A stretch of 64,000 bases of DNA, taken from positions 1,242,876 to 1,306,875 of the forward strand of contig NZ_LT828648.1 in NCBI RefSeq assembly GCF_900169565.1, in the 5' to 3' direction. Of this stretch, positions 1 through 64,000 are shown one piece after another (within the stretch, counting starts at the first letter, position 1; each line of letters begins with the position of its first letter). Position numbers and translations under genes: made by a program. This DNA is from Nitrospira japonica. GTDB taxonomy: Bacteria > Nitrospirota > Nitrospiria > Nitrospirales > Nitrospiraceae. The notes below the pieces were generated by a model that was given only the letters and a program-made list of their open reading frames with translations, was not told the DNA's origin and searched no databases.

Positions 1-690
1 CTGGGTCAGGGCGCCGTTGGTGGTGACACCCAGGGTGCCGGAGACGGCCGAGGTTCCTAGCACGAGCGCATTGCTATCGACCAACGCCACGTTGTTGCCA
101 TTGGTGATGCCGACGGTGGAGAAGTTATTGGCTGCGTTATTCAAGGTGATGTTGTTAGCGGCGCCGGCGGCGAGGGTCGTGACCCCGGCGACGGTGAGGG
201 CGCCGCTCTGGGTCAGGGCGCCGTTGGTGGTGACGCCCAGGGTGCCACTGACGGTCGACGCGGCGAGGTTGAGGGCGGTCGAATCTTGTAGCGTGACGTT
301 GTTGGCGTTGGTGATGCCGACGGTGCCGAAGACGTTTCCGGCGTTATTCAAAGTGATGTTGTTGGCGGCGCCGGCGGCGAGGGTCGTGGCGCCGGCGACG
401 GTGAGGGCGCCGCTCTGGGTCAGGGCGCCGTTCGTCGTCACGTCGAAGGCTCCGCTGATTGTGGAGACGCCGAGGATGAGGGCGTTCGTATCCCGAAGCG
501 AGACATTGTTGCCATTGGTGATGCCGACGGTGGAGAAATTGTTGGCCGCATTATTCAAGGTGATGTCGTTAGCGGTGCCGGCGGCGAGGGTCGTGACCCC
601 GGCGACGGTGAGGGCGCCGCTCTGGGTCAGGGCGCCGTTGGTGGTGACGCCCAGGGTGCCACTGACGGTCGACGCGGCGAGGGTCAGGGC
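1..690 (-). repeat. 690-bp exact duplicate, copy 1 (matches 1450-2139)
   Basis: Read side by side, bases 1-690 match 1450-2139 without a mismatch at an offset of 1449 bp (7 x 207). The match ends at 691 (a) against 2140 (g), and on the left it runs to the window edge. It includes unit variants such as the one encoding DESRS-like differences, so it is a copied multi-unit block, not just similar units. Confidence 0.93.
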
Positions 691-3600
691 ATTGGCATCG
701 GTGAGGGCGACATTGTTGCCGGTCGTGATGCCGACGGTGGAGAAATTGTTGGCCGCATTATTTAAGGTGATGTTGTTGGCGGCGCCGGCGGCGAGGGTCG
801 TGGCGCCGGCGACGGTGAGGGCGCCGCTCTGGGTCAGGGCGCCGTTGGTGGTGACGCCCAGGGTGCCACTGACGGTTGACGCGGCGAGGGTCAGGGCATT
901 GGCATCGGTGAGGGCGACATTGTTGCCGGTCGTGATGCCGACGGTGGAGAAGTTATTGGCTGCGTTATTCAAGGTGATGTCGTTAGCGGCGCCGGCGGCG
1001 AGGGTCGTGACCCCGGCGACGGTGAGGGCGCCGCTCTGGGTCAGGGCGCCGTTGGTGGTGACGCCCAGGGTGCCACTGACGGTTGACGCGGCGAGGGTCA
1101 GGGCATTGGCATCGGTGAGGGCGACATTGTTGCCGGTCGTGATGCCGACGGTGGAGAAATTGTTGGCCGCATTATTTAAGGTGATGTTGTTGGCGGCGCC
1201 GGCGGCGAGGGTCGTGACCCCGGCGACGGTGAGGGCGCCGCTCTGGGTCAGGGCGCCGTTGGTGGTGACACCCAGGGTGCCGGAGACGGCCGAGGTTCCT
1301 AGCACGAGCGCATTGCTATCGACCAACGCCACGTTGTTGCCATTGGTGATGCCGACGGTGGAGAAATTGTTGGCCGCATTATTCAAGGTGATGTTGTTGG
1401 CGGCGCCGGCGGCGAGGGTCGTGACCCCGGCGACGGTGAGGGCGCCGCTCTGGGTCAGGGCGCCGTTGGTGGTGACACCCAGGGTGCCGGAGACGGCCGA
1501 GGTTCCTAGCACGAGCGCATTGCTATCGACCAACGCCACGTTGTTGCCATTGGTGATGCCGACGGTGGAGAAGTTATTGGCTGCGTTATTCAAGGTGATG
1601 TTGTTAGCGGCGCCGGCGGCGAGGGTCGTGACCCCGGCGACGGTGAGGGCGCCGCTCTGGGTCAGGGCGCCGTTGGTGGTGACGCCCAGGGTGCCACTGA
1701 CGGTCGACGCGGCGAGGTTGAGGGCGGTCGAATCTTGTAGCGTGACGTTGTTGGCGTTGGTGATGCCGACGGTGCCGAAGACGTTTCCGGCGTTATTCAA
1801 AGTGATGTTGTTGGCGGCGCCGGCGGCGAGGGTCGTGGCGCCGGCGACGGTGAGGGCGCCGCTCTGGGTCAGGGCGCCGTTCGTCGTCACGTCGAAGGCT
1901 CCGCTGATTGTGGAGACGCCGAGGATGAGGGCGTTCGTATCCCGAAGCGAGACATTGTTGCCATTGGTGATGCCGACGGTGGAGAAATTGTTGGCCGCAT
2001 TATTCAAGGTGATGTCGTTAGCGGTGCCGGCGGCGAGGGTCGTGACCCCGGCGACGGTGAGGGCGCCGCTCTGGGTCAGGGCGCCGTTGGTGGTGACGCC
2101 CAGGGTGCCACTGACGGTCGACGCGGCGAGGGTCAGGGCGGTCGAGTCTTGTAGCGTGACGTTGTTGGCGTTGGTGATGCCGACGGTGCCGAAGACGTTT
2201 CCGGCGTTATTCAAAGTGATGTTGTTGGCGGCGCCGGCGGCCAAGATGGTCGTGCCGGCGACATTCAGAGCGCCGGATTGCGTGATCGCTCCCGCGCTGG
2301 TGATGCCTAACGTCCCACTGATGGTCGAGGCCCCCAGATCGATCGCATTGCTATCCACCAACGTCACATTATTGCCGCTGGTGATACTGACGGTACTAAA
2401 GTTGTTGGTATTATTCAGCGTGATATTGTTGGCAGCTCCGGCAGCCAACGTGGTTGTGCCCGTGACCACCAGGTTGCCGCTGTCCGTAATAGCGCCGTTG
2501 GCCGTCACGTTAAGGGCACCGGAAACCGTCGAGGCGGCGAGGTTGAGGGCGGTCGAGTCTTGTAGTGTGACATTGTTGGCGTTGGTGATGCCGACGGTGC
2601 CGAAGACGTTCCCGGCGTTATTCAAAGTGATGTCGTTGGTGGCACCGGCGGCCAAGGTGGTCGTGCCGCTGACATTCAGGGCGCCGGATTGCGTGATGGC
2701 CCCGGCGGTCGTGACTCCCAGGGTACCGCCGACAGTGGAGGCGGCGAGATCCAGGGCGTTGGCATCCCGGAGCGCGACGTTGTTGCCGCTGGTAATGCCG
2801 ACGGTACTGAAGTCATTGGCGGCATTGGTGAGCGTGATGTTGTTGGCGCCGGCAGCGACGGTGGTCGAGCCGGTGACGGCGAGCGCGCCGCTCTGAGTGA
2901 CGGCGCCGCCGGTGGTGACATTGAGATTCCCGCTCACGGTTGAGGTGCCCAAGACCAACGCATTCGTATCACTCACCGTGACGTTGTTGCCGCTGGCGAC
3001 GGCGACGGTACCAAAGTTGTTCGCTCCGTTGTTCAGCGTCGCGTTATTTGCAGCACCGGCGTTGATCGTCGTGGTGCCGCTTGAGGTCACGGTTCCTGTC
3101 AGGTTGATGCTGCCTGCCCCGCCCGCGTTGGTGCCGAGGGTCAGGTTGATAGCGCCGTTGCCGGAACTGACGTTGCCTGCTCCAGAAATGCTGCCTGCAC
3201 CGGCCGCCCTGCCTGCACCGGCTGCCGCGTCGTTTGCTGTCATGGAAATCGCGGCGTTGGTCGTGCTGACGTTCGCATTCAGGGTGATGTTGCGGCCGGC
3301 CTGCATTGTCAGCGTGCGACCGGAGTTGGTCTTGGCGATGGCATTCGACACCGTAATGTCGTTATTGGCTTGCAAGGTGATGTTGGCATTGGCATTGATC
3401 GTCGTGGGTGAGATGGTGCAACCGCCGGCCGCACAGTCCGGGTCGGCGAATTGATCCACTTGTGCGGCGGTTGCCGTGCCGCCTGTCGCCACCGTGATGT
3501 TCGTCGGGTCGAGCAGTAATGTTCCCATGGTGCCATTCGGAGCCTGCGTATCAACCTGTCCCGTAAAGGCCAGATTGCGATGGCCCGATACTTCAACATG

Positions 3601-4896
3601 GCCGCCATCGCCCGCGAGGGAACCGCCGGTCGCTTGGATTTGTCCGCCGAACTGCGTATTGCCGTCCGACCAAATTACCGCATTGCCGGCGCTCGAGTGT
3701 CCGCTGCCGGAGGTATCAATAACGCTGTTGCCCGTGACCACGGTGTTCTTCGTCGAAGAAATCAGGACCTGCCCTCCCTGTGCCCATTCCGCTCCGCGAG
3801 CGAGTATGTTTCCCGCGACGCCGACGTTCTGACCGGTCACGGTGACCTGGCCTTGTGCGGCACCCGGTTGCGCGGCCGAAACGTCGATCGTTCCGGTATT
3901 GAGAACCGCCCCGTCCGCATTCTTCACTTGACCGAGATTGGCCTGCCATCCCACGGTGCCTGTATTGGCCACGGAGTCTGAGCCTTCCAGGCGAACGCTG
4001 CCGCCGTGGTTGACGAGACTCTTGGCCCGAATGACCCCGCTTTGATTGACGACGGATGAGAAGATATCGCCGGAGGCCTTGGCGGACAGGATGACCTGTC
4101 CTCCGTCGGCTTGAATGGTGCCTGAGTTGCTGACGGCCGAGGACAGCGGCTTGCCATCCATCCCTGTCACATGGTCCAGTACCTTTCCGTTGATGGCGTA
4201 ATTGATGAGTCCGTCGCCCATCAAGTCCAAGGTCAGTTGTTGCCCGGAGCCCAGCACCACCTTGCCGAGGTTGGCGACGATGAGTCCGTCATTGGCCACG
4301 CCCGGTGCCACGAGGAACACGAAGCCATGGTCGGAAACCCGGATGGTGCCGTGATTGATGACGCTTCGCAGGCCCTTCAGGGGATCCTGGGCGAAGAGAA
4401 ACCGGCCGGCCATGAAATCTTCATCACGGATTTGCAGGGTCGTGGCCAGCAGGCCACCGACGTTGATTTGGGCTCCGGCTCCGAAGAGGATGCCGTTGGG
4501 ATTAATGAGAAAGATGCGGCCGTTCGCCTGCAGCTGGCCCAAGATGACCGATGGATCGACGCCGACGACCCGGTTCAATGCGATCGAGTTGACGGAGGGC
4601 TGCGCAAAGCGCACGGATTCATGTCCGCCGATCGAAAAGCTCTGCCAGTTGATGATGGCTTTGTCCGTGGATTGATGAATATCCAGAGTATTGGGGTTCG
4701 TATGTTGAATGGTGGCATGCCCGCCGACGACTTTCCCGTCGCTCGGCAGAGCGGCGGCAAGGCTCGGCAATAGGAGCTGGAGCGTTGCCAGCAAGGCGCA
4801 TAGTCCCCGGACGGCACGGGAACGTCGGAACCGTGGACGGCGACTGATCAGGCTTCTGCAGCCATGTCGTGCGATTGCTCTGTCGAAGCCGCTCAT
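1..4896 (-). CDS. Two-partner secretion adhesin (TpsA, filamentous haemagglutinin-like), C-terminus outside window
   Basis: Large secreted exoprotein, open on the minus strand from an ATG at 4896 to the window edge (1632 codons, no stop seen). The N-terminus has an extended basic signal region with hydrophobic core LCALLATLQLLLLPSLAAAL (about residues 32-51). A TPS domain follows, with NPN at 68-70 and the diagnostic NPNGI at about 133-137. After it come degenerate Gly/Asn/Ser/Thr-rich beta-helix segments, then about fifteen 69-residue repeats from about 3.05 kb down to the edge. TpsA proteins cross the outer membrane through a cognate TpsB, and that gene lies directly upstream (4933-6555, 36-bp gap), so the pair is an operon. 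Role in surface adhesion, biofilm or contact inhibition is inferred from the family; the C-terminal effector end is not visible. Very confident on family, unsure of function. Confidence 0.9.
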   Translation of the reverse strand, partial: MSGFDRAIARHGCRSLISRRPRFRRSRAVRGLCALLATLQLLLPSLAAALPSDGKVVGGHATIQHTNPNTLDIHQSTDKAIINWQSFSIGGHESVRFAQPSVNSIALNRVVGVDPSVILGQLQANGRIFLINPNGILFGAGAQINVGGLLATTLQIRDEDFMAGRFLFAQDPLKGLRSVINHGTIRVSDHGFVFLVAPGVANDGLIVANLGKVVLGSGQQLTLDLMGDGLINYAINGKVLDHVTGMDGKPLSSAVSNSGTIQADGGQVILSAKASGDIFSSVVNQSGVIRAKSLVNHGGSVRLEGSDSVANTGTVGWQANLGQVKNADGAVLNTGTIDVSAAQPGAAQGQVTVTGQNVGVAGNILARGAEWAQGGQVLISSTKNTVVTGNSVIDTSGSGHSSAGNAVIWSDGNTQFGGQIQATGGSLAGDGGHVEVSGHRNLAFTGQVDTQAPNGTMGTLLLDPTNITVATGGTATAAQVDQFADPDCAAGGCTISPTTINANANITLQANNDITVSNAIAKTNSGRTLTMQAGRNITLNANVSTTNAAISMTANDAAAGAGRAAGAGSISGAGNVSSGNGAINLTLGTNAGGAGSINLTGTVTSSGTTTINAGAANNATLNNGANNFGTVAVASGNNVTVSDTNALVLGTSTVSGNLNVTTGGAVTQSGALAVTGSTTVAAGANNITLTNAANDFSTVGITSGNNVALRDANALDLAASTVGGTLGVTTAGAITQSGALNVSGTTTLAAGATNDITLNNAGNVFGTVGITNANNVTLQDSTALNLAASTVSGALNVTANGAITDSGNLVVTGTTTLAAGAANNITLNNTNNFSTVSITSGNNVTLVDSNAIDLGASTISGTLGITSAGAITQSGALNVAGTTILAAGAANNITLNNAGNVFGTVGITNANNVTLQDSTALTLAASTVSGTLGVTTNGALTQSGALTVAGVTTLAAGTANDITLNNAANNFSTVGITNGNNVSLRDTNALILGVSTISGAFDVTTNGALTQSGALTVAGATTLAAGAANNITLNNAGNVFGTVGITNANNVTLQDSTALNLAASTVSGTLGVTTNGALTQSGALTVAGVTTLAAGAANNITLNNAANNFSTVGITNGNNVALVDSNALVLGTSAVSGTLGVTTNGALTQSGALTVAGVTTLAAGAANNITLNNAANNFSTVGITNGNNVALVDSNALVLGTSAVSGTLGVTTNGALTQSGALTVAGVTTLAAGAANNITLNNAANNFSTVGITTGNNVALTDANALTLAASTVSGTLGVTTNGALTQSGALTVAGVTTLAAGAANDITLNNAANNFSTVGITTGNNVALTDANALTLAASTVSGTLGVTTNGALTQSGALTVAGATTLAAGAANNITLNNAANNFSTVGITTGNNVALTDANALTLAASTVSGTLGVTTNGALTQSGALTVAGVTTLAAGTANDITLNNAANNFSTVGITNGNNVSLRDTNALILGVSTISGAFDVTTNGALTQSGALTVAGATTLAAGAANNITLNNAGNVFGTVGITNANNVTLQDSTALNLAASTVSGTLGVTTNGALTQSGALTVAGVTTLAAGAANNITLNNAANNFSTVGITNGNNVALVDSNALVLGTSAVSGTLGVTTNGALTQ
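1450..2139 (-). repeat. 690-bp exact duplicate, copy 2 (matches 1-690)
   Basis: Second copy of the multi-unit block described at 1-690. It is preceded by another near-identical 207-bp unit (1243-1449) shared with its first unit. Confidence 0.93.
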
Positions 4897-4932
4897 AGTC
4901 TGCCGCCTTTGTTCCCTATCGGTCACACTCGT

Positions 4933-6555
4933 TCAGAACCTTGCGATGGCCTGTATATAAATGGTGGGGGAACGACCTCCGGATATCGTTCCGCCGCTTG
5001 GTGTGGGACCCAGGGGAAAGCCCACGTCGCAGCGGAACTTGGTGGAAAAATACGGCAACTCCGTCTGCAGGCCGACGCCGGTGCCGGTCAGGCTGGTCGA
5101 GCTGATCTCGCCGGGCTGAGGATTCTTCAGTCGGCCGGCACCATAATCGATGAAGACTGACCCCTGGGTTTGCTTCAACGCGTTGGGCATCAGGGACGTG
5201 AAAAAGGGAATGCGCGTTTCGGCTGAAAGGGTATAGCCTTCATCGACAAAGCGTTCGCCCAGTTGATAGCCCCGTACGGAGTCCGGCCCGCCCAGCAGCA
5301 TCTGTTCGATGACGACCAGGGGTCGGGTGGTCAGCTGGCCGCTTGCTCTCAAGAGCAGGAGGAGGTCATGCCCCAGGCTCTGCACCCGACCTGCCATCAG
5401 GGTTCCCTTGGTGAATCGATCGTCGGCGCCCAGTCTGGTCGATTGAGGATCGTTGTTCGACATGCCTCCAAGTGCTTCTCCGAGACCTTGGAATCCGTAC
5501 AGCGAGAAATAGGTGCGACCGGACAGGTCGAGGCGATCGTAATTGATTCCCAGCTTCAACTCGCGAATCCGGTCGTCCCCGGTTTGTTGACTGAGCGTGA
5601 AGAGCTGATTGTTTTTTCCCGCAAAACCGAAATCGGCAAGCAGGGATTGAAACCGTGTCTTGATGAAGGGATGCGTCACCGAGGCGTCGAACGTCTGGAT
5701 GCGGCCTTCGATGCCCAATGCCGCCAGTTCCGCTCCCACGTTGAACATGCCTCCCGATCCGGAGAGGACCAGCTTGGTTCCATGCACGCCGATAGGCACC
5801 GCGTATGAGCCGAATCCGAACAGCAACTGATCGGGATGGTTTCCGATGATGCCGTTCAAATTGAGGGTGGCGCCGTCGAACAGGACGTTCCCGGCTTCGA
5901 CTCCTGCGCCGATGCGGTAACGGGAAATCGTGTTGAAGCCGTAGTTGTTGAAATCCAACGACGCATGGAGCGGGCGCTTGTCCTCGGCTTTCACCTGAAC
6001 GTTCGTCGAACCGGTCGAGGTGCCCGGTTCCAGGACGGCCGATACCTTGAGGTCCGGGTAATCGTTGAGCAACAGCAGCGCCCGCTCCAACGCCACATTG
6101 CGGATAACGTTGTCTTCCATGGCCTGGGCAAAACTGCCGCGGATGAATTCCGTCGAATAGTGTTGGTTGCCGGTGACGACGATCTCTCCCACCCGGCCCT
6201 CGAGGATGGCAATGTTCACCACGCCGAACCGGATGTCCTGTTGGGGAATGTAGGCGGTGGCGAGCGTATAGCCCTTGTTCTTATAGAGATCCTGGACGGT
6301 CCCGGCCACTCGCTCAAGGTCCGGTAATGCGAGCGACTGACCGATGTACGGCTGAGTCAGCCTCTCCAGTTCCATTTGTGAGACGACCGTGTTCCCGGTG
6401 AACGAAAAGCCTTTGACCAACAGATGGTCGCCGCCGACCGTTTCGGCGCGGCTCGGCCACGGCAGGGCCGAGGCGATCATGACGAGGAGGGCGGCCGCCC
6501 ATCGATACCCGCGCGTATGAGGAGTTGTTCCCTGGCCCATCCGTTGTCGCTTCAC
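4933..6555 (-). CDS. TpsB outer-membrane transporter (ShlB/FhaC/HecB family)
   Basis: 540 residues from a GTG at 6555; the ATG at 6540 (MGQGTTPH...) is an equally plausible start and neither has a strong Shine-Dalgarno. A signal peptide (AAALLVMIASALPWPSRAE) is followed by a POTRA_2-type region (about 45-200) with repeated KGFSFTGNTVV and GNQHYSTEFI signatures. The C-terminal half is a 16-strand-type beta-barrel ending in Phe, as expected for BAM substrates. The VRGYQ motif in the segment GGPDSVRGYQLGERFVDEGY is the family hallmark inside the barrel. It should secrete the adhesin encoded 36 bp downstream. High confidence from motif, length and gene pairing. Confidence 0.93.
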   Translation of the reverse strand: MKRQRMGQGTTPHTRGYRWAAALLVMIASALPWPSRAETVGGDHLLVKGFSFTGNTVVSQMELERLTQPYIGQSLALPDLERVAGTVQDLYKNKGYTLATAYIPQQDIRFGVVNIAILEGRVGEIVVTGNQHYSTEFIRGSFAQAMEDNVIRNVALERALLLLNDYPDLKVSAVLEPGTSTGSTNVQVKAEDKRPLHASLDFNNYGFNTISRYRIGAGVEAGNVLFDGATLNLNGIIGNHPDQLLFGFGSYAVPIGVHGTKLVLSGSGGMFNVGAELAALGIEGRIQTFDASVTHPFIKTRFQSLLADFGFAGKNNQLFTLSQQTGDDRIRELKLGINYDRLDLSGRTYFSLYGFQGLGEALGGMSNNDPQSTRLGADDRFTKGTLMAGRVQSLGHDLLLLLRASGQLTTRPLVVIEQMLLGGPDSVRGYQLGERFVDEGYTLSAETRIPFFTSLMPNALKQTQGSVFIDYGAGRLKNPQPGEISSTSLTGTGVGLQTELPYFSTKFRCDVGFPLGPTPSGGTISGGRSPTIYIQAIARF

Positions 6556-6597
6556 TTTGCCGCCGAGCTATGCCAAGATGAGCCGGTTTCAGACGCT

Positions 6598-6801
6598 GTG
6601 AGGTTCCCCTTGTTGGTCTGGCTGCTGCTCATTCCCGTCTTTCTGGTTTCCATCGGTTGCGCCGTATACCCCGACGCCTCTTCTGAAGTTCGTAACAAGA
6701 CCGAGTCCGGTGAAGCCGAGCCGCCGCCTGCAGTCGAACGAATGGAGACTCCCTCACGGCCTGCGACGACCTGTCCGGCCGGCATGCGAGGCTCTTGTTA
6801 G
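6598..6801 (+). CDS. Putative small lipoprotein
   Basis: A 67-residue reading frame from a GTG: a hydrophobic stretch (FPLLVWLLLIPVFLVSIGCA) with a lipobox-like VSIGC, then a short polar Pro/Glu-rich tail with two further Cys. The frame also continues upstream into the transporter gene on the opposite strand, and no good ribosome site precedes the GTG. The hydrophobic-plus-Cys pattern is the only support. A competing frame on the minus strand (6552-6785) lacks any such logic. Function unknown; low confidence. Confidence 0.35.
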   Translation: MRFPLLVWLLLIPVFLVSIGCAVYPDASSEVRNKTESGEAEPPPAVERMETPSRPATTCPAGMRGSC

Positions 6802-6824
6802 CGTCTATGCGGCACGATATAAAT

Positions 6825-6871
6825 ACGTCCATTAGGGTCGTCTGACCCTATCGTGAACGTCCAGTAGGGTC
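6825..6871. promoter_or_regulatory. Direct and inverted TAGGGTC repeats upstream of pyrE
   Basis: ACGTCCATTAGGGTC (6825-6839) recurs as ACGTCCAGTAGGGTC (6857-6871), 14 of 15 identical, 32 bp apart. Between them GACCCTA (6844-6850) is the exact inverse of TAGGGTC (6833-6839), giving a 7-bp stem with a 4-nt GTCT loop. The array lies 64-110 bp upstream of the pyrE start, where an operator or leader would sit. No regulator can be named. Confidence 0.5.
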
Positions 6872-6934
6872 AATTAATTGTCAGTTTTTGTACGTATGGC
6901 GCCTAGGGAAGTTGAGAGAAACTGAGGAGCAGTC

Positions 6935-7537
6935 ATGACGATCGGTGACTCGACGATGACGGAGATGAAGGGTGAGCTGGCCCGAGCCTTTCACGAGACT
7001 CAGTCGTTCAAATGGGATTCACAGAAGGGATTCGTTCTGGCTTCCGGCGAGAGGAGTCCCTATTACGTCGATTGTCGCTCCCTCATGGCGCACCCGTCGG
7101 CGCGGCGCCTCGTCGGAATGTTGGCCAATGAGGCATTGGTTGGAAGCGATATCGATTGCCTCGGTGGACTCGAGATCGGGGCCATTTCGATCGCGACGAC
7201 GATCTCGGATTGCGGATATCAGGCTATCCCACGCCGCGACTGGCGTACGTTTGTCGTGCGCAAGCAGGCGAAAGACCATGGTCTGGGGAAATTGGTCGAA
7301 GGAGCCGCACGTCCGGGAGACCGGGCGCTCATCGTCGATGATGTATTGACGAGCGGAGGTTCCCTGCTGAAGGCGGTGGCGGCCGCCCGCGGGATGGGGT
7401 TGATCGTCCGGCAGGCGCTCGTGATCGTGGACCGGAAGGAGCAAAATGGACGTGCACGTGTGGAGCAAGAGGGGGTCTCGCTCATCGCGTTGCTGACGAT
7501 CGAAGATCTGACTCGTCAGGGGGCGACGCCGGTCTAA
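6935..7537 (+). CDS. pyrE: Orotate phosphoribosyltransferase
   Basis: 200 residues, usual length for the family. Converts orotate and PRPP to orotidine 5'-phosphate and pyrophosphate, the fifth step of de novo pyrimidine synthesis, in the cytoplasm. The type-I PRTase PRPP loop is clear (ALIVDDVLTSGGSLLKA, about residues 130-146), as is the flexible-loop motif VRKQAKDHG (about 107-115) and the early substrate segment GERSPYYVDCR. The ATG at 6935 follows GAGGAG at good distance; the internal ATG seven codons on is an alternative. It stands alone, not next to other pyr genes, and has a repeat array upstream that may regulate it. Confidence 0.93.
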   Translation: MTIGDSTMTEMKGELARAFHETQSFKWDSQKGFVLASGERSPYYVDCRSLMAHPSARRLVGMLANEALVGSDIDCLGGLEIGAISIATTISDCGYQAIPRRDWRTFVVRKQAKDHGLGKLVEGAARPGDRALIVDDVLTSGGSLLKAVAAARGMGLIVRQALVIVDRKEQNGRARVEQEGVSLIALLTIEDLTRQGATPV

Positions 7538-7561
7538 GCGTGAGTGTCGCGGGGTACCACG

Positions 7562-7870
7562 TTATTTGCACCGGAACTCAATGCCCCATCGCCGTTCCCG
7601 CACCATTTCTTGAGATCCTTCCACCGCGCCTGCGATTCTTGCCCTGCCTTTCGCCTCTCCTTCGCGGACGATCGTATAGGGGCCTCCGCATTTCTCTTTG
7701 ATCAGAGTCAGCGCGTCCTTACGGAATGAGGACAGCACGGCTCCCTGGTCACCTTTGAAGGGATACACAACGACCCCTCCGGAGTCATCGTTCTGAACCA
7801 GCCTGGCACCGTCGGCACAGCCGGCGAGACACAACAGTAGGATACATGCGAGGCTTGACCGAAACTTCAT
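7562..7870 (-). CDS. Small lipoprotein, function unknown
   Basis: 102 residues from the ATG at 7870, which follows AGGTGG. MKFRSSLACILLLCLAGC is a classic type-II signal with lipobox LAGC. The mature part (ADGARLVQNDDSGGVVVYPF...) has a segment EKCGGPYTIVREGEAKGRAR and ends WGIEFRCK, giving two Cys in the mature domain. Longer upstream starts (to 7924) would put charged residues before the signal and are disfavoured. It is convergent with pyrE (24-bp gap). A conserved-hypothetical type common in Nitrospira-like genomes by style; no function assigned. Confidence 0.75.
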   Translation of the reverse strand: MKFRSSLACILLLCLAGCADGARLVQNDDSGGVVVYPFKGDQGAVLSSFRKDALTLIKEKCGGPYTIVREGEAKGRARIAGAVEGSQEMVRERRWGIEFRCK

Positions 7871-7946
7871 GATCCACCTATCATAATGAGGGTGTACGGC
7901 GTTGTCGAATGAATCATCCGGCAAGGCTCAGCTGAGGAGGACGGCG

Positions 7947-8372
7947 ATGAGGACGCGACTTGCAACATGCATGGCCTGGACAGTGGCGGTGTTTGTGCTC
8001 ACGATTGGAACGGTGTCGGCTGACCATTCGTATCTTCTCACCGTGCAACAACTCCGAGCCGGATTGAACAAGGCCGGTTCTCCGGATCGGAAGGGATTCG
8101 TGCTCATCGACGTCCGCTCTCCCGAAGAGCACGCGGGAGGCTATATTCCGGGGACTGATTTCAATATCGATTTCCGCGAAATCAAGGCTCGTCACCGGGA
8201 ACTGGGCGCCGACTACGGCGATCACATCGTCGTCTATTGTCAGTCGGGCCGTCGCAGCGGCATCGCGGCGGAGGCGCTGGCAGATCTCGGATACACGCGG
8301 GTGTATAACGTGAGCGGCAGCATGAATGCCTGGATGGAAGCGGGCTATCCCATTGCCTCAGCGGGTCGCTGA
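7947..8372 (+). CDS. Periplasmic single-domain rhodanese (PspE-like)
   Basis: 141 residues from the ATG at 7947 behind a strong GAGGAGG; the upstream ATG at 7902 has no such site. A Sec signal peptide (RLATCMAWTVAVFVLTIGTVSADHS) targets it to the periplasm. The rhodanese fold covers the rest: FVLIDVRSPEEHAGGYIPG at the first conserved strand-loop and the active-site loop VVYCQSGRRSG, with Cys as the persulfide-forming nucleophile. Likely carries sulfane sulfur from a periplasmic donor; the physiological donor and acceptor are unknown. Its last 15 bases overlap the convergent gene at 8358. Confidence 0.88.
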   Translation: MRTRLATCMAWTVAVFVLTIGTVSADHSYLLTVQQLRAGLNKAGSPDRKGFVLIDVRSPEEHAGGYIPGTDFNIDFREIKARHRELGADYGDHIVVYCQSGRRSGIAAEALADLGYTRVYNVSGSMNAWMEAGYPIASAGR

Positions 8373-9281
8373 CTTGCGCGGCGGAGTCTTCGTAGCCGGT
8401 GCCGATGAATGTCTCGGACTGATGCCAATGACGGCAGGCAATCCGATGTGACCCGAGCCCGTGTCGGCAAAAAACGGCATCCACCCGGCCCCAAGATCCG
8501 CGTGAGTCGCGTTGCGACGCAACACCGGACCTAATGCGACGTCCGATGACGACCCTCCATCCATTGCCATCGCCCGCCGGATCGTCGGAAACTCCTCGTG
8601 CAAGCATTGACCGATATCGAACAACGTCGCAGGTTGAGTCGTTTTGACCACCAGCATCGGCCCGCCGATTTCTTCCGCCAGGATCGTTTGCTGCGCTTGT
8701 TTCCCCGAGCGTCGCACGCGCACGGTCCCGTTCTCATCCAACAGCATGAGTGACTGCGCGGCTTCCTGGTAGGGAAGTTCTCTGACATCAAACGATTCGA
8801 CGGCGAGATCCAGAATCTTGGCAGGAGGATCGCCGGCGCGGGTAGGTTCTGCGACGAACAGCCCCAGCCATGTCCCGTGCTGCTTGCCGCCGAGCGACAT
8901 GCCGTTGCCAAATAAGAGTCCCAAATAGGCGAAGTTTTCCCGGAACAGTCCGGCGTTGAAGACAAGATCATGGCCCGTCCGCGTTTGCCATTCGTGGATG
9001 TCAGGAGGTTGGGCAAGCCCCTCGTTCCGGTAGTAATGAACCGAAAAGCGATAGCGACGGGGATCGATCGCGATCAGGATCAGCGGTGGAACATCCGGAC
9101 AGGGAGTGGTCCAGAGCGTGACGCGCAATCCGTCGGCCACCTGCTCCCAGGAAGGAGGTCGGGCCCATGCAGCCGTCGGACCGCCGGGCAGTAGTGTCAT
9201 CGCCGAGATGAAGAGGAGGCACAGGAAGCGGCTGAGTCCGATGAACGGAGAGGGACGGAATGAAGCAGTCGGGATTGTCAT
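8358..9281 (-). CDS. Secreted phosphodiester glycosidase-like protein (NAGPA/DUF2233 family)
   Basis: 307 residues with an N-terminal hydrophobic export segment (GLSRFLCLLFISAMTLLPGG). The domain has the family signatures VFNAGLFRENFAYLGLLFGNG and RAMAMDGGSSSDVALG; the latter DGGSS motif is the most conserved stretch of the NAGPA (uncovering enzyme) domain. Family members hydrolyse phosphodiester-linked sugars; substrate here is unknown, perhaps a cell-wall or exopolysaccharide phosphodiester. The 3' end overlaps the rhodanese gene by 15 bp in convergent orientation. The C-terminal tail is Arg/Pro/Lys-rich and low complexity. Confidence 0.8.
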   Translation of the reverse strand: MTIPTASFRPSPFIGLSRFLCLLFISAMTLLPGGPTAAWARPPSWEQVADGLRVTLWTTPCPDVPPLILIAIDPRRYRFSVHYYRNEGLAQPPDIHEWQTRTGHDLVFNAGLFRENFAYLGLLFGNGMSLGGKQHGTWLGLFVAEPTRAGDPPAKILDLAVESFDVRELPYQEAAQSLMLLDENGTVRVRRSGKQAQQTILAEEIGGPMLVVKTTQPATLFDIGQCLHEEFPTIRRAMAMDGGSSSDVALGPVLRRNATHADLGAGWMPFFADTGSGHIGLPAVIGISPRHSSAPATKTPPRKSATR

Positions 9282-9315
9282 CGTCGAGTGACCGGACGCA
9301 CAATGATGGCGAGCA

Positions 9316-10929
9316 TCAGCGCTTCCGTCCTGGCGAACGTCCCGTCAGGGTCCTTGACCCTGGGATGACCGTATCGAGAAGCTGGCGGACCGTTTGCGCC
9401 AATACTTCCGGCGTAAACGGTTTCTGGAGAAATGCGGTGGTGTCGTCATCTTGGCCGGACAGAATTCCAACGTCGTCCGTGTATCCCGACATGAACAGAA
9501 TGCGGAGATCCGGCTTGATGATCAGGAGGTGGTTCGCCAATTCCCGTCCGCCCATGCCGGGCATGACCATGTCGGTCAGCAGCAGGTGCAAGGATCCGAC
9601 ATGCTGGCTGGCGAGCAAACAGGCCTCCACCCCGTTTTTCGACTCGATGACATGATAGCCCAACTTTCGGAGTTCGTCGCGGACGAGCATCCGCACGCTC
9701 GTATCGTCCTCGACCAGGAGGATGGTTTCAGTACCCCGTCGGGGCGGACCATGTTCTTCGTGTGCCGGCGAAAGGATTTCGCCGCGCACGTTGGGAAAAT
9801 AGATGTCGAATCTCGCGCCGTGTCCGGGGCGGCTGCTGACGTCGATCGCGCCGCCGCATTGCGTGACGATTCCGAAGACGGTCGACAGCCCCAACCCGCT
9901 GCCTTTCCCCTCCTCTTTCGTCGTATAAAACGGTTCGAAAAGGTGTGAGCGTGTCTGGCGATCCATGCCGCAGCCCGTATCGCTCACCGACAGTCTGACG
10001 TACGGTCCCGGTGTCAGCGGCCGGACGTGATACGGAGGACTCGTCGTAATGTCCACTAGGGCCGATTCGATCGTCAAGATCCCGCCGTTGGTCATTGCGT
10101 CCCTGGCGTTGACGACCAAGTTCATCACCACTTGCTCCAACTGGGCTTGATCAGCTCGCACCTGACTGTTGGAAGGATCGAGCGAAATGACCAGGCGAAT
10201 GTCGGCGCCGATCAGACGGCGCAGCATGCCTTCCAGGTTCGTGATGACGCCATTCATGGCGAGGAGCTTCGGCTCGAGAGGCTGCTTTCGACTGAACGTC
10301 AGAAGCTGACGGATCAGCATGGCGGCCCGTTCGCCGGCCTTGAGAGTTTCGTCGATCTTGCCGTGCAGCGGGTGATCCGATCCCAACTCGGTCGACAGCA
10401 CGTGGCCGTATCCCATAATCACGGTCAGGAGGTTGTTGAAGTCATGCGCGATGCCTCCGGCCAGGCGTCCGACGGCTTCCATTTTTTGCGCCTGGCGAAA
10501 TTGCTTCTCGCTCTGCCTGAGGGCCTGTTCGGCCCGTTGCCGCTCCCGTCGCTCGTCGCGCTCCCTCAATGCGCGCTGAACTGAGGGGACGAGCCTGCCC
10601 AGGCGCTGCTTCAGCACGTAATCCGTCGCCCCCTGGTGCATCGCGTCGATGGCGAGTTCTTCGCCGATCAGGGCCGAGACGAACAGGAAGGGAATGTCCG
10701 GCGCATACTGGCGGGCCAGGGCGAGGGCGCTCATGCCGTCGAATCCAGGCAGAGAGTAGTCGGCCAGGATCAGGTCAATGGATCCCGCCTTGAGCGCGGC
10801 CAGGAAGGTGGTACGGGTATCCACCCGATGAGAGGCGCACGTGAGTCCTGACTCGGTCAACGTCGCCAGCACCAATTCGGCGTCGACCGGATTGTCCTCA
10901 AGATGCAGCAGACGGAGCGGCTGGCTCAC
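9316..10929 (-). CDS. Hybrid two-component protein: REC - HisKA - HATPase - REC
   Basis: 537 residues, soluble, no membrane segment. Receiver 1 (about 5-120) has LEDNP and phospho-acceptor D57 in LILADYSLPG. A coiled linker leads to an H-box GGIAHDFNNLLTVIMGY with H162. The ATPase domain follows, with N-box MNLVVNARDA, G1 DTGCGMD and G2 GKGSGLGLST. Receiver 2 (about 401-520) has LVEDD and D453 in LLLTDMVMPG. The H-box type is that of nitrogen/stress hybrid kinases with HDFNN. It is the third gene of a minus-strand operon after a kinase (11403-12893) and a stand-alone receiver (10948-11403), so phosphoryl transfer among the three is likely. Signal unknown. Confidence 0.92.
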   Translation of the reverse strand: MSQPLRLLHLEDNPVDAELVLATLTESGLTCASHRVDTRTTFLAALKAGSIDLILADYSLPGFDGMSALALARQYAPDIPFLFVSALIGEELAIDAMHQGATDYVLKQRLGRLVPSVQRALRERDERRERQRAEQALRQSEKQFRQAQKMEAVGRLAGGIAHDFNNLLTVIMGYGHVLSTELGSDHPLHGKIDETLKAGERAAMLIRQLLTFSRKQPLEPKLLAMNGVITNLEGMLRRLIGADIRLVISLDPSNSQVRADQAQLEQVVMNLVVNARDAMTNGGILTIESALVDITTSPPYHVRPLTPGPYVRLSVSDTGCGMDRQTRSHLFEPFYTTKEEGKGSGLGLSTVFGIVTQCGGAIDVSSRPGHGARFDIYFPNVRGEILSPAHEEHGPPRRGTETILLVEDDTSVRMLVRDELRKLGYHVIESKNGVEACLLASQHVGSLHLLLTDMVMPGMGGRELANHLLIIKPDLRILFMSGYTDDVGILSGQDDDTTAFLQKPFTPEVLAQTVRQLLDTVIPGSRTLTGRSPGRKR

Positions 10930-10947
10930 ATGTCCTTTATGGAGAGG

Positions 10948-11403
10948 TTAGGATCGAGACTCGAGGCCGGGCGGCGGTGGCTCGTTGATGACCCCCCAAA
11001 AGACTCCCAGCTCCTTGACCGCGGTGATGAATTGATGAAACTCAACCGGTTTGACCACGTACGCATTGGCTCCCAGGGCGTAGCTCTCGGCGAGGTCGCG
11101 TTCTTCCCTCGACGACGTCAGCATGACGACCGGAATCGGTTTGAGGTCGGCGTCGTTCTTGATGGTCCGCAACACTTCGAGCCCGTCGACTTTCGGCATT
11201 TTGAGATCCAGGAAGACGACCGCCGGGTTGCCTTGTTGGCGTCCCCGATAGGAGCCCCGACAATACAGGTAGTCGAGCACCTCGGCCCCGTCATGACAGA
11301 CGACGACCTTGTCGGCAATATGATGCTCTTCCATGGCGGCCAGCGCCAGTTCCGCGTCCCGTGGATTGTCTTCAGCGAGCAGGATGGGTTTGACGGTCGT
11401 CAT
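10948..11403 (-). CDS. Stand-alone response regulator (Rcp1-like single receiver)
   Basis: 151 residues consisting of one receiver domain with no output domain. Acidic pocket AEDNPRD (11-16), phospho-acceptor D66 in VVFLDLKMPKVDG, and the conserved Thr/Ser and Lys in MLTSS and AYVVKP. The extended loop LYCRGSYRGRQQGNP before the acceptor strand is typical of Rcp1-type regulators that pair with phytochrome-like kinases. Its ATG overlaps the TGA of the preceding kinase by one base (TGATG), implying translational coupling. Probably a phosphate shuttle between the flanking kinases. Confidence 0.92.
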   Translation of the reverse strand: MTTVKPILLAEDNPRDAELALAAMEEHHIADKVVVCHDGAEVLDYLYCRGSYRGRQQGNPAVVFLDLKMPKVDGLEVLRTIKNDADLKPIPVVMLTSSREERDLAESYALGANAYVVKPVEFHQFITAVKELGVFWGVINEPPPPGLESRS

Positions 11404-12893
11404 CAGGAGGACCTCTTGATCGGGAGAGAAAAGTAAAATGTGGCTCCCTGGTCGAGCGCGCCCTCAGCCCAGGTTCGACCGCCGTGTCGATGGACGATCC
11501 GTCTCACATTGGCCAAGCCGATGCCGGTTCCTTCAAATTCGTCGTTGCGGTGCAGCCGCTGAAACACGCCGAAGAGCTTGTTGACGTACTGCATGTCGAA
11601 GCCGACTCCGTTGTCGCGTACGAACAATTCAATCTCCCCCGGTGCCCCGTCGCGGACGCCGATTGCGATCTTCGGCTCGCTTCTCGTCGCCGTAAACTTA
11701 ACGGCGTTGGAGATAAGATTCATGTACACCTGCCTGAGCATGGCCGGATCGGCGGACACTTCCGGCAACGGGTCAATTGTCCAGGAGATGGGCTTGGCTT
11801 GCAAGTCAAGCCGCAAATCATGAATGACCGTCTTGACCAGCTGGTTGAGGTCGACCGTGGCGTGCAGCATTTCCTGTCGACCCATGCGGGAGAAAACGAG
11901 AAGATCGTCGATGAGCTGCCCCATCTGTTTGGCGGAATCCGAGATCGTCTGCAGATACCGTTGAGCCTTGTCGGTCAGCGTCGATCCCGCCGTCTTCGCG
12001 AGCAGCGACGCGTAACCGTCGATGTGACGAAGCGGCGCACGGAGATCGTGGGAGACGGAATAGCTGAAGGCCTCGAGTTCTTTGTTGGCGGCTTGGAGAA
12101 GCTCGCCGCGGCGTTTGAGCTCGCCGGCGATGCGGCGGCGCGCCGTCACGTCGTAGTGGATCAGATAGTAGACTGATCCGAGAAGCACCAATTGCAACAG
12201 GGCTCCGAGAACCAAGAGCGCGATGGTATTGCGGGTGCTCGCCGTCGATTGGACGACTCGGATCTGGGTCAGGCGTTGCTCATCGGATTCGAGTTCGGCC
12301 ATCACGGCGTGGATCTCGGAGAGCTCGTGTTTTGCGGCTCCGGAGAGAGCGAGGTGCCGCACGCCCTCCGCGCCGCGCCGTTCCCGCTCCTCGATGGCCT
12401 GGACCTCCGCCTGGATTTGGCGGTTGATCAATTCCTCCAGCCTCGCCACGCGGGGCGCCTGCTCCGGTGTGTCGGCGGTCAGCAGTTCGAGATAGCGGAA
12501 ATATTCGGGAGCCTGCTCCAGGACGCTACGGTGCGCTTTCAGATACGAGTCGTCGCCCGTCACCAGGAAGCGACGGTGACCGTTCTCCGCGGCATCGAGC
12601 GTGTGGCCGATTGAGGCCAGCAGTTGAATGAGCTCGTGGCTGGCGGTGTCGAGATGGCTATTACGGACGACGATGGAGGTATTGCGATAGGAAATGGCGC
12701 TGATGACGACGATGCCGGCAAACACGAGGCCGAATCCGGCCAAGACGCGTTGCTCCAGCGACCACCGGGTCGCCCACGCCGGCAACCTCCGGCGATGCGG
12801 CGTGCGCACCTTGGATGAGGCCGATAAGGCGTCTGACGGATCAGGCGAAACGGCTGGGATAGAGGTTGGGCGGTCCTGCGTAGCAGATTCCAT
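11403..12893 (-). CDS. Membrane sensor histidine kinase with periplasmic CHASE3-type domain
   Basis: 496 residues. TM1 (about 50-70, VLAGFGLVFAGIVVISAISY), a periplasmic helical region of about 150 residues with CHASE3 features (HTLDAAENGHRRFLVTGDDSYL), and TM2 (TIALLVLGALLQLVLLGSVYYLI). Then comes the H-box SYSVSHDLRAPLRHIDGYA, an H-box form shared with phytochrome-type kinases. ATPase motifs are MNLISNAVKFT, DNGVGFD and GTGIGLANVRRIVHRHGG. The downstream Rcp1-like regulator fits this kinase class. Signal not predictable from sequence. Confidence 0.92.
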   Translation of the reverse strand: MESATQDRPTSIPAVSPDPSDALSASSKVRTPHRRRLPAWATRWSLEQRVLAGFGLVFAGIVVISAISYRNTSIVVRNSHLDTASHELIQLLASIGHTLDAAENGHRRFLVTGDDSYLKAHRSVLEQAPEYFRYLELLTADTPEQAPRVARLEELINRQIQAEVQAIEERERRGAEGVRHLALSGAAKHELSEIHAVMAELESDEQRLTQIRVVQSTASTRNTIALLVLGALLQLVLLGSVYYLIHYDVTARRRIAGELKRRGELLQAANKELEAFSYSVSHDLRAPLRHIDGYASLLAKTAGSTLTDKAQRYLQTISDSAKQMGQLIDDLLVFSRMGRQEMLHATVDLNQLVKTVIHDLRLDLQAKPISWTIDPLPEVSADPAMLRQVYMNLISNAVKFTATRSEPKIAIGVRDGAPGEIELFVRDNGVGFDMQYVNKLFGVFQRLHRNDEFEGTGIGLANVRRIVHRHGGRTWAEGALDQGATFYFSLPIKRSS

Positions 12894-13021
12894 GGCTGAA
12901 CGAAGGCGGTCAGCGGGACGGGCACGGGCGCCAGCTTACGGAACTCTACTCTGGGCCTGACCGTGCTGCAAGCAATATTTCAGTCGAAGACCGAGAGAGA
13001 CCGTGGGGAACCGGCGAGGTA

Positions 13022-14524
13022 TCAGCCGCCGGATGGAATGACCGGTGGAGGAACGGGAAGTGAGGCGGCGGGGCCGGCGAGGTCGGTGAACATCATCGTC
13101 GCCGCGACTACCCAATCGATGGCGGGTTGCGGATACACGCCGATGATCAGCGTGCCGGCCAGTCCGATGTACACGACGGCCTTCATCGGTCCGGACACCG
13201 TCAACGGTGACGGGTCGTGGGGTTCGACGATGTACATCTTCTTGACGACGATCAGGTAGTAATACATCGAAATGACGATGTTGATCAGTCCGACGGTAAT
13301 CAGGGTATACAGGCCTTCCTTGATGGCGGCCACGAAGATGTACAACTTGCCGATGAACCCTGCCAACGGCGGCACGCCGGCCAGGGACAGCAGGAAGATG
13401 AGCATTGAGAAGGCCAGGAAAGGCGAGCGCCGGCCCAGGCCGCTGTAATCGTCGATTTCTTCGCTGCCGATGGCCTGGCTGACCGCGATCACGATGGCGA
13501 AGGCGCCGAGATTCGCGAACAGATACGTCAAGAGGTAGAACAGGATCGCGTCGTTCCCCATTTTTGTTCCGGCGGCCAGGCCGATCAGCACATTGCCGAC
13601 TTGGGCGATCCCGGAATAGGCCAGAAGCCGTTTGATGTTCCGTTGGGCAATGGCCACGATGTTGCCGTACGTCATGGAAAGGACGGAAGCCGCCACGAGG
13701 ATCAATACCCAGGTCGGTTTGAACGTGGCGAGCGCGACGAAGAACATGCGCAGGAGGATCGCGAAAGCCGCGCCTTTGGGCGCAATGGACAGGAACGCAG
13801 TCACCGGCGTCGGCGAGCCGTGATACGTGTCGGGAATCCACGAATGAAACGGCACCGCCCCGATCTTGAATCCCAGGGCTCCGAAGATGAGGAGGAAGCC
13901 GATGATGAGACCCGGCGTGGCTTGGGCGGATTTCATGTCGGAAAAGACGAGCTTGCCCGTTTCGCCGTAGACCAGGCTGATGCCGTAGGCCAACAGACCG
14001 GCGGCGAAGACTCCCAGAATAAAGAACTTCAGTCCGGCTTCGTTGGAGGCCACGTCCTCGCGCAGATAGGACACCAGCACGTAGAACCCGAAGGTCGAGA
14101 ATTCCAACGTGACGAAGACCGAGAGCAAGTCGTTGGCCGAAGCCATGAACATCATGCCCAGAGCCGACATGGCGACCAGGAAGTAGTATTCGCCGCGGAA
14201 AAACGTGAAGCGGTGCACGAACTCGATGGAGGCCAGGATGACCAGGATCGTCGCGGCCACGATGAAAATCTTGAAAAACAGGGCCATGCGGTCGACCACG
14301 AACATATTTGCGAACAGGGTGCCGGTGAGTCCGAACAGGTCGAAACAGATCAAGCAGGCCAGTGTGATGCCGAGGCCGGCGATACTCAGATAGGCCAGGT
14401 TCTCTTTCGGCAGACGGGGAAACGAGAAATCCACGATCAGCAGCACGCAGAGCCAGCAGGTCAGAATGATTTCCGGCAGCAGAAGGAGCAAATCCGCGGG
14501 AGACATGTTCAACGAAAAAGTCAT
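13022..14524 (-). CDS. nuoN: NADH-quinone oxidoreductase subunit N
   Basis: 500 residues, an antiporter-like proton-pumping subunit of complex I in the cytoplasmic membrane, last gene of the nuo operon. Hydrophobic throughout with the Mrp-type core; the segment AVPFHSWIPDTYHGSPTPVTAFLS corresponds to the broken-helix signature of NuoN, followed by RLLAYSGIAQVGNVLIGL. It overlaps the 3' end of the upstream nuoM by 4 bases (ATGA-type), indicating coupled translation. The long minus-strand frame at 12936-14687 is only its shadow. Confidence 0.95.
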   Translation of the reverse strand: MTFSLNMSPADLLLLLPEIILTCWLCVLLIVDFSFPRLPKENLAYLSIAGLGITLACLICFDLFGLTGTLFANMFVVDRMALFFKIFIVAATILVILASIEFVHRFTFFRGEYYFLVAMSALGMMFMASANDLLSVFVTLEFSTFGFYVLVSYLREDVASNEAGLKFFILGVFAAGLLAYGISLVYGETGKLVFSDMKSAQATPGLIIGFLLIFGALGFKIGAVPFHSWIPDTYHGSPTPVTAFLSIAPKGAAFAILLRMFFVALATFKPTWVLILVAASVLSMTYGNIVAIAQRNIKRLLAYSGIAQVGNVLIGLAAGTKMGNDAILFYLLTYLFANLGAFAIVIAVSQAIGSEEIDDYSGLGRRSPFLAFSMLIFLLSLAGVPPLAGFIGKLYIFVAAIKEGLYTLITVGLINIVISMYYYLIVVKKMYIVEPHDPSPLTVSGPMKAVVYIGLAGTLIIGVYPQPAIDWVVAATMMFTDLAGPAASLPVPPPVIPSGG

Positions 14525-16209
14525 GGCGCGACCTCCGAGGCCCGGCGGGCCAGGTGAGGAAGCGCCGGATTTGCGGTATCGCCGAGCGAGGGAACGGCCG
14601 CCGGCACGGCATCAAGAGGCATCGACGCCACCGGGACGACGCGCGTGACCCTGGCGACGAGCGGATCGACCCCCGAACGCACGACATTGTACAGGTGCAT
14701 CGGGAAGAGGCCGAATCCCACGCTCACCGCGATCATGATCAAGAGCGGTACGCGGTCCACCATGGCGATGGCGTCGTGCGAGTGGCTGTATTTCTGGTCC
14801 ATCGGGCCGTAGAAGAGTCCGCGCATCATCTTGAAGAGGTAAGCCAGCGTGAGAACGATGCCGACGACGGCGATGATGACTTGGAACGGATACTTGTTCC
14901 AGCTTCCCACGATGATCATGACCTCGGCGATGAAGTTTACGGTGCCGGGCATCCCGATGGAGGCCATGCAGCCGACGACGAAACAGCCGGCGATGAACGG
15001 CATCCGGTTGGATAAGCCGCCGAGTGAGGGAATGTCGCGCGTGTGGGTTTGATCGTACACCCAGCCCGCCATGGCGAAGAGCATGCCGGTGGCCATGGCA
15101 TGGGCGAACATGTAGATCACCGCTCCGCTGAGACTGATGTAATCCAGGGCGGCCATTCCAAGGAAGACATAGCCCATGTGGCTGGAACTGGAATAGCCGA
15201 TGACGTATTTCGTGTCCTTCGCATAGTAGGCGACGAAGCCCCCGTAGATGATGCTGAAGACACACAAGACTGCGGCAATCGGCATCAGTTCGCGAGTCGT
15301 CTCCGGCAGGATCTCAAAGGCGACGCGAATAATAGAGAAGTGCCCGAGTTTCATTAGGACGCCGGCGTGCAGCATGCTGGTGGCGGCCGGTGCAGCCGCG
15401 TGGCCCACCGGCGACCAGGAGTGCAAGGGCCAGATCGGCGCGATGGACGCGAAGCCGAAAAAGATCAGCAGCCAAATGATCTTGTCCAACGTGGTTCCGA
15501 GGACGGGAATATTCATCAACTTCGCGTGTTCCCGCAATTGGAGAATGTCGAAGGTATTCAGTCCTGAGTACTTGTAGATGAGCAGGATGCCCATGAGTGC
15601 CGCGACTGCGAACGCCGAGAGGAAGAGCACCAGCTTCATGGCCGCGTATTCTTTGCTGTTGGCCCCGAAATTGAAGATAAAGCCGACGGAATCCCGAAGT
15701 TTCATGCCCTCGGAATCCGTCATCTCGAGATATTTCTTGGTGTGACTCCCCCACATGCCGAGCAGCAGGTACATGGGAATCACGGACATTTCATAGAAGA
15801 AATACAGGAAGAACAGATCCAGGGACATGAATACGCCGATCGTGGCAGCGGCGAGAATCAGCAGCCAGATGTAGAACTCCTTCGTGCGATCCTTGATGTG
15901 CCAGGACACGAAGATGCCGGCGAACAACAGGATGGATGATGCGAGCACCAGGGGGGTGCCGATCCCGTCGACGCCCAGATGCAGGGAGATGCCAAGCTGC
16001 CTGGACCATTCGAACTTTTGGACGAATTGAAAACCGCCCGCGACGGGGTCGTAGGCATAGAACACATACAAGGACATCAGAAGAGAGACGAAGGCCGAGA
16101 AGCACGCGATGCCCCGTACGAGCATGGCCTGGCGATTCGAGACGAAGATCAGTGCGATGGCACCGGCAAACGGCGCGAATAAAATGTACAGCAGGGCGTA
16201 GTCGCTCAT
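14521..16209 (-). CDS. nuoM: NADH-quinone oxidoreductase subunit M, divergent second copy
   Basis: 562 residues, the longer and more divergent of two adjacent NuoM-type subunits. Conserved Glu in YFFYEMSVIPMYLLLGMWG and the pumping-helix region with Lys in HAGVLMKLGHFS are kept. The broken helix reads PLHSWSPVGHAAAPAATS instead of the usual PFHTWLPDA form, and there is an insertion after the Glu helix (KKYLEMTDSEGMKLRDS and onward, about 165-195). The C-terminal 50 residues are Pro/Ala-rich. Two NuoM in one operon is the arrangement named 2M complex I, reported for Nitrospira and others. Probably adds a fourth proton channel to the membrane arm. Confidence 0.93.
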   Translation of the reverse strand: MSDYALLYILFAPFAGAIALIFVSNRQAMLVRGIACFSAFVSLLMSLYVFYAYDPVAGGFQFVQKFEWSRQLGISLHLGVDGIGTPLVLASSILLFAGIFVSWHIKDRTKEFYIWLLILAAATIGVFMSLDLFFLYFFYEMSVIPMYLLLGMWGSHTKKYLEMTDSEGMKLRDSVGFIFNFGANSKEYAAMKLVLFLSAFAVAALMGILLIYKYSGLNTFDILQLREHAKLMNIPVLGTTLDKIIWLLIFFGFASIAPIWPLHSWSPVGHAAAPAATSMLHAGVLMKLGHFSIIRVAFEILPETTRELMPIAAVLCVFSIIYGGFVAYYAKDTKYVIGYSSSSHMGYVFLGMAALDYISLSGAVIYMFAHAMATGMLFAMAGWVYDQTHTRDIPSLGGLSNRMPFIAGCFVVGCMASIGMPGTVNFIAEVMIIVGSWNKYPFQVIIAVVGIVLTLAYLFKMMRGLFYGPMDQKYSHSHDAIAMVDRVPLLIMIAVSVGFGLFPMHLYNVVRSGVDPLVARVTRVVPVASMPLDAVPAAVPSLGDTANPALPHLARRASEVAP

Positions 16210-16213
16210 AGCG

Positions 16214-17773
16214 TCAATCGACTTTCTCCTGTGACGGGATTCCGGCGGCCGCCACGGTGGCGTGATTGAGCCGATCGACCAAGGCCTGCACCGATCCGTT
16301 CATCATGCGCAAAAAGGGAGCCGGATACAGTCCGATCCAGAGGATCATGACCGAAAGGGAGACGGCGATCACCATTTCCCGCGGGTGGAGGTCGGCGATC
16401 GTATCCTTTACCGCCTGCCCGACTGGTCCGAGAATCGCCCGTTCGTAGTACCAGAGAAAATAGGCTGCGCCGGTAATGATGCCGGTCACGGCGATCGCTC
16501 CGTAGAGCCAGTTGGCCTTGAACGTGCCCAGCAGGATCAGAAATTCGCCGACGAATCCGTTCGTGCCCGGCAACCCGATCGACGCGAGGCCGATCAGCAG
16601 GAAGAAGGACGCCAGTAAAGGGGTATGTTTCGCCATTCCCCCGAATGCGGCCAGTTGTGTGGTGTGCTGCCTCGTATAGAGGAAGCCGGCGATGAAAAAG
16701 AGGCCGGCCGTGCTGAATCCTAAATTGATCATGGTGAGCAGGCTGCCTTGGAGGCCCTGATAATTGAGGGCGAACAGGCCGACCACGACGAATCCGAGGT
16801 GGCTGATGCTGCTGTAAGCCAGAAGCCGGCGCAAGTCGAGCTGGACGAGCGCCATGATGGCCCCGTACACGATGGCCGCCAGTCCCAGAATCATGACCAC
16901 GAGTACCACGGTCTTGCTCATGGCCGCATCGGGGAGGAGCGGGATGCTGAAGCGCAGAAATCCGAACGTGCCCAATTTCACGCCCGCCAGCATGACGGCC
17001 ATGCCCACCGGACCTTCCAAAAGGGCATCCGGCAGCCAGGTATGAAACGGGAAAACCGGGGCTTTGAATGCAAAACCGAGGAACATCAGCCAGAAGATCA
17101 ATACTTGTTGGCTGAGCGGGATGGGGACGGTCAGGAGTTCGAGAAAGTCAAAGGAATAGGGCCGGTCCATGTGATGGACCATCGCCCAATTATGGTAGTT
17201 GATGTCCAACAGGGCGATGCCGACCAGCATGAATACGCTGCCCAGAAGGGTATACAGGACATACTTCAGGGCCGCGTAGTGCCGCTCGGCCCCTCCTCCC
17301 CACAGCTTGATCAGGAAGTAACTCGGAATCAGCATGAGCTCCCAGAAGACAAAAAACAGAATGAGATCCAGGGAGATGAAGATGCCCATGGTGGCCGTTT
17401 CCAACGCCAGCAGGGCCATCATGTAGAGCTTCAGCTGATGGCGAATCGTATCCCAGGAGTAGATGACCACGAGCACGGTCAAAAAGGCCGTCAGTCCGAC
17501 GAACAACACGCTGATGCCGTCGACGGCCAGGTGGTAGCTGATGCCCAGCGCCGGGATCCATTGGACCTTCTCGACGAATTGCATGGCCGCCGAATCCGGC
17601 ACGAAGCGGACCATGACGAAGATCGTCAGGGCCAGTTCGATCAGGGAGACCGCGAGGGCGGACGTCCTCAGCATGTCTTCCTCGTCGATCAGCCACAGGA
17701 GGGCGGCGCCGGCGAGCGGAAAGAACAGGATGCAGGACAGGATCGGAAACGTGGACGAGAGTTCTTCTAACAT
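16214..17773 (-). CDS. nuoM: NADH-quinone oxidoreductase subunit M, canonical-type copy
   Basis: 519 residues, close to standard NuoM length. Key features: FFVFWELMLIPSYFLIKLWGG with the conserved Glu, PVFPFHTWLPDALLEGPVGMA, the Lys-bearing AGVKLGTFGFLRF, and RRLLAYSSISHLGFVVVGLF. It sits between nuoL (9-bp gap) and the divergent nuoM (4-bp gap). Proton-translocating antiporter-like subunit of complex I. Both NuoM copies keep their charged channel residues, so neither looks like a decaying duplicate. Confidence 0.95.
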   Translation of the reverse strand: MLEELSSTFPILSCILFFPLAGAALLWLIDEEDMLRTSALAVSLIELALTIFVMVRFVPDSAAMQFVEKVQWIPALGISYHLAVDGISVLFVGLTAFLTVLVVIYSWDTIRHQLKLYMMALLALETATMGIFISLDLILFFVFWELMLIPSYFLIKLWGGGAERHYAALKYVLYTLLGSVFMLVGIALLDINYHNWAMVHHMDRPYSFDFLELLTVPIPLSQQVLIFWLMFLGFAFKAPVFPFHTWLPDALLEGPVGMAVMLAGVKLGTFGFLRFSIPLLPDAAMSKTVVLVVMILGLAAIVYGAIMALVQLDLRRLLAYSSISHLGFVVVGLFALNYQGLQGSLLTMINLGFSTAGLFFIAGFLYTRQHTTQLAAFGGMAKHTPLLASFFLLIGLASIGLPGTNGFVGEFLILLGTFKANWLYGAIAVTGIITGAAYFLWYYERAILGPVGQAVKDTIADLHPREMVIAVSLSVMILWIGLYPAPFLRMMNGSVQALVDRLNHATVAAAGIPSQEKVD

Positions 17774-17782
17774 GCTCGTGAT

Positions 17783-19747
17783 TTACCGCTGTACGATGAA
17801 TTGCACGACCAGCGCCAGCAAGAACAGCCCCGCCACAATAATTGCGGCGTAGTGATGGACCATCCCGCTTTGCAGCTGGCGCCATTGCCTGGCAATCAGA
17901 TGATTGCCGTACCCGATGACGTTGAGGCCGCCGTAGATGACGTACTTCTCGAGCCAAGTCGACCCCGCGGCACCGAGTTCCGCCAGTTGGCCGACGCCTC
18001 GTACGAGGCCGTCGATGACGGTGCGGTCGAACCAATCCAGCAGAAGGCCGAGCTTTTTGGTCGGCTCGACGAACAGAAAATCATAGAGCTCGTCGACGTA
18101 ATATTTGTTCAACAGGAGCCGATACACAGGCTCAGTCATCGCCGCCAAGCGGTCAGGGGTGGTCGGAGAAATGCTGTAGAAATAGTGGGCCAATCCCCAG
18201 CCGAGGAAGGCGATTCCGGTGGCGATCATCATCAGAGTCAGGACCAAGCCGGTGCTCGCGTCGTGTTCGCCGCTCGCGCCCACGACCGGAGCCAGGAAAT
18301 GATGCAGCCAGCCCTGTTCCGGGGGAAAGCCCAGAAAGCCGCCGATAAGCGAGAGTCCGCCGAGAACGGTCAAAGGAGCGATCATGACCGTGGGGGACTC
18401 ATGCACATGCGCCTCGGTGTGATGATCCATGCGCGACTGACCGTAGAACGTCAGATACGTCAGACGGAACATGTAAAAAGCGGTGAGGAACGCTCCGACT
18501 GCAGCCATGCCGTACAACAGGTACCGGTGATGGGTGAAGGCATGGGCCATGATCTCGTCTTTGCTCCAAAAGCCCGCCAACGGAGGAATGCCGGCGATGG
18601 CGATGGTGCCGATGAGAAAGAGGCGATAGGTCCACGGAATCTTGGAGCTCAGTCCCCCCATGTGCCGGATATCCTGCTCTCCTCCCAGCGCGTGGATGAC
18701 GGATCCGGCGGAGAGGAACAACAGGGCTTTGAAGAACGCGTGCGTCATCAGATGGAAGACGGCGGCGGTGTAGGCGCCGATCCCGCATCCCAGAAACATG
18801 TAGCCGAGTTGGCTGACGGTGGAATAGGCCAACACCCGCTTGATGTCGGTTTGCACCAGCCCGATCGTAGCGGCAAACAGCGCCGTTGCTCCGCCGATCA
18901 GGCCCACGACCTCCAGCGCCGTGGGGGATAAGTCGAAGATGGCGTGATTGCGGACGATCATGTACACCCCCGCCGTTACCATGGTGGCGGCGTGGATCAG
19001 CGCACTGACGGGGGTCGGACCTTCCATCGCGTCGGGAAGCCAGGTATAGAGCGGAATCTGTGCCGATTTCCCGACGGCCCCCACGAGCAGACACAGCGCG
19101 ATGGCCGTGGCCATGTCGGGAGACAGCCGGCCGACCTGCGAAAAGATCTGGGTGTAGTCCAGCGTGTGAAAGTTGATGAAGACGAGAAAAATGGCCAGGA
19201 GGAAGCCGGCGTCTCCGATGCGGTTGACGACGAAGGCTTTCGACGCCGCCTTGGCCGCCGAGACCTTGTCATAGTAGTACCCGATCAAGAGGTAGGAGCA
19301 GAGCCCCACGCCCTCCCACCCGATGAAGAGGACGACATAGTTGTTGCCCATCACGAGGAGGAGCATCGACACCATGAAGAGGTTCATGTAGGTGAAGAAG
19401 CGGGTGAAACCGGTTTCCCCATGCATGTACCCCACGGAATAGACGTGGATGAGGAAGCCGACGCCCGTCACCACCAGCAGCATGATGCAGGTGAGGGGAT
19501 CGACGAGATAGGCCAGATTGATTGTCAGGTCACCGCCGAAAATCCATTGATATGCCACGACTTCTCGCGCAGCGCCGGAGCGAAGGACGTCGATGAATAC
19601 CCCGATCGTCGAGAGGAACGAGAGTCCCACCGAACCGCACGCGAGGCGATGGGCCGTTTCATGCGACCAGCGGCTGCCGGCCAATCCGTTGGCGATGGCG
19701 GCCAGAAGGGGAAACACCGGGATCAATTTGATCAGGAGATGGGTCAC
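17783..19747 (-). CDS. nuoL: NADH-quinone oxidoreductase subunit L
   Basis: 654 residues, distal antiporter-like subunit with the lateral helix. Motifs: FIGWEGVGLCSYLLIGYYY, AQIPLYTWLPDAMEGPTPVSALIHAATMVTAGVYM, KRVLAYSTVSQLGYMFLG. The C-terminus has the NuoL-specific NKYYVDELYDFLFVEPTKK, the segment STWLEKYVIYGGLNVIGYG and a final membrane helix after LQSGMVHHYA, i.e. the traverse helix region. In 2M complexes this helix must reach past an additional subunit; its exact length relative to ordinary NuoL has to be measured by alignment. Confidence 0.95.
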   Translation of the reverse strand: MTHLLIKLIPVFPLLAAIANGLAGSRWSHETAHRLACGSVGLSFLSTIGVFIDVLRSGAAREVVAYQWIFGGDLTINLAYLVDPLTCIMLLVVTGVGFLIHVYSVGYMHGETGFTRFFTYMNLFMVSMLLLVMGNNYVVLFIGWEGVGLCSYLLIGYYYDKVSAAKAASKAFVVNRIGDAGFLLAIFLVFINFHTLDYTQIFSQVGRLSPDMATAIALCLLVGAVGKSAQIPLYTWLPDAMEGPTPVSALIHAATMVTAGVYMIVRNHAIFDLSPTALEVVGLIGGATALFAATIGLVQTDIKRVLAYSTVSQLGYMFLGCGIGAYTAAVFHLMTHAFFKALLFLSAGSVIHALGGEQDIRHMGGLSSKIPWTYRLFLIGTIAIAGIPPLAGFWSKDEIMAHAFTHHRYLLYGMAAVGAFLTAFYMFRLTYLTFYGQSRMDHHTEAHVHESPTVMIAPLTVLGGLSLIGGFLGFPPEQGWLHHFLAPVVGASGEHDASTGLVLTLMMIATGIAFLGWGLAHYFYSISPTTPDRLAAMTEPVYRLLLNKYYVDELYDFLFVEPTKKLGLLLDWFDRTVIDGLVRGVGQLAELGAAGSTWLEKYVIYGGLNVIGYGNHLIARQWRQLQSGMVHHYAAIIVAGLFLLALVVQFIVQR

Positions 19748-19792
19748 GTTATGTTCCTGTTTCCGGCTGAGGCGGCCTGACGCATTCCGCGG

Positions 19793-20095
19793 TTACCACT
19801 TCAACAGACTCATTTCATCGACATTGGTCGAAATTTTCCCGCGGAACACCACGATGATGATCGCAAGGCCGACGGCCGCCTCCCCGGCGGCGATCGCAAT
19901 GACAAAGAGCGCGACGAGCTGGCCGGCCATCGATTCCAGATAATGCGAGAAGGCGACGAGATTGATGTTGGCCGCGTTCAACATGATTTCCACGGCCATC
20001 AGGACGATAATGAAGTTCCGGCGGATCAGAACGCCGAGCAATCCCGTAATGAAGAGGATGGCGCTGACGGTCACGTATGCGGAAAGAGGGATCAC
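19793..20095 (-). CDS. nuoK: NADH-quinone oxidoreductase subunit K
   Basis: 100 residues with three membrane helices, usual length. Conserved acidic residues inside helices: IVLMAVEIMLNAANINLVAF and VIAIAAGEAAVGLAIIIVVF, the two Glu that form part of the proton path next to NuoJ and NuoN. Start ATG at 20095; three bases separate it from nuoJ. Part of the membrane arm of complex I. Confidence 0.95.
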   Translation of the reverse strand: MIPLSAYVTVSAILFITGLLGVLIRRNFIIVLMAVEIMLNAANINLVAFSHYLESMAGQLVALFVIAIAAGEAAVGLAIIIVVFRGKISTNVDEMSLLKW

Positions 20096-20098
20096 GGA

Positions 20099-20620
20099 CT
20101 ATTCCCGGCCTGCATCGACGGGTTTCGGAGTCTTCGCGAGGACGATGGCCCCGATAATGGCTCCCAGAAGGAACACGCCGACGATTTCGAATTGCAACAG
20201 GTAATCGCTGAACATCTTGATTCCGACCGCGAAGGTGTTCCCGTCCTGCAAGATCGCCTGTGCCGGCGCGTCCCCCTTGGCGCCGCCGAACGGAGAACGG
20301 AACAACTGTACCAGGACATAGAGCGATCCCAAAACGGCGGGGACCAGAAAGTACGTCCAGGATGTATGGAAGTACCGCTCCTCCGTCTTGAGATTCAGGA
20401 GCATCAGCACGAACAGATACAGGACGAGGATGGCCCCGGCATACACCACGACTTGCACCGCCCACAAGAATTCGGCATTGAGCAGGATGAAAAGGCCGGA
20501 GACGTGAAGGAGCAGGGCCAGGAGCGCGAGGCCGCAATGAACGGGGTTCTTGAGGGCCACGGTCATCACCGCGGCGGCGATGCTCATCAGCGCAAAATAG
20601 GCAAAGAACAGTGAAATCAT
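20099..20620 (-). CDS. nuoJ: NADH-quinone oxidoreductase subunit J
   Basis: 173 residues from the ATG at 20620 (MISLFFAYFALMS). The frame stays open upstream inside nuoI but those codons belong to nuoI's shadow. Five membrane helices; the conserved VVVYAGAILVLYLFVLMLLNL contains the pi-bulge helix typical of NuoJ. Charged Pro/Asp C-terminal tail. Eight bases after the nuoI stop. Confidence 0.93.
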   Translation of the reverse strand: MISLFFAYFALMSIAAAVMTVALKNPVHCGLALLALLLHVSGLFILLNAEFLWAVQVVVYAGAILVLYLFVLMLLNLKTEERYFHTSWTYFLVPAVLGSLYVLVQLFRSPFGGAKGDAPAQAILQDGNTFAVGIKMFSDYLLQFEIVGVFLLGAIIGAIVLAKTPKPVDAGRE

Positions 20621-20628
20621 GGTCGGAA

Positions 20629-21216
20629 TCAGCTCAAATGCTTCGGCGTCGACTGCGTGGCCTTCGCCACGGATTGCGGGAAATAGTACCGATATTCCCG
20701 GCTTTCCTCGACGTTCTTTTCCTGGTTGTGGGCGTAGAGATATTTCTTCGCGTCGTCCAAATGACGTTCGCCGATGTCGTACAAACGTTTCTTGTCGAAC
20801 ATGAGCGTTCGTTTGTCGTGCGTGGAAAACTCGTAGACTTTCGTCATGGCCAACGCGTTGACGGGGCAGGCTTCGACGCAGTACCCGCAGAACACGCACT
20901 TGGTGATGTCGATATAGAACTCGCTGGCATAGCGTTGAAGGGGGCGCTCGGCGTCCTCCGCACTGATGACCTTGATGCAGCGTGAGGGACAGGCGGCTTC
21001 GCACAGGTCGCACCCCACACACCGTTCGCGTCCGTCGTCGTAGCGCAACAGTCCCAACGCCCCCCGATGCGTGTCCGGAATCGTCCGTTGCTCCCGGGGA
21101 TATTGAAAGGTGATCGGCTTGTGGAACATGTGTTTGAACGTGACTTTCATCGCGTCCCAGATCTCATAGAAGAGCGCCGCTTGAAGAACTTTCTTTGTCA
21201 GTGTGCCTACGCTCAT
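20629..21216 (-). CDS. nuoI: NADH-quinone oxidoreductase subunit I (2 x [4Fe-4S])
   Basis: 195 residues. Two ferredoxin-type clusters: C66, C69, C72, C76 (CVGCDLCEAACPSRC) and C107, C110, C113, C117 (CVFCGYCVEACPVNAL), binding N6a and N6b. N-terminal amphipathic helix FYEIWDAMKVTFKHMF as in NuoI. Passes electrons from NuoG towards NuoB. It follows nuoG directly (18-bp gap), so nuoH, which usually lies between the two, is not here. Confidence 0.95.
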   Translation of the reverse strand: MSVGTLTKKVLQAALFYEIWDAMKVTFKHMFHKPITFQYPREQRTIPDTHRGALGLLRYDDGRERCVGCDLCEAACPSRCIKVISAEDAERPLQRYASEFYIDITKCVFCGYCVEACPVNALAMTKVYEFSTHDKRTLMFDKKRLYDIGERHLDDAKKYLYAHNQEKNVEESREYRYYFPQSVAKATQSTPKHLS

Positions 21217-21234
21217 GTTCGTCTCCGTTGCACC

Positions 21235-23922
21235 CTAGACCGCTTCGATCGTGACGGGCGTCTGCTTAAACGAGGGGACGCCGGTCACGGGATCCACATG
21301 CACGGCCATGAGATCCTTGACGGGCGGGTCGTTGAAGTGTTCAGGGAAGAAGCAGGTGCCCGGCGCAAGCGTATGATCCCGTTGGACCCCGATCTTCAAC
21401 TCACCGTGATCCGAGGTCACGCGGACCATGCTGCCGTCGCCCAAACCAAGGCGTTCCATATCCGATGCATTCATGCCGATGCGGCTTGTGTTGGGTGCAA
21501 TCTTGATCAGTCCCGGCGCCGCCGTGGAAAGCTTGCCCGAGTGGTAGAGCAATTGGCCCATGAGCAGCGTAAACGGACGGCGGGAGTCGGGACCGGACGC
21601 CTTGTACCGTGCCGTGACGCCGCTGCCGTAGCCGTTTGAGAGATAGCGGTTCGCGGTCGGAACGATCCTGCGCGGTTGCCCGAGGTTGTAATACCCGGGG
21701 AGCAGCTTCATGATCTCGCTTTGAATGTCGTTGGCCGATTCGTATTCCCACCGGCACCCCAGGCCGCTTGCCAGGGCCGCCATGATGTGCCAATCGGGTA
21801 CGCTTTCTCCGACGGCATCCATCGCCTGCCGGACGCGCAGCACCCGGCCTTCCAGATTCGTGAAAGTGCCGTCTTTTTCGGCGTAGGTGGATGCCGGAAG
21901 GACGACATGCGCCAGTCGGGCGGTGTCCGTCAGGAAGGGATCCTGGACCACGAGAAGGTCCAGACGCTCCAATGCCGCCTTCACCTCCAGGGACGCAGGC
22001 AGCGTCGCCAAAGGGTTTTCCCCGACCACGTAGAGCGCGCGGATCTGGCCGCTCCGGCAACGTTTCAGAATCTCGATCAGATTGGCGCCCGTTCCAACGG
22101 CCGGAAGCGTCACGTCCCAGGCTTTGGCCAGCCGGTCACGCATCGCGTCATCTTCGAAGGCGACGAGGCCCGGCAGGAACTCGGGCGCCACGCCCATGTC
22201 CGCCGCACCCTGTTCGTTGGCTTCCTCCGTCACGGTATTCACGCCGCAGCCGGGCTTTCCCAGTTTCCCCGTAATCCAGGCGAGGTCGATCAGCTTCAGG
22301 ACGTTGTGATAGCCGTCCGGCTGTCGCACGATACCTTCGGCGCAAAGCACGATCGATCGAGGCGATTCGGCAAAGATGGCGGCCGTTTCTTTCAAGTTGT
22401 CGACGGTCAGGCCGATCTTGGACGCGAGTTGCTCCAGCGAGAGGTTCGCCAGCGCCGCTTTCAGCGCAGCGAAGGCCTGCGGATGGGCGGAGACGGCTTC
22501 TTCGTCCACCAGATCGAGTTCGATGGCTGCCTTGACGAGCGCGTCGATCACCAGTCCTTCGGTGCCCGGCTTGATGAGAAATGGGTGCGAGGCCAGCTTG
22601 CCGATATTGGTGATGCGGGAGTCAAACACCATGACCTGCGCTTTGTACACGCGGATCGCTTCCTTGATTCTCACCGCGGTGAGCGGATTGGTTTCGGTCA
22701 GGTTCGAGCCGATGATGATGACCGCCTTCGCTTTGGTCAGGTCTTCCCAATCGTTGGGCGTACGGCCGAGGCCCAGGGCGTATTTGGCGGCGCGGACGAA
22801 ATTCATATGGCCGTAGCGCGCACTGCTGTCGAGGTTATTGGTGCGAAACCCGCCCCGCATGAGTTTCTGGAACAGGTACAACTCCTCGTTCGTGCAACGG
22901 GCGGTGATCAGGCCGGCAATGGCATCGGATCCGTGCTTTTTCCTGATCTCGGTGAATCGGTCGACGGTCGTGTGCATGGCCTCCAGCCACGGCACTTCGA
23001 CCAAGCAATCCTCTTTTCGAAGCAGCGGTTGTTTCAGACGGACCGGCGAGTCGATGTATTCGAACCCGAATCGTCCTTTGACGCAGATCCCGCCGTGCCC
23101 CTTCGAGGTATCGGCACGGTCGCCCCATTTGTTCTTCCACGACAGGGGCGACGTGACCCGAACGACTTCCGAATCCTTGGTCTCCACGTGTATCTGGCAG
23201 CCGTCGCCGCAGTAATTGCAGGTCGTGGTCGTCTTCTTCATCTGCCAGGGTTTGTACAAGTACTTGGAGAACTTGTTCGTGATGGCGCCCACGGGACAGA
23301 CGGCGAGGCAGTCTCCGCAGAATTCGCAGGACAGCGGAAGGTCTCCCTTGGCCACGACCTGGTTGAAGCCGCCTTTTTTCATGAACTGCAGCGCATCGAT
23401 CATCAGCACGTCTTTGCAGACGTTGATGCATTCCGCGCAGGCGATGCAGCGGTTCATGTTGAAGTCGAGCACCAGGCTGCGGGTGTCTTCCGGGATGAAT
23501 TTCTGTTTGGCGTTGGGCAGATTCGTGACGCCGTGGTGAAACGCCATGTCCTGCAATTCGCAATGCCCGTCGGCATCACAGACCGGACAGTCGAGCGGAT
23601 GCACCGAGAGATGTTTCTCGACGGCCTTCTTTCTGGCTTGAAACAGATCGTCCCCTTCGGTCCGGATGATCATGCCGGCCGCCGCTTTGGCCGTGCAGGA
23701 CCGAACTGGAGCCTTCTTGCCCTCCTGCATCACCAAGCACATGCCGCAGGAGCCGAACGGATCGAACGTGTAGTGGTAGCACATCGCCGGAATGATCTTG
23801 CCGGTGCTCGAGATGACGTCATACAGTGACACGCCGTCTTTGGCGCTGACGGTCTTGCCGTCGATGGTCAACTCGATGGTCGCGGCTTCAACTTCCGGAT
23901 TTGTGGCCGGTTTCAGTCCCAT
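21235..23922 (-). CDS. nuoG: NADH-quinone oxidoreductase subunit G with formate-dehydrogenase-like domain
   Basis: 895 residues. Cluster ligands in order: [2Fe-2S] C48, C59, C62, C76; His-Cys [4Fe-4S] H108, C112, C115, C121; two ferredoxin clusters C159/C162/C165/C169 and C199/C202/C205/C209; and a further [4Fe-4S] set C235, C238, C242, C280 at the head of a molybdopterin-oxidoreductase domain (about 230-890). That domain resembles FdhA-type formate dehydrogenase in its entry (CNYCGDGC...GGICVKGRF), but at the catalytic Cys/Sec position it reads NNLDSSARYGHMNF, with Tyr-Gly where formate dehydrogenases have Leu-Cys/Sec. It should thus be an electron-wire subunit, not a formate dehydrogenase. 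Electron entry partner (NuoE/F) is not encoded nearby. Confidence 0.93.
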   Translation of the reverse strand: MGLKPATNPEVEAATIELTIDGKTVSAKDGVSLYDVISSTGKIIPAMCYHYTFDPFGSCGMCLVMQEGKKAPVRSCTAKAAAGMIIRTEGDDLFQARKKAVEKHLSVHPLDCPVCDADGHCELQDMAFHHGVTNLPNAKQKFIPEDTRSLVLDFNMNRCIACAECINVCKDVLMIDALQFMKKGGFNQVVAKGDLPLSCEFCGDCLAVCPVGAITNKFSKYLYKPWQMKKTTTTCNYCGDGCQIHVETKDSEVVRVTSPLSWKNKWGDRADTSKGHGGICVKGRFGFEYIDSPVRLKQPLLRKEDCLVEVPWLEAMHTTVDRFTEIRKKHGSDAIAGLITARCTNEELYLFQKLMRGGFRTNNLDSSARYGHMNFVRAAKYALGLGRTPNDWEDLTKAKAVIIIGSNLTETNPLTAVRIKEAIRVYKAQVMVFDSRITNIGKLASHPFLIKPGTEGLVIDALVKAAIELDLVDEEAVSAHPQAFAALKAALANLSLEQLASKIGLTVDNLKETAAIFAESPRSIVLCAEGIVRQPDGYHNVLKLIDLAWITGKLGKPGCGVNTVTEEANEQGAADMGVAPEFLPGLVAFEDDAMRDRLAKAWDVTLPAVGTGANLIEILKRCRSGQIRALYVVGENPLATLPASLEVKAALERLDLLVVQDPFLTDTARLAHVVLPASTYAEKDGTFTNLEGRVLRVRQAMDAVGESVPDWHIMAALASGLGCRWEYESANDIQSEIMKLLPGYYNLGQPRRIVPTANRYLSNGYGSGVTARYKASGPDSRRPFTLLMGQLLYHSGKLSTAAPGLIKIAPNTSRIGMNASDMERLGLGDGSMVRVTSDHGELKIGVQRDHTLAPGTCFFPEHFNDPPVKDLMAVHVDPVTGVPSFKQTPVTIEAV

Positions 23923-23980
23923 GGTTCCTCAATGCGGTGAGCCGGTGAACGGACGCCGGGGTTGAAAACCCCGACCGGTT

Positions 23981-25225
23981 CTATCGATCGCACTCTCCCA
24001 TGACGATGTCGTATGTACCGAAGAGCGTAATCGCGTCCGCAATCATGTATCCCCTCGACATGTGATCGAATGCACCCATGTGGATGAACGAGGGAGCGCG
24101 GATCTTCAATCGGTACGGCTTGCCTCCACCCGTGCTGACGATGTAGAAGCCCAATTCTCCCTTGTGGGCTTCGGTCCCGCAGTAGATCTCTCCGGGCGGA
24201 GCGTTGAATCCCTGCGAAAAAAGCTTGAACTGTTGAATCATGGCCTCCAAATTCGTGAAGACCCGTTCCTTCGGCGGCAACGTCACGCTAGGAACATCGG
24301 CCATGATCGGACCTTCCTGCAGCTGCTCCAGGCACTGCCGGACAATCTTCACGCTTTCATAGAGTTCCATGACGCGGATCCAGTACCGGTCGTACGTGTC
24401 TCCGTTCTTCCCGAGCGGTACGTTGAACTCGCATTTCGGATAGGCCGAGTAGGGTTCGGCCTTGCGCAAGTCATAATCCACGCCGGACCCCCGGAGCGTC
24501 GGTCCGCTCAGCCCGAAGCTGACGGCATCTTCCGCGGAGATCACAGCCACGCCTTTCGTCCTTGCGACCCAGATGCGATTCTTTTCGAGGAAGACGATAT
24601 ATTCGTCGATCTTGGGAGGAAAATAGTCCAGGAACTGCTTCAATTTGGCCAGCAGCGCGGGCGTAAAATCCCGTTCGACTCCGCCGATACGATACCAGCT
24701 GGTCGTCAGCCGGGCTCCGCACAGTTCATCAAACCAATCAAGCAGGATTTCCCGGTCCCGGAAGCAATAAAAAAACACGGTCATCGCGCCGATGTCGAGC
24801 GCTTGCGTACCGAGCCAGAATTGATGGCCGATGATCCGCTGAACTTCGGCGACGATGGTGCGGAGATACTCGGCCCGCTCCGGCACGGTGATGTTCATGA
24901 GTTTTTCGACCGCGCGACAGTAGGCGAAGTTGTTGTACATCGCGCAGACGTAGTCGAGTCGATCGGTATGAGGGATGAACTGGTGATAGGTGCCTTCTTC
25001 CGCCAGTTTCTCCACGCCCCGATGGAGAAATCCCATCACCGGTGTGGATTTGACCAGACGCTCTCCCTCCAGCTCGAGAATGACTTTCAGTACGCCGTGC
25101 GTACTGGGATGCTGCGGACCCATATTGAGCAGCAGCTCTTCCGTGCGGAGCGTCGGGAGCGTCTCGCTTTCCGGGTGTTCCGGATCGACTTTGTAGACCG
25201 TTGTGCGTTGATCTTCAAACGCCAT
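23981..25225 (-). CDS. nuoD: NADH-quinone oxidoreductase subunit D
   Basis: 414 residues, usual 49-kDa-type length, not fused to NuoC. The N-terminal LLNMGPQHPSTHGVLKVILELEGE motif carries the quinone-site His. Later motifs are MGFLHRGVEKLAE, LCGARLTTSWYRIGG and the C-terminal HMSRGYMIADAITLFGTYDIVMGECDR. Peripheral-arm subunit forming the quinone pocket with NuoB and NuoH. nuoG follows after 58 bp. Confidence 0.95.
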   Translation of the reverse strand: MAFEDQRTTVYKVDPEHPESETLPTLRTEELLLNMGPQHPSTHGVLKVILELEGERLVKSTPVMGFLHRGVEKLAEEGTYHQFIPHTDRLDYVCAMYNNFAYCRAVEKLMNITVPERAEYLRTIVAEVQRIIGHQFWLGTQALDIGAMTVFFYCFRDREILLDWFDELCGARLTTSWYRIGGVERDFTPALLAKLKQFLDYFPPKIDEYIVFLEKNRIWVARTKGVAVISAEDAVSFGLSGPTLRGSGVDYDLRKAEPYSAYPKCEFNVPLGKNGDTYDRYWIRVMELYESVKIVRQCLEQLQEGPIMADVPSVTLPPKERVFTNLEAMIQQFKLFSQGFNAPPGEIYCGTEAHKGELGFYIVSTGGGKPYRLKIRAPSFIHMGAFDHMSRGYMIADAITLFGTYDIVMGECDR

Positions 25226-25239
25226 GGTTCGCCTGGTTC

Positions 25240-25743
25240 TTAGCGTGGGGTCTCGTCCAGGAAATCAAACGTGTCGCGCCATCCCTTGCCGCGAAGCGGA
25301 AAATCCTTCCGCAGGGGGTAGCCTTCGGTATAGTCGTCCGGCATGAGGATGCGGCGGAGATCGGGGTGGCGACGAAATCTGATGCCCATCATGTCGTACA
25401 CTTCCCGTTCCATGAAATCCGCGCCTTTCCAAAGGTCGGTCAAGGAGTCCACGACGCAATCTGCTTCCGGTACGCGCGTCTTGAGCCTGATTCTGTGGCG
25501 CTTGCGGATGGAATAGAACTCGTACACGACTTCAAAGCGCAATTCGTCGTCCGGCCAATCGACGGAGCTGACGTGCACGATGTAGTCAAAGTCCATCGCC
25601 GGATCGTCGTGCAGGAACTGGGCGACCTCGTGGAGTTTTTCCCGGCGGACCGTCACCGCCAGGTCCCCGCGCCATTCGACGGCCTGGAGAAATGCCTCGC
25701 CGAAATTCTCTTGAATGCGATTCGATACGTGCTGGAGAGACAT
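25240..25743 (-). CDS. nuoC: NADH-quinone oxidoreductase subunit C
   Basis: 167 residues. Signature of the 30-kDa subunit: FMEREVYDMMGIRFRRHPDLRRILMPDDYTEGYPLRKDFPL. Between nuoB (9-bp gap) and nuoD (14-bp gap), separate from nuoD as in most non-enterobacterial operons. Structural peripheral-arm subunit. Confidence 0.95.
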   Translation of the reverse strand: MSLQHVSNRIQENFGEAFLQAVEWRGDLAVTVRREKLHEVAQFLHDDPAMDFDYIVHVSSVDWPDDELRFEVVYEFYSIRKRHRIRLKTRVPEADCVVDSLTDLWKGADFMEREVYDMMGIRFRRHPDLRRILMPDDYTEGYPLRKDFPLRGKGWRDTFDFLDETPR

Positions 25744-25752
25744 GGACGCTCG

Positions 25753-26280
25753 TTATGCTTTGACGCGCGGTCTGACCTGCTCGGGCTGCTTCACGAACAC
25801 CCGCTTTTGCATGATCCGCTCTTGTAGTTTCAAAATGCCGTCGAAGAGAGCCTCGGGAGTGGGAGGACAACCGGGAACATAAATATCCACGGGCACGAAC
25901 CGGTCGACTCCCTGCACCACACTGTAACTGTCGTAAATGTTTCCGGAGGTCGCGCATGATCCCATCGCGATGACGTACTTGGGCTCCGGCATCTGGTCGT
26001 AAATTTTCCGGATGACCGGGGCCATGCGGCGGCAGACGGTCCCGGCTACGATCATGAGATCCGATTGTCTTGGGGAGGCGCGAAACACTCCGGCGCCATA
26101 GCGGTCCATGTCATAGCGCGAGGACACGGCCGCAATCATCTCAATGGCGCAGCATGCCAGACCGAAGGTCATCGGCCAAAGAGAACCTTTCCTGGCCCAG
26201 TTCACGGCTTTTTCGACGGTCGTCGTGATGACGTCCGGCGCCCCGTCCTTTTCCTGTCGGCCCAGTTGAATCAGTCCCAT
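25753..26280 (-). CDS. nuoB: NADH-quinone oxidoreductase subunit B (cluster N2)
   Basis: 175 residues from the ATG at 26280 ([11 protein letters not shown]), which overlaps the end of nuoA by 10 bases; the frame stays open further upstream but inside nuoA. N2 cluster ligands: the adjacent pair C43-C44 ([10 protein letters not shown]), C109 (MGSCATSG) and C138 (VPGCPPTPE). Terminal electron carrier to quinone. Confidence 0.95.
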
Positions 26281-26654
26281 TCCAGGGCTCCCTTGCGCCA
26301 TGCGTAGACGTAAGCCACCACAAATAATGCGATGAAAATCAGCATTTCGACCAGCCCGATCAGTCCGAGCTTCTCGAAGGTGACGGCCCAAGGATAGAGA
26401 AAGATCACTTCGATGTCGAAAATCACGAACAGCATCGCGAAGATGTAATAGCGGACCGGGAACGGCATACGGGCGTCAGAAAACGGCTCGGACCCGCATT
26501 CGTAGGCTGAGAGTTTCTCCGGTTCCGGGTACTTGGGTTGAACCAAATAGCTGAGCAACAGCGTCACGAGGCCGAACGCCAGCGCGATAAAAATGAAAAG
26601 CAATATCGGAAAGTACTTCGTCAGATACTCGAGGAGTAACTCAATGCCACTCAT
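26271..26654 (-). CDS. nuoA: NADH-quinone oxidoreductase subunit A
   Basis: 127 residues, three membrane helices. Conserved loop [20 protein letters not shown] and second helix [19 protein letters not shown] with its intramembrane acidic residues. First gene of the operon; AAAGG lies 9 bases before its ATG. The operon promoter must lie in the 518-bp region upstream. Confidence 0.95.
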
Positions 26655-27172
26655 CGAAATGACCTTTCAACACCTAGAGTTGCGTCAGAATGGGGGATCT
26701 TAGACGGCGGATTGGAGAGATAGCAAGCGTACAAAGGACCTAGGGGAGTTTGACCCCAAAAGTCCTAGAAAGACGGAGGAGTCGCTTCCGACCTTATTTT
26801 TCAGTCGTCGGATCGGCAGGCTGTTTCCGAGACTGTGACGGTGCTGTCATCAAGGCAGAAGGCATTCGAAGATGGGCCGGGGTGGTGTGGTCTGCACAGT
26901 CCCATTCCGGTTCCAGAGGAGAGAGGGCCGAAGCTTTTTTACGTCGGTGGATTTGCGTCTCAATCGGAGAGCGCCGGGGTCGTTCTGAAGGTTGGCGGGA
27001 CTGTGCCGACATCCGTATTCCCTCGCGGATTACCGACCTCGTATCGGTGTGACGGTACCACCGGGTTTGACGTTGCGTCAATCATGGGACAAGTCGGCAA
27101 TATTCTTGACAATCTGGGACTGTTTGCTAAGGTTCTTTCAATAGCATTGGTTTCCAACAAGAAGGACCACCT
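26655..27172. other. Divergent intergenic region between nuoA and an OmpA-family gene
   Basis: 518 bp without a convincing gene. It should contain the nuo operon promoter on the minus strand and the promoter of the gene at 27173 on the plus strand. A TTGACA sits at 27106-27111, but nothing near TATAAT follows at 16-18 bases. Short open frames here (for example plus 26835-27176, which would run into the downstream start) have no start site or domain support. No repeat or RNA gene recognised. Confidence 0.5.
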
Positions 27173-28720
27173 ATGAGCATCTATTTCACTCGCACCGCAT
27201 CGGCGTGCCTCCTCAGCGCGATGACCCTCGCACCCGTCGTGGCCTGGGCAGACGATCTGGACACGATTCGGTTCGGCGAGGCGGCGCTCAGCTTCGCCTC
27301 CGGCTCGATCCAGCGGACCACTCCGCAAGACGGGGTGGTGAACGTCACCACGGGGGACAATCAGACGACCGGTGATAGGATGCAACTGGGATTGCAGGAC
27401 ACCCTCTATCTGCGGCTGAAAAATCCGGCCGATGCATCGGTGGGCGATCTCTATACGGTCTTCAAGCGCGCTCGCAAGGTTTTCCATCCCGTGACCAGGG
27501 AATATTTGGGATATCTGGTCATTCGTCTTGCCGTCGTCGAAGTCGTTCAGGTCGACAAGACGCTCATCACCGTACGGGCGATCCGGGCCTACGGAGCGGT
27601 GTCCCCCGGTGATCCGGTGGCGAAGTTCGCGCTGCCGACCGAATCGGAGCCGGATTCGACTCCTTCCTCCGGGGCTGTCAACGGGATCGTCGTCGAACTC
27701 CAGGCCGACAAGGGCATGACGCTGGTGGCGCAACGTAATATCGTCTATGTCGATCGGGGCAGTCACGACGGCCTGCGGGCCGGCGATGTGGTGGAAGTCA
27801 TTCGCTCGGGTGGGAACTTGCCGCCTAGGAACGTCGGAGAGATCAAGATTCTTTCGACTGAGGCGCGGACGTCGACCGCCTTGATTACGCGATCGACATC
27901 GCGAATTCTGCCCGGGGACCGCTTCCGCATCAAGGCCTCGGAGGGGGATGCCGTTCCCGTCTCTATGCCGGTTCCGCATGAAGTGCAGCCGCTGAATACG
28001 ACTCGTCAGGACGCGAACGCTCTGCAGGCCGTGGAGGCTGTTCCCAGCCAGCTCAAAAACACACAGCCTGTGTCGCGCGAGACTCGGATCACGCTCAGCG
28101 ATCCCATGAAGCAATTGCGATACGAATCGGGCGAGGCAGCGATCAGACCCGATGGCTATAAGATCCTGGACGCACTGACCGAATATTTGAAAACCGCACC
28201 GGCGGATCAGCTCATTCGCGTGGAAGGCCATGCCGACGACATGGAAATCGGTCCCGCCCTGAAATCGCGATACCAGACCAACTGGGATCTCTCGAAGGCA
28301 CGCGCGAGCGGAGTGCTGCGGTATCTTGTCGAAAAAGGCGGGATCGATTCGGCAAGAATTTCGTCCGTGGGATACGGCGATACGAAACCCCTCGTGAGCA
28401 ACGCAACAGAAGCCGGTCGACAAAAGAATCGTCGGGTGGACGTCGTGTTATATCTTCCGGAGTCCGACCCGACTCTCCCCGAGCAGACAAGGGGGGCTGT
28501 CATAGAAGAACGTGCGCAGAGGGTCGGTGGTCCGCCCGTGCACAAGTCGGAGGTCTCGATGGCCTCGGCCGACCAAGTCCCGGCTCCGCCGACTGTTACC
28601 GACAGAGTTCCGGAACGGGACAGTGCTGTTCAGGTCCAGACGGAGAAAGCGGCGGAGAGTGCCGCGGCGATCGCTCAGGAGCAACCGCCGGCCGAAGCAT
28701 CCGTTCCTCTTCAGCCCTGA
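27173..28720 (+). CDS. OmpA-family envelope protein
   Basis: 515 residues. Signal peptide (ACLLSAMTLAPVVAWADD). The central region (about 60-260) holds two related beta-rich parts that look like repeated modules, each with a phrase such as VGDLYTVFKR and RAGDVVEVIRSGG. The C-terminal OmpA/MotB peptidoglycan-binding domain (about 305-425) reads LRYESGEAAIRPDGYKILDALTEYL, VEGHADDMEIG, WDLSKARASGVLRYLVEKGG, GYGDTKPLVSNATEAGRQKNRRVDVVL. A 90-residue Pro/Ala/Glu-rich tail follows. AAGGA precedes the ATG. Probably tethers an envelope structure to peptidoglycan; no partner is evident. Confidence 0.85.
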   Translation: MSIYFTRTASACLLSAMTLAPVVAWADDLDTIRFGEAALSFASGSIQRTTPQDGVVNVTTGDNQTTGDRMQLGLQDTLYLRLKNPADASVGDLYTVFKRARKVFHPVTREYLGYLVIRLAVVEVVQVDKTLITVRAIRAYGAVSPGDPVAKFALPTESEPDSTPSSGAVNGIVVELQADKGMTLVAQRNIVYVDRGSHDGLRAGDVVEVIRSGGNLPPRNVGEIKILSTEARTSTALITRSTSRILPGDRFRIKASEGDAVPVSMPVPHEVQPLNTTRQDANALQAVEAVPSQLKNTQPVSRETRITLSDPMKQLRYESGEAAIRPDGYKILDALTEYLKTAPADQLIRVEGHADDMEIGPALKSRYQTNWDLSKARASGVLRYLVEKGGIDSARISSVGYGDTKPLVSNATEAGRQKNRRVDVVLYLPESDPTLPEQTRGAVIEERAQRVGGPPVHKSEVSMASADQVPAPPTVTDRVPERDSAVQVQTEKAAESAAAIAQEQPPAEASVPLQP

Positions 28721-28737
28721 CGGCTTCCTCGGTCATC

Positions 28738-28776
28738 AGGCGGAGCGGCATAAGAATAACTTGCCTGCTCCGCCTT
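28738..28776 (+). terminator. Stem-loop after the OmpA-family gene
   Basis: AGGCGGAGC (28738-28746) pairs with GCTCCGCCT (28767-28775), extended inside by GGCA with TGCC across a one-base bulge. It lies 17 bases after the stop codon. A pyrimidine-rich but not pure T tract follows, so it is a terminator-like hairpin with moderate support. Confidence 0.5.
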
Positions 28777-28821
28777 CGCCCTTCCGTTGTTCCCTCTTTT
28801 CTTCTGCTGCTACAATGAGCC

Positions 28822-31122
28822 ATGCGAGACGTTCCGCCCGCTGAGTCGCTCGGTGCCGCTCGGCGTCTCTACGCGGAGGTCGTCGTTCCACGACATATCA
28901 GAAGTTCATTTACCTATCTGGTGCCGTTGCATCTACGGCCGATCCTGCGAGTCGGACACTGTGTTCACGTTCCGTTCGGACGGGCGCGGCTCCAAGGCAC
29001 CGTCGTTTCCCTCGGTGACCACCTTCCCGCCGGTTTGAGCCGAGAACGGCTCAAAGAGATCAGCTCCATTACGACAGCCGACGGACCCGATGAAATTTCG
29101 CCGGAGCTGCTTGCGCTTGCGAAGCGGGTGGCGGACTACTATGTCGCTCCCTTGGGACAGTGCCTGCGGCTGGTGTTGTCTCCTTCAACCGTCAGCACGA
29201 AGCGCGGGAGTCTTCTGAAGTTGACGACATCAGGTCGCGAAGCGTTGGCAACCGGGATTCTCGATGACCAGCCTCGTTCTTTGCTCGAGCGATTACGAAA
29301 GAAACCCGCCGGCATCAGGATGACCACGCTCTTGAAGCCCGGCCCTTTCGTACAAACGCACGTCATAGAGGATGTCATCCAGAAAGGCTGGGTCGCTCGA
29401 ATTCAGTCACGAGCCGATCATGAAGAGTTTCCTGAGGTCGATTCAAGTCAGACGACCATGTCAACGATGCCTCCTGACGACGGATCCACGCTTGCGGACG
29501 ATGCGATATCCCGTGCCCTTGAGTCACGCCTCCATGCCGTACTCGAAGGTGGCCGATCGGACACCCTGATTCTACAGGCCTCCCTCGCGGAACGGATGGA
29601 ACTGCTGCACGGTTCGATTCACCGGACGCTTGCCAGCGGACGGTCGGTTCTCGTCTTGATCGGAGAAACAGATCGAGCGCGATGGGTGGCCGACAGGCTC
29701 ACGCGGCGGGGTATTGTCGTTGCTTGCTATCTGCATGCGACATCGCCAGATGAAACGCGTGCGGAGGTGTGGCGTCGGGTGAAGGGCCCGGTACCGCAGG
29801 TCGTGGTGGGGACCAGGTCGGCCGTCTTTCTTCCCTTCTCGGCCTTGGGAATGATTTGGGTCGAGGCACCCGGCGATTCATCGCTCAAGGAACCACAGGA
29901 ACCTCGCTATCATGCGCGGGACGTGGCGCGCTTTCGCATTGAGGCCGGGCAAAGCTTCCTGATTCTCGGCTGTTCCCGGATTCCGTTGGACATCGCCGAT
30001 CCCATGGACGACTCGGGGACAATCGTACGCCAGTCGCCGGCGATGGAATCAACGCCGAACGTCGAGGTCGTGGACCTTCGCTCTTTCGGGAAAGGTGCGC
30101 TCGTGACCCCGCCGTTGCTTGACGCGATGCGTGAGGCGATCGACAGCCGATCCGGCGTCCTGCTTTTTCTCAACCGCAAAGGCTATGCGAACGCGCTGGT
30201 GTGTCGCGATTGCGGCCAAGTGCCTCGATGCGCATCCTGCCGGATTGCGTTGGCCTATTCGCGACGAACCGGACGGTTGCTGTGTTCGTATTGCGGGACA
30301 TCCATAGCGCCTCCCGGCACCTGCCCGATCTGTTCAGGACACCGCCTGCAGCCGGTCGGTGAAGGGACCGAACGGGTCGAGGAAGAGGTCGGCCGCCTGT
30401 TTCCCGGTGCACGGGTGATGCGGGCCGACGGGGACAGCATGCGGAAGCCGTCGCAAGCAGCCACGGGGTGGAAAGCCATTCAAGACCGGCAGTGGGACGT
30501 GCTCATCGGAACGCAACTCGTCCTTCGCGACTATGCCGTACCCATGGTTGGTCTCGTCGGGGTCGTTCATTCGGACGTCAGCCTCAACGTTCCCGATTTC
30601 CGGGCAGCCGAGCGCAGCTATCACATGCTGTGTGACGCGATGGCATTGGCGCGTCCTGCCAAGGACGGGGGACGGATCGTCATTCAGTCTCACCTGCCGT
30701 CTCATCATGCCATTCAGGCCGTCGTTCACCGGGATGAGAGGATATTCGCCGCCGAGGAGCTGAGTCACCGAGCCGCTCTCGGATATCCACCGGCGGTTCA
30801 CTTGATCGGGCTCTATGTGTCGGGAAGAGATCAAGGCCTGGTCGAGAAGGCCGCGTTGGAACTGGTCGATCGGCTTCGAGCGTCTCTGAATATGCCGGAT
30901 AAGGCGTCGTTGGCCGGTCTAGGCGAGGATGCCGTGCTCGGACCGGTGGCACCTCCCGGAGCCCACGTTCGCGGGCGACATCGGCGGCAGATCCTGGTCA
31001 AGTCTGTTCGGCGGGAACAGGGAGTACGGTCGGTTCAGCAGAATCTTGAACTCCTCGAGAGTATCTATCGGAAGCACGTCGTCAAATTTGACGTCGACGT
31101 GGATCCCGTCGAGATGTGGTGA
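28822..31122 (+). CDS. priA: PriA-family primosomal protein N', helicase motifs degraded
   Basis: 766 residues, normal PriA length. The N-terminal 3'-end-binding part is present (AEVVVPRHIRSSFTYLVP), and all eight zinc Cys are kept: C461, C464, C470, C473, C488, C491, C501, C504. The ATPase core has lost its motifs. Where GVTGSGKTEVY is expected there is LILQASLAERMELLHG (about 249-264). The DEEH box before DSS is VEAP (347-350). GSATPS is replaced by GCSRIP (383-388). The AKGHDF region reads VLRDYAVP, and QVAGRAGR after the PDFRAAERSYHML match is absent. PriA reloads DnaB at stalled forks; this one may load without unwinding, as reported for ATPase-deficient actinobacterial PriA. Reading frame intact, so not a pseudogene. 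Confidence 0.9.
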   Translation: MRDVPPAESLGAARRLYAEVVVPRHIRSSFTYLVPLHLRPILRVGHCVHVPFGRARLQGTVVSLGDHLPAGLSRERLKEISSITTADGPDEISPELLALAKRVADYYVAPLGQCLRLVLSPSTVSTKRGSLLKLTTSGREALATGILDDQPRSLLERLRKKPAGIRMTTLLKPGPFVQTHVIEDVIQKGWVARIQSRADHEEFPEVDSSQTTMSTMPPDDGSTLADDAISRALESRLHAVLEGGRSDTLILQASLAERMELLHGSIHRTLASGRSVLVLIGETDRARWVADRLTRRGIVVACYLHATSPDETRAEVWRRVKGPVPQVVVGTRSAVFLPFSALGMIWVEAPGDSSLKEPQEPRYHARDVARFRIEAGQSFLILGCSRIPLDIADPMDDSGTIVRQSPAMESTPNVEVVDLRSFGKGALVTPPLLDAMREAIDSRSGVLLFLNRKGYANALVCRDCGQVPRCASCRIALAYSRRTGRLLCSYCGTSIAPPGTCPICSGHRLQPVGEGTERVEEEVGRLFPGARVMRADGDSMRKPSQAATGWKAIQDRQWDVLIGTQLVLRDYAVPMVGLVGVVHSDVSLNVPDFRAAERSYHMLCDAMALARPAKDGGRIVIQSHLPSHHAIQAVVHRDERIFAAEELSHRAALGYPPAVHLIGLYVSGRDQGLVEKAALELVDRLRASLNMPDKASLAGLGEDAVLGPVAPPGAHVRGRHRRQILVKSVRREQGVRSVQQNLELLESIYRKHVVKFDVDVDPVEMW

Positions 31123-31548
31123 TCAACGCTTCTTGCGTGAGCTCGCGCGCGCAGGCGGAAGCGTGTCGGCCACGGATTCCACGGTCGGTGTCGCCGACCG
31201 CTTGAATAATCCGTAGGAGAAGGCCAGCCAAAATGCGGCGGACAGAATGCCCGTGAGGGCGGCGGAGAGCAGCATACCCATCTGCTCGTCGGAGGGCTGA
31301 GCGGTTGAGGCGCGGAGCTGTTGCATCGTCAGGATCGGCCAGAGAAAACTCTCGATCCCCAACAACAAGGTGACCCACGCCCAGATCGTTGTGATGGTCT
31401 TGCCTCGCCAAGCCAGTAGTCCGGCGGCAACGGCGAAGACGATGCCCCCCCCGACGGGCGAGAGACGATCCCATGCCAGCCACGCGCCGATGGCGACGAC
31501 GAGACTGCCTGCGAGCGAGTTGACGAGTAGGATCCAGAACGGGTGCAT
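31123..31548 (-). CDS. Small integral membrane protein, unknown
   Basis: 141 residues with about four membrane helices (FWILLVNSLAGSLVVAIGAW, GGGIVFAVAAGLLAW, TTIWAWVTLLLGIESFLWPIL, GMLLSAALTGILSAAFWLAF) and a basic cytoplasmic tail ending SSRKKR. It ends immediately next to the priA stop in convergent orientation. No known domain recognised; a conserved-hypothetical type. Confidence 0.7.
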   Translation of the reverse strand: MHPFWILLVNSLAGSLVVAIGAWLAWDRLSPVGGGIVFAVAAGLLAWRGKTITTIWAWVTLLLGIESFLWPILTMQQLRASTAQPSDEQMGMLLSAALTGILSAAFWLAFSYGLFKRSATPTVESVADTLPPARASSRKKR

Positions 31549-31637
31549 GCCGCATCATCCGATTCAGGCCAGTGTGCGTGCGGGGAGCGGCTTTGTCAAC
31601 GCGGGACGGGCGGAGTGAGCGGAGTGAATGGAGGTTC

Positions 31638-32009
31638 TCAGGCAAGAAGTGCGGACTCGGCTGCTTCCAGCAGGGCTTTCATCTCAAAGGGTTTTTGCAG
31701 GGTGCTATATGCACCCAGCATTTTCGCGACATCCAGAAATCCCAGGACGCCGATCATGTCGCTGCCGCCGGTAATGGCGATGATCTTGGCGCCCGGCGCT
31801 TCGCGGCGTAAGACGGTAATACACTCCAACCCATCCTGATCGGGCATTAAGATATCCGTAATCACGACGTCCGCCGGTTGAAGGCGGTACTGCTCAAGCG
31901 CGTCCCGCCCGTTGCTGGCCTCTGCGACGCGATAGCCGGCTTCCTCGAATGTGGTTCGAATCAGTTGGCGAACCTGGTCTTCATCGTCGACGATTAGAAT
32001 GGAGGGCAT
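31638..32009 (-). CDS. Single-domain response regulator
   Basis: 123 residues from the ATG at 32009 (MPSILIVDDEDQ); the in-frame ATG 12 codons earlier has no ribosome site. One receiver domain: acidic pocket DDED, phospho-acceptor Asp in VVITDILMPDQDG, Thr in AITGG, and Lys in LQKPFEMK. No output domain, so a CheY/Spo0F-type relay protein. No kinase is adjacent; partner unknown. Confidence 0.88.
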   Translation of the reverse strand: MPSILIVDDEDQVRQLIRTTFEEAGYRVAEASNGRDALEQYRLQPADVVITDILMPDQDGLECITVLRREAPGAKIIAITGGSDMIGVLGFLDVAKMLGAYSTLQKPFEMKALLEAAESALLA

Positions 32010-32243
32010 GGCGTTCCCCGTTCGCTCAAGGTCGTATTCTTCCATAGCATTGACTCAGTCCGACCGTGTGCGTCTTTTGGATCACTCTAGCATCCGCTGT
32101 ACGGGAGGGCAAACAATTGGCGTCTTTCCGTATGGTGGGGCTGCGTATGTGAGGATTATCGTCGTGGAGCGGAGACAGAAATCGAAGAAAGAGACCATCG
32201 ACGCTGTGCCCCGCCCTGCCTAACTATGCGAGCACAGTATCTT

Positions 32244-32327
32244 TGGTGCCGAAGGCGGGACTTGAACCCGCACGGCTTTCGCCACACGCCCCTCAAACGT
32301 GCGTGTCTGCCATTCCACCACTTCGGC
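32244..32327 (-). tRNA. tRNA-Leu (anticodon GAG)
   Basis: Acceptor arms GCCGAAG and CTTCGGC pair fully, discriminator A, and CCA is encoded. Anticodon stem CACGT/GCGTG closes a 7-base loop TTGAGGG with GAG at positions 34-36. A long variable arm (class II) and a T-arm with TTCAAGT support leucine. Confidence 0.93.
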
Positions 32328-32330
32328 ACT

Positions 32331-32457
32331 TCAGGCACGCTGAACATGCCCTTCAACGTCGTTCTCGGTCGCCTGCTCCGTTGCGACGTCACAAGCTCGT
32401 ACGCCTCGTTCGCAGGCTCTCAACGGCCTCGTTCACGGGCATGTTGAGCGCGCCTGA
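32331..32457. repeat. Dispersed ~127-bp imperfect palindrome, copy A
   Basis: The outer arms TCAGGCACGCTGAACATGCC and GGCATGTTGAGCGCGCCTGA are inverted repeats with two mismatches. Inside are GTTCTCGGTCG and GTACGCCTCGTTC, which also occur in copy B at 58020-58145 in the same order. It sits 4 bp upstream of the tRNA-Leu gene on that gene's 5' side. Non-coding, likely a REP/MITE-like element. Confidence 0.8.
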
Positions 32458-32676
32458 GAGGGGCGCTCTCGTGACTGCAGTCTCGTCGCGGGTCCATGTG
32501 AGCCTCCCGTAGTCGTCAAACCGGCTCACGTACCCGTGCAGGCCAGAGGGAGCGGCATTATAGGAGGAGCCCAAAATTCTTGTCAATGAACGGGCCGTTC
32601 GGTAGAATCGGGCCCGCACGTCGCGAATGGATTCTGTGCACACCTTTCGGATCATCCGACTCAGGACGACTCATCA

Positions 32677-33366
32677 ATGACACCCGCGCACATGCTTTCC
32701 CGGCCTCGGACCGGGACTCAGGTCGCCGCGTTCTTTGATTTGGACAATACCTTGTTGCCTGGCGAGGCCAGTGAAGTGCGATTCTTCCGGTCTCTTTGGA
32801 GACGGAAGGTCGTCGGCTGGCCGGAATTGAAAGCCAGCGCCGGGTGGCTCATCCGGCATTTGCCCGCGCTGTCGCTGCAGCCTCTCCGCGAGCGCAAGTT
32901 ATACCTCGCGGGTAAACCAGCCCAGGTGATCGAGCCGCTTGGAGAAGAATTTTGCCGTGAGGAACTCTGTCCGGTGGTGGCGGCGGATGGGATGAGCCGG
33001 ATGGAAGAACATCGCCGCGCCGGGCACAGGATTGTCCTCATTACGGGCTCGCTGGATTTCCTCGTTCAACCGATTGCCGAGGCGCTTCGCGTCGACCAAT
33101 CCATCGCGGCGGTTCTTGAAGAGGCCGATGGACTCTATACGGGCCGTTTGGTCGCTCCTCTGCCCTATGGCGAAGAGAAGCGAGTGCTGATTCAACGGCT
33201 GGCCGCCGAACTGGATCTGGATCTGGCGTCCTGCTTCGCGTATGGCGACAGCCCAGGGGATCTTGAGATACTCAAGTCGGTTGGTCATCCGATGGTCGTG
33301 AATCCCATCAGAGGCATGGGCACGCTCGCGGTGCAATATCATTGGCCGGTCGTGCGCTGGCGGTAG
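32677..33366 (+). CDS. HAD-superfamily IB hydrolase (SerB-like phosphatase)
   Basis: 229 residues (or 224 from the next ATG). HAD motif I FFDLDNTLLPG with nucleophile D21 and acid D23, motif II in IVLITGSLDFL, motif III Lys in EEKRVLIQRL, and motif IV YGDSPGDLEIL. The helical cap between motifs I and II is of the subclass IB kind (phosphoserine phosphatase and lyso-PA-phosphatase relatives). Substrate not determinable; HAD-IB proteins of this length often act on phosphoserine or phospholipid-derived monophosphates. queE starts 38 bp later. Confidence 0.85.
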   Translation: MTPAHMLSRPRTGTQVAAFFDLDNTLLPGEASEVRFFRSLWRRKVVGWPELKASAGWLIRHLPALSLQPLRERKLYLAGKPAQVIEPLGEEFCREELCPVVAADGMSRMEEHRRAGHRIVLITGSLDFLVQPIAEALRVDQSIAAVLEEADGLYTGRLVAPLPYGEEKRVLIQRLAAELDLDLASCFAYGDSPGDLEILKSVGHPMVVNPIRGMGTLAVQYHWPVVRWR

Positions 33367-33404
33367 CGGCGCGTGTGAGCGGCATTCGGGACGGAACCTT
33401 CGAT

Positions 33405-34040
33405 ATGCGGATCACCGAGATTTTCCACAGCATCCAAGGAGAATCCACCTACGCGGGCGAGCCCTGCGTCTTCGTGCGGCTGACCGGCTGTCCGCTCCGT
33501 TGCACCTGGTGCGACACGGCGTACGCCTTTCATGAGGGGCAGGAAATGTCCCTTGCCGACGTGATGACCGCCGTCAAGTCGTACGGGTGCCGGCTCGTCG
33601 AAGTCACCGGCGGAGAACCGCTGGCACAATCTCAAACCATTGAGCTTATCGAATCGTTGTGTGAAACGGGATACAAGGTCCTGGTTGAAACCAGCGGCGC
33701 CATCGATATTTCACCGGTGGACCGGCGTGCGCAGATCATCTTGGACGTGAAGTGCCCGGGAAGCGGAATGACCGAGCGGATGTGGTGGCCGAACCTGGCG
33801 CAGTTGACGGCAAAGGACGAAGTCAAATTCGTCGTCGCCGGCCGGAGCGATTACGACTGGGCCGTAGGGATCATCGAACGGTATGGTCTGACCGGACTGT
33901 GTCCAGTGCTCATGAGTCCGGTCTTTGAGACGCTTGAGCCGCGGCAGCTGGCAGAATGGATCTTGAGAGACCGGTTGCCGATTCGGTTCCAACTGCAGCT
34001 CCACAAGTTTATTTGGGCACCGGACGCCCGGGGCGTCTAG
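33405..34040 (+). CDS. queE: 7-carboxy-7-deazaguanine synthase
   Basis: 211 residues from the ATG at 33405. Radical-SAM enzyme that contracts the ring of 6-carboxytetrahydropterin to 7-carboxy-7-deazaguanine in queuosine synthesis. The [4Fe-4S] triad is C29, C33, C36 in TGCPLRCTWCDTAYAF, and the SAM-binding GGE motif is VTGGEPLAQ. N-terminal substrate motif IFHSIQGESTYAGEPCVFVRL is diagnostic. Other que genes are not adjacent. The frame remains open upstream, but inside the HAD gene. Confidence 0.95.
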   Translation: MRITEIFHSIQGESTYAGEPCVFVRLTGCPLRCTWCDTAYAFHEGQEMSLADVMTAVKSYGCRLVEVTGGEPLAQSQTIELIESLCETGYKVLVETSGAIDISPVDRRAQIILDVKCPGSGMTERMWWPNLAQLTAKDEVKFVVAGRSDYDWAVGIIERYGLTGLCPVLMSPVFETLEPRQLAEWILRDRLPIRFQLQLHKFIWAPDARGV

Positions 34041-34104
34041 GACTTCGATTGCAGTCGTCGGTCTGACGGCCGATATGGAAAGCCAACGCAAGAAGGAGAC
34101 CGTA

Positions 34105-35616
34105 ATGAAGCTGATGCAGGTTCAGGTTAAGGTGGGGCGGCCCGAGTCCGAGGCGGTCGAGGTCCTGGCCCTGATGCATTGTGAAGGAGAAGCCCTGGCG
34201 AAACAGGACGCAGGCGCGTTGGACAAGGCGCTCGGCGGTTCGCTGCAAAGTCTTCTCCGCAGCGGAGAGTTCGAAGGGCGGACGGGCGAGGTCATGCTGT
34301 TCCATACGCATGGGAAGGTGCCGGCAAAACGTCTGCTCCTGATCGGTTTGGGAAAGAAGAACTCACTGAGACTGGATACCCTGAGACAGGCGATGGGGCA
34401 CGCGGCGAAACGCGCGCGCCAAGCGAAAGTGGATGCGTTTACGGTCTGCTATCCCACGGCGACTCCCAAGGGACATTCCCCGGTGGAGATCGCTCAGGCT
34501 ATGACGGAAGGCGCCGTGCTGGGCGGCTACCAATTTACGACGTACCGCAGCGAGGATACGGCCGCAAAGGACATCGGCCTCATGACCCTGCTCATGCCGC
34601 AAAAGAGCCAGGTCCGGCAGGGAACCGAAGGCGTCCGCCGGGGCCTTGCCACGGCCGAGGCCGCGATGTTCGTCCGCGACCTGTGCAATCACCCTTCCAA
34701 CGTCATGACGCCGGCGCGCATCGCCGATGAAGCCAAGGCCATCGCCAAACAGGAACAACTGACGCTCAAGATCCTCGAGCAAAAGGACATGGAACAACTG
34801 GGGATGGGCGCCTTGCTGGGCGTCGCCAGGGGCAGCCATGAACCACCGAAATTCCTGATCTTGGAATACAACCGGGCCAGGAAGAAAGATGAACGACCGG
34901 TCGTATTCGTCGGGAAGACCATCACCTTCGACACGGGGGGGATCTCGCTGAAGCCTGCCGAAAACATGGAACACATGAAAGCGGACATGACCGGCGGCGC
35001 CGAGGTGCTGGCGGCGATCAGAGCCGCCTCACGCCTGAAGCTGCCCCTCCGGCTCATCAGCATTCTTCCGGTGGCGGAGAACATGCCGGGAGGGCGGGCG
35101 ATGAAGCCTGGCGACATCGTGAAAACGCTTTCGGGCAAGACCGTCGAAGTGCAAAACACCGATGCGGAAGGTCGGCTCATCCTCTCGGACGCGCTCTTTT
35201 ACGCCCAGCGCTATAATCCTGCGGCACTGGTCGATATCGCGACCCTCACGGGGGCCTGCGTCGTGGCCCTCGGACAGTTCGCGATCGGCATGTTCGGAAC
35301 CGACGCCAGGCTGAAAGACCAGGTTCGGAAGTCCGGTATGACGGCGGGCGAACGCGTCTGGGAGATGCCGCTGTGGGACGAATATTTTGAGCAACTGCGC
35401 AGCGACGTCGCGGATATGCGGAACATCGGAGGTCGGGGTGGAGGCATGATCACGGCCGCGTTGTTCCTCAGCAAATTCGCCGGCGACTATCCTTGGGTGC
35501 ACCTCGACATCGCGAGCACCGATTGGAGCGAGCGGGAGCGGGCGTACATCCCCAAGGGGCCGACAGGCATCGGCACGAGATTGCTGATTCAATATCTGAT
35601 CGACCGGAGTATGTAG
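34105..35616 (+). CDS. pepA: Leucyl aminopeptidase (M17)
   Basis: 503 residues from the ATG at 34105, which has AAGGAG seven bases upstream; an ATG at 34075 lacks one. Two-zinc/manganese cytosolic aminopeptidase. M17 signatures: VGKTITFDTGGISLKP with metal ligands, MKADMTGGAEVLAA, and the family-defining VQNTDAEGRLILSDAL. The catalytic Lys and Arg fall in these blocks. The C-terminus GRGGGMITAALFLSKF and the WVHLDIAST segment complete the domain. Shares an operon with nagZ (1-bp gap). Confidence 0.95.
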   Translation: MKLMQVQVKVGRPESEAVEVLALMHCEGEALAKQDAGALDKALGGSLQSLLRSGEFEGRTGEVMLFHTHGKVPAKRLLLIGLGKKNSLRLDTLRQAMGHAAKRARQAKVDAFTVCYPTATPKGHSPVEIAQAMTEGAVLGGYQFTTYRSEDTAAKDIGLMTLLMPQKSQVRQGTEGVRRGLATAEAAMFVRDLCNHPSNVMTPARIADEAKAIAKQEQLTLKILEQKDMEQLGMGALLGVARGSHEPPKFLILEYNRARKKDERPVVFVGKTITFDTGGISLKPAENMEHMKADMTGGAEVLAAIRAASRLKLPLRLISILPVAENMPGGRAMKPGDIVKTLSGKTVEVQNTDAEGRLILSDALFYAQRYNPAALVDIATLTGACVVALGQFAIGMFGTDARLKDQVRKSGMTAGERVWEMPLWDEYFEQLRSDVADMRNIGGRGGGMITAALFLSKFAGDYPWVHLDIASTDWSERERAYIPKGPTGIGTRLLIQYLIDRSM

Positions 35617-35617
35617 C

Positions 35618-36745
35618 GTGGCACGGCCTCACCTGACGGTTCGCGAAAAAATCGGCCAGCTGTTCATGATCGGCTTCATGGGCACCTCCGTCACGCCCGA
35701 CCTCGCGGAATTTCTGAGAACCTACAAGCCCGGGGGCGTCATTCTCTTCTCACGGAATCTGGAATCCGTCGGCCAGATCGTGGAATTGACCAACGATCTG
35801 CAGCAATGCAATCCGAAGTCGCCGCTCTTGATCTCGATCGACCAGGAAGGCGGTCGCGTCTCGCGATTGCCGGCCGGCTTCACGATTTTCCCTCCGTGCG
35901 AGGTCCTCGGCCGATGCAACTCGGCCGAGCTGACCTATGCGGCCGCCGCCACCATCGCGAAGGAGCTGCGGGCGGTCGGCATCAATATGAACATGGCTCC
36001 CGTGCTCGACGTGAATAGTAACCCCGACAATCCCATCATCGGCGATCGAGCGTTCGGGACGACGCCGGATCTCGTCAGCGAGGCGGGCATTCTCACCGCC
36101 GCCGGACTGCAGGACAACCTGGTGGTGGCCTGCGGGAAGCATTTCCCCGGTCATGGTGACACTGCAGCGGATTCCCACAAGGAACTCCCCGTGGTGGAGG
36201 CCGGTCGGGAACGGCTCGATGCCGTCGAACTGGCGCCGTTTCGTCGGGCCGCCGCCGCGGGTGTGGCCGCGATGATGACCGCCCACGTCCTCTACAAAGC
36301 GCTGGATGCGCAGCGTCCCGCGACGTTGTCCCCGCTTATCATTACGGGTTTGCTGCGGGATCAATTGCGGTATGACGGCGTCGTCCTAACGGACGATTTG
36401 GAAATGAACGCGATCGTCGACCACTATGGGATCGCTGATGCCGCGGTCCGCGCCGTCCAAGCGGGGTGCGACGTGCTGTTGATCTGCAAAGATCAGGCGC
36501 GTGAGGTGGAGGCATTCGAAGCGATCGAACAGTCCGTCGCGGCGGGAGACATCACGATGGACCGTCTGGATCAGTCGGTCGCCAGGATCCAGCGAGTGAA
36601 GCAGCGCTATGTCGTTCCCTACCGGCCGGTATCGATTTCCGAAGCACGGCTCGTCGCCGGTTGCCGGACCCACCGGGCGCTGTTGCAGAGCGTGCATCAG
36701 ACAGGGGCCCGGATGGCCAAAGCTGCCATCCCACAAGTTCTGTAA
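35618..36745 (+). CDS. nagZ: Beta-N-acetylhexosaminidase (GH3)
   Basis: 375 residues from a GTG one base after the pepA stop. GH3 enzyme that removes GlcNAc from anhydro-muropeptides in cell-wall recycling, cytoplasmic (no signal). The diagnostic loop KHFPGHGDTAADSHKELP carries the general-acid His-Asp dyad. The nucleophile Asp is in VVLTDDLEMNAI. Substrate-binding residues appear as ISIDQEGGRVSRLP. Slightly longer than the E. coli enzyme (341) through a C-terminal tail. Confidence 0.92.
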   Translation: MARPHLTVREKIGQLFMIGFMGTSVTPDLAEFLRTYKPGGVILFSRNLESVGQIVELTNDLQQCNPKSPLLISIDQEGGRVSRLPAGFTIFPPCEVLGRCNSAELTYAAAATIAKELRAVGINMNMAPVLDVNSNPDNPIIGDRAFGTTPDLVSEAGILTAAGLQDNLVVACGKHFPGHGDTAADSHKELPVVEAGRERLDAVELAPFRRAAAAGVAAMMTAHVLYKALDAQRPATLSPLIITGLLRDQLRYDGVVLTDDLEMNAIVDHYGIADAAVRAVQAGCDVLLICKDQAREVEAFEAIEQSVAAGDITMDRLDQSVARIQRVKQRYVVPYRPVSISEARLVAGCRTHRALLQSVHQTGARMAKAAIPQVL

Positions 36746-36767
36746 CGATGATCGAGGAGGAAATGCG

Positions 36768-37172
36768 GTGCCTCTGAAAAAAGGCGATCTCATCGATGAG
36801 CGAAAGCGTCACCCGGACTCCTGCGGCTTGGTGGTCAAGGTCATGGACGGAGGAGCGGGCTTTGAAAAAATCATCTGCTGTGATCATGAATTGACGGATG
36901 AAGACGTCGTGCCGGAAATCCGCCACTCCGCCGGCCGTAAGAGAGGCGTTCTGCCGTTGGCGGTCGTCCTCGATGAAAAGAAGCTGTACCCGGATTCCTG
37001 CGGACTGCGGGTCATGATCATGGACGGGGGAGCCGGTTTCAAGGAGATCCGCTGCTGCGGGCACTCCCTCACCATGAGTTCAATGCGGGAGCTCAAGTAC
37101 GGAGCATTGCGGGGAGCAGGTCCGGGGGAAGAATCGGACGCTCAACCGAATGCGCCGGCCGGAACCGCATGA
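36768..37172 (+). CDS. Tandem desulforedoxin-like small protein (PDSCG...CCxH twice)
   Basis: 134 residues starting at a GTG with GAGGAGG seven bases upstream; ATGs nearby are in other frames. Two copies of one ~33-residue unit: residues 11-43 and 70-102. Each has PDSCGL, then V/I-rich strand, MDGGAGF, and CC-x-H. Putative ligands are C19, C37, C38, H40 and C78, C96, C97, H99, identically spaced. This resembles the desulforedoxin fold (CxxCG...CCG), with the first Cys of CxxC replaced by Pro. A tail rich in Gly/Ala/Pro follows. Family unclear; metal binding is inference. The PsiE-like gene follows after 24 bp. Confidence 0.75.
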   Translation: MPLKKGDLIDERKRHPDSCGLVVKVMDGGAGFEKIICCDHELTDEDVVPEIRHSAGRKRGVLPLAVVLDEKKLYPDSCGLRVMIMDGGAGFKEIRCCGHSLTMSSMRELKYGALRGAGPGEESDAQPNAPAGTA

Positions 37173-37196
37173 TGCCGGGCGAGTGAGAGGAGTTTC

Positions 37197-37673
37197 ATGA
37201 AAGATCGCAGAGAAGTCATGAACCGGTGGTGCGGGGTGATGGAATGGCTCGACCGGCTTGGTTATATGACGGCCGGATTCAGTCTGCTGGTGCTGGGCAT
37301 GCTCTTGTTCGCCCATGCCTGGTATGTGTTCGCCACCAAGGCCGGTCAAATCGGGCTCCTGCCGTCCGGTCTCAAGCTGCTGAACGATATCCTGCTCGTC
37401 ATTATCTTGCTCGAGTTGTTTCGAACGGTGATCCGCTTCCTCCAGACCGAGGTACTCGATCTGGAACCCTATCTGGCCGTCGGCATCATCGCATGCACGC
37501 GGCGCGTGTTGACGGCGAGCGCGGAACTGTCCCATCTCCCGTCGATGAGTGAAGGTCAATTTTACCAGTACCTCATGGACGTAGGGCTGAACGTCATGGT
37601 GATCATGGTCCTGGTCATCGGAGTCTTCTTGATGCGAAAACGTCCGGTTCCTTCCTCCGTTCCCCTCTCATAG
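37197..37673 (+). CDS. PsiE-family membrane protein
   Basis: 158 residues, about four membrane helices. The core NDILLVIILLELFRTVIRFLQ and LEPYLAVGIIACTRRVLTASAE matches the phosphate-starvation-inducible PsiE domain. Start could also be the internal ATG eight codons on. GAGAGGAG precedes the first ATG. Molecular function of the family is unknown; cytoplasmic membrane. Confidence 0.78.
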   Translation: MKDRREVMNRWCGVMEWLDRLGYMTAGFSLLVLGMLLFAHAWYVFATKAGQIGLLPSGLKLLNDILLVIILLELFRTVIRFLQTEVLDLEPYLAVGIIACTRRVLTASAELSHLPSMSEGQFYQYLMDVGLNVMVIMVLVIGVFLMRKRPVPSSVPLS

Positions 37674-37918
37674 GCGCCACGGCAAAACGGCCGCTCAATT
37701 CACAACGTCTGTTTCTATGGAATGGTTGCGGCTGTCTGGACGCGCTCGCGTGGACGAACGTCGTCGCATTGCGCTGAGGGGAAAAACCGGCATCACGTGA
37801 GGGATGCGGAGGACTGGACTGTCAGCCGCCGGGGCATCGCGGAAACAACAATGCCGGTCGGCCCGGCTTGCCTGACTCTCGGCTCTTATGGCATCATGCC
37901 GCTTCTCTGGGAGTTGGG

Positions 37919-38344
37919 ATGGCCAGTTTGATCGAATACGTCGGCTGCGTGCACATATTCCTGGGACCGTATCGCGGGAACCCGATCGCGCTGTACCTCC
38001 GAAGGACCGACAACCAATGTCATATTGGTCCGAAGGTCTATCCTTGGAACGAGGTGGTGGGAACGGGAGAGACTCCCAACAAAGCCGCTGCGGATTTTGA
38101 GAATAAGTGGAAGGCGAAGGGATTGTCGGCCGACATGTATTCCGGGCCGTCTTGGGATGGCGGAATCAAGCCGGAGAAGCCTGCGCCACCCAAGCTGCCG
38201 GAGCCCAGCCCACTGCCCCGGTTCCAGCCGCCGAACCCGAAAGCGGTTCCGCGACCTGATCAGGGCTGCTTTTCAGGACAGACGAGTGACGGAGTCGGCT
38301 CCAGTGCGGCCAGCTTGCTCTGTTTGAGTCCGTATCCGAGATAG
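37919..38344 (+). CDS. Hypothetical small protein with Pro-rich tail
   Basis: 141 residues from the ATG at 37919. The front part (MASLIEYVGCVHIFLGPYRGNPIALYLRRTDNQC to about residue 75) looks globular and ends in a Trp/Lys segment (ENKWKAKGLSADMYSG). Then comes PEKPAPPKLPEPSPLPRFQPP-type linker. The last 28 codons overlap the 3' end of the permease gene on the other strand by 85 bp. No domain recognised. The real gene might stop short or be non-coding in the overlap; moderate-low confidence. Confidence 0.5.
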   Translation: MASLIEYVGCVHIFLGPYRGNPIALYLRRTDNQCHIGPKVYPWNEVVGTGETPNKAAADFENKWKAKGLSADMYSGPSWDGGIKPEKPAPPKLPEPSPLPRFQPPNPKAVPRPDQGCFSGQTSDGVGSSAASLLCLSPYPR

Positions 38345-39711
38345 ATCAGAATACCGATTACCGTCCAGACTCCGAAGCGAATCCATGTCAATGCCGGTAG
38401 CTGCCACATGAGCCAGAGGCAGGCTATTGTCGCGAGTATCGGCACGAGAGGCATGAACGGAAGCCTAAACGGCCTGGGATGGTCCGGGTTGGTATGGCGC
38501 AGTATGATGACGCCGATACAGACGAGCACGAACGCGAAGAACGTTCCGATATTCGTCATATCGGCCGCCTCGCCGATGGGAATAAATGCCGACAGGACGG
38601 CCACGGCGACGCCGGTCAAGATTGTGGCCCTGTGCGGCGTTCCGAAGCGAGGATGCACGACGGACAACCACGGACCGAGCAGTCGATCGCGCGACATCGC
38701 GAAGAAGACCCGGATCTGGCCGAGCATCATCACGACAAGCACGCTGGTGATACCGGCTACGGCGCCGATGGCCACGACTGCAGCCCCCCACTTGAATCCG
38801 ACGACCTGTAGCGCTTCCGCTACCGGAGCATGGATGTCGATCTGTCCAGCCGGAACCAGCCCCGTCAGCACCGTTGCCACGGCGATATAAAGGATCGTGC
38901 ACACGGTCAGTGATCCGATGATCCCGATCGGGACGTCGCGCTTTGGGTTCGTGGCCTCTTCGGCCGCGGTCGAGACGGCGTCGAATCCGATATAAGCGAA
39001 GAAGACGATGGCGGCGGCCGCACCCACGCCGGCAAACCCTTGCGGCATGAACGGGGACCAATTGCTCGAATCCAACGAGGTGCTCCCGATTCCGATGAAG
39101 AACAGGATCACGGCCAGTTTGATGACGACGACGATGCCGGTCATCCGCGCGCTTTCCTTGATGCCGATGACAAGGATGACGGTCACGAGGAGCACGATGA
39201 TGGCGGCGGGAATGTTGGCGACTCCCCCTTCGGTGCCGCCGGGCGGGTGCGTTGCCCAATGTGGGAGTTCAATGCCAGCCAGCCGGAGCAGATTGTTGAA
39301 ATAGCCGGACCAACCGATGGCGACCGCCACGCAGGCGACCCCGTATTCAAGGATCAGATTCCAGCCCGTCAGCCATGCCAGCAGCTCTCCGAGCGTTGCA
39401 TACGAGAACGTGTAGGCGCTTCCGGCTACAGGAATCATGGCGGACATTTCGGCGTAGCAGAGAGCGGCCAGAGCGCAGGTCAGTCCGGATAGGACGAAGG
39501 AGAGGATGATCCCTGGTCCCGCGCCGGGCCGGTGGGCATCACCGACGATCGCCGTCCCGATCAAGACGAAGATACCGGTTCCGATAATGGCCCCGATGCC
39601 CAGGCACGTCAGGTCCCAGGCGGTCAGAGTTTTCTTCAATCGATGGGTGGGATGATCGGCGTCTGCCAGAATCTGTTCGATGGGTTTCGTTCGAAATAAC
39701 CTGCGTATCAC
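38260..39711 (-). CDS. APC-family amino-acid permease (cationic amino acid transporter type)
   Basis: 483 residues with about 12 membrane helices, cytoplasmic membrane. N-terminal motif LTAWDLTCLGIGAIIGTGIFVLIG contains the unwound TM1 binding-site sequence GAIIGTGIF. Helix 3 YAEMSAMIPVAGSAYTFSYATLGELLAW and helix 6 FFAYIGFDAVSTAAEEATNP are classic of the CAT/YfnA subgroup. Imports or exchanges amino acids; specificity not visible. Upstream is the class-I amidotransferase hydrolase gene only after 110 bp on the same strand, downstream order. Confidence 0.9.
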   Translation of the reverse strand: MIRRLFRTKPIEQILADADHPTHRLKKTLTAWDLTCLGIGAIIGTGIFVLIGTAIVGDAHRPGAGPGIILSFVLSGLTCALAALCYAEMSAMIPVAGSAYTFSYATLGELLAWLTGWNLILEYGVACVAVAIGWSGYFNNLLRLAGIELPHWATHPPGGTEGGVANIPAAIIVLLVTVILVIGIKESARMTGIVVVIKLAVILFFIGIGSTSLDSSNWSPFMPQGFAGVGAAAAIVFFAYIGFDAVSTAAEEATNPKRDVPIGIIGSLTVCTILYIAVATVLTGLVPAGQIDIHAPVAEALQVVGFKWGAAVVAIGAVAGITSVLVVMMLGQIRVFFAMSRDRLLGPWLSVVHPRFGTPHRATILTGVAVAVLSAFIPIGEAADMTNIGTFFAFVLVCIGVIILRHTNPDHPRPFRLPFMPLVPILATIACLWLMWQLPALTWIRFGVWTVIGILIYLGYGLKQSKLAALEPTPSLVCPEKQP

Positions 39712-39821
39712 CGGGTCTCTCTTGTGGGTGGAAGGACAACCGCGGGGTGGTCGGTCACCTATCGTGCGCGCCAGTCCAAGTATAGCAGGTCTCTTCGCAT
39801 TTGCCCGATCTGATCAGGATG

Positions 39822-40568
39822 TCACCGTGCCGCCGGGCGCCGTTGGGCGGCGCGAAGGAACGCTTCAAACAGTCGCCGATGGGGTCGGTGCCGTTCGAAG
39901 AGGAACTCCGGGTGCCACTGCACTCCCAGGAAAAAACGATGCTTTCGTGACTCGATGGCTTCCACGATTCCATCGGGAGCGACGGCACTCGCCACGAGCG
40001 ATGGCGCAACATCCTTGACCGACTGATGATGGGAGCTGTTGACCCGGACGGTGGCTGCACCGAGTATTCTCCGGAGGAGGCTATGCTGGGTGATGCGTAC
40101 CGCATGGCTGAGGCGGGTGGCGCGTGCCGTCTGGCGATGTTTGAGTGTCGTCTGGACCTGAGAGGCGATGTCTTGGAAAAGACTTCCCCCCAACGCGACG
40201 TTCATGGCTTGCATCCCGCCGCAAATGCCGAGGACCGGCAGGTCGGCGGCTTGCGCCATCTGCACCATCTGAAGTTCGAAGGTCGAGCGGCGCTGGCTCA
40301 CCAGGGCGAATGGATACTGTTGACGCTCTCCATACAGGTTGGGCGGTAAGTCCGGGCCGCTTCCGGTCAGGAGCAGGCCGTGGATGTTGGTGAATAACCG
40401 ACGACGGGCTTCACGGTCCGACGCGAGGGGGAGCACGATGGGAATCCCGCCCAACTCTTCGATGGCGCGAACATAGCGGGCACGCAAAAAATAGGTGGGC
40501 TCTTTGCCACCCCATTCTTTTCGGTCACCGGCGTTGAAATCTGGTGTCACGCCGATGAACGGTTTCAT
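39822..40568 (-). CDS. Class-I glutamine-amidotransferase-like hydrolase (peptidase C26, PuuD-like)
   Basis: 248 residues. Nucleophile elbow VLGICGGMQAMNVALGG with the catalytic Cys, and the acid-base pair in FFLGVQWHPEF with the catalytic His. N-terminal IGVTPDFN and the AIEELGGIPIVLP segment fit gamma-glutamyl-GABA hydrolase-like members. Substrate probably a gamma-glutamyl amide; not assignable to polyamine breakdown without partners, which are absent here. The next gene is an unrelated secreted protein. Confidence 0.85.
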   Translation of the reverse strand: MKPFIGVTPDFNAGDRKEWGGKEPTYFLRARYVRAIEELGGIPIVLPLASDREARRRLFTNIHGLLLTGSGPDLPPNLYGERQQYPFALVSQRRSTFELQMVQMAQAADLPVLGICGGMQAMNVALGGSLFQDIASQVQTTLKHRQTARATRLSHAVRITQHSLLRRILGAATVRVNSSHHQSVKDVAPSLVASAVAPDGIVEAIESRKHRFFLGVQWHPEFLFERHRPHRRLFEAFLRAAQRRPAAR

Positions 40569-40571
40569 CGG

Positions 40572-41036
40572 TCAGCGAACCGGCTCAACTGCGGGGGCTG
40601 AGTCCATGGCCGGGGTGGTCGCTTGAGTCGACGCATCACCGGTATCGGCCACGCCGAGGAAGCGGATCGGTTTGTCGCCCCGGAGATGCTCCGGTGTAAT
40701 GACGTATGTCCCGTACATGCTGGTCGTCCAAATACTCTTCGCTGCATGCTCGTTTCCACCGGAGAACACGTAGGCCAGACCTCCGACGACGCCACCGCCG
40801 ATGGCGAACGCGGTCTTCACCGGCAGGTAAAGAAGGGTGCTTAAGCCGGAGAGCACTCCTATGCCGGCACTTGACGCATTTCCACCTTCTGATGACGGAG
40901 GCGGCGGCGTGGCTTCTTGACTCCAAGCGGGCGCAACGACGGCGACCACCCAAAATGCGAGCACCATGGTCAGGGTCATGAGTTTTGATCTAAACGATAC
41001 GGGGAAAGCGGTCAATGAAGACGAATAGCAGTTCAC
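40572..41036 (-). CDS. Secreted or membrane-associated small protein, unknown
   Basis: 154 residues from the GTG at 41036, chosen because AAGGAGGG lies seven bases before it. N-terminal region then a signal helix (LMTLTMVLAFWVVAVVAPAWSQEA). A Gly/Ser-rich stretch leads to a second hydrophobic, glycine-rich segment (YLPVKTAFAIGGGVVGGLAYVFSGG). The rest (SIWTTSMYGTYVITPEHLRGDKPIRFLG) ends in an Ala/Pro tail. The PVKTAFAIGGGVVGGLAYVF-type segment recurs in Nitrospira-like hypothetical proteins by style; no function assigned. Only 3 bp separate it from the amidohydrolase downstream. Confidence 0.72.
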   Translation of the reverse strand: MNCYSSSLTAFPVSFRSKLMTLTMVLAFWVVAVVAPAWSQEATPPPPSSEGGNASSAGIGVLSGLSTLLYLPVKTAFAIGGGVVGGLAYVFSGGNEHAAKSIWTTSMYGTYVITPEHLRGDKPIRFLGVADTGDASTQATTPAMDSAPAVEPVR

Positions 41037-41173
41037 GGAAGGCCCTCCTTCTTCAACTGAATGATATGGGCTACGAACGGTAATGCCTGAAGGCCCGGAC
41101 ATATGCATGTTCCTGTGGGTTATAACAAATCCCCCTGTGAATGCAACCCCCCTGCTCTAGGAGATGAGGCGTT

Positions 41174-41668
41174 TCAGGTAGGAGTCGGATCTCCGGGCTG
41201 AAGGTCCATTTCGGCCGCGACGTAGGCTCTGATAAAGTCGCGACGCTTGATAAGGTCGGCGTGCTCTTGCGCATTCCATGCGTCGGCTGTAAGGCGTTGG
41301 TTCTCCTGGGTGATGCCGGCCTGCAACAACCGGTCGAGACGGCAGCGGCAGAGTGCTTGGACGAACAGCTCACTGGCTCGTGCTTCTTGCGCGGCGCGTT
41401 CTTCTCCCGTCGCGTCGCCTAAGGCTTCGGTGAGCCACTGGGAAAAGTGTATGGAGGTACGGCTTGCGTCAATTTGGGCTTCGGTTGCTTCTACGAGCAC
41501 CTGAATGCCGCCTTTCCAACTGCGCTTCTTGACGTTGAAGACGCAGGCCTGAGTGGACGGATGCGCTTCGACCGGTTCCGGCCCGAAGAACAACGTCACA
41601 CGATATTGAGCTGAGTCGGCGGAGGAATCGGCCTGCATGGGGCATTGTAGCATGTCGTACCGGTTCAC
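41174..41668 (-). CDS. Conserved hypothetical cytoplasmic protein
   Basis: 164 residues, no signal or membrane helix. Beta-rich first half (YRVTLFFGPEPVEAHPSTQACVFNVKKRSWKGGIQVLVEA) and helical, charged second half with CRCRLDRLL. Divergent from the M24 peptidase gene 38 bp away, so they share a promoter region. A shorter start five codons on is possible. No known domain recognised. Confidence 0.7.
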   Translation of the reverse strand: MNRYDMLQCPMQADSSADSAQYRVTLFFGPEPVEAHPSTQACVFNVKKRSWKGGIQVLVEATEAQIDASRTSIHFSQWLTEALGDATGEERAAQEARASELFVQALCRCRLDRLLQAGITQENQRLTADAWNAQEHADLIKRRDFIRAYVAAEMDLQPGDPTPT

Positions 41669-41706
41669 CGTGGCTTCGTTGACGGCTCGTCGGACTCGAC
41701 GATAAG

Positions 41707-42918
41707 ATGCGAGGCGTGATCGATCAGATTCACCTGGATCGTGTGCGAGCCGTTCAGCTGGCGCTGAAAGAGGCCGGGAACGCTGACGGTTGGCTGTTCT
41801 ATGACTTTCGAGGCAGCGATCCGCTCAGCTACCGCATTCTGCTGCTCGATCCCGCGACCCATGTCACGAGGCGGTGGTATTACTGGATTCCTGCCGAAGG
41901 TCCCCCGCAAAAGCTTCTGCATCGTATCGAGCCGCACGTATTGGATCCATTGCCCGGGGAGTCCCATCTGTATGTGTCCTGGGATGAGCAGCGTGAATTG
42001 CTTGCCCGAATCCTGGAGGGACGGCGGCGAATCGTGATGCAATATTCTCCGATGAACGCCGTGCCCTATGTGTCCCGGGTCGACGCGGGAACCGTCGAAC
42101 TCGTCGAGAGCCTTGGGGTCGAGGTTGCGAGCTCCGGGGATTTGATCCAAACATTTGAGGCGGTCTGGACGGATGCGCAGCTGGAGTCTCACCAGTATGC
42201 GGCGACGGCGCTCAGACGGATCGTCGATGAGGCTTTTGCGCATGTTCGAGAAACGTTGGTCGCGGGACGCATCCTGACCGAGTTCGACGTACAGCAATTC
42301 ATTCTCGGTCGGATCCGCGAGGCGGATATGACGACCTCGAGCGCGCCGATTGCCGCGGTCAATGCGCACAGTGCCGATCCGCATTACGGCCCGGGCCCGT
42401 CGGGGTCCGCCGTCATCAGGCGGGATGATCTGGTGCTGATCGACCTTTGGGCCAAACGCACGACGGCGGGATCGGTCTACGCGGACATCACATGGACGGC
42501 ATTTGCCGGCCGCAGCGTTCCGGACAAGCATCGTTCGGTCTTCGGTCTCGTCAGGCAGGGCCGAGACGCGGCAGTGAATTTTGTGCGCGCCCAACTGGCG
42601 GCCGGAGTGCATCCCTTCGGATGGGAAGTCGACCATGTGTGCCGGCGGGTCATTGAGACGGCCGGCTATGGCGCGCAGTTCCTCCACCGTACGGGGCATT
42701 CCATCGGCGAGGAGGTGCACGGCAACGGCGCGAATATCGACGGCCTCGAGACACAGGATACGCGCCGACTCATCCCGCGCACGTGTTTTTCCATCGAGCC
42801 CGGGATCTATCTTCCCGGGGAGTTTGGCATCAGAAGCGAACTCGATGTCTATCTGTCCGAGAGAGAAGCGCTGGTCTTCGGACTTCCCCTGCAGGAAGAG
42901 CTGTCGCCGCTGTTGTGA
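41707..42918 (+). CDS. M24-family metallopeptidase (Xaa-Pro aminopeptidase-like)
   Basis: 403 residues: creatinase-type N-terminal domain (1-150) and pita-bread catalytic domain (155-400). The five metal ligands are all present: D246 in LVLIDLWAK, D260 in VYADITW, H331 in HRTGHSIGEEVHG, E364 in FSIEPGIY and E378 in IRSELDVYL. Removes N-terminal residues preceding proline or a related bond; the exact peptide or prolidase preference is uncertain. Cytoplasmic, no signal. The start ATG at 41707 has AGATGCGAGG context of modest quality. Confidence 0.9.
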   Translation: MRGVIDQIHLDRVRAVQLALKEAGNADGWLFYDFRGSDPLSYRILLLDPATHVTRRWYYWIPAEGPPQKLLHRIEPHVLDPLPGESHLYVSWDEQRELLARILEGRRRIVMQYSPMNAVPYVSRVDAGTVELVESLGVEVASSGDLIQTFEAVWTDAQLESHQYAATALRRIVDEAFAHVRETLVAGRILTEFDVQQFILGRIREADMTTSSAPIAAVNAHSADPHYGPGPSGSAVIRRDDLVLIDLWAKRTTAGSVYADITWTAFAGRSVPDKHRSVFGLVRQGRDAAVNFVRAQLAAGVHPFGWEVDHVCRRVIETAGYGAQFLHRTGHSIGEEVHGNGANIDGLETQDTRRLIPRTCFSIEPGIYLPGEFGIRSELDVYLSEREALVFGLPLQEELSPLL

Positions 42919-43019
42919 CGAATCCCCGCGCGGACCGCTTCCTTGACAGCACATCCGACCGGCCTATAGAGTGAATGTTTACATAGGGTTTCTTTGGGCG
43001 CCAAACAAAGGACGACACT

Positions 43020-43814
43020 ATGTTCGGGACCATGGGCATTTCGGAATTGATCATCATCCTGGTCATCGTACTCATCATCTTTGGAGCCGGGAAGCTTCCT
43101 CAAATCGGTGAAGGCGTCGGCAAAGCCCTCAAAGGATTTAAAAAGGAAGTCCACGACATTCCTCCTCCGGAGGCGACGCTCTCCGATCAAGCACCCCCAC
43201 CGCCGGTTCAGGCCGATGGTCCCCCGGTGCAAGCGCCGGCGAATCCTCAAGTCGTTTCTCCTCAGCCGAAACCGACGGCCCCCTATACACCGGGTCCTGA
43301 ATTGACCCCGGGGACTACTGCGGCCGCGATGTACAACATGGGGCCGCAGGTGCATTCGACCGCGCCGAAATCTTCCTCGCCGGCGTCCGGAGCCAACGTA
43401 GGGCAAGGTCCGCCGTCCATGGAAGAACGGGCGGCAACGCCCGCGCCGGTGATGCGGGCTCAGTACCCGCCGCTTCCCCCGACGGCCCAGCAGAAGCCGG
43501 TAGCGGCCAAACGGCCGTCGGCTGTTGTGAACAAGGATGCGGTGGCTCGTGTTCAGGCGCAGCAAGCGGCCATGAAGGCCAAGGCGGCGCAGCCCGCTGG
43601 TGTCTCGCCGGCTGATATGCAAAGCTTGGGTGAGGGCTTGGGGGATGCCTTGCGGACATTTAAACAAGCCGTAGCGGACGTACGCAATTCAGTCGATCCT
43701 GAGATGCGAACGATTCAAGCAGAAATGGATGCGGCGCAGAAGGAACTGCAGCAGTCGATCGAATCCGCCAAGGAACTCCCTGCCGTTCAGGAAGACCCAT
43801 CCAAATCGGTGTGA
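43020..43814 (+). CDS. tatA: TatA-like protein with long linker and second amphipathic segment
   Basis: 264 residues, against 60-100 for ordinary TatA. N-terminal TatA signature is perfect: one short membrane helix (ISELIIILVIVLIIFGAG), hinge FGAGKLP at 21-27, amphipathic helix IGEGVGKALKGFKKEV (29-44). A ~155-residue Pro/Ala/Gln/Ser linker follows. Residues 203-218, LGEGLGDALRTFKQAV, closely resemble the amphipathic helix, and a TatB-like charged helix (ADVRNSVDPEMRTIQAEMD) comes after. A single protein may therefore combine TatA- and TatB-like parts. tatC is not adjacent. TatA family certain; special role is inference. Confidence 0.85.
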   Translation: MFGTMGISELIIILVIVLIIFGAGKLPQIGEGVGKALKGFKKEVHDIPPPEATLSDQAPPPPVQADGPPVQAPANPQVVSPQPKPTAPYTPGPELTPGTTAAAMYNMGPQVHSTAPKSSSPASGANVGQGPPSMEERAATPAPVMRAQYPPLPPTAQQKPVAAKRPSAVVNKDAVARVQAQQAAMKAKAAQPAGVSPADMQSLGEGLGDALRTFKQAVADVRNSVDPEMRTIQAEMDAAQKELQQSIESAKELPAVQEDPSKSV

Positions 43815-43937
43815 TTGGGATCCGGGGTATGGGCCGCGGGTGTGCCGGTGGTTTCCGTGGCGTCCCCTACACCGGGTGGGTGCGACGACGGGTGCTGCGT
43901 GGTCTCAGGCGTGTGTTCACGCGGGCGGAGCGTACGC

Positions 43938-44453
43938 CTACATGACGCGTGACCGATTCAGGGCGGCCACCAATTCGACGAGCTCTTTCCGGGCTTGATC
44001 GTCGATATCCGTGAACTGAACACCCATCCCAGGAAAAAGCAGGAAACGCTCGGGTTTGTTTCGGGTCCAGGCGACTTTGGCTTTCGCCGTATGCTTGGCC
44101 CAGGGACGGTCGGGCAGGGTAAATTCCACAGCCAATTCAGTGCCCGGTGCCAGCGGTGTGCTGCTTTCAATGAACAAGCCGCCTCCGCCGATCCCGCCCG
44201 TCAGACTGTCGTATTGTTTTCCCTCCGGCGTGGTATAGCGAACTTTGACGGCCAGGGGTGCGCGCGCATGAGCTCGGGCATGGGCAAATCGCTGGGCATC
44301 GTCAGTGGCCACAATGCGTTCGATGATTTCCTGCCAGCTCAGGGTGCCGAGCAATTCGCCGTGCTGATCATGCAGCGAGATCGACTCCTGATCGGCATCG
44401 ACTTCGAGGATTGCCCCGTCATGTCCCGCTGTCATTGTGACCGGAAATTTCAT
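43938..44453 (-). CDS. PilZ-like domain protein 1, variant ligand motif
   Basis: 171 residues from the ATG at 44453 with AAGGA upstream. The N-terminal ~60 residues form a small module with HDQHGELLGTLSWQEIIE. The PilZ-type domain (about 70-165) retains RAHAR (RxxxR) followed by VKVRY. In place of the usual D/NxSxxG it has GGIGGGGLFIES, i.e. G in the positions of the Asp and Ser. Ends FPGMGVQFTDIDDQAR... typical of PilZ. Soluble. Paralogue of the upstream gene at 44504 (50-bp gap), probably co-transcribed. Cyclic-di-GMP binding is doubtful. Confidence 0.82.
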   Translation of the reverse strand: MKFPVTMTAGHDGAILEVDADQESISLHDQHGELLGTLSWQEIIERIVATDDAQRFAHARAHARAPLAVKVRYTTPEGKQYDSLTGGIGGGGLFIESSTPLAPGTELAVEFTLPDRPWAKHTAKAKVAWTRNKPERFLLFPGMGVQFTDIDDQARKELVELVAALNRSRVM

Positions 44454-44503
44454 CGCCTCGGTCCTTCGGCTAGACGATTGAAGCGCGGCGGATCCTGACT
44501 CGG

Positions 44504-45025
44504 TCAGGCGGCCGGTTTGCCGACATGCTGAATGCTTTTCACAAGATCCACAACGCGGTTCCGGATGTCTGGGGCGATTTCGGTGAACCGGACGCCCATT
44601 CCCGGGCTGAAGGTATATTGATCGGCTTTCGGGCAGACCCATGCGACGAGCCCCTTGGCCGGCAGCCATTCATGAGGCTTTTCCGGTAGAGAGAACTCCA
44701 TGGCGAGTATCGTGCCGACGGCCAGGGGAGTGAGGCTCTCGATGAAGAGGCCCCCACCTCCGATCCCGCCGGCTCGGCTTTCGAAATGCTGTCCTTCTGG
44801 CGTTTTGTACTTCACGCGAAACGACAGGGTCACTCGCGGTTCGGAACGCGACTCTCGTGTAGCCGGCGGTTTTCTGTACGCAAGAATCTGGTCGATCACG
44901 AAATCCCAGGAGAGATTGCCCATCGGTTCACCGTTGATGGCCAGCAGCGTGACGATCTCGCGGGCTGCATCCATCTCGATCGTCTTCCCTTTGTGCCTGA
45001 GGCTTGACACGACCTGATACTTCAC
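44504..45025 (-). CDS. PilZ-like domain protein 2, variant ligand motif
   Basis: 173 residues from a GTG at 45025 preceded by a G-rich ribosome site. Same architecture as its neighbour: N-terminal module with INGEPMGNLSWDFVIDQI, then RSEPRVTLSFRVKY (RxxxR), GGIGGGGLFIES, FSLPEKPHEW and FSPGMGVRFTEIAPD. The substitution of D/NxSxxG by GIGGGG is shared exactly, so it predates the duplication. Longer starts to 45106 exist but lack a ribosome site. Confidence 0.82.
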   Translation of the reverse strand: MKYQVVSSLRHKGKTIEMDAAREIVTLLAINGEPMGNLSWDFVIDQILAYRKPPATRESRSEPRVTLSFRVKYKTPEGQHFESRAGGIGGGGLFIESLTPLAVGTILAMEFSLPEKPHEWLPAKGLVAWVCPKADQYTFSPGMGVRFTEIAPDIRNRVVDLVKSIQHVGKPAA

Positions 45026-45195
45026 GGCTTCCCCCCAGAGTGGGCAGTACAGCGCAAGTATAGCGCAGCGTTTCCCTTTGTCGAGGAAAACCGCACACTT
45101 ATTCAAAGGCGGTCGGTCGGGGTCGGGGTGGGAGCGGAAAAACGCCTCGGCTGATCGGGCTCAGAAGACTCGAGAAGGGACGAGAGAAGCCGTGC

Positions 45196-46452
45196 TCAGG
45201 CTGTTTTGGCGTCCTTGTCCTGATCAAAAATTCGGATTGGCGCGTGTTTGCCCAGGATCGCATCCTCCGTAATGAGGACTTCCTTGATTTGCTTTTGAGA
45301 CGGCGCGTCGTACATCACGTCCAGCATGACCTCTTCCAAGATGGCCCGCAAACCCCGTGCGCCGGTTTTCTGCGTAAAGGCCTTCCGCGCAACGGCGCCG
45401 AGGGCGCCCTCTGTGAATTTGAGCTTGATCTTTTCAAAGGACAGGAGTTTTTCGTATTGCTTGGTCAGGGCGTTCCTTGGCTCCGTCAGGATGCGGATCA
45501 GGGCGCGTTCGTCCAACTCGTCCAGCGTGGCCACGACCGGAAGGCGGCCGACGAACTCCGGGATCAGGCCGTATTTCAGGAAATCCTCCGGTTGAACTTG
45601 CTCGAACAGCTCACCGAGCCGGACCTCGCCTCGACTCCGGATTTCGGCGCCGAACCCCATTGATTTTCTGTTCAGACGCTGTTCGATAATTTGCTCGAGT
45701 CCGACGAAGGCTCCTCCGCAAATGAACAGGATATTGCTCGTGTTGACCTGTATGAACTCCTGATGGGGATGTTTCCGTCCGCCTTGCGGAGGGACATTGG
45801 CCACGGTTCCCTCGATCAGTTTGAGCAGCGCCTGCTGCACGCCTTCGCCCGAGACGTCCCGGGTAATCGAAGGGCTGTCGCTCTTCCGGCTGATCTTGTC
45901 GATCTCATCGATGTAGACGATGCCTCTCTCTGCCCGTTCGACGTCATAATCGGCGGCCTGAAGGAGTTTCAGGATGATGTTTTCGACGTCTTCGCCGACG
46001 TAGCCGGCTTCGGTCAGTGTGGTGGCGTCGGCCAGCGTGAACGGAACGTCCAGATACTTCGCCAATGTTTGTGCCAGGAGGGTCTTGCCCGTTCCCGTAG
46101 GGCCGACCATGAGGATGTTGCCCTTCTGAAGTTCGACGTCGTCGACGTCTTTTTCCTTGGCGGAGATGCGCTTGTAGTGATTGTGCACGGCGACGGAGAG
46201 AATACGCTTCGCCCGTTCCTGCCCCACCACATATTGGTCAAGATGGTGCTTGATTTCCGCTGGTTTTTTGAGTTTGGAGGAGATCTCTTCCTTGGCTTCT
46301 TCCCAGTCCTCCGCAATGATGTCGTTGCAAAGATTGACGCATTCGTCGCAGATGTACACGGTCGGCCCCGCGATCAATTTGCGCACCTCGTCGCGACTTT
46401 TGCCGCAAAACGAACATCGCAAATGCCGATCCATCTTTTCCTGCTTGGCCAT
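45196..46452 (-). CDS. clpX: ATP-dependent Clp protease ATP-binding subunit ClpX
   Basis: 418 residues. N-terminal zinc domain CSFCGKS...CDECVNLC; Walker [16 protein letters not shown]; pore loop [13 protein letters not shown]; Walker [11 protein letters not shown]; sensor and RKH loop region [13 protein letters not shown]-type loop region near [10 protein letters not shown]. Hexameric AAA+ unfoldase that feeds proteins to ClpP. Lies 23 bp after clpP, in the standard tig-clpP-clpX order. Confidence 0.96.
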
Positions 46453-46475
46453 GCGTCCTCCTGAGCCGATACCGG

Positions 46476-47108
46476 CTATTTGTCCTTGGTGCCGTCCTTG
46501 TCGGTTCCGCCAACCGACTTGAGCGCCTTGGGGGCACGAGTGATGACTTCATCGATGAGGCCGTATCGTTTGGCTTCTTCTCCGGACATGAAATAATCAC
46601 GCTCCGTATCGAGCGCGATTTTTTCGATGGGCTGACCCGTGTGCTTTGCCATGATTTCATTCAGGCGTTCCCGGATCTTCAGAATTTCTCTGGCGTGAAT
46701 GTCTATCTCGGTGGCCTGGCCTTGGAAGCCGCCCAACGGCTGATGGATCATCACCCGGGCGTTCGGCAAGGCAAACCGCTTCCCTTTGGTGCCTGCAGTC
46801 AACAGCAGCGCGCCCATGCTGGCAGCCTGTCCGAGGCAGATCGTGTTGATCGGCGGTTTGACGTACTGCATCGTGTCGTAAATGCCGAGGCCGGCCGTGA
46901 CGCTGCCGCCGGGCGAATTGACATAGAGATTGATGTCCTTTTCGGGATCTTCGGCCTCCAGAAACAGCAACTGGGCGATGATCAGGTTGGCAAAGACGTC
47001 GTCAATCGGCGCTCCGAGGAAGATGATGCGGTCTTTCAAGAGTCTGGAGTAGATATCGTAGGCGCGCTCGCCTCTGTTCGTTTGCTCGACGACGATAGGA
47101 ACTAGCAT
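46476..47108 (-). CDS. clpP: ATP-dependent Clp protease proteolytic subunit
   Basis: 210 residues. Serine of the triad in [14 protein letters not shown], His in [18 protein letters not shown], Asp in the following helix region ([22 protein letters not shown]). N-terminal [27 protein letters not shown] typical. Tetradecameric peptidase partner of ClpX. 55 bp after tig. Confidence 0.96.
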
Positions 47109-47163
47109 GCAGGTTCTTCCTTTCAGTGGTCCGGACGGTCTCGCGGCGCTCGCCCGCGGGCGG

Positions 47164-48483
47164 CTAGCCTTGGATCACAGCGTTGCGATAGACGAAATCC
47201 AGAGATTTTTCGGCGAGAATCCGCGCCCGCAATTCTGCCAGGGAATCCTGGCCGCCGGCCTGGATCATCTTGACCAGGTCGCTCTGAGGGATCTTGAGCT
47301 CGTGGGCAAGACGGACAAGCTCCCCATTGACATCTTCTTGACTGACGGCAATCTTTTCCTTCTCGGCGATCGCTTCGAGGATCAAACCGACCTTGACCCG
47401 GCGCATGGCCTCATCGCGATTTTGTTGGCGGAGTTGCGTGGGATCGACCGTCTCCGCGCCCGAGGTATCGTTCCCTGCACGCTGCTGCTGTTGAACGTGT
47501 TGCCGGATAATCGCCTCCAATTCACGCTCAACGAGAGTATCGGGCAGGTCGAAGTGATGGGTTTCAACCAGGCGTTTGATGATCGTGTCTTTGTGCTGTT
47601 CCTCAACTTCGCGCTTCAGCGCTTTCTCCATTTCGCCGCGCAGCCGGTCCGTGAGTTCGGCCAGAGACGCGTATGCCCCGCAATCTTTGGCGAGCTCGTC
47701 GTCGAGATCGGGCAGCTTCTTGACCTTTACGGCGCTCACCACGAGCGTAAAGACGACGGTTTTGCCGGCCACGCGGGAATCCGGGTGGCTGGCGGGATAC
47801 GGCTGCGAAAGCGTGATGCTCTCTCCCTCCGTCTTGCCGAGGAGGTGAGGGTCAACCTCCAGGCCCAACAGCGTGGCTTTCGAACCGACCCGATGCAAAT
47901 GCCCCTCCTTCTTGGTGCCTTCAAGCGGTTGGCCATCCAGATGGCCGGACAGCGACAGCACGACGAAATCCCCTTCCGCGACTCGATGGCCGGCCGGAGC
48001 CGCGTCGAGTCGGGCATGTTGTTCCCGCAGAACGTCCATGCCCTTGGCGACCTGCTCGTCCGTCACGCTACGTTTGTCTGGCTTCAATGAGATCGGATTC
48101 GGAGCCTTATAGTCACGCAGGTCGATCGTCGGCTTGATCTCAACGGTGGCGGTGAAGGTAAAAGGAGCGTCCTTCTTGATCTTGACGCGTTCCAGAGGCG
48201 GGATTTCCACGAGGACCGGTGAGATGCCCGCCTGTCGGACGGCACGGTCGTAAAAATCAGGAACAAGGGATCGAATGACGTCATCCTCAATGGCTTTGGC
48301 ATAGCGCTTTTCCAGCAACGCGAGCGGCGCTTTTCCGGGACGGAATCCGGGCATGTGCACCTGTCGATTCAGTTCCTTATAAGCCTGGGCGAACCGTTGC
48401 GCGACCTCTTCTATTGGCACTTCAATCTTAAGGGCTCGTTTCATCGGCCCCAACTCGGTCATTTCCATTTTCATGGGCTGCAT
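47164..48483 (-). CDS. tig: Trigger factor
   Basis: 439 residues from the ATG at 48483 with AAGGA upstream. Ribosome-binding N-terminal domain includes the [15 protein letters not shown] signature. The FKBP-type prolyl isomerase domain (about 165-250) is [14 protein letters not shown]...[25 protein letters not shown]. The C-terminal chaperone helices run to the end. Nascent-chain chaperone, first gene of the tig-clpP-clpX set. Confidence 0.95.
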
Positions 48484-48559
48484 TCAATCCTTCTCTCTTC
48501 CGTGCCGTCTTGTGTTCTCGATTGAGAACGCCGGGCAAAGGTGTTTTTGGACTTGATCC

Positions 48560-48642
48560 TGGTGCGAGAGGGGGGACTCGAACCCCCACGGTTACCCACG
48601 AGATCCTAAGTCTCGCGCGTCTGCCAGTTCCGCCACTCTCGC
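48560..48642 (-). tRNA. tRNA-Leu (anticodon UAG)
   Basis: Acceptor GCGAGAG pairs with CTCTCGC, discriminator A, CCA encoded. Anticodon stem CGAGA/TCTCG and loop CTTAGGA give TAG at 34-36. Long variable arm, T-loop TTCGAGT. Lies upstream of tig on the same strand. Confidence 0.94.
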
Positions 48643-48988
48643 ACGGCGGGGAGTCCCGGAGTTCGGTCAAACCGAGTCAGCAAACAGGCGAAATTACACG
48701 CTCCTGCCGGTATTTTGTACCGTTGGACATATGCAACTGTCAACCCATACTCCTGCGGGGCAATCGGTATGTATGGGGGCCGGGCAGTAAGGAGATTTCG
48801 TAAAGCGCCCCCGATATCGGTACCTCCGTGGCGGTCCCCGTTATTAAGGGTTTTGGAGCCGGGACCGGCCTACGGCATATCCGAACCGATGCCATTCCTC
48901 GCAATCGGGGTTTGCGGAGCCCAGCAGAATGGGTATAATCTTTAGAGGCGTCGTTCATCGGCAGGCAATTCCTCTGAAGAGGTGCGCC
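48643..48988. other. Intergenic region without recognised gene
   Basis: 346 bp between tRNA-Leu and the HEAT-repeat gene. It must include the latter's promoter and that of the tRNA/tig unit. I see no repeats, RNA gene, hairpin or coding frame with start-site support. Confidence 0.5.
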
Positions 48989-50104
48989 ATGCGTGTGGTT
49001 TCATATGTTGCCCTGACGACGGCATCCCTTCTTCTGTGTCTTGTCGCTCCATCGAGCTCGCCCGCCTACCGGGATTCTTTTACCGCCGAACAAAAGGCCC
49101 AACTCGAGAAAATTCAGACGGTACGTGTCGAGGTCTTGATGCTGTCCGACAAAGGACCTATCGAGGCGGCGCCGATCGCGGAACTTGTTGCGCAGCGACT
49201 CAGTGAATTGGGGTATCAGACGGTCGGGGATGCCAGCAAGCCCAACGATGTGTTCTTCAAGGTCAAGTGCGAACAACGAAAAACCTGGGAAGGTACGACC
49301 ACGGCCGGCGGGGATGCAGACTTACCCGATGCTCCCTCGCGGTTGTGGAAGGGGCCAGCATGCCAATTGACCTATGTGCTGGGCGACATGAAGATCAAGT
49401 GGCAAAAGGAAGTGCGGGCGAGCTTCGAGGATTCTGTGTCAGCCGCGCAAGCCACCAATGCCGGTGATCCAGCAGTTTTTGCCATGGCGAATCTCAAGGA
49501 GAAGCTAAACCAATACGATTTCCCTGTGCTGCTGGCAGCAGAATGGGGGCAACTCGACCGGCTCCTCAAGCTGTTGGACGCGCCGGACACTCCGCAGATT
49601 CGAAAACTCAAGATCATTTCTCTCCTAGGGGACATGCAGGCGGATGAGGCGCTTCCAAAGCTCAAAGCCGCACTCAAGGACAAGGATCTTTCCAAGCAGG
49701 CGGCGGTGGCGCTGGGGAATATGGGAAAGGAGGGTATCCCGGTTCTTGTCGACATTTTGAAACATTCCAAGCAGCCGGAATTGCAGGCCGCTGCCGCTAA
49801 AGGTCTGGGAGATCTGGGAAATACACATAACGATTCATCGGTCGTGCTGCCGCTGTTGGAAATGTTGGACGCGCCGGGCGTCGACATCACTGTGCAGACC
49901 GAAATCGCATGGGCGCTGGGGAGAGTACCGGACCGCAGGTCGGTCCAGCCACTCTTCGAACTTGATAAGAAACTCCAAAAGATCCGGCAGGACCCCGTAG
50001 ATCCCAAGATGAAGAAGCTCAAAGAAGCGGTGTTCTGGGCGATTAAGCAGGTCTATACCGAGGACCAGTACAGCTCAGCGGAGACTCATTCCGTCCATTC
50101 GTAA
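48989..50104 (+). CDS. Secreted HEAT-repeat protein
   Basis: 371 residues from the ATG at 48989 (MRVVSYVALTTASLLLCLVA); AAGAGG lies eight bases upstream. Sec signal peptide. A first domain of about 150 residues has a beta-sheet-like QTVRVEVLMLSDKG and a DVFFKVKCEQRKTW pattern. The C-terminal 180 residues are HEAT/PBS-lyase-type helical repeats: DTPQIRKLKIISLLGDMQ, DKDLSKQAAVALGNMGKEG, KQPELQAAAAKGLGDLG, DITVQTEIAWALGRVPD. Protein-protein interaction scaffold in the periplasm is the best guess. Confidence 0.8.
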   Translation: MRVVSYVALTTASLLLCLVAPSSSPAYRDSFTAEQKAQLEKIQTVRVEVLMLSDKGPIEAAPIAELVAQRLSELGYQTVGDASKPNDVFFKVKCEQRKTWEGTTTAGGDADLPDAPSRLWKGPACQLTYVLGDMKIKWQKEVRASFEDSVSAAQATNAGDPAVFAMANLKEKLNQYDFPVLLAAEWGQLDRLLKLLDAPDTPQIRKLKIISLLGDMQADEALPKLKAALKDKDLSKQAAVALGNMGKEGIPVLVDILKHSKQPELQAAAAKGLGDLGNTHNDSSVVLPLLEMLDAPGVDITVQTEIAWALGRVPDRRSVQPLFELDKKLQKIRQDPVDPKMKKLKEAVFWAIKQVYTEDQYSSAETHSVHS

Positions 50105-50377
50105 TAGGACGACCGATGCTCTAAACTGAGTCCAGAGTGAGATGCCCTCCTTGTTACCCAGCAGCACCGTAATCCATCAGGACCGACCGTGATCAAGCCA
50201 TGCTTCCGTTTGTTGCTTGGTGTGGCTTATTCAGGTGGGTCCGGAAATCCACCGGTCGGAAGTTGCCTGTTTCAGCTCTCTCCCTTCCCACGGCAGAGGA
50301 TACAAAACAATAGAACAGCCTGAGATCCGGCTCGGCTCCGGAATCGATAGGGGCCGAGGCAGATGAAGGAGGGTTCA

Positions 50378-51622
50378 ATGGCCAATGTTTCCCGCAGGGG
50401 GTTCTTGCAACTTTCGGCGTTGACCAGCTTCACGATCATATCAGGCGAATGGGCTGTCCGGACATCCGACCACTCCCGATGCAGTGGTACGGCATGGGCG
50501 GCTGAGCCGATCAAGATCGGAATCCTCGATCCGTTGTCCAGCCCATACAAGACCTCCTCGATTCATGATGTGCATGGTGCCAATGTCGCTGTCGATCTCT
50601 TCAACAAAAACGGCGGTGTGATCGGGAGGCCGGTGATGCTCCTTGAGGCAGACGATGCATCCAATGCCGATACGGCGGTCAAGGCAGCGACCAAATTCAT
50701 CCGTGAAGATCAGGTGGATTTCTTGATGGGCACCTTCAATGGCGATTGCGCGCTTGCCGTCAGTGCCCTAGCCCATCGAGAGCACAAGCTGTTCATGGTC
50801 ACGGGTGCCTGCCTGCCGGAGTTGACGGGGGAAGCCTGCAACCCTCATACATTCGTTTTCATGCCCCATGCCAGGATGCTTGCTGAAGCGGTGGTTCCCG
50901 AGGTGATCAAGGCCTATGGAGCCAAGTGGTTCATGATCACGGCGAACACGCTGGACGGGAAAATCGCGGCGCAGGCCGTCGTCGATGCGGCAAAGCCACG
51001 CAATGTCCAATTTGTGGGCGAAACCGTGCTGCCGTTCGGGACCAGCGATTACACGGCCGCGCTGACGACGGCAAGGTCAAAAAATCCGACGGCCATCATT
51101 CTCAATCTTTACGGATGGGATCTCGTGAACGCGCTGAAGGATTATGGAAAGCTCGATCTGGCTAAGGAGAAGATTGGGCTCGGCGGCCTGATCAGCGGCG
51201 AGCAAATCGGGCGACCATTGGGTTATGCCAACAATGCGGGTATATGGGGCTTGATCTGGGACCCGAAGATCAAGACCGAAAGTTCCAGGCGTTTCATCCA
51301 GGCGGTGGTCGACAAGTACAATCACACGCCGACCTCGCGCTGTTATCTGGGCTATGCCGCCATGACGCAGATTTTAGAGGCCGTTCACCGAGCTGGTTCG
51401 ACCGAGACGGCGGCTGTCATCAAGGCATTAGAGGGACACCAATTCGATGGGCTCAAGGAAGGTCAATCGGTGTTTCGCGCCTCGGACCATCAACACGTTC
51501 AGGACGTTCTCGTCGGAGAGGCCTACGGGCGGGAGCTTGGACTGGGCCACTTTAAAATCCTGACGACGTTACAGGGAGATGCCAATCCTGGTGCTGCGGA
51601 TCGCGGCAATTGCGCAATGTAG
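50378..51622 (+). CDS. Orphan ABC-type substrate-binding protein (amide/urea/branched amino acid class)
   Basis: 414 residues from the ATG at 50378 with AAGGAGGG before it; the ATG at 50363 lacks a site. An apparent twin-arginine signal (SRRGFLQLSALTSF) is followed by type-I periplasmic-binding fold (Peripla_BP_6): IKIGILDPLSS...GANVAVDLFNKNGGVIGRPVMLLEADD...VDFLMGTFNGDCALAVSALAHREHK. Members include amide-, urea- and leucine-binding proteins. No permease or ATPase genes are adjacent, so it either serves a remote transporter or acts as a sensor. Confidence 0.83.
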   Translation: MANVSRRGFLQLSALTSFTIISGEWAVRTSDHSRCSGTAWAAEPIKIGILDPLSSPYKTSSIHDVHGANVAVDLFNKNGGVIGRPVMLLEADDASNADTAVKAATKFIREDQVDFLMGTFNGDCALAVSALAHREHKLFMVTGACLPELTGEACNPHTFVFMPHARMLAEAVVPEVIKAYGAKWFMITANTLDGKIAAQAVVDAAKPRNVQFVGETVLPFGTSDYTAALTTARSKNPTAIILNLYGWDLVNALKDYGKLDLAKEKIGLGGLISGEQIGRPLGYANNAGIWGLIWDPKIKTESSRRFIQAVVDKYNHTPTSRCYLGYAAMTQILEAVHRAGSTETAAVIKALEGHQFDGLKEGQSVFRASDHQHVQDVLVGEAYGRELGLGHFKILTTLQGDANPGAADRGNCAM

Positions 51623-51625
51623 CAG

Positions 51626-51661
51626 GGAAGCAGGAACCGTCTTGGGAAGGCTCCTGCTTCC
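51626..51661. terminator. Bidirectional hairpin between convergent genes
   Basis: GGAAGCAGGAACC (51626-51638) and GGCTCCTGCTTCC (51649-51661) form a 13-bp stem with one mismatch and a 10-base loop. It lies 3 bp after the stop of the substrate-binding protein gene and 13 bp from the end of the convergent OmpA-like gene. No T run, so terminator by position and structure only. Confidence 0.6.
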
Positions 51662-51674
51662 GCAACGACATCCG

Positions 51675-52856
51675 TTATCTCGTCACACGGACTTCCACCC
51701 GTCGGTTCTGGGCTCGTCCGGCATCGGTGGTATTGGGAGCCACCGGTCTGGTGTCGGAATAGCCGGCCGTGGATGCTCCGGAGAATCCACCGCTCGACAA
51801 CGCCTCGGCGGCATTCCGTGCCCGCGCTTCGGACAGTTCAACGTTGGAAGGAAATTTGTTCTTCAGCGCGCCGCGGATAGGCCGATTGTCCGTATGGCCG
51901 TCCACCGAGACCTTATATTCGGGGAATTCCTTCAGAATCGCCCCGACTTGTTTCAACGCCTCTGTTCCGTCCGGCTTGAGTCGATCATCGCCGGAATCGA
52001 AGAGATAACCGGAGGCCAGATTAATGAGAAGCCGCTCGTTGTTCAAATCGACCGTGATATTCTTTTTGTCGATTTGAGGCCTGAGCGCCCGGATCAGGCC
52101 GCGTTCGGCTTCCTTCAGCTTTGCCATTTCTGCCGAGAGGTCCCCGCGAAGTCCCGCGAGTTCCCGATCCCGATCCGCCAATTGCTTCTCCAGATTGGCC
52201 GTCTGCTGCTTGGCCGCAGCCAGTTCTGCCGTGAGCTTGTCTTTCTCGCCTGCGGCGCTTCCGAGGGCCGCGCATTGCGCTTCAAGCTCCGCCGTCCGTT
52301 GTTTCGAGGCCGCCAGCTCGGCAGCCAGCTTGTCTCTGTCGCCAGCGCCCGCCTGAAGTGCGGCAATCTCGGCTCCGGACGAGGCCGAGAGGCCGCTCAT
52401 TTGTCTTTCGAGATCTGCGGTATGGGTTCTGGAAAGTTCGAGCTCCCGCTGCGTCGAGGACAGTTGTTGAGCCATCTTTTCGGAATCGCCCGCGCCCGAA
52501 CGGAGCGTGGCCAACTCGCGATCGCGGTCAGTGAGCATCCGGTCGCGTTCGGCTAACTGACGTTCCAAATCGCTGCTCCGACCCTTGGCCTGGTTCACGT
52601 CGCCCGAGAGTTCTCTCAGCCTGGCGATTTCCTTGTCGCGCTCCGCCACCATGCGCTCCAGTTCGGCGATGCGAAGATTTCGCGGATCCTCGGCGGGGGC
52701 CGCCACTTTGCCTTTGGCCCTCATTTCGTTGAGCGCGCGGCTGCTGGTGTCGTTCGGCGCCTCCTCCTGGTTGTACCACTCCGCACCGGTGTCGTTGGCC
52801 GCCCAGACGGTGACAAGCAGTCCCAAAATGATCGCTAGCAATCTCTCACGTTGCAT
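51675..52856 (-). CDS. OmpA-family protein with long coiled coil
   Basis: 393 residues from the ATG at 52856, preceded by AAGGAGG. Signal peptide ERLLAIILGLLVTVWAANDTGA. Residues ~55-255 are an extended coiled coil with repeated phrases (RDRELATLRSGAG, DKLAAELAASKQRTAELE, DKLTAELAAAKQQTANLE). The C-terminal OmpA/MotB domain (about 275-393): YLFDSGDDRLKPDGTEAL, VSVDGHTDNRPI, ELSEARARNAAEAL, GAGYSDTRP-like GYSDTRPVAPNTTDAGRAQNRRVEV. Likely bridges outer membrane and peptidoglycan. Confidence 0.87.
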   Translation of the reverse strand: MQRERLLAIILGLLVTVWAANDTGAEWYNQEEAPNDTSSRALNEMRAKGKVAAPAEDPRNLRIAELERMVAERDKEIARLRELSGDVNQAKGRSSDLERQLAERDRMLTDRDRELATLRSGAGDSEKMAQQLSSTQRELELSRTHTADLERQMSGLSASSGAEIAALQAGAGDRDKLAAELAASKQRTAELEAQCAALGSAAGEKDKLTAELAAAKQQTANLEKQLADRDRELAGLRGDLSAEMAKLKEAERGLIRALRPQIDKKNITVDLNNERLLINLASGYLFDSGDDRLKPDGTEALKQVGAILKEFPEYKVSVDGHTDNRPIRGALKNKFPSNVELSEARARNAAEALSSGGFSGASTAGYSDTRPVAPNTTDAGRAQNRRVEVRVTR

Positions 52857-52973
52857 TGAACCCTCCTTGGCTTTATGGATGGCCCCTCTTCGAGACAAAC
52901 GGGCACGGTAGCAGCCCTGCACGGCGGGAGGGGGCGGTTCCCTGCCGACATGGGATTCGGGATGGCATCGTAG

Positions 52974-53390
52974 TCAATGCCGCTGGTTCTTTATGGCGTC
53001 CCGAATCTCCGTCAACAACTTCTCCTCATTGGTAGGACCGGCCTGCGGGGCCGGCGGAGCGTCCTTCTTGAAGCGATTGACCTGTTTCACCAGCAGAAAA
53101 ATCACGAAAGCGACGATGAGAAAGTCCAGCACAGTCTGGAGAAACACTCCGTAATTGAGAGTCGGTGTTCCTGCGGCCTTGGCTGCGACCAGGGAAGGCT
53201 GCGGAGTCCCAGACAGGGTCAGGAACAGGCTGGAAAAATCAACTTTTCCCATCAGCAGACCGATGGGCGGCATCAGGATGTCGCTGACCAGCGATGAAAC
53301 GATCTTTCCGAAGGCGCCTCCGATAATGACACCGATGGCCATATCGAGCACGTTGCCTTTCATCGCGAAATCCCGAAATTCTTTCAACAT
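52974..53390 (-). CDS. mscL: Large-conductance mechanosensitive channel
   Basis: 138 residues. N-terminal amphipathic [42 protein letters not shown] is diagnostic (TM1 pore helix). TM2 [24 protein letters not shown] is followed by the cytoplasmic helix [17 protein letters not shown]. Pentameric safety valve against hypo-osmotic shock in the cytoplasmic membrane. Confidence 0.95.
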
Positions 53391-53436
53391 CGGAACCCTC
53401 CTTGTTCGAATGATGAGGAAAGACGTTTAGTGAAAC

Positions 53437-54555
53437 TCAACGCCGCCGAGTCGTGTCGAAATTGTAACCGAATGTGATGAGGTACAGCGTATCGGTACTT
53501 TGGACGCCGGGTGGTGGAGTGTTGTTGTACCGATAAGTGAACTGCAGGTTGGCGACGAACCCCTCGATGAGCTTCAACCGGATGCCTTGGTCCATCGTGA
53601 GGTAATAATCCTTACTATTCTGGAATGAAGGGAAAAATTCGTCGAAATGGTACAGCACGACCCGCTCATCGAGCATGGGCCAGTTGAATCTCAAAGAGCC
53701 TCGGCCGCGCACGGAGGACTGGTCCTGGAGATTTTTGAAATCTTCATTGAAATAACTCACGCCGAATTCGCCGGAGAGGGACATGTCTTTGAAGTACGGG
53801 CCGGAAAAATCGCCGAGATCGATGAATTGATAGCCTGGGCCGGTCGCCAGCGCGGTTCGGAGGTTCAAATCCTGGAACGTATCCTGTTCGAAGTACGCGC
53901 TCGTGAAGGCATAAAAGCGTTTGGTGAAAAAGAAGTCGAGCTTGATCGTGCCTCTCGCGTTGCGGGCGGCCAGTTGCCCGTCGTTCTCGTTGTAGACGTA
54001 CCGGCCGTTCAGGAGGAGCCGGAGCTTTTCACTGCGCCCGGTCAGGTCAAGGAGGAAACTGGCGTTCTGAAAATTGGTGTTTCCGTTTGCCGTCGAAATA
54101 CCGGCGGTGACCGCTCCGACGAAGATAACCGGCGGCTGGACGAGGGGATTGATGGATGCAACCGATCCGACGGGAATGGTCAGGGGGTCGGCCAGCGACT
54201 CGACCTTGAGGAGAAGGAACCCGTCCTTATCCGCTTGAGTCGTGCCCACCAAAATCGTGCCCTCTTTCAGATGGAACGGAAGAGGATGGGTCACGGTAAG
54301 CTTGGAGACTTCACTCCACTTGACCTTGAATGCCTTGTCGGCGCTGTCCACGGTCTTCAGGTGCAGGGTTCCCTCGGTCATTTCGATGACCTCGCCATAG
54401 AGAACGCTGCCGTCCTTCAAGGTCACGATATCGATCGGAACCGGGGCCGGGGGACCGGCGGCCGCCTCCGTGTCCGCGGCATGCGCCACAAACGGAAAGG
54501 TCAGCCAGATCACCAGAACGACTGTGCAGGCGTTCAGAATCGAAGGACGTCGCAT
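53437..54555 (-). CDS. DUF481-family (YdiY-like) outer-membrane protein
   Basis: 372 residues, signal peptide (LNACTVVLVIWLTFPFVAHAAD). A first part (about 40-130) is LSM/SH3-like: IVTLKDGSVLYGEVIEMTEGTLHLKT. The second half is a DUF481 beta-barrel: GAVTAGISTANGNTNFQNASFLLDLTGR, many aromatic strand ends, ending FGYNFDTTRRR. Family members are salt-inducible or putative OM barrels of unknown function. Its promoter lies in the 339-bp region upstream. Confidence 0.85.
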   Translation of the reverse strand: MRRPSILNACTVVLVIWLTFPFVAHAADTEAAAGPPAPVPIDIVTLKDGSVLYGEVIEMTEGTLHLKTVDSADKAFKVKWSEVSKLTVTHPLPFHLKEGTILVGTTQADKDGFLLLKVESLADPLTIPVGSVASINPLVQPPVIFVGAVTAGISTANGNTNFQNASFLLDLTGRSEKLRLLLNGRYVYNENDGQLAARNARGTIKLDFFFTKRFYAFTSAYFEQDTFQDLNLRTALATGPGYQFIDLGDFSGPYFKDMSLSGEFGVSYFNEDFKNLQDQSSVRGRGSLRFNWPMLDERVVLYHFDEFFPSFQNSKDYYLTMDQGIRLKLIEGFVANLQFTYRYNNTPPPGVQSTDTLYLITFGYNFDTTRRR

Positions 54556-54894
54556 GAAGTCAAAATTTCCTTTAAGCCCTGTGGGCCGTCTTCCGGTTGG
54601 GCCGATTGCGAGAATTGCCGGTTGAAATCAACTGGAGCGAGACCTAGGTGTATAACCGAATCTCCACGTCTTGGCAATAATTTAGACCGCACGGGGGAAC
54701 GTCGATGAGCAAAGTCAGTACCACAGGGACGCACTCGTTTGTTGAAACTGCTTAGGGAAGTTTTTGCCGCGCGTAGGTTCTGCATGGAAAACCCTTCAGG
54801 CATTCACGTAGGCGCACCTCCTCCGAATACAGTCATGCCGTGACACCGGACGAATTGCCTCCTCTTCACGGATTGCAACGGCAATGATCGTCGG
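54556..54894. other. Intergenic region without recognised gene
   Basis: 339 bp between the DUF481 gene and the mscS-like gene, both on the minus strand. The plus/minus short frames inside have no ribosome site or domain. No hairpin or RNA recognised; it presumably contains the DUF481 promoter. Confidence 0.5.
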
Positions 54895-55683
54895 CTAGGC
54901 CCGTGGTGCAGGAGCAGAAGGAGCAAAGTCGATCTGCGCGGCGCGAAATCGTTCCATCACGATCTTGTTGACCTCTCCCTGGGTCGACCCGTAGTCGACG
55001 ACGGCCGTCCAGGGTTGAATGGAGATCGTCACGGCCGGCTGGCCGAGCACGCTGACGCCGACTTCCGGAGCCGGATCCTTCAGAATCTTGGGGTGGCGCT
55101 GGAGGATTTCCCGCGTGATGGCCAATGCCCGGTCCACATCCGCCGTGTAGGCGATATTGACCGTGAGAGTCATTTGGCGGATCGTACCGAAATTGTGAAG
55201 AATCTCTCCGATGATTTTCCGATTCGGGATGATCACCCGGGAGCGATCAGAATGCATGAGGACGGTGGAAAAGATGTCGATCATGACGACGTCACCGTGT
55301 ACTCCTAGCAGCGAGATGTGCTCGCCGACCCGGTATGGTTTCGTGAAGATGATGGAGAGCCCGGCCATGACGTTGCTGAGCACGCCTTGGAGCGCGAGTC
55401 CGATCCCCACGCCGGCGACGCCGATGCCGGCGATCAGGGGCGCGATCGGCACGCCGAGCGCCTCAAGCGCGATGACCGTCGTGAACAGCAGGACGATGAT
55501 TCGGACAACCCTCACCAGCAGCAGCCTGACCGGCGGCTCGAGCGTGTGGCGTTCAAGCTGCCGTTTCGCCAAATTCCCGGCCCATCGCGCGACCATGACT
55601 CCGACGGCGAAAATTCCGACGGCGACAATCGCATGCAAGCCGTATCGCACGGCATATTGGGTAAGCGACTCCATGACCACCAT
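54895..55683 (-). CDS. Small-conductance mechanosensitive channel (MscS family)
   Basis: 262 residues, three membrane helices plus beta and C-terminal domains. The pore-lining helix reads AGIGVAGVGIGLALQGVLSNVMAGLSIIF, the Gly/Ala-rich TM3, followed by the PYRVGEHISL beta-domain start, SRVIIPNRKIIGEILHN and a C-terminal alpha/beta part. Osmotic release valve; also may gate in response to tension only. Transcribed with the upstream AsmA-like gene (11-bp gap). Confidence 0.92.
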   Translation of the reverse strand: MVVMESLTQYAVRYGLHAIVAVGIFAVGVMVARWAGNLAKRQLERHTLEPPVRLLLVRVVRIIVLLFTTVIALEALGVPIAPLIAGIGVAGVGIGLALQGVLSNVMAGLSIIFTKPYRVGEHISLLGVHGDVVMIDIFSTVLMHSDRSRVIIPNRKIIGEILHNFGTIRQMTLTVNIAYTADVDRALAITREILQRHPKILKDPAPEVGVSVLGQPAVTISIQPWTAVVDYGSTQGEVNKIVMERFRAAQIDFAPSAPAPRA

Positions 55684-55694
55684 CGCGTGCCTCC

Positions 55695-57611
55695 TTAGCG
55701 GCCGAAGAGCTCGTTCAGGAGCTCCTGCCCTTGTTGTTGCAAGTCCTGCGGTTTCACGGTACCGTCCAAGAGTCCTTTGACGGTTGCTCTTACCGTGTCC
55801 TCCACCTGGGTCTGGACCGTTCCGGTCAAGGCTTTCATGTCCAATTCGAGCGAGGGATCCCGGAGGGTCCCGGCCACGATGACCGGAAGCACGATCCGAC
55901 CCTCCTTCATTGCAAGCCTGCCGAACGTCGAGCCGTGCGCAATCCGCCGGCTTAGCGATCGGGAGAGCTGTACGTTCAACCCGAGATTCACCGCAGCATC
56001 AAAACTGACGGTTCCGCCGCCTGCCACGTGAACATCCTGTCCGTCCATACGCAGGTTACGCGCCCGGACGATTCCGCTCTTGATAAGAACGTCCGATTCA
56101 ACTGCGGAGAACGGCGTATAGCTGAGGTTCTCGGCCGAGAGGCCGACCACATGGAACAACGTCTCGAGCTCGCGTGTCAGATTGATGCCGTCGAATCGCC
56201 CGTTCTGGACATCCAGGCGTCCGCTCCCTTCCAGCGCGCGGTGCAGGTCGGACTGTAACAATCCACGACCGGAGACGGCCAGATCCATGTTCGCCGTGCC
56301 GCTCACGGCGATCGCAGATCCCGGGCGGATTGCCTCGAGAACCCGCCCGAGCTGGATACGGTGTGCCGCAACGGAGCCGTTGAACGGCGGTATTGCTTCG
56401 GACGTGCCGAGGCGTCCCTGTGCGAAAACTCGGCCTTCGAAGACGTCGAAGGTCAGACGCAAGAGTCGGGCGTCCTGAGCGGTGACTTGGGCGGCAGCCT
56501 GGAGATTGGTCAGGTTGATCGATTTCGGAAGGTTGATCTCGATCGGCAGGTCTTCTGTGGTGATCGAGGAGGATGCGACGGCGATGGTTGCCAGGCCGTC
56601 GAGGACCGTGCCCGTCACCTGCGCCGTCGATCGTCCCATGACGACGTCCATACGGATATCCGGGAGGTCCGCCATCTCTAAGGCGGAGACGCCCTGTTTC
56701 AGTGGAAAGGAAATTTTGGCCACCGCGAGCACGTTCCTGATCTCCACCGGCTTGGCCAGGGGAAGACGCACCGGTAAATCCGTGGTCGTGATGGACTCCG
56801 ATGAAGCCGTGAGATGCAGGGTCCGATCGGTCAGTGTCCCCGTCAATGCAAACCCGAGTGTGCCGATGTTCGCGGTGAAATCGAAGCGGTTCATGTCGAG
56901 AGTCTCGACGAGCGGTCCGAAATGGCCATCGAGCCCGACGGAGAGATTTTGAGGTCGAAGGGTTCCGGCCAGATGTACGGTCGGAGTCTGACCGAGCCGA
57001 ACAGATGTCGTGAGCAACGTCATATCTTCCAGGCGATGTTCCGCCGGCGGATTGACCGATTCATCGCGGTAGATCAGCCGCCCGCCCGAGATCATGACCC
57101 GGTCGACGGCAAAGAGTCCGAGCACCTGCAAGGGGTCGTGCGCGTGCGATGGTTCCGTCGTGGGGTGTCCCGCGGAGGGAGAAGCCGCGGGGCCGAGGGT
57201 CGACAGATTCCACACGCCGTCCTTGCGCTTGACGATGGTCATGACCGGATCGCGCAGAATGATCTGCTCGACGTCGATCTCGCCCCCCAGCAGCGGGAGA
57301 AGCTTGAAGCCGACGTCCAGAGAGCTGAGTGAGGCGAACCGGGCCGCGTTGAATGACGGATCATCCAAGACCGCAAAACCATTCGCACGTACTCCGAACC
57401 TGGGCCATATTGTCAGCCGAAGGCTTTGGAATTGGATCTTGCGGTTCAACGCTTTCTCGATCAACGGCGTGAGGTGATGTTGATACGGTCCCAGATCGAC
57501 GAAGAACGGCAGCGCAAGCACAATGCCGCTGAGGAAGATCAGTACGAGGGCGACGCTCAGGAGGATGTTCATGCGACGTGTCCGCGGTCGTTCGGCAGTA
57601 TAGGAAAGCAT
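55695..57611 (-). CDS. AsmA-family protein
   Basis: 638 residues (or 625 from the ATG at 57572, MNILLSVALV, also plausible; no strong ribosome site for either). N-terminal membrane anchor MNILLSVALVLIFLSGIVLALPFF, then a long beta-rich body. AsmA marks: ALNRKIQFQSLRLTIWPRFGVRANGFAVLDDPSF near the start and the C-terminal DLAVSGRGLLQSDLHRALEGSGRLDVQNGRFDGINL. Family members bridge inner and outer membrane and are linked to phospholipid transport. Directly upstream of the mscS-like gene. Confidence 0.85.
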   Translation of the reverse strand: MLSYTAERPRTRRMNILLSVALVLIFLSGIVLALPFFVDLGPYQHHLTPLIEKALNRKIQFQSLRLTIWPRFGVRANGFAVLDDPSFNAARFASLSSLDVGFKLLPLLGGEIDVEQIILRDPVMTIVKRKDGVWNLSTLGPAASPSAGHPTTEPSHAHDPLQVLGLFAVDRVMISGGRLIYRDESVNPPAEHRLEDMTLLTTSVRLGQTPTVHLAGTLRPQNLSVGLDGHFGPLVETLDMNRFDFTANIGTLGFALTGTLTDRTLHLTASSESITTTDLPVRLPLAKPVEIRNVLAVAKISFPLKQGVSALEMADLPDIRMDVVMGRSTAQVTGTVLDGLATIAVASSSITTEDLPIEINLPKSINLTNLQAAAQVTAQDARLLRLTFDVFEGRVFAQGRLGTSEAIPPFNGSVAAHRIQLGRVLEAIRPGSAIAVSGTANMDLAVSGRGLLQSDLHRALEGSGRLDVQNGRFDGINLTRELETLFHVVGLSAENLSYTPFSAVESDVLIKSGIVRARNLRMDGQDVHVAGGGTVSFDAAVNLGLNVQLSRSLSRRIAHGSTFGRLAMKEGRIVLPVIVAGTLRDPSLELDMKALTGTVQTQVEDTVRATVKGLLDGTVKPQDLQQQGQELLNELFGR

Positions 57612-57681
57612 TGGAAGAGCGTCAAACGCTCACCTTGCCGCTCGAAAACGTGCGTGCTAAGATCACGTTCCCGAAAATTGC

Positions 57682-57771
<90 letters not shown>

Positions 57772-57912
57772 TAACAGAGTAAGTGCTGATGACCGACGAA
57801 GCGAGGTGGAATTCCGCCATACCAAGCTTGCTCGGCCCGGAGCCTCACCAAATGATGGCGACGGGATAAGTTCCTTGGTTTCACTGAAGAACTCAGCACT
57901 TTGGAAGGAAAA

Positions 57913-58013
57913 GGGGCCGGGCCCTGTGCAACAGAACCCTGTGAACCCCGCCAGGTCCGGAAGGAAGCAACGGTAAGCAATCAGTTCTGGGTGCCGCAGG
58001 ATCACCTGGCCCC
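57913..58013 (+). ncRNA. ffs: Signal recognition particle RNA (4.5S type)
   Basis: The apical SRP loop is exact: CAGGTCCGGAAGGAAGCAAC followed by GGTAAGCA. Flanks GGGGCCGGG and CCTGGCCCC close the long hairpin, about 100 nt. Pairs with Ffh to target membrane proteins. It precedes a palindromic element and dnaX. Confidence 0.95.
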
Positions 58014-58019
58014 GCTATA

Positions 58020-58145
58020 GCAGGATGCTGAAAACGGTCCCCAACTTCGTTCTCGGTCGGTCGCCCCACTCGACGTACTAAACAACGTACGCCTCGTGGT
58101 CCTTCCTCCCTGCGGCCTTGTTGGAAACCGTTTTGAGCATCCTGC
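58020..58145. repeat. Dispersed ~126-bp imperfect palindrome, copy B
   Basis: Outer arms GCAGGATGCTGAAAACGGT and ACCGTTTTGAGCATCCTGC are inverted with one mismatch. The interior contains TTCGTTCTCGGTCG and GTACGCCTCGTGG in the same order as copy A (32331-32457). Located between the SRP RNA and dnaX; could also act as the ffs terminator. Confidence 0.82.
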
Positions 58146-58176
58146 AGTGTCCATACAGTCACGTCACCGGTTTGAT

Positions 58177-59985
58177 ATGGACTACCAAGTTTCAGCCCGC
58201 AAATACCGTCCCGGCACCTTCGACGACGTAATCGGTCAGCCGCACGTCGTGCAGACCTTGATGAATGCCATCGCATCCAAGCGGGTGGCGCAGGCCTATC
58301 TGTTTTCCGGAACACGGGGGGTCGGCAAGACCACCGTCGCCAGGATCCTGGCCAAGGCGCTCAACTGCGAACGGGGACCGACGGGTTCGCCGTGCGCCGT
58401 GTGCGTCAATTGCATCGAGATCGCGCAGGGGAATTCGGTCGACGTGATCGAAATCGACGGCGCCTCCAATACGAGCGTGGACGATGTCCGGGAGATCCGG
58501 GAAAACGTCAAGTTTGCTCCGTTCAGGGGACAATATCGGATCTACATCATCGACGAAGTCCACATGTTGTCGAACTCCGCGTTCAACGCGCTGCTGAAGA
58601 CCTTGGAGGAGCCGCCCGGGCACGTGGTGTTCATCTTTGCGACAACGGAAATCCATAAGATCCCGGCGACCATTCTGTCCCGCTGCCAGCACTACAATTT
58701 TCGACGGATCGCCCGGACGGAGATCGTGGAACGGCTTCGCCATGTGGCGGCGCAGGACGATATTGCGATCGAAGATCGAAGCCTCACGGCCTTGGCGCGA
58801 GCCAGTGAAGGCAGTATGCGCGACGCGTTGAGTTTGCTCGACCAGGCGATGGCGTTCGGAGGAAAGACGGTCGTCCATACGGATCTCGAACTTCTGTTGG
58901 GGGCGGTACCCCAGGAACTCGTCCGGGCCATGATTCAAGCCCTCATCGCACAAGACAGTGCCGCCGCGTTGCACGTCTTGTCGGCCCTGCTGGATCGAGG
59001 TCACGATCTGCGGGCGTATTGCGCGGAGGTTGTCGAGTACCTTCGGAACATGCTCGTCGTGTCGGTCACCGCGCCGGATGAATGGTCGCGGTTGATCGAA
59101 GCCTCTTCGGAGGATCTCGCCCAATTCGCGTCGGACAAGGGATCGTTTAACCCCGACGAGCTGCAGCAACTCTTCGCTATTTTTACCCAGGCAGAGGACA
59201 GTCTACGGGCCAGCGCCCATCCCCGGTTCGTGCTGGAGACGGCGTCGGTGAAAGCGACCCGCCTTCTGCGAAAGGAAACGGCATCCTCGACGCATCCGGC
59301 CCGCCCGCTTGCACCGGAGCGTTCTTCTTCCGGTCCGGCGGCGACGCGCACGGAGAGGCGTCCCGGCGGAGAGGCACGGATGGCTCCGGTGACGACTCCA
59401 ATCCCCCCGGCGCCGGTCGCACCGAAGTCGGTATCCGCGCAGGAGCCGTCACCGTTGAATGCGGCAAAGCCAGAGAGAGAGACCGCGCCGTCACCCAAGA
59501 CAAAAGCCGAAGCTGCGCGGTCCGCCGAGGGTACGCCCGCCGGGCCCTCTCCGGGCGGCGAGGTCGCGGTGCTCAAGTGGGAGCAATTTCAAGATGAGGT
59601 GGGACAGGCGTTCCCCAACGTCGCGCCCTTTCTCGAGAGGGGACGGTTGGTCGGCATTGAGGGTCACGTGATCACGATCGGTTTTGACAAGCAGGCCGGC
59701 GTCGCGCGGGCCATGCTGGAGAAGCCGGACAACATGCAGGCGCTGACCGCGCTCTGTGCGAGACTCAGCGGTCAACCGATGCGGCTTCGCATCGTTGAGC
59801 AGACGGAAGATGATCCGGCGGGGCCCACGATGGCGCAGATCAGGGCGGCAAAGGAGCAGGAGCAGCGGCTGGTGCTCTTTGAGCAGGCGCGAGCCCATCC
59901 GGTGGTGAAACGGGCATTGGAAATTTTCGGAGCGGAACTCACCGACGTCAGGTCGGTGACGCGGCAGAAAGAGGTGCAGGAATGA
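58177..59985 (+). CDS. dnaX: DNA polymerase III subunits gamma/tau
   Basis: 602 residues from the ATG at 58177 (MDYQVSARKYRPGTFDDVIGQPHVV), after a leader that belongs to the palindrome. Walker A GTRGVGKTTVARILA, zinc Cys in the CERGPTGSPCAVCVNC region, Walker B IIDEVHMLS, sensor 1 FIFATTEIHKIP, SRC motif LSRCQHYNF. A Pro/Ala-rich linker (about 390-460) leads to the tau-specific C-terminus. No run of five or more A residues is seen, so no obvious programmed frameshift site. Clamp loader ATPase. ybaB overlaps its end by 4 bases. Confidence 0.95.
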   Translation: MDYQVSARKYRPGTFDDVIGQPHVVQTLMNAIASKRVAQAYLFSGTRGVGKTTVARILAKALNCERGPTGSPCAVCVNCIEIAQGNSVDVIEIDGASNTSVDDVREIRENVKFAPFRGQYRIYIIDEVHMLSNSAFNALLKTLEEPPGHVVFIFATTEIHKIPATILSRCQHYNFRRIARTEIVERLRHVAAQDDIAIEDRSLTALARASEGSMRDALSLLDQAMAFGGKTVVHTDLELLLGAVPQELVRAMIQALIAQDSAAALHVLSALLDRGHDLRAYCAEVVEYLRNMLVVSVTAPDEWSRLIEASSEDLAQFASDKGSFNPDELQQLFAIFTQAEDSLRASAHPRFVLETASVKATRLLRKETASSTHPARPLAPERSSSGPAATRTERRPGGEARMAPVTTPIPPAPVAPKSVSAQEPSPLNAAKPERETAPSPKTKAEAARSAEGTPAGPSPGGEVAVLKWEQFQDEVGQAFPNVAPFLERGRLVGIEGHVITIGFDKQAGVARAMLEKPDNMQALTALCARLSGQPMRLRIVEQTEDDPAGPTMAQIRAAKEQEQRLVLFEQARAHPVVKRALEIFGAELTDVRSVTRQKEVQE

Positions 59986-60305
59986 AAAATCCATTCGGAA
60001 ACATGGCCAATATCATGAAACAGGCGCAGGCCATGCAACAGCAAATGGCGAAAGTGCAGGAGGAGGCGGCGAATAAGACCGCGACGGGTTCCGCCGGCGG
60101 CGGGACCGTCACCGTGACGGCCAACGGCGCCATGCAACTCGTCGGGGTCAGCATCAATCCAGAGGCCGTCAAGGCCGACGACGTGGAGATGCTGCAGGAT
60201 CTGATTTTGGCCGCGTCGAACGAAGCCTTGAGGAAGGCCCACGACATGATGGCCGAGGAAATGAAAGCCGTGACCGGCGGGATGAACATGCCGGGGTTGT
60301 TGTAG
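59982..60305 (+). CDS. YbaB/EbfC nucleoid-associated protein
   Basis: 107 residues: NMANIMKQAQAMQQQMAKVQEEAANKTATGSAGGGTVTVTANGAMQLVGVSINPEAV...LQDLILAASNEALRKA. Standard length and order dnaX-ybaB-recR. Homodimeric DNA-binding protein. Start overlaps the dnaX stop (ATGA). Confidence 0.94.
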   Translation: MKNPFGNMANIMKQAQAMQQQMAKVQEEAANKTATGSAGGGTVTVTANGAMQLVGVSINPEAVKADDVEMLQDLILAASNEALRKAHDMMAEEMKAVTGGMNMPGLL

Positions 60306-60317
60306 GGCCGGAGGACG

Positions 60318-60920
60318 ATGGCTGTCGATCAGCAAGGATTGCTCGCGCGGTTGGTCAGGGAACTGGTTCGCCTCCCCGGTATCGGACAGAAAACCGCTCA
60401 GCGGCTGGCGTTCCATCTGTTGAAAGCCGAACGAGAGGACGCGTTGCGATTGGCCGACGCGGTGCGGGCCGTCAAGGACGGCCTTTCGTTTTGCCAGCAG
60501 TGTCGCAATATTGCCGAAGGCGATCTATGCGAGTTCTGCCTCGATCCGAAGCGTGACCGCTCACGGATTCTGGTGGTGGAAGAGCCCAGCACGCTGTATG
60601 CGATCGAACGCGCGGGAGGATATCGCGGACTGTATCACGTTCTCTTGGGGGCGCTGTCGCCGCTCGACGGCGTCGGACCCTCCGATATTCGTGCCGAGGA
60701 ACTCATCGATCGGGTCAAGTTGGGCGGAATCGCCGAAGTGATTTTGGCCACGAATCCGACGATCGAAGGAGAAGCCACGGCAATCTATCTCACCAACCAA
60801 CTCAAACCGCTGGGAACCAGGGTTTCGCGCATTGCATACGGGATCCCGGTCGGAATGGACATCGAGTATGCCGACGAAGTCACGTTGTTAAAATCCATCG
60901 AAGGTCGGCGGGAACTATAA
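60318..60920 (+). CDS. recR: Recombination mediator RecR
   Basis: 200 residues. HhH motif LPGIGQKTAQRLAFHLL, zinc finger CQQCRNIAEGDLCEFC, Toprim domain ILVVEEPSTLYAIERAGGYRGLYHVLLGALSPLDGVGP, and the C-terminal Walker-B-like ATNPTIEGEATAIYL. Works with RecF/RecO in gap repair. Follows ybaB by 12 bp. Confidence 0.95.
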   Translation: MAVDQQGLLARLVRELVRLPGIGQKTAQRLAFHLLKAEREDALRLADAVRAVKDGLSFCQQCRNIAEGDLCEFCLDPKRDRSRILVVEEPSTLYAIERAGGYRGLYHVLLGALSPLDGVGPSDIRAEELIDRVKLGGIAEVILATNPTIEGEATAIYLTNQLKPLGTRVSRIAYGIPVGMDIEYADEVTLLKSIEGRREL

Positions 60921-61012
60921 AAATTTCCGGCGGATGCTTCGAACTCCCATTGACCCTCTTTTGGCCCCCCTGGTATAGTCCTTTCCGGTGCCGTCAGGAA
61001 GCCATTTTGGGT

Positions 61013-61450
61013 ATGAAAGCACGTTCCCCCGTCAGACGCACCAGCGGCCCTTCGGTGAAGCCTTCCGTTCGCAAACGAAGGGCGCAATCCTCCGCCGGCG
61101 CCGGAAAATACTCGTCCATCCGTAAAGAACTCCAGAAGCAGCGGGCGGCCATCCTGGAAGAAGCCGGGGAAGGTCTCTCAAAGCGGGACGGCCAGGAGGC
61201 GTTTCCGGACGTCAGCGATCAGGCTTCGGCCGAAGTCGATCAAAATTTTACAATGCGCATCAAGGAGCGCGAACAGAAGCTCCTCAAGAAGATCGACGAA
61301 GCGCTGGACCGGATGAAGAAGAGCACCTATGGGATCTGCGAGAGGTGTGAGGAAGAAATTCCCTACCAACGGTTGAAAGCCCGCCCCGTCACCACCCTCT
61401 GTATCGCCTGTAAGACCCTCCAGGAACAAGAAGAACGAACTCGCCGGTAA
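61013..61450 (+). CDS. DksA/TraR-type zinc-finger protein
   Basis: 145 residues from the ATG at 61013. Basic N-terminal ~30 residues, then a coiled coil (RKELQKQRAAILEEAGEGLSKRDG), and the C4 zinc finger CERCEEEIPYQRLKARPVTTLCIACK. Secondary-channel RNA-polymerase regulators (DksA) have this layout; the coiled-coil tip acidic DxxDxA pattern is not clearly seen, and the zinc finger has four Cys (canonical). Could be a YteA-like general-stress version. Upstream ribosome site is weak. Confidence 0.82.
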   Translation: MKARSPVRRTSGPSVKPSVRKRRAQSSAGAGKYSSIRKELQKQRAAILEEAGEGLSKRDGQEAFPDVSDQASAEVDQNFTMRIKEREQKLLKKIDEALDRMKKSTYGICERCEEEIPYQRLKARPVTTLCIACKTLQEQEERTRR

Positions 61451-61462
61451 ACGGCGCGGCCG

Positions 61463-62635
61463 TCAGTGCTTCATTTTTTTGACCCGTTGTTGCACGAGGG
61501 CAACGCGGTCGGCTTCTTCGGGAATGCCTTCGGCCAAGGCCAAATATGTCTCATACTCGGTCAGTGCTCGTTTGGGATTCATAGGTTCGACTGTTTCCGC
61601 CAGGTTGAAGCGAGCGATGGCATAGTTGGGTCGCAGGATAATGGCCTTTTCGAATGCCGCTTGGGCCGCCGCCTTGTCGCCGAGTTTGAGATATGTCGAG
61701 CCGAGATTGTTGAGAGTATCCGGCGTATTGGGCCGGATCGCCAAGGACTGCAGCATCTCGCTCTTGGCCTTTTCGTATTGCCCAAGCCCGAAGAGTGCCT
61801 GTCCGTATTTGTGATGGACTTCCGCCTGCCATACTTTGTTGGTGAATCCGCCGGCAATGGCTTTTTGATACGCGTCCGCTGCCACGCGGTAATCTTGCGG
61901 TCCGCAGTAGGAGAGTTGGGCGGTTTGGCCCCTGGCGAACTGTTGAAGCGATGCAAAAGGTTCTTTGTCCTCCGATCCTTGGGGATCGATCCGCTGTCCC
62001 TCCTTCTTGGTCCCGGTTGACTTCAATCGGGCCAGGAATTCCCGGCGGTAAGGGGAGAACAGTCTGACGTAGGGATCGGTCGTGACCGAGGCCTGTAAGA
62101 GGGTCGGACGCTCCTTGAAACCGATCACCAAATATTGAGTGGTCGTTTTCTCGTCTCCCGTTTCATAGAGCGCGGAAGAGTCGAAGCTGGATTCAGTCGA
62201 TAGGCCCGGGACGTGGAGATAGAATTCCATAACGGGCCTGAGCATGGACAGAGTGTGCCGCAGTGTTGGATACGGGTCCAAATCCAGACCGGTGCGAAAC
62301 GTATAAAGAACGCCGGCGAGTACTCCATCCTCGTCGAAAAAATACGACTCGTCCCCGTGGAGAGGGCTTTGGTCGGCGGGAACCATAAGTTCTTGTCCCG
62401 TTCCCCACGGCGTCACCTTCAAGGCAGACGGTGGATGCTGCTGGAGAAAGTGTTCCTTGCGCTCGCACAGGGAAGCGGATTTCAGGAGTGCAAGGTCACT
62501 TTCCGACGGGGGAAGATTCGCTTGTCGCGGGTTTGGCGTTTCGCAGGCCCCCAGAAGAAAGGCCAATCCGACGAGGCCGGCGGCAACGACGCCGGTACGG
62601 CGAGGAGGATCGTTGCGCGTCCCCGGAAGCATCAT
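61463..62635 (-). CDS. TPR-repeat lipoprotein
   Basis: 390 residues. Type-II signal GLVGLAFLLGAC with lipid-attachment Cys at about 31. The N-terminal part (to about 200) is a beta-rich unknown domain (ALKVTPWGTGQELMVPAD, ESYFFDEDGVLAGVLYTF). The C-terminal 170 residues carry TPR helices: VHHKYGQALFGLGQYEKAKSEMLQSLAI, RPNTPDTLNNLGSTYLKLGDKAAAQAAFEKAI, RPNYAIARFNLAE. Outer-membrane or periplasmic scaffold. Confidence 0.85.
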   Translation of the reverse strand: MMLPGTRNDPPRRTGVVAAGLVGLAFLLGACETPNPRQANLPPSESDLALLKSASLCERKEHFLQQHPPSALKVTPWGTGQELMVPADQSPLHGDESYFFDEDGVLAGVLYTFRTGLDLDPYPTLRHTLSMLRPVMEFYLHVPGLSTESSFDSSALYETGDEKTTTQYLVIGFKERPTLLQASVTTDPYVRLFSPYRREFLARLKSTGTKKEGQRIDPQGSEDKEPFASLQQFARGQTAQLSYCGPQDYRVAADAYQKAIAGGFTNKVWQAEVHHKYGQALFGLGQYEKAKSEMLQSLAIRPNTPDTLNNLGSTYLKLGDKAAAQAAFEKAIILRPNYAIARFNLAETVEPMNPKRALTEYETYLALAEGIPEEADRVALVQQRVKKMKH

Positions 62636-62748
62636 GGAGCCGAGGATACAGAAACTCTATATTGATTGCCAGCCATGCAACAACCGCCGGGCCCTTCCCT
62701 CGAAGGAATGAGGCCGGCGGCCGTGAAGCGTTGAGGAAGGGAGTCGAA

Positions 62749-63081
62749 TCAGCGGCGCTGATTGTCCAGCATCGAGTCTTCGCTGGTATAGCCGAAGAGG
62801 TAGGGCGCCTGACTCGGCACAGCATAGAACGGGCGATTGATGCCATAGTCGAGCACTTGACCCACTGGGTGGAGAACAAAGGCCGTCCAGCGCAAGGGAT
62901 GGTCGTTCAAGGGCGCGCCGGCCGCGACATCGGTATAAACCAGTGAGGTGCTATCCATGACGCTGTAGATGCTGGCTGGTGCGATGTAATCTCCATTGGC
63001 ATCGACCGTCTGTTTGTTGGCTGTACAAGCGGCGAGCGCCAGTAGCAGGAGGGCCCCCATGGCACGAGCTGTCGTCTTCAT
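62749..63081 (-). CDS. Small lipoprotein, unknown
   Basis: 110 residues from the ATG at 63081; the ATG two codons earlier sits on top of the AGAGGG ribosome site and is thus less likely. Signal GALLLLALAAC with lipobox LAAC. Mature part has AGAPLNDHPLRWTAFVLHPVGQVLDYGINRPFY, a recurring envelope-protein motif with a YGINRPFY-like phrase. Function unknown. Confidence 0.75.
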   Translation of the reverse strand: MKTTARAMGALLLLALAACTANKQTVDANGDYIAPASIYSVMDSTSLVYTDVAAGAPLNDHPLRWTAFVLHPVGQVLDYGINRPFYAVPSQAPYLFGYTSEDSMLDNQRR

Positions 63082-63225
63082 GTGCATCCCTCTTAATCGG
63101 TAGAGTTCGATGTCGACGAACTGAAGTGTAGCCGACGTCCGGATATCTGTCCAGAATTCGGAAGATTTCAGCTAGAGGAGCCTAAACTAAAGGCTGGCGG
63201 GACCCTTACCGCACTGCTGGGGGGA

Positions 63226-63300
63226 TGGTGGGCGATACAGGTATCGAACCTGTGGCCTCTTCCGTGTGAAGGAAGCGCTCTGCCACTGAGCTAATCGCCC
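63226..63300 (-). tRNA. tRNA-Val (anticodon CAC)
   Basis: GGGCGAT pairs with ATCGCCC, discriminator A, CCA encoded. D-arm GCTCAGTGGCAGAGC; anticodon loop TTCACAC with CAC closed by CTTCC/GGAAG; T-loop TTCGATA. Confidence 0.95.
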
Positions 63301-63474
63301 ACGAGGGCCGAGTCTAGCATGGCCCTAACCGCCATTCAACGCAAGAACGTTCATCCCTGAGGCTCCTGCGAGGGTTCGGCAGGCGCTGAACTCTTATGGT
63401 CTCCTTGACATCCTCAAAATGAGATTCCTACAATGCAGCCCTTCACGGTCCATCCCATAGTAGGACTCCTTTCC

Positions 63475-64000
63475 ATGCGTCAAGACATCGTCGTTATCGG
63501 CGGCGGGTTAGCCGGATCCGAAGCGGCTTGGCAGGCGGCCAACCGCGGGGCCAAGGTCACTCTCTACGAGATGCGGCCAAAGGAAATGACGCCGGCCCAC
63601 AAGACGGGAGACTTGGCCGAACTGGTCTGTTCCAACTCTCTCGGCTCCGTGGATTCGTCGACGGCACCCGGAATCCTGAAAGAGGAAATGCGCCGGCTCG
63701 GTTCGCTGATTATCCGAGCCGCGGAGCAGGCGCGCGTTCCGGCGGGCACGGCCCTGGCGGTCGATCGCGAACTGTTTTCGTCCCATGTGACCCGTGCGCT
63801 TGCGAGCCATGCCAACATTCGGATCATGCATGAAGAGATCGCGGACATTCCCCGCGACTGCGTCTGTATCGTTGCCACGGGACCTTTGACCTCGGACAAA
63901 TTGTCGCAGGCCATCGGAGGCCTCGCGCAGTCTCGACACCTCTATTTCTATGACGCGATTTCCCCAATCGTGGACGCCGACTCCATCGACATGAACGTGG
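63475..64000 (+). CDS. trmFO: tRNA uridine-54 C5-methyltransferase (folate-dependent), start only
   Basis: Partial at the right edge, 175 codons. FAD-binding GxGxxG in IVVIGGGLAGSEAAWQAANRG, then ELVCSNSLGS, a family-specific segment, and the LYFYDAISPIVDADSIDMN motif characteristic of TrmFO. Makes ribothymidine in the T-loop using 5,10-methylene-THF. An in-frame ATG at 63433 exists, but the residues before 63475 do not match the family start. Confidence 0.93.
   Translation, partial: MRQDIVVIGGGLAGSEAAWQAANRGAKVTLYEMRPKEMTPAHKTGDLAELVCSNSLGSVDSSTAPGILKEEMRRLGSLIIRAAEQARVPAGTALAVDRELFSSHVTRALASHANIRIMHEEIADIPRDCVCIVATGPLTSDKLSQAIGGLAQSRHLYFYDAISPIVDADSIDMNV

Follow-up and report, generated by a model that had tools for sequence, protein, structure and literature searches.

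PriA unwinding is usually regarded as a conserved component of replication restart; the exception that has been noted is Deinococcus-Thermus. When E. coli PriA is bound to a fork, its 3'-DNA-binding domain (3'BD) and C-terminal domain (CTD) lie on the leading arm, HD1, the 3'BD and WH lie on the parental duplex, and HD2, the CRR and the CTD surround 8–9 nt of lagging ssDNA (PMC10175261). PriA-PriB restart in E. coli requires neither the ATPase nor the helicase activity of PriA (PMC10175261), and E. coli priA300 (K230R), which is ATPase-dead, still assembles primosomes and supports restart (cited in PMC4504706 and PMC10175261). Deinococcus radiodurans PriA has lost its Walker boxes and shows no measurable ATPase or unwinding; it does bind ssDNA and forks, and it interacts with DnaB (Lopper et al. 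2015, PMC4504706).

Our search of open papers for PriA of Nitrospira or Nitrospirota found none. Here we followed up a priA homologue in a 64,000-nucleotide stretch of the Nitrospira japonica genome (the window), which an earlier note had read as selected for a non-unwinding role in replication restart. We consider it very probable that its product (the window protein) is a PriA pseudohelicase whose motor was lost in an ancestor of the order Nitrospirales and which has been kept as an ATP-independent platform for fork recognition and loading. As precedent, the earlier note had named the ATPase-deficient PriA of Actinobacteria, which is described in database annotation. The tested ATPase-dead precedent is D. 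radiodurans PriA, and the comparison should be moved there (PMC4504706).

The frame opens with ATG and runs for 766 aa without interruption, as had been noted. It scores 350.5 bits with TIGR00595 (NCBIfam; cut-off 230.35), placing it in the PriA family, and both Pfam PriA_3primeBD and PriA_C exceed their cut-offs, while no helicase-core Pfam domain matched the protein even at E<=10. By sequence it matches PriA of E. coli and Klebsiella in the PDB (E about 1e-66). The host genome (4.08 Mb, one contig, 99.96% complete) carries one priA; a TIGR00595 search of this contig, a check that the earlier note had proposed, found no second copy, divergent or catalytic, the weaker matches being Mfd, UvrB and RecG. 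A frame error, which had been suggested as a possible flaw over residues 249–350, is ruled out because the frame aligns end to end with that of the closest sampled relative (L044, 74% identical), and the identical frame and losses recur in many independent genomes. Around it, priA is convergent with a small gene and a response regulator, with nuoA upstream on the opposite strand (Table 1). Most of the family f1 loci sampled show this neighbour order too, and in family f3 the small convergent gene likewise adjoins priA; because the order recurs among relatives, priA lies in its ancestral place and was not acquired recently.

Table 1. Features of the priA locus, with positions in the window and residues of the window protein
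Feature	Position	Strand	Basis
OmpA-domain protein, conserved neighbour directly upstream of priA	27173..28720	+	synteny
priA homologue, 766 aa, ATPase motifs lost (probable PriA pseudohelicase)	28822..31122	+	TIGR00595, Pfam, PDB sequence match
3'-DNA-binding domain PF17764, residues 19–119	28876..29178	+	69.8 bits, cut-off 22.7
Lost Walker A/motif I, LILQASLAERMELL, residues 249–262, Arg258 at Lys position, shorter than GxTGSGKT block	29566..29607	+	alignment
Kept motif Ic GTRS, residues 330–333	29809..29820	+	alignment
Lost motif II, DEEH to EAPG, residues 348–351	29863..29874	+	alignment
Lost motif III, GSATPS to GCSRIP, residues 383–388	29968..29985	+	alignment
Kept motif IV (VLLFLNRKGYAN), residues 446–457	30157..30192	+	alignment
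Cysteine-rich region, eight zinc Cys, residues 461–504	30202..30333	+	alignment
Motif V, GTQ start kept, KGHDF lost, residues 563–576	30508..30549	+	alignment
Kept PDFRAAER segment, residues 591–598	30592..30615	+	alignment
Lost motif VI, Q(V/A)AGRAGR replaced, residues 602–616	30625..30669	+	alignment
PriA C-terminal domain PF18074, residues 659–762	30796..31107	+	43.6 bits, cut-off 26.9
Small protein with no Pfam match, its gene convergent with priA and kept next to it across the order	31123..31548	-	synteny

Alignment to catalytic PriA bore out the replacement of Walker A. All 110 intact PriA have a P-loop block of 15 letters; that of the window protein, LILQASLAERMELL, is shorter by one residue, and Arg258 occupies the position of the Walker A Lys. 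DEEH is likewise replaced, although by E348-A-P-G351 and not by the VEAP first proposed, which was off by one column. The exchange of GSATPS for GCSRIP was read correctly, as was the loss of AKGHDF and QVAGRAGR, where LRDYAV and D..AL.RPA align. None of the signatures of an active SF2 PriA helicase (Walker A GxTGSGKT, DEEH, GSATP and motif VI QxxGRxGR) is present, and a pattern scan found no intact Walker A or DEEH elsewhere in the 766 residues, where their presence would have spoken against the earlier reading.

The DNA-contacting parts of the protein fared differently. In SF2 helicases, motifs Ic, IV and the beginning of V chiefly contact DNA. The window protein still has Ic as GTRSAVF, IV as FLNRKG and the beginning of V as IGTQ, and PDFRAAER too, all conserved at or near the level of catalytic PriA. 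The earlier statement that every helicase/ATPase motif had been lost therefore holds for the ATP-handling motifs but is too strong for Ic, IV and the start of V. The intact N-terminal domain and zinc site that it also described are both there: Pfam recognises the 3'BD, and all eight zinc Cys (461, 464, 470, 473, 488, 491, 501 and 504) align as four CxxC pairs, the predicted binding sites for two zinc ions, as in PriA. The order of domains is that of PriA: 3'BD, WH, lobe 1, lobe 2 with the cysteine-rich insert, CTD. An AlphaFold2 model (34 sequences) formed all PriA domains, with pLDDT 85.6 and pTM 0.85, although its alignment included catalytic PriA and so pulled it towards the PriA fold. The model matches PriA structures along its full length. 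The best nine PDB fold matches were all PriA (E. coli and Klebsiella), followed by Mfd, and the match to the E. coli PriA/PriB/fork complex 8fak reached E 3e-47 with TM 0.79 by target length. The window protein is thus predicted to have a complete PriA fold.

Compared with E. coli PriA (8fak, 6dgd), the window protein shares domain order, fold, the eight zinc Cys, Ic, IV and PDFRAAER; E. coli PriA, however, is an active 3'-5' helicase working with PriB, DnaT and DnaC, whereas N. japonica has DciA and a PriA without the ATPase motifs. The priA300 allele is a single engineered change, and the Nitrospirales case a natural, clade-wide loss. The likeness to D. radiodurans PriA is closer, in that Walker A and B are lost from a complete PriA with its DNA-binding regions kept, and a whole lineage shares the loss (the phylum there, Nitrospirales here). 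The extent differs: in D. radiodurans a Lys is changed to Arg inside GKT, whereas the window protein has an unrecognisable P-loop, one residue shorter, and also lacks motifs III, V (in part) and VI. D. radiodurans belongs to a different phylum and its PriA has been tested biochemically; Nitrospirales PriA is known from sequence and predicted fold.

To place the loss within the order, we sampled 61 Nitrospirales genomes from four of its families and 32 genus groups. Walker A and motif VI are absent from every PriA that covers that region, with Walker A in 0/65 Nitrospirales PriA, Nitrospira moscoviensis (L140) among them. By contrast, 109 of the 110 comparison PriA, drawn from part of the phylum sample and from other phyla, carry the Walker A pattern, the sole exception (L199) having the variant AVTGSGKT. 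Ten named Nitrospirales records, including Nitrospira moscoviensis NSP M-1 and Nitrospirales bacterium NPIRA06, show the motif-less pattern, one of them (L135) being incomplete at motif I; named records from Thermodesulfobacteriota, Myxococcota, Acidobacteriota, Planctomycetota, Bacillota and others have intact PriA. The P-loop block has 14 letters in 57/64 Nitrospirales PriA and fewer in the rest, and Arg stands at the catalytic Lys position in 48/64. Walker A and B are lost in a complete PriA and the loss is conserved in the lineage; the alignment with catalytic and other Nitrospirota PriA that had been called for shows a clade-wide loss far older than one gene. The losses were not all simultaneous, since PriA of family f4 (L017, L021, L022 and L024) keeps DEEH intact without Walker A or motif VI; this family may be an intermediate or may have a separately constrained Walker B.

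PriA itself was not found in every genome. One relative of the same family (G156, group g5; 2.0 Mb, 99% complete) has no match to TIGR00595 or to the clade profile beyond weak matches to other helicase frames. This reduced relative may have lost priA altogether, and PriA function may thus be dispensable in the clade. A 92% complete genome (G040) also gave no PriA match, and two others (G049 and G068) have PriA pieces only, at contig ends.

Many families of the wider phylum sample have intact PriA, and PriA of families f8, f14, f16 and f18–f23 is motif-less. These motif-less families make up a second clade (L100–L118, n=19), which resembles Nitrospirales in having lost Walker A, DEEH and motif VI and in keeping its CxxC pairs (at least four in 18/19). 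It differs in its shorter frames (611–691 aa) and in a P-loop of ancestral length (18/19) with Glu at the Lys position (15/19), not Arg. In a free tree built with the catalytic columns removed, each motif-less group formed a single clade with full support and the two were separate; the AU test did not reject one joint clade (p = 0.445). The second clade probably lost its motifs separately, because the P-loop was shortened in Nitrospirales only and the second clade changed Lys to Glu without a deletion. A single origin is disfavoured by the free tree and by P-loop length, with the AU test non-rejecting.

The gene remains under purifying selection. Against L044, the overall dN/dS is 0.24, with 0.26 for lobe 1 and 0.14 for lobe 2 plus zinc region; across 14 Nitrospirales pairs the median is 0.27. 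Relative to intact PriA, information content is lowered in motifs I (0.45), VI (0.70), Ia (0.72), V (0.73), Ib (0.75), II (0.77) and III (0.81) and level or higher in Ic (0.98), IV (1.01), the zinc region (1.05), the 3'BD (1.14) and the CTD (1.25); the intact group spans many phyla and the groups differ in diversity, so these ratios call for caution as absolute values, and comparing motifs inside a single group is safer. The median ratio of lobe 1 to lobe 2 rates, computed on amino-acid differences in pairs picked by identity, is 1.30 in Nitrospirales against 0.81 in intact PriA (pairs with 10–45% difference; p = 2e-4), and 1.35 against 0.91 for pairs with 3–30% difference (p = 0.04). Such a pattern is what would be expected where ATP handling has been released and DNA binding and architecture are held. 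The stem branch of the Nitrospirales PriA clade is long (0.38), and R258, K453, H601 and L609 are newly fixed in it, while column 681 holds Trp in 89% of Nitrospirales PriA and Leu in the window strain. The loss throughout the order as sampled, purifying selection, conserved DNA-binding motifs and lack of a second priA support the earlier proposal of selection for a non-unwinding PriA.

Three other accounts have to be weighed against retention as a platform. The gene could be a decaying remnant in which catalysis went first and the rest is drifting, leaving no present function. The window copy has indeed degenerated further than most relatives (EAPG for DEEH, GCSRIP for GSATPS), and PriA is missing from the near-complete G156, yet no PriA match across the 61 genomes and 32 genus groups had a reported internal stop, at least four CxxC pairs persist in 65/65 Nitrospirales PriA, the 3'BD and CTD are conserved no less than in catalytic PriA, and synteny around the gene is conserved. 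The dN/dS, well under 1, rules out a pseudogene, and with the conserved cysteines it largely refutes decay for the clade; we regard this account as barely credible.

It is also very unlikely that a non-canonical site still binds or hydrolyses nucleotide. Family f4 keeps DEEH, the second Glu of DEEH is kept by most relatives (94%, column 350), and lobe 1 is still constrained (median dN/dS 0.26), but the P-loop is shortened, the catalytic Lys and the motif VI arginines are gone, and the window protein lacks the second Glu as well; ATPase was not measurable even in D. radiodurans PriA, whose loss is milder (PMC4504706). A move to another DNA-binding job, such as DciA-aided loading of DnaB at the origin or work at gaps or D-loops, with restart by another route, would fit the long stem branch and the newly fixed K453, H601, L609 and Trp at column 681. 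We consider it improbable, since the PriA fold and the fork-contacting domains are kept and the helicases examined include no other restart initiator.

For the favoured pseudohelicase, homology, fold and the Deinococcus precedent suggest a role in replication restart, and we infer ATPase inactivity, fork binding, contact with DnaB or DciA and restart function for the window protein. Unwinding would have gone because ATP binding and hydrolysis were lost. The 3'BD would bind the 3' end of the nascent leading strand. The parental duplex would be held by lobe 1 together with the winged-helix region, and the lagging-strand ssDNA would lie enclosed by lobe 2, zinc region and CTD. The resulting PriA-fork complex would be the site for DnaB reloading, probably with DciA, and a different enzyme, such as RecG or a UvrD-family helicase, or else a nuclease would have to open double-stranded lagging arms.

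Because all sampled Nitrospirales relatives share the loss, bacteria can evidently live with a motorless PriA. This kind of pseudohelicase is already known from Deinococcus; the open papers searched appear to hold no report of it in this lineage, nor of so complete a loss. In an environmentally central order (nitrite-oxidising Nitrospira and kin) and in a second clade, motor loss thus recurs and is stable over the long term, providing a natural separation-of-function PriA that sets the essential roles (recognise and load) apart from the optional one (unwind). The conserved surfaces may point to those that load DnaB where the partner is DciA and not DnaC. A bolder suggestion, which we hold to be rather unlikely, is that the dead core became, in Nitrospirales (where R258, K453, H601 and L609 are newly fixed) and independently in the second clade, a dedicated part for docking DnaB/DciA or clamping ssDNA, with unwinding left to a separate helicase. 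If true, bacteria would have given up PriA unwinding on at least three occasions, once in Deinococcota and once in each of two Nitrospirota clades.

Among the replication partners, DciA is present above cut-off in the N. japonica genome and in 80/80 good genomes from the phylum sample, whether or not their PriA is intact. DciA does not explain the motif loss, because it is present wherever PriA is intact. A check for DnaC/DnaI-type loaders gave only weak IstB-family matches, in frames of 368–805 aa. The genome also carries RecG, Mfd and two UvrD-family genes, RecG and the UvrD-family proteins being candidates, by their presence, for opening duplex lagging arms. A Type I restriction R-subunit-like helicase frame (L129, G000:C1:3118168-3118629) lies elsewhere in the same genome.
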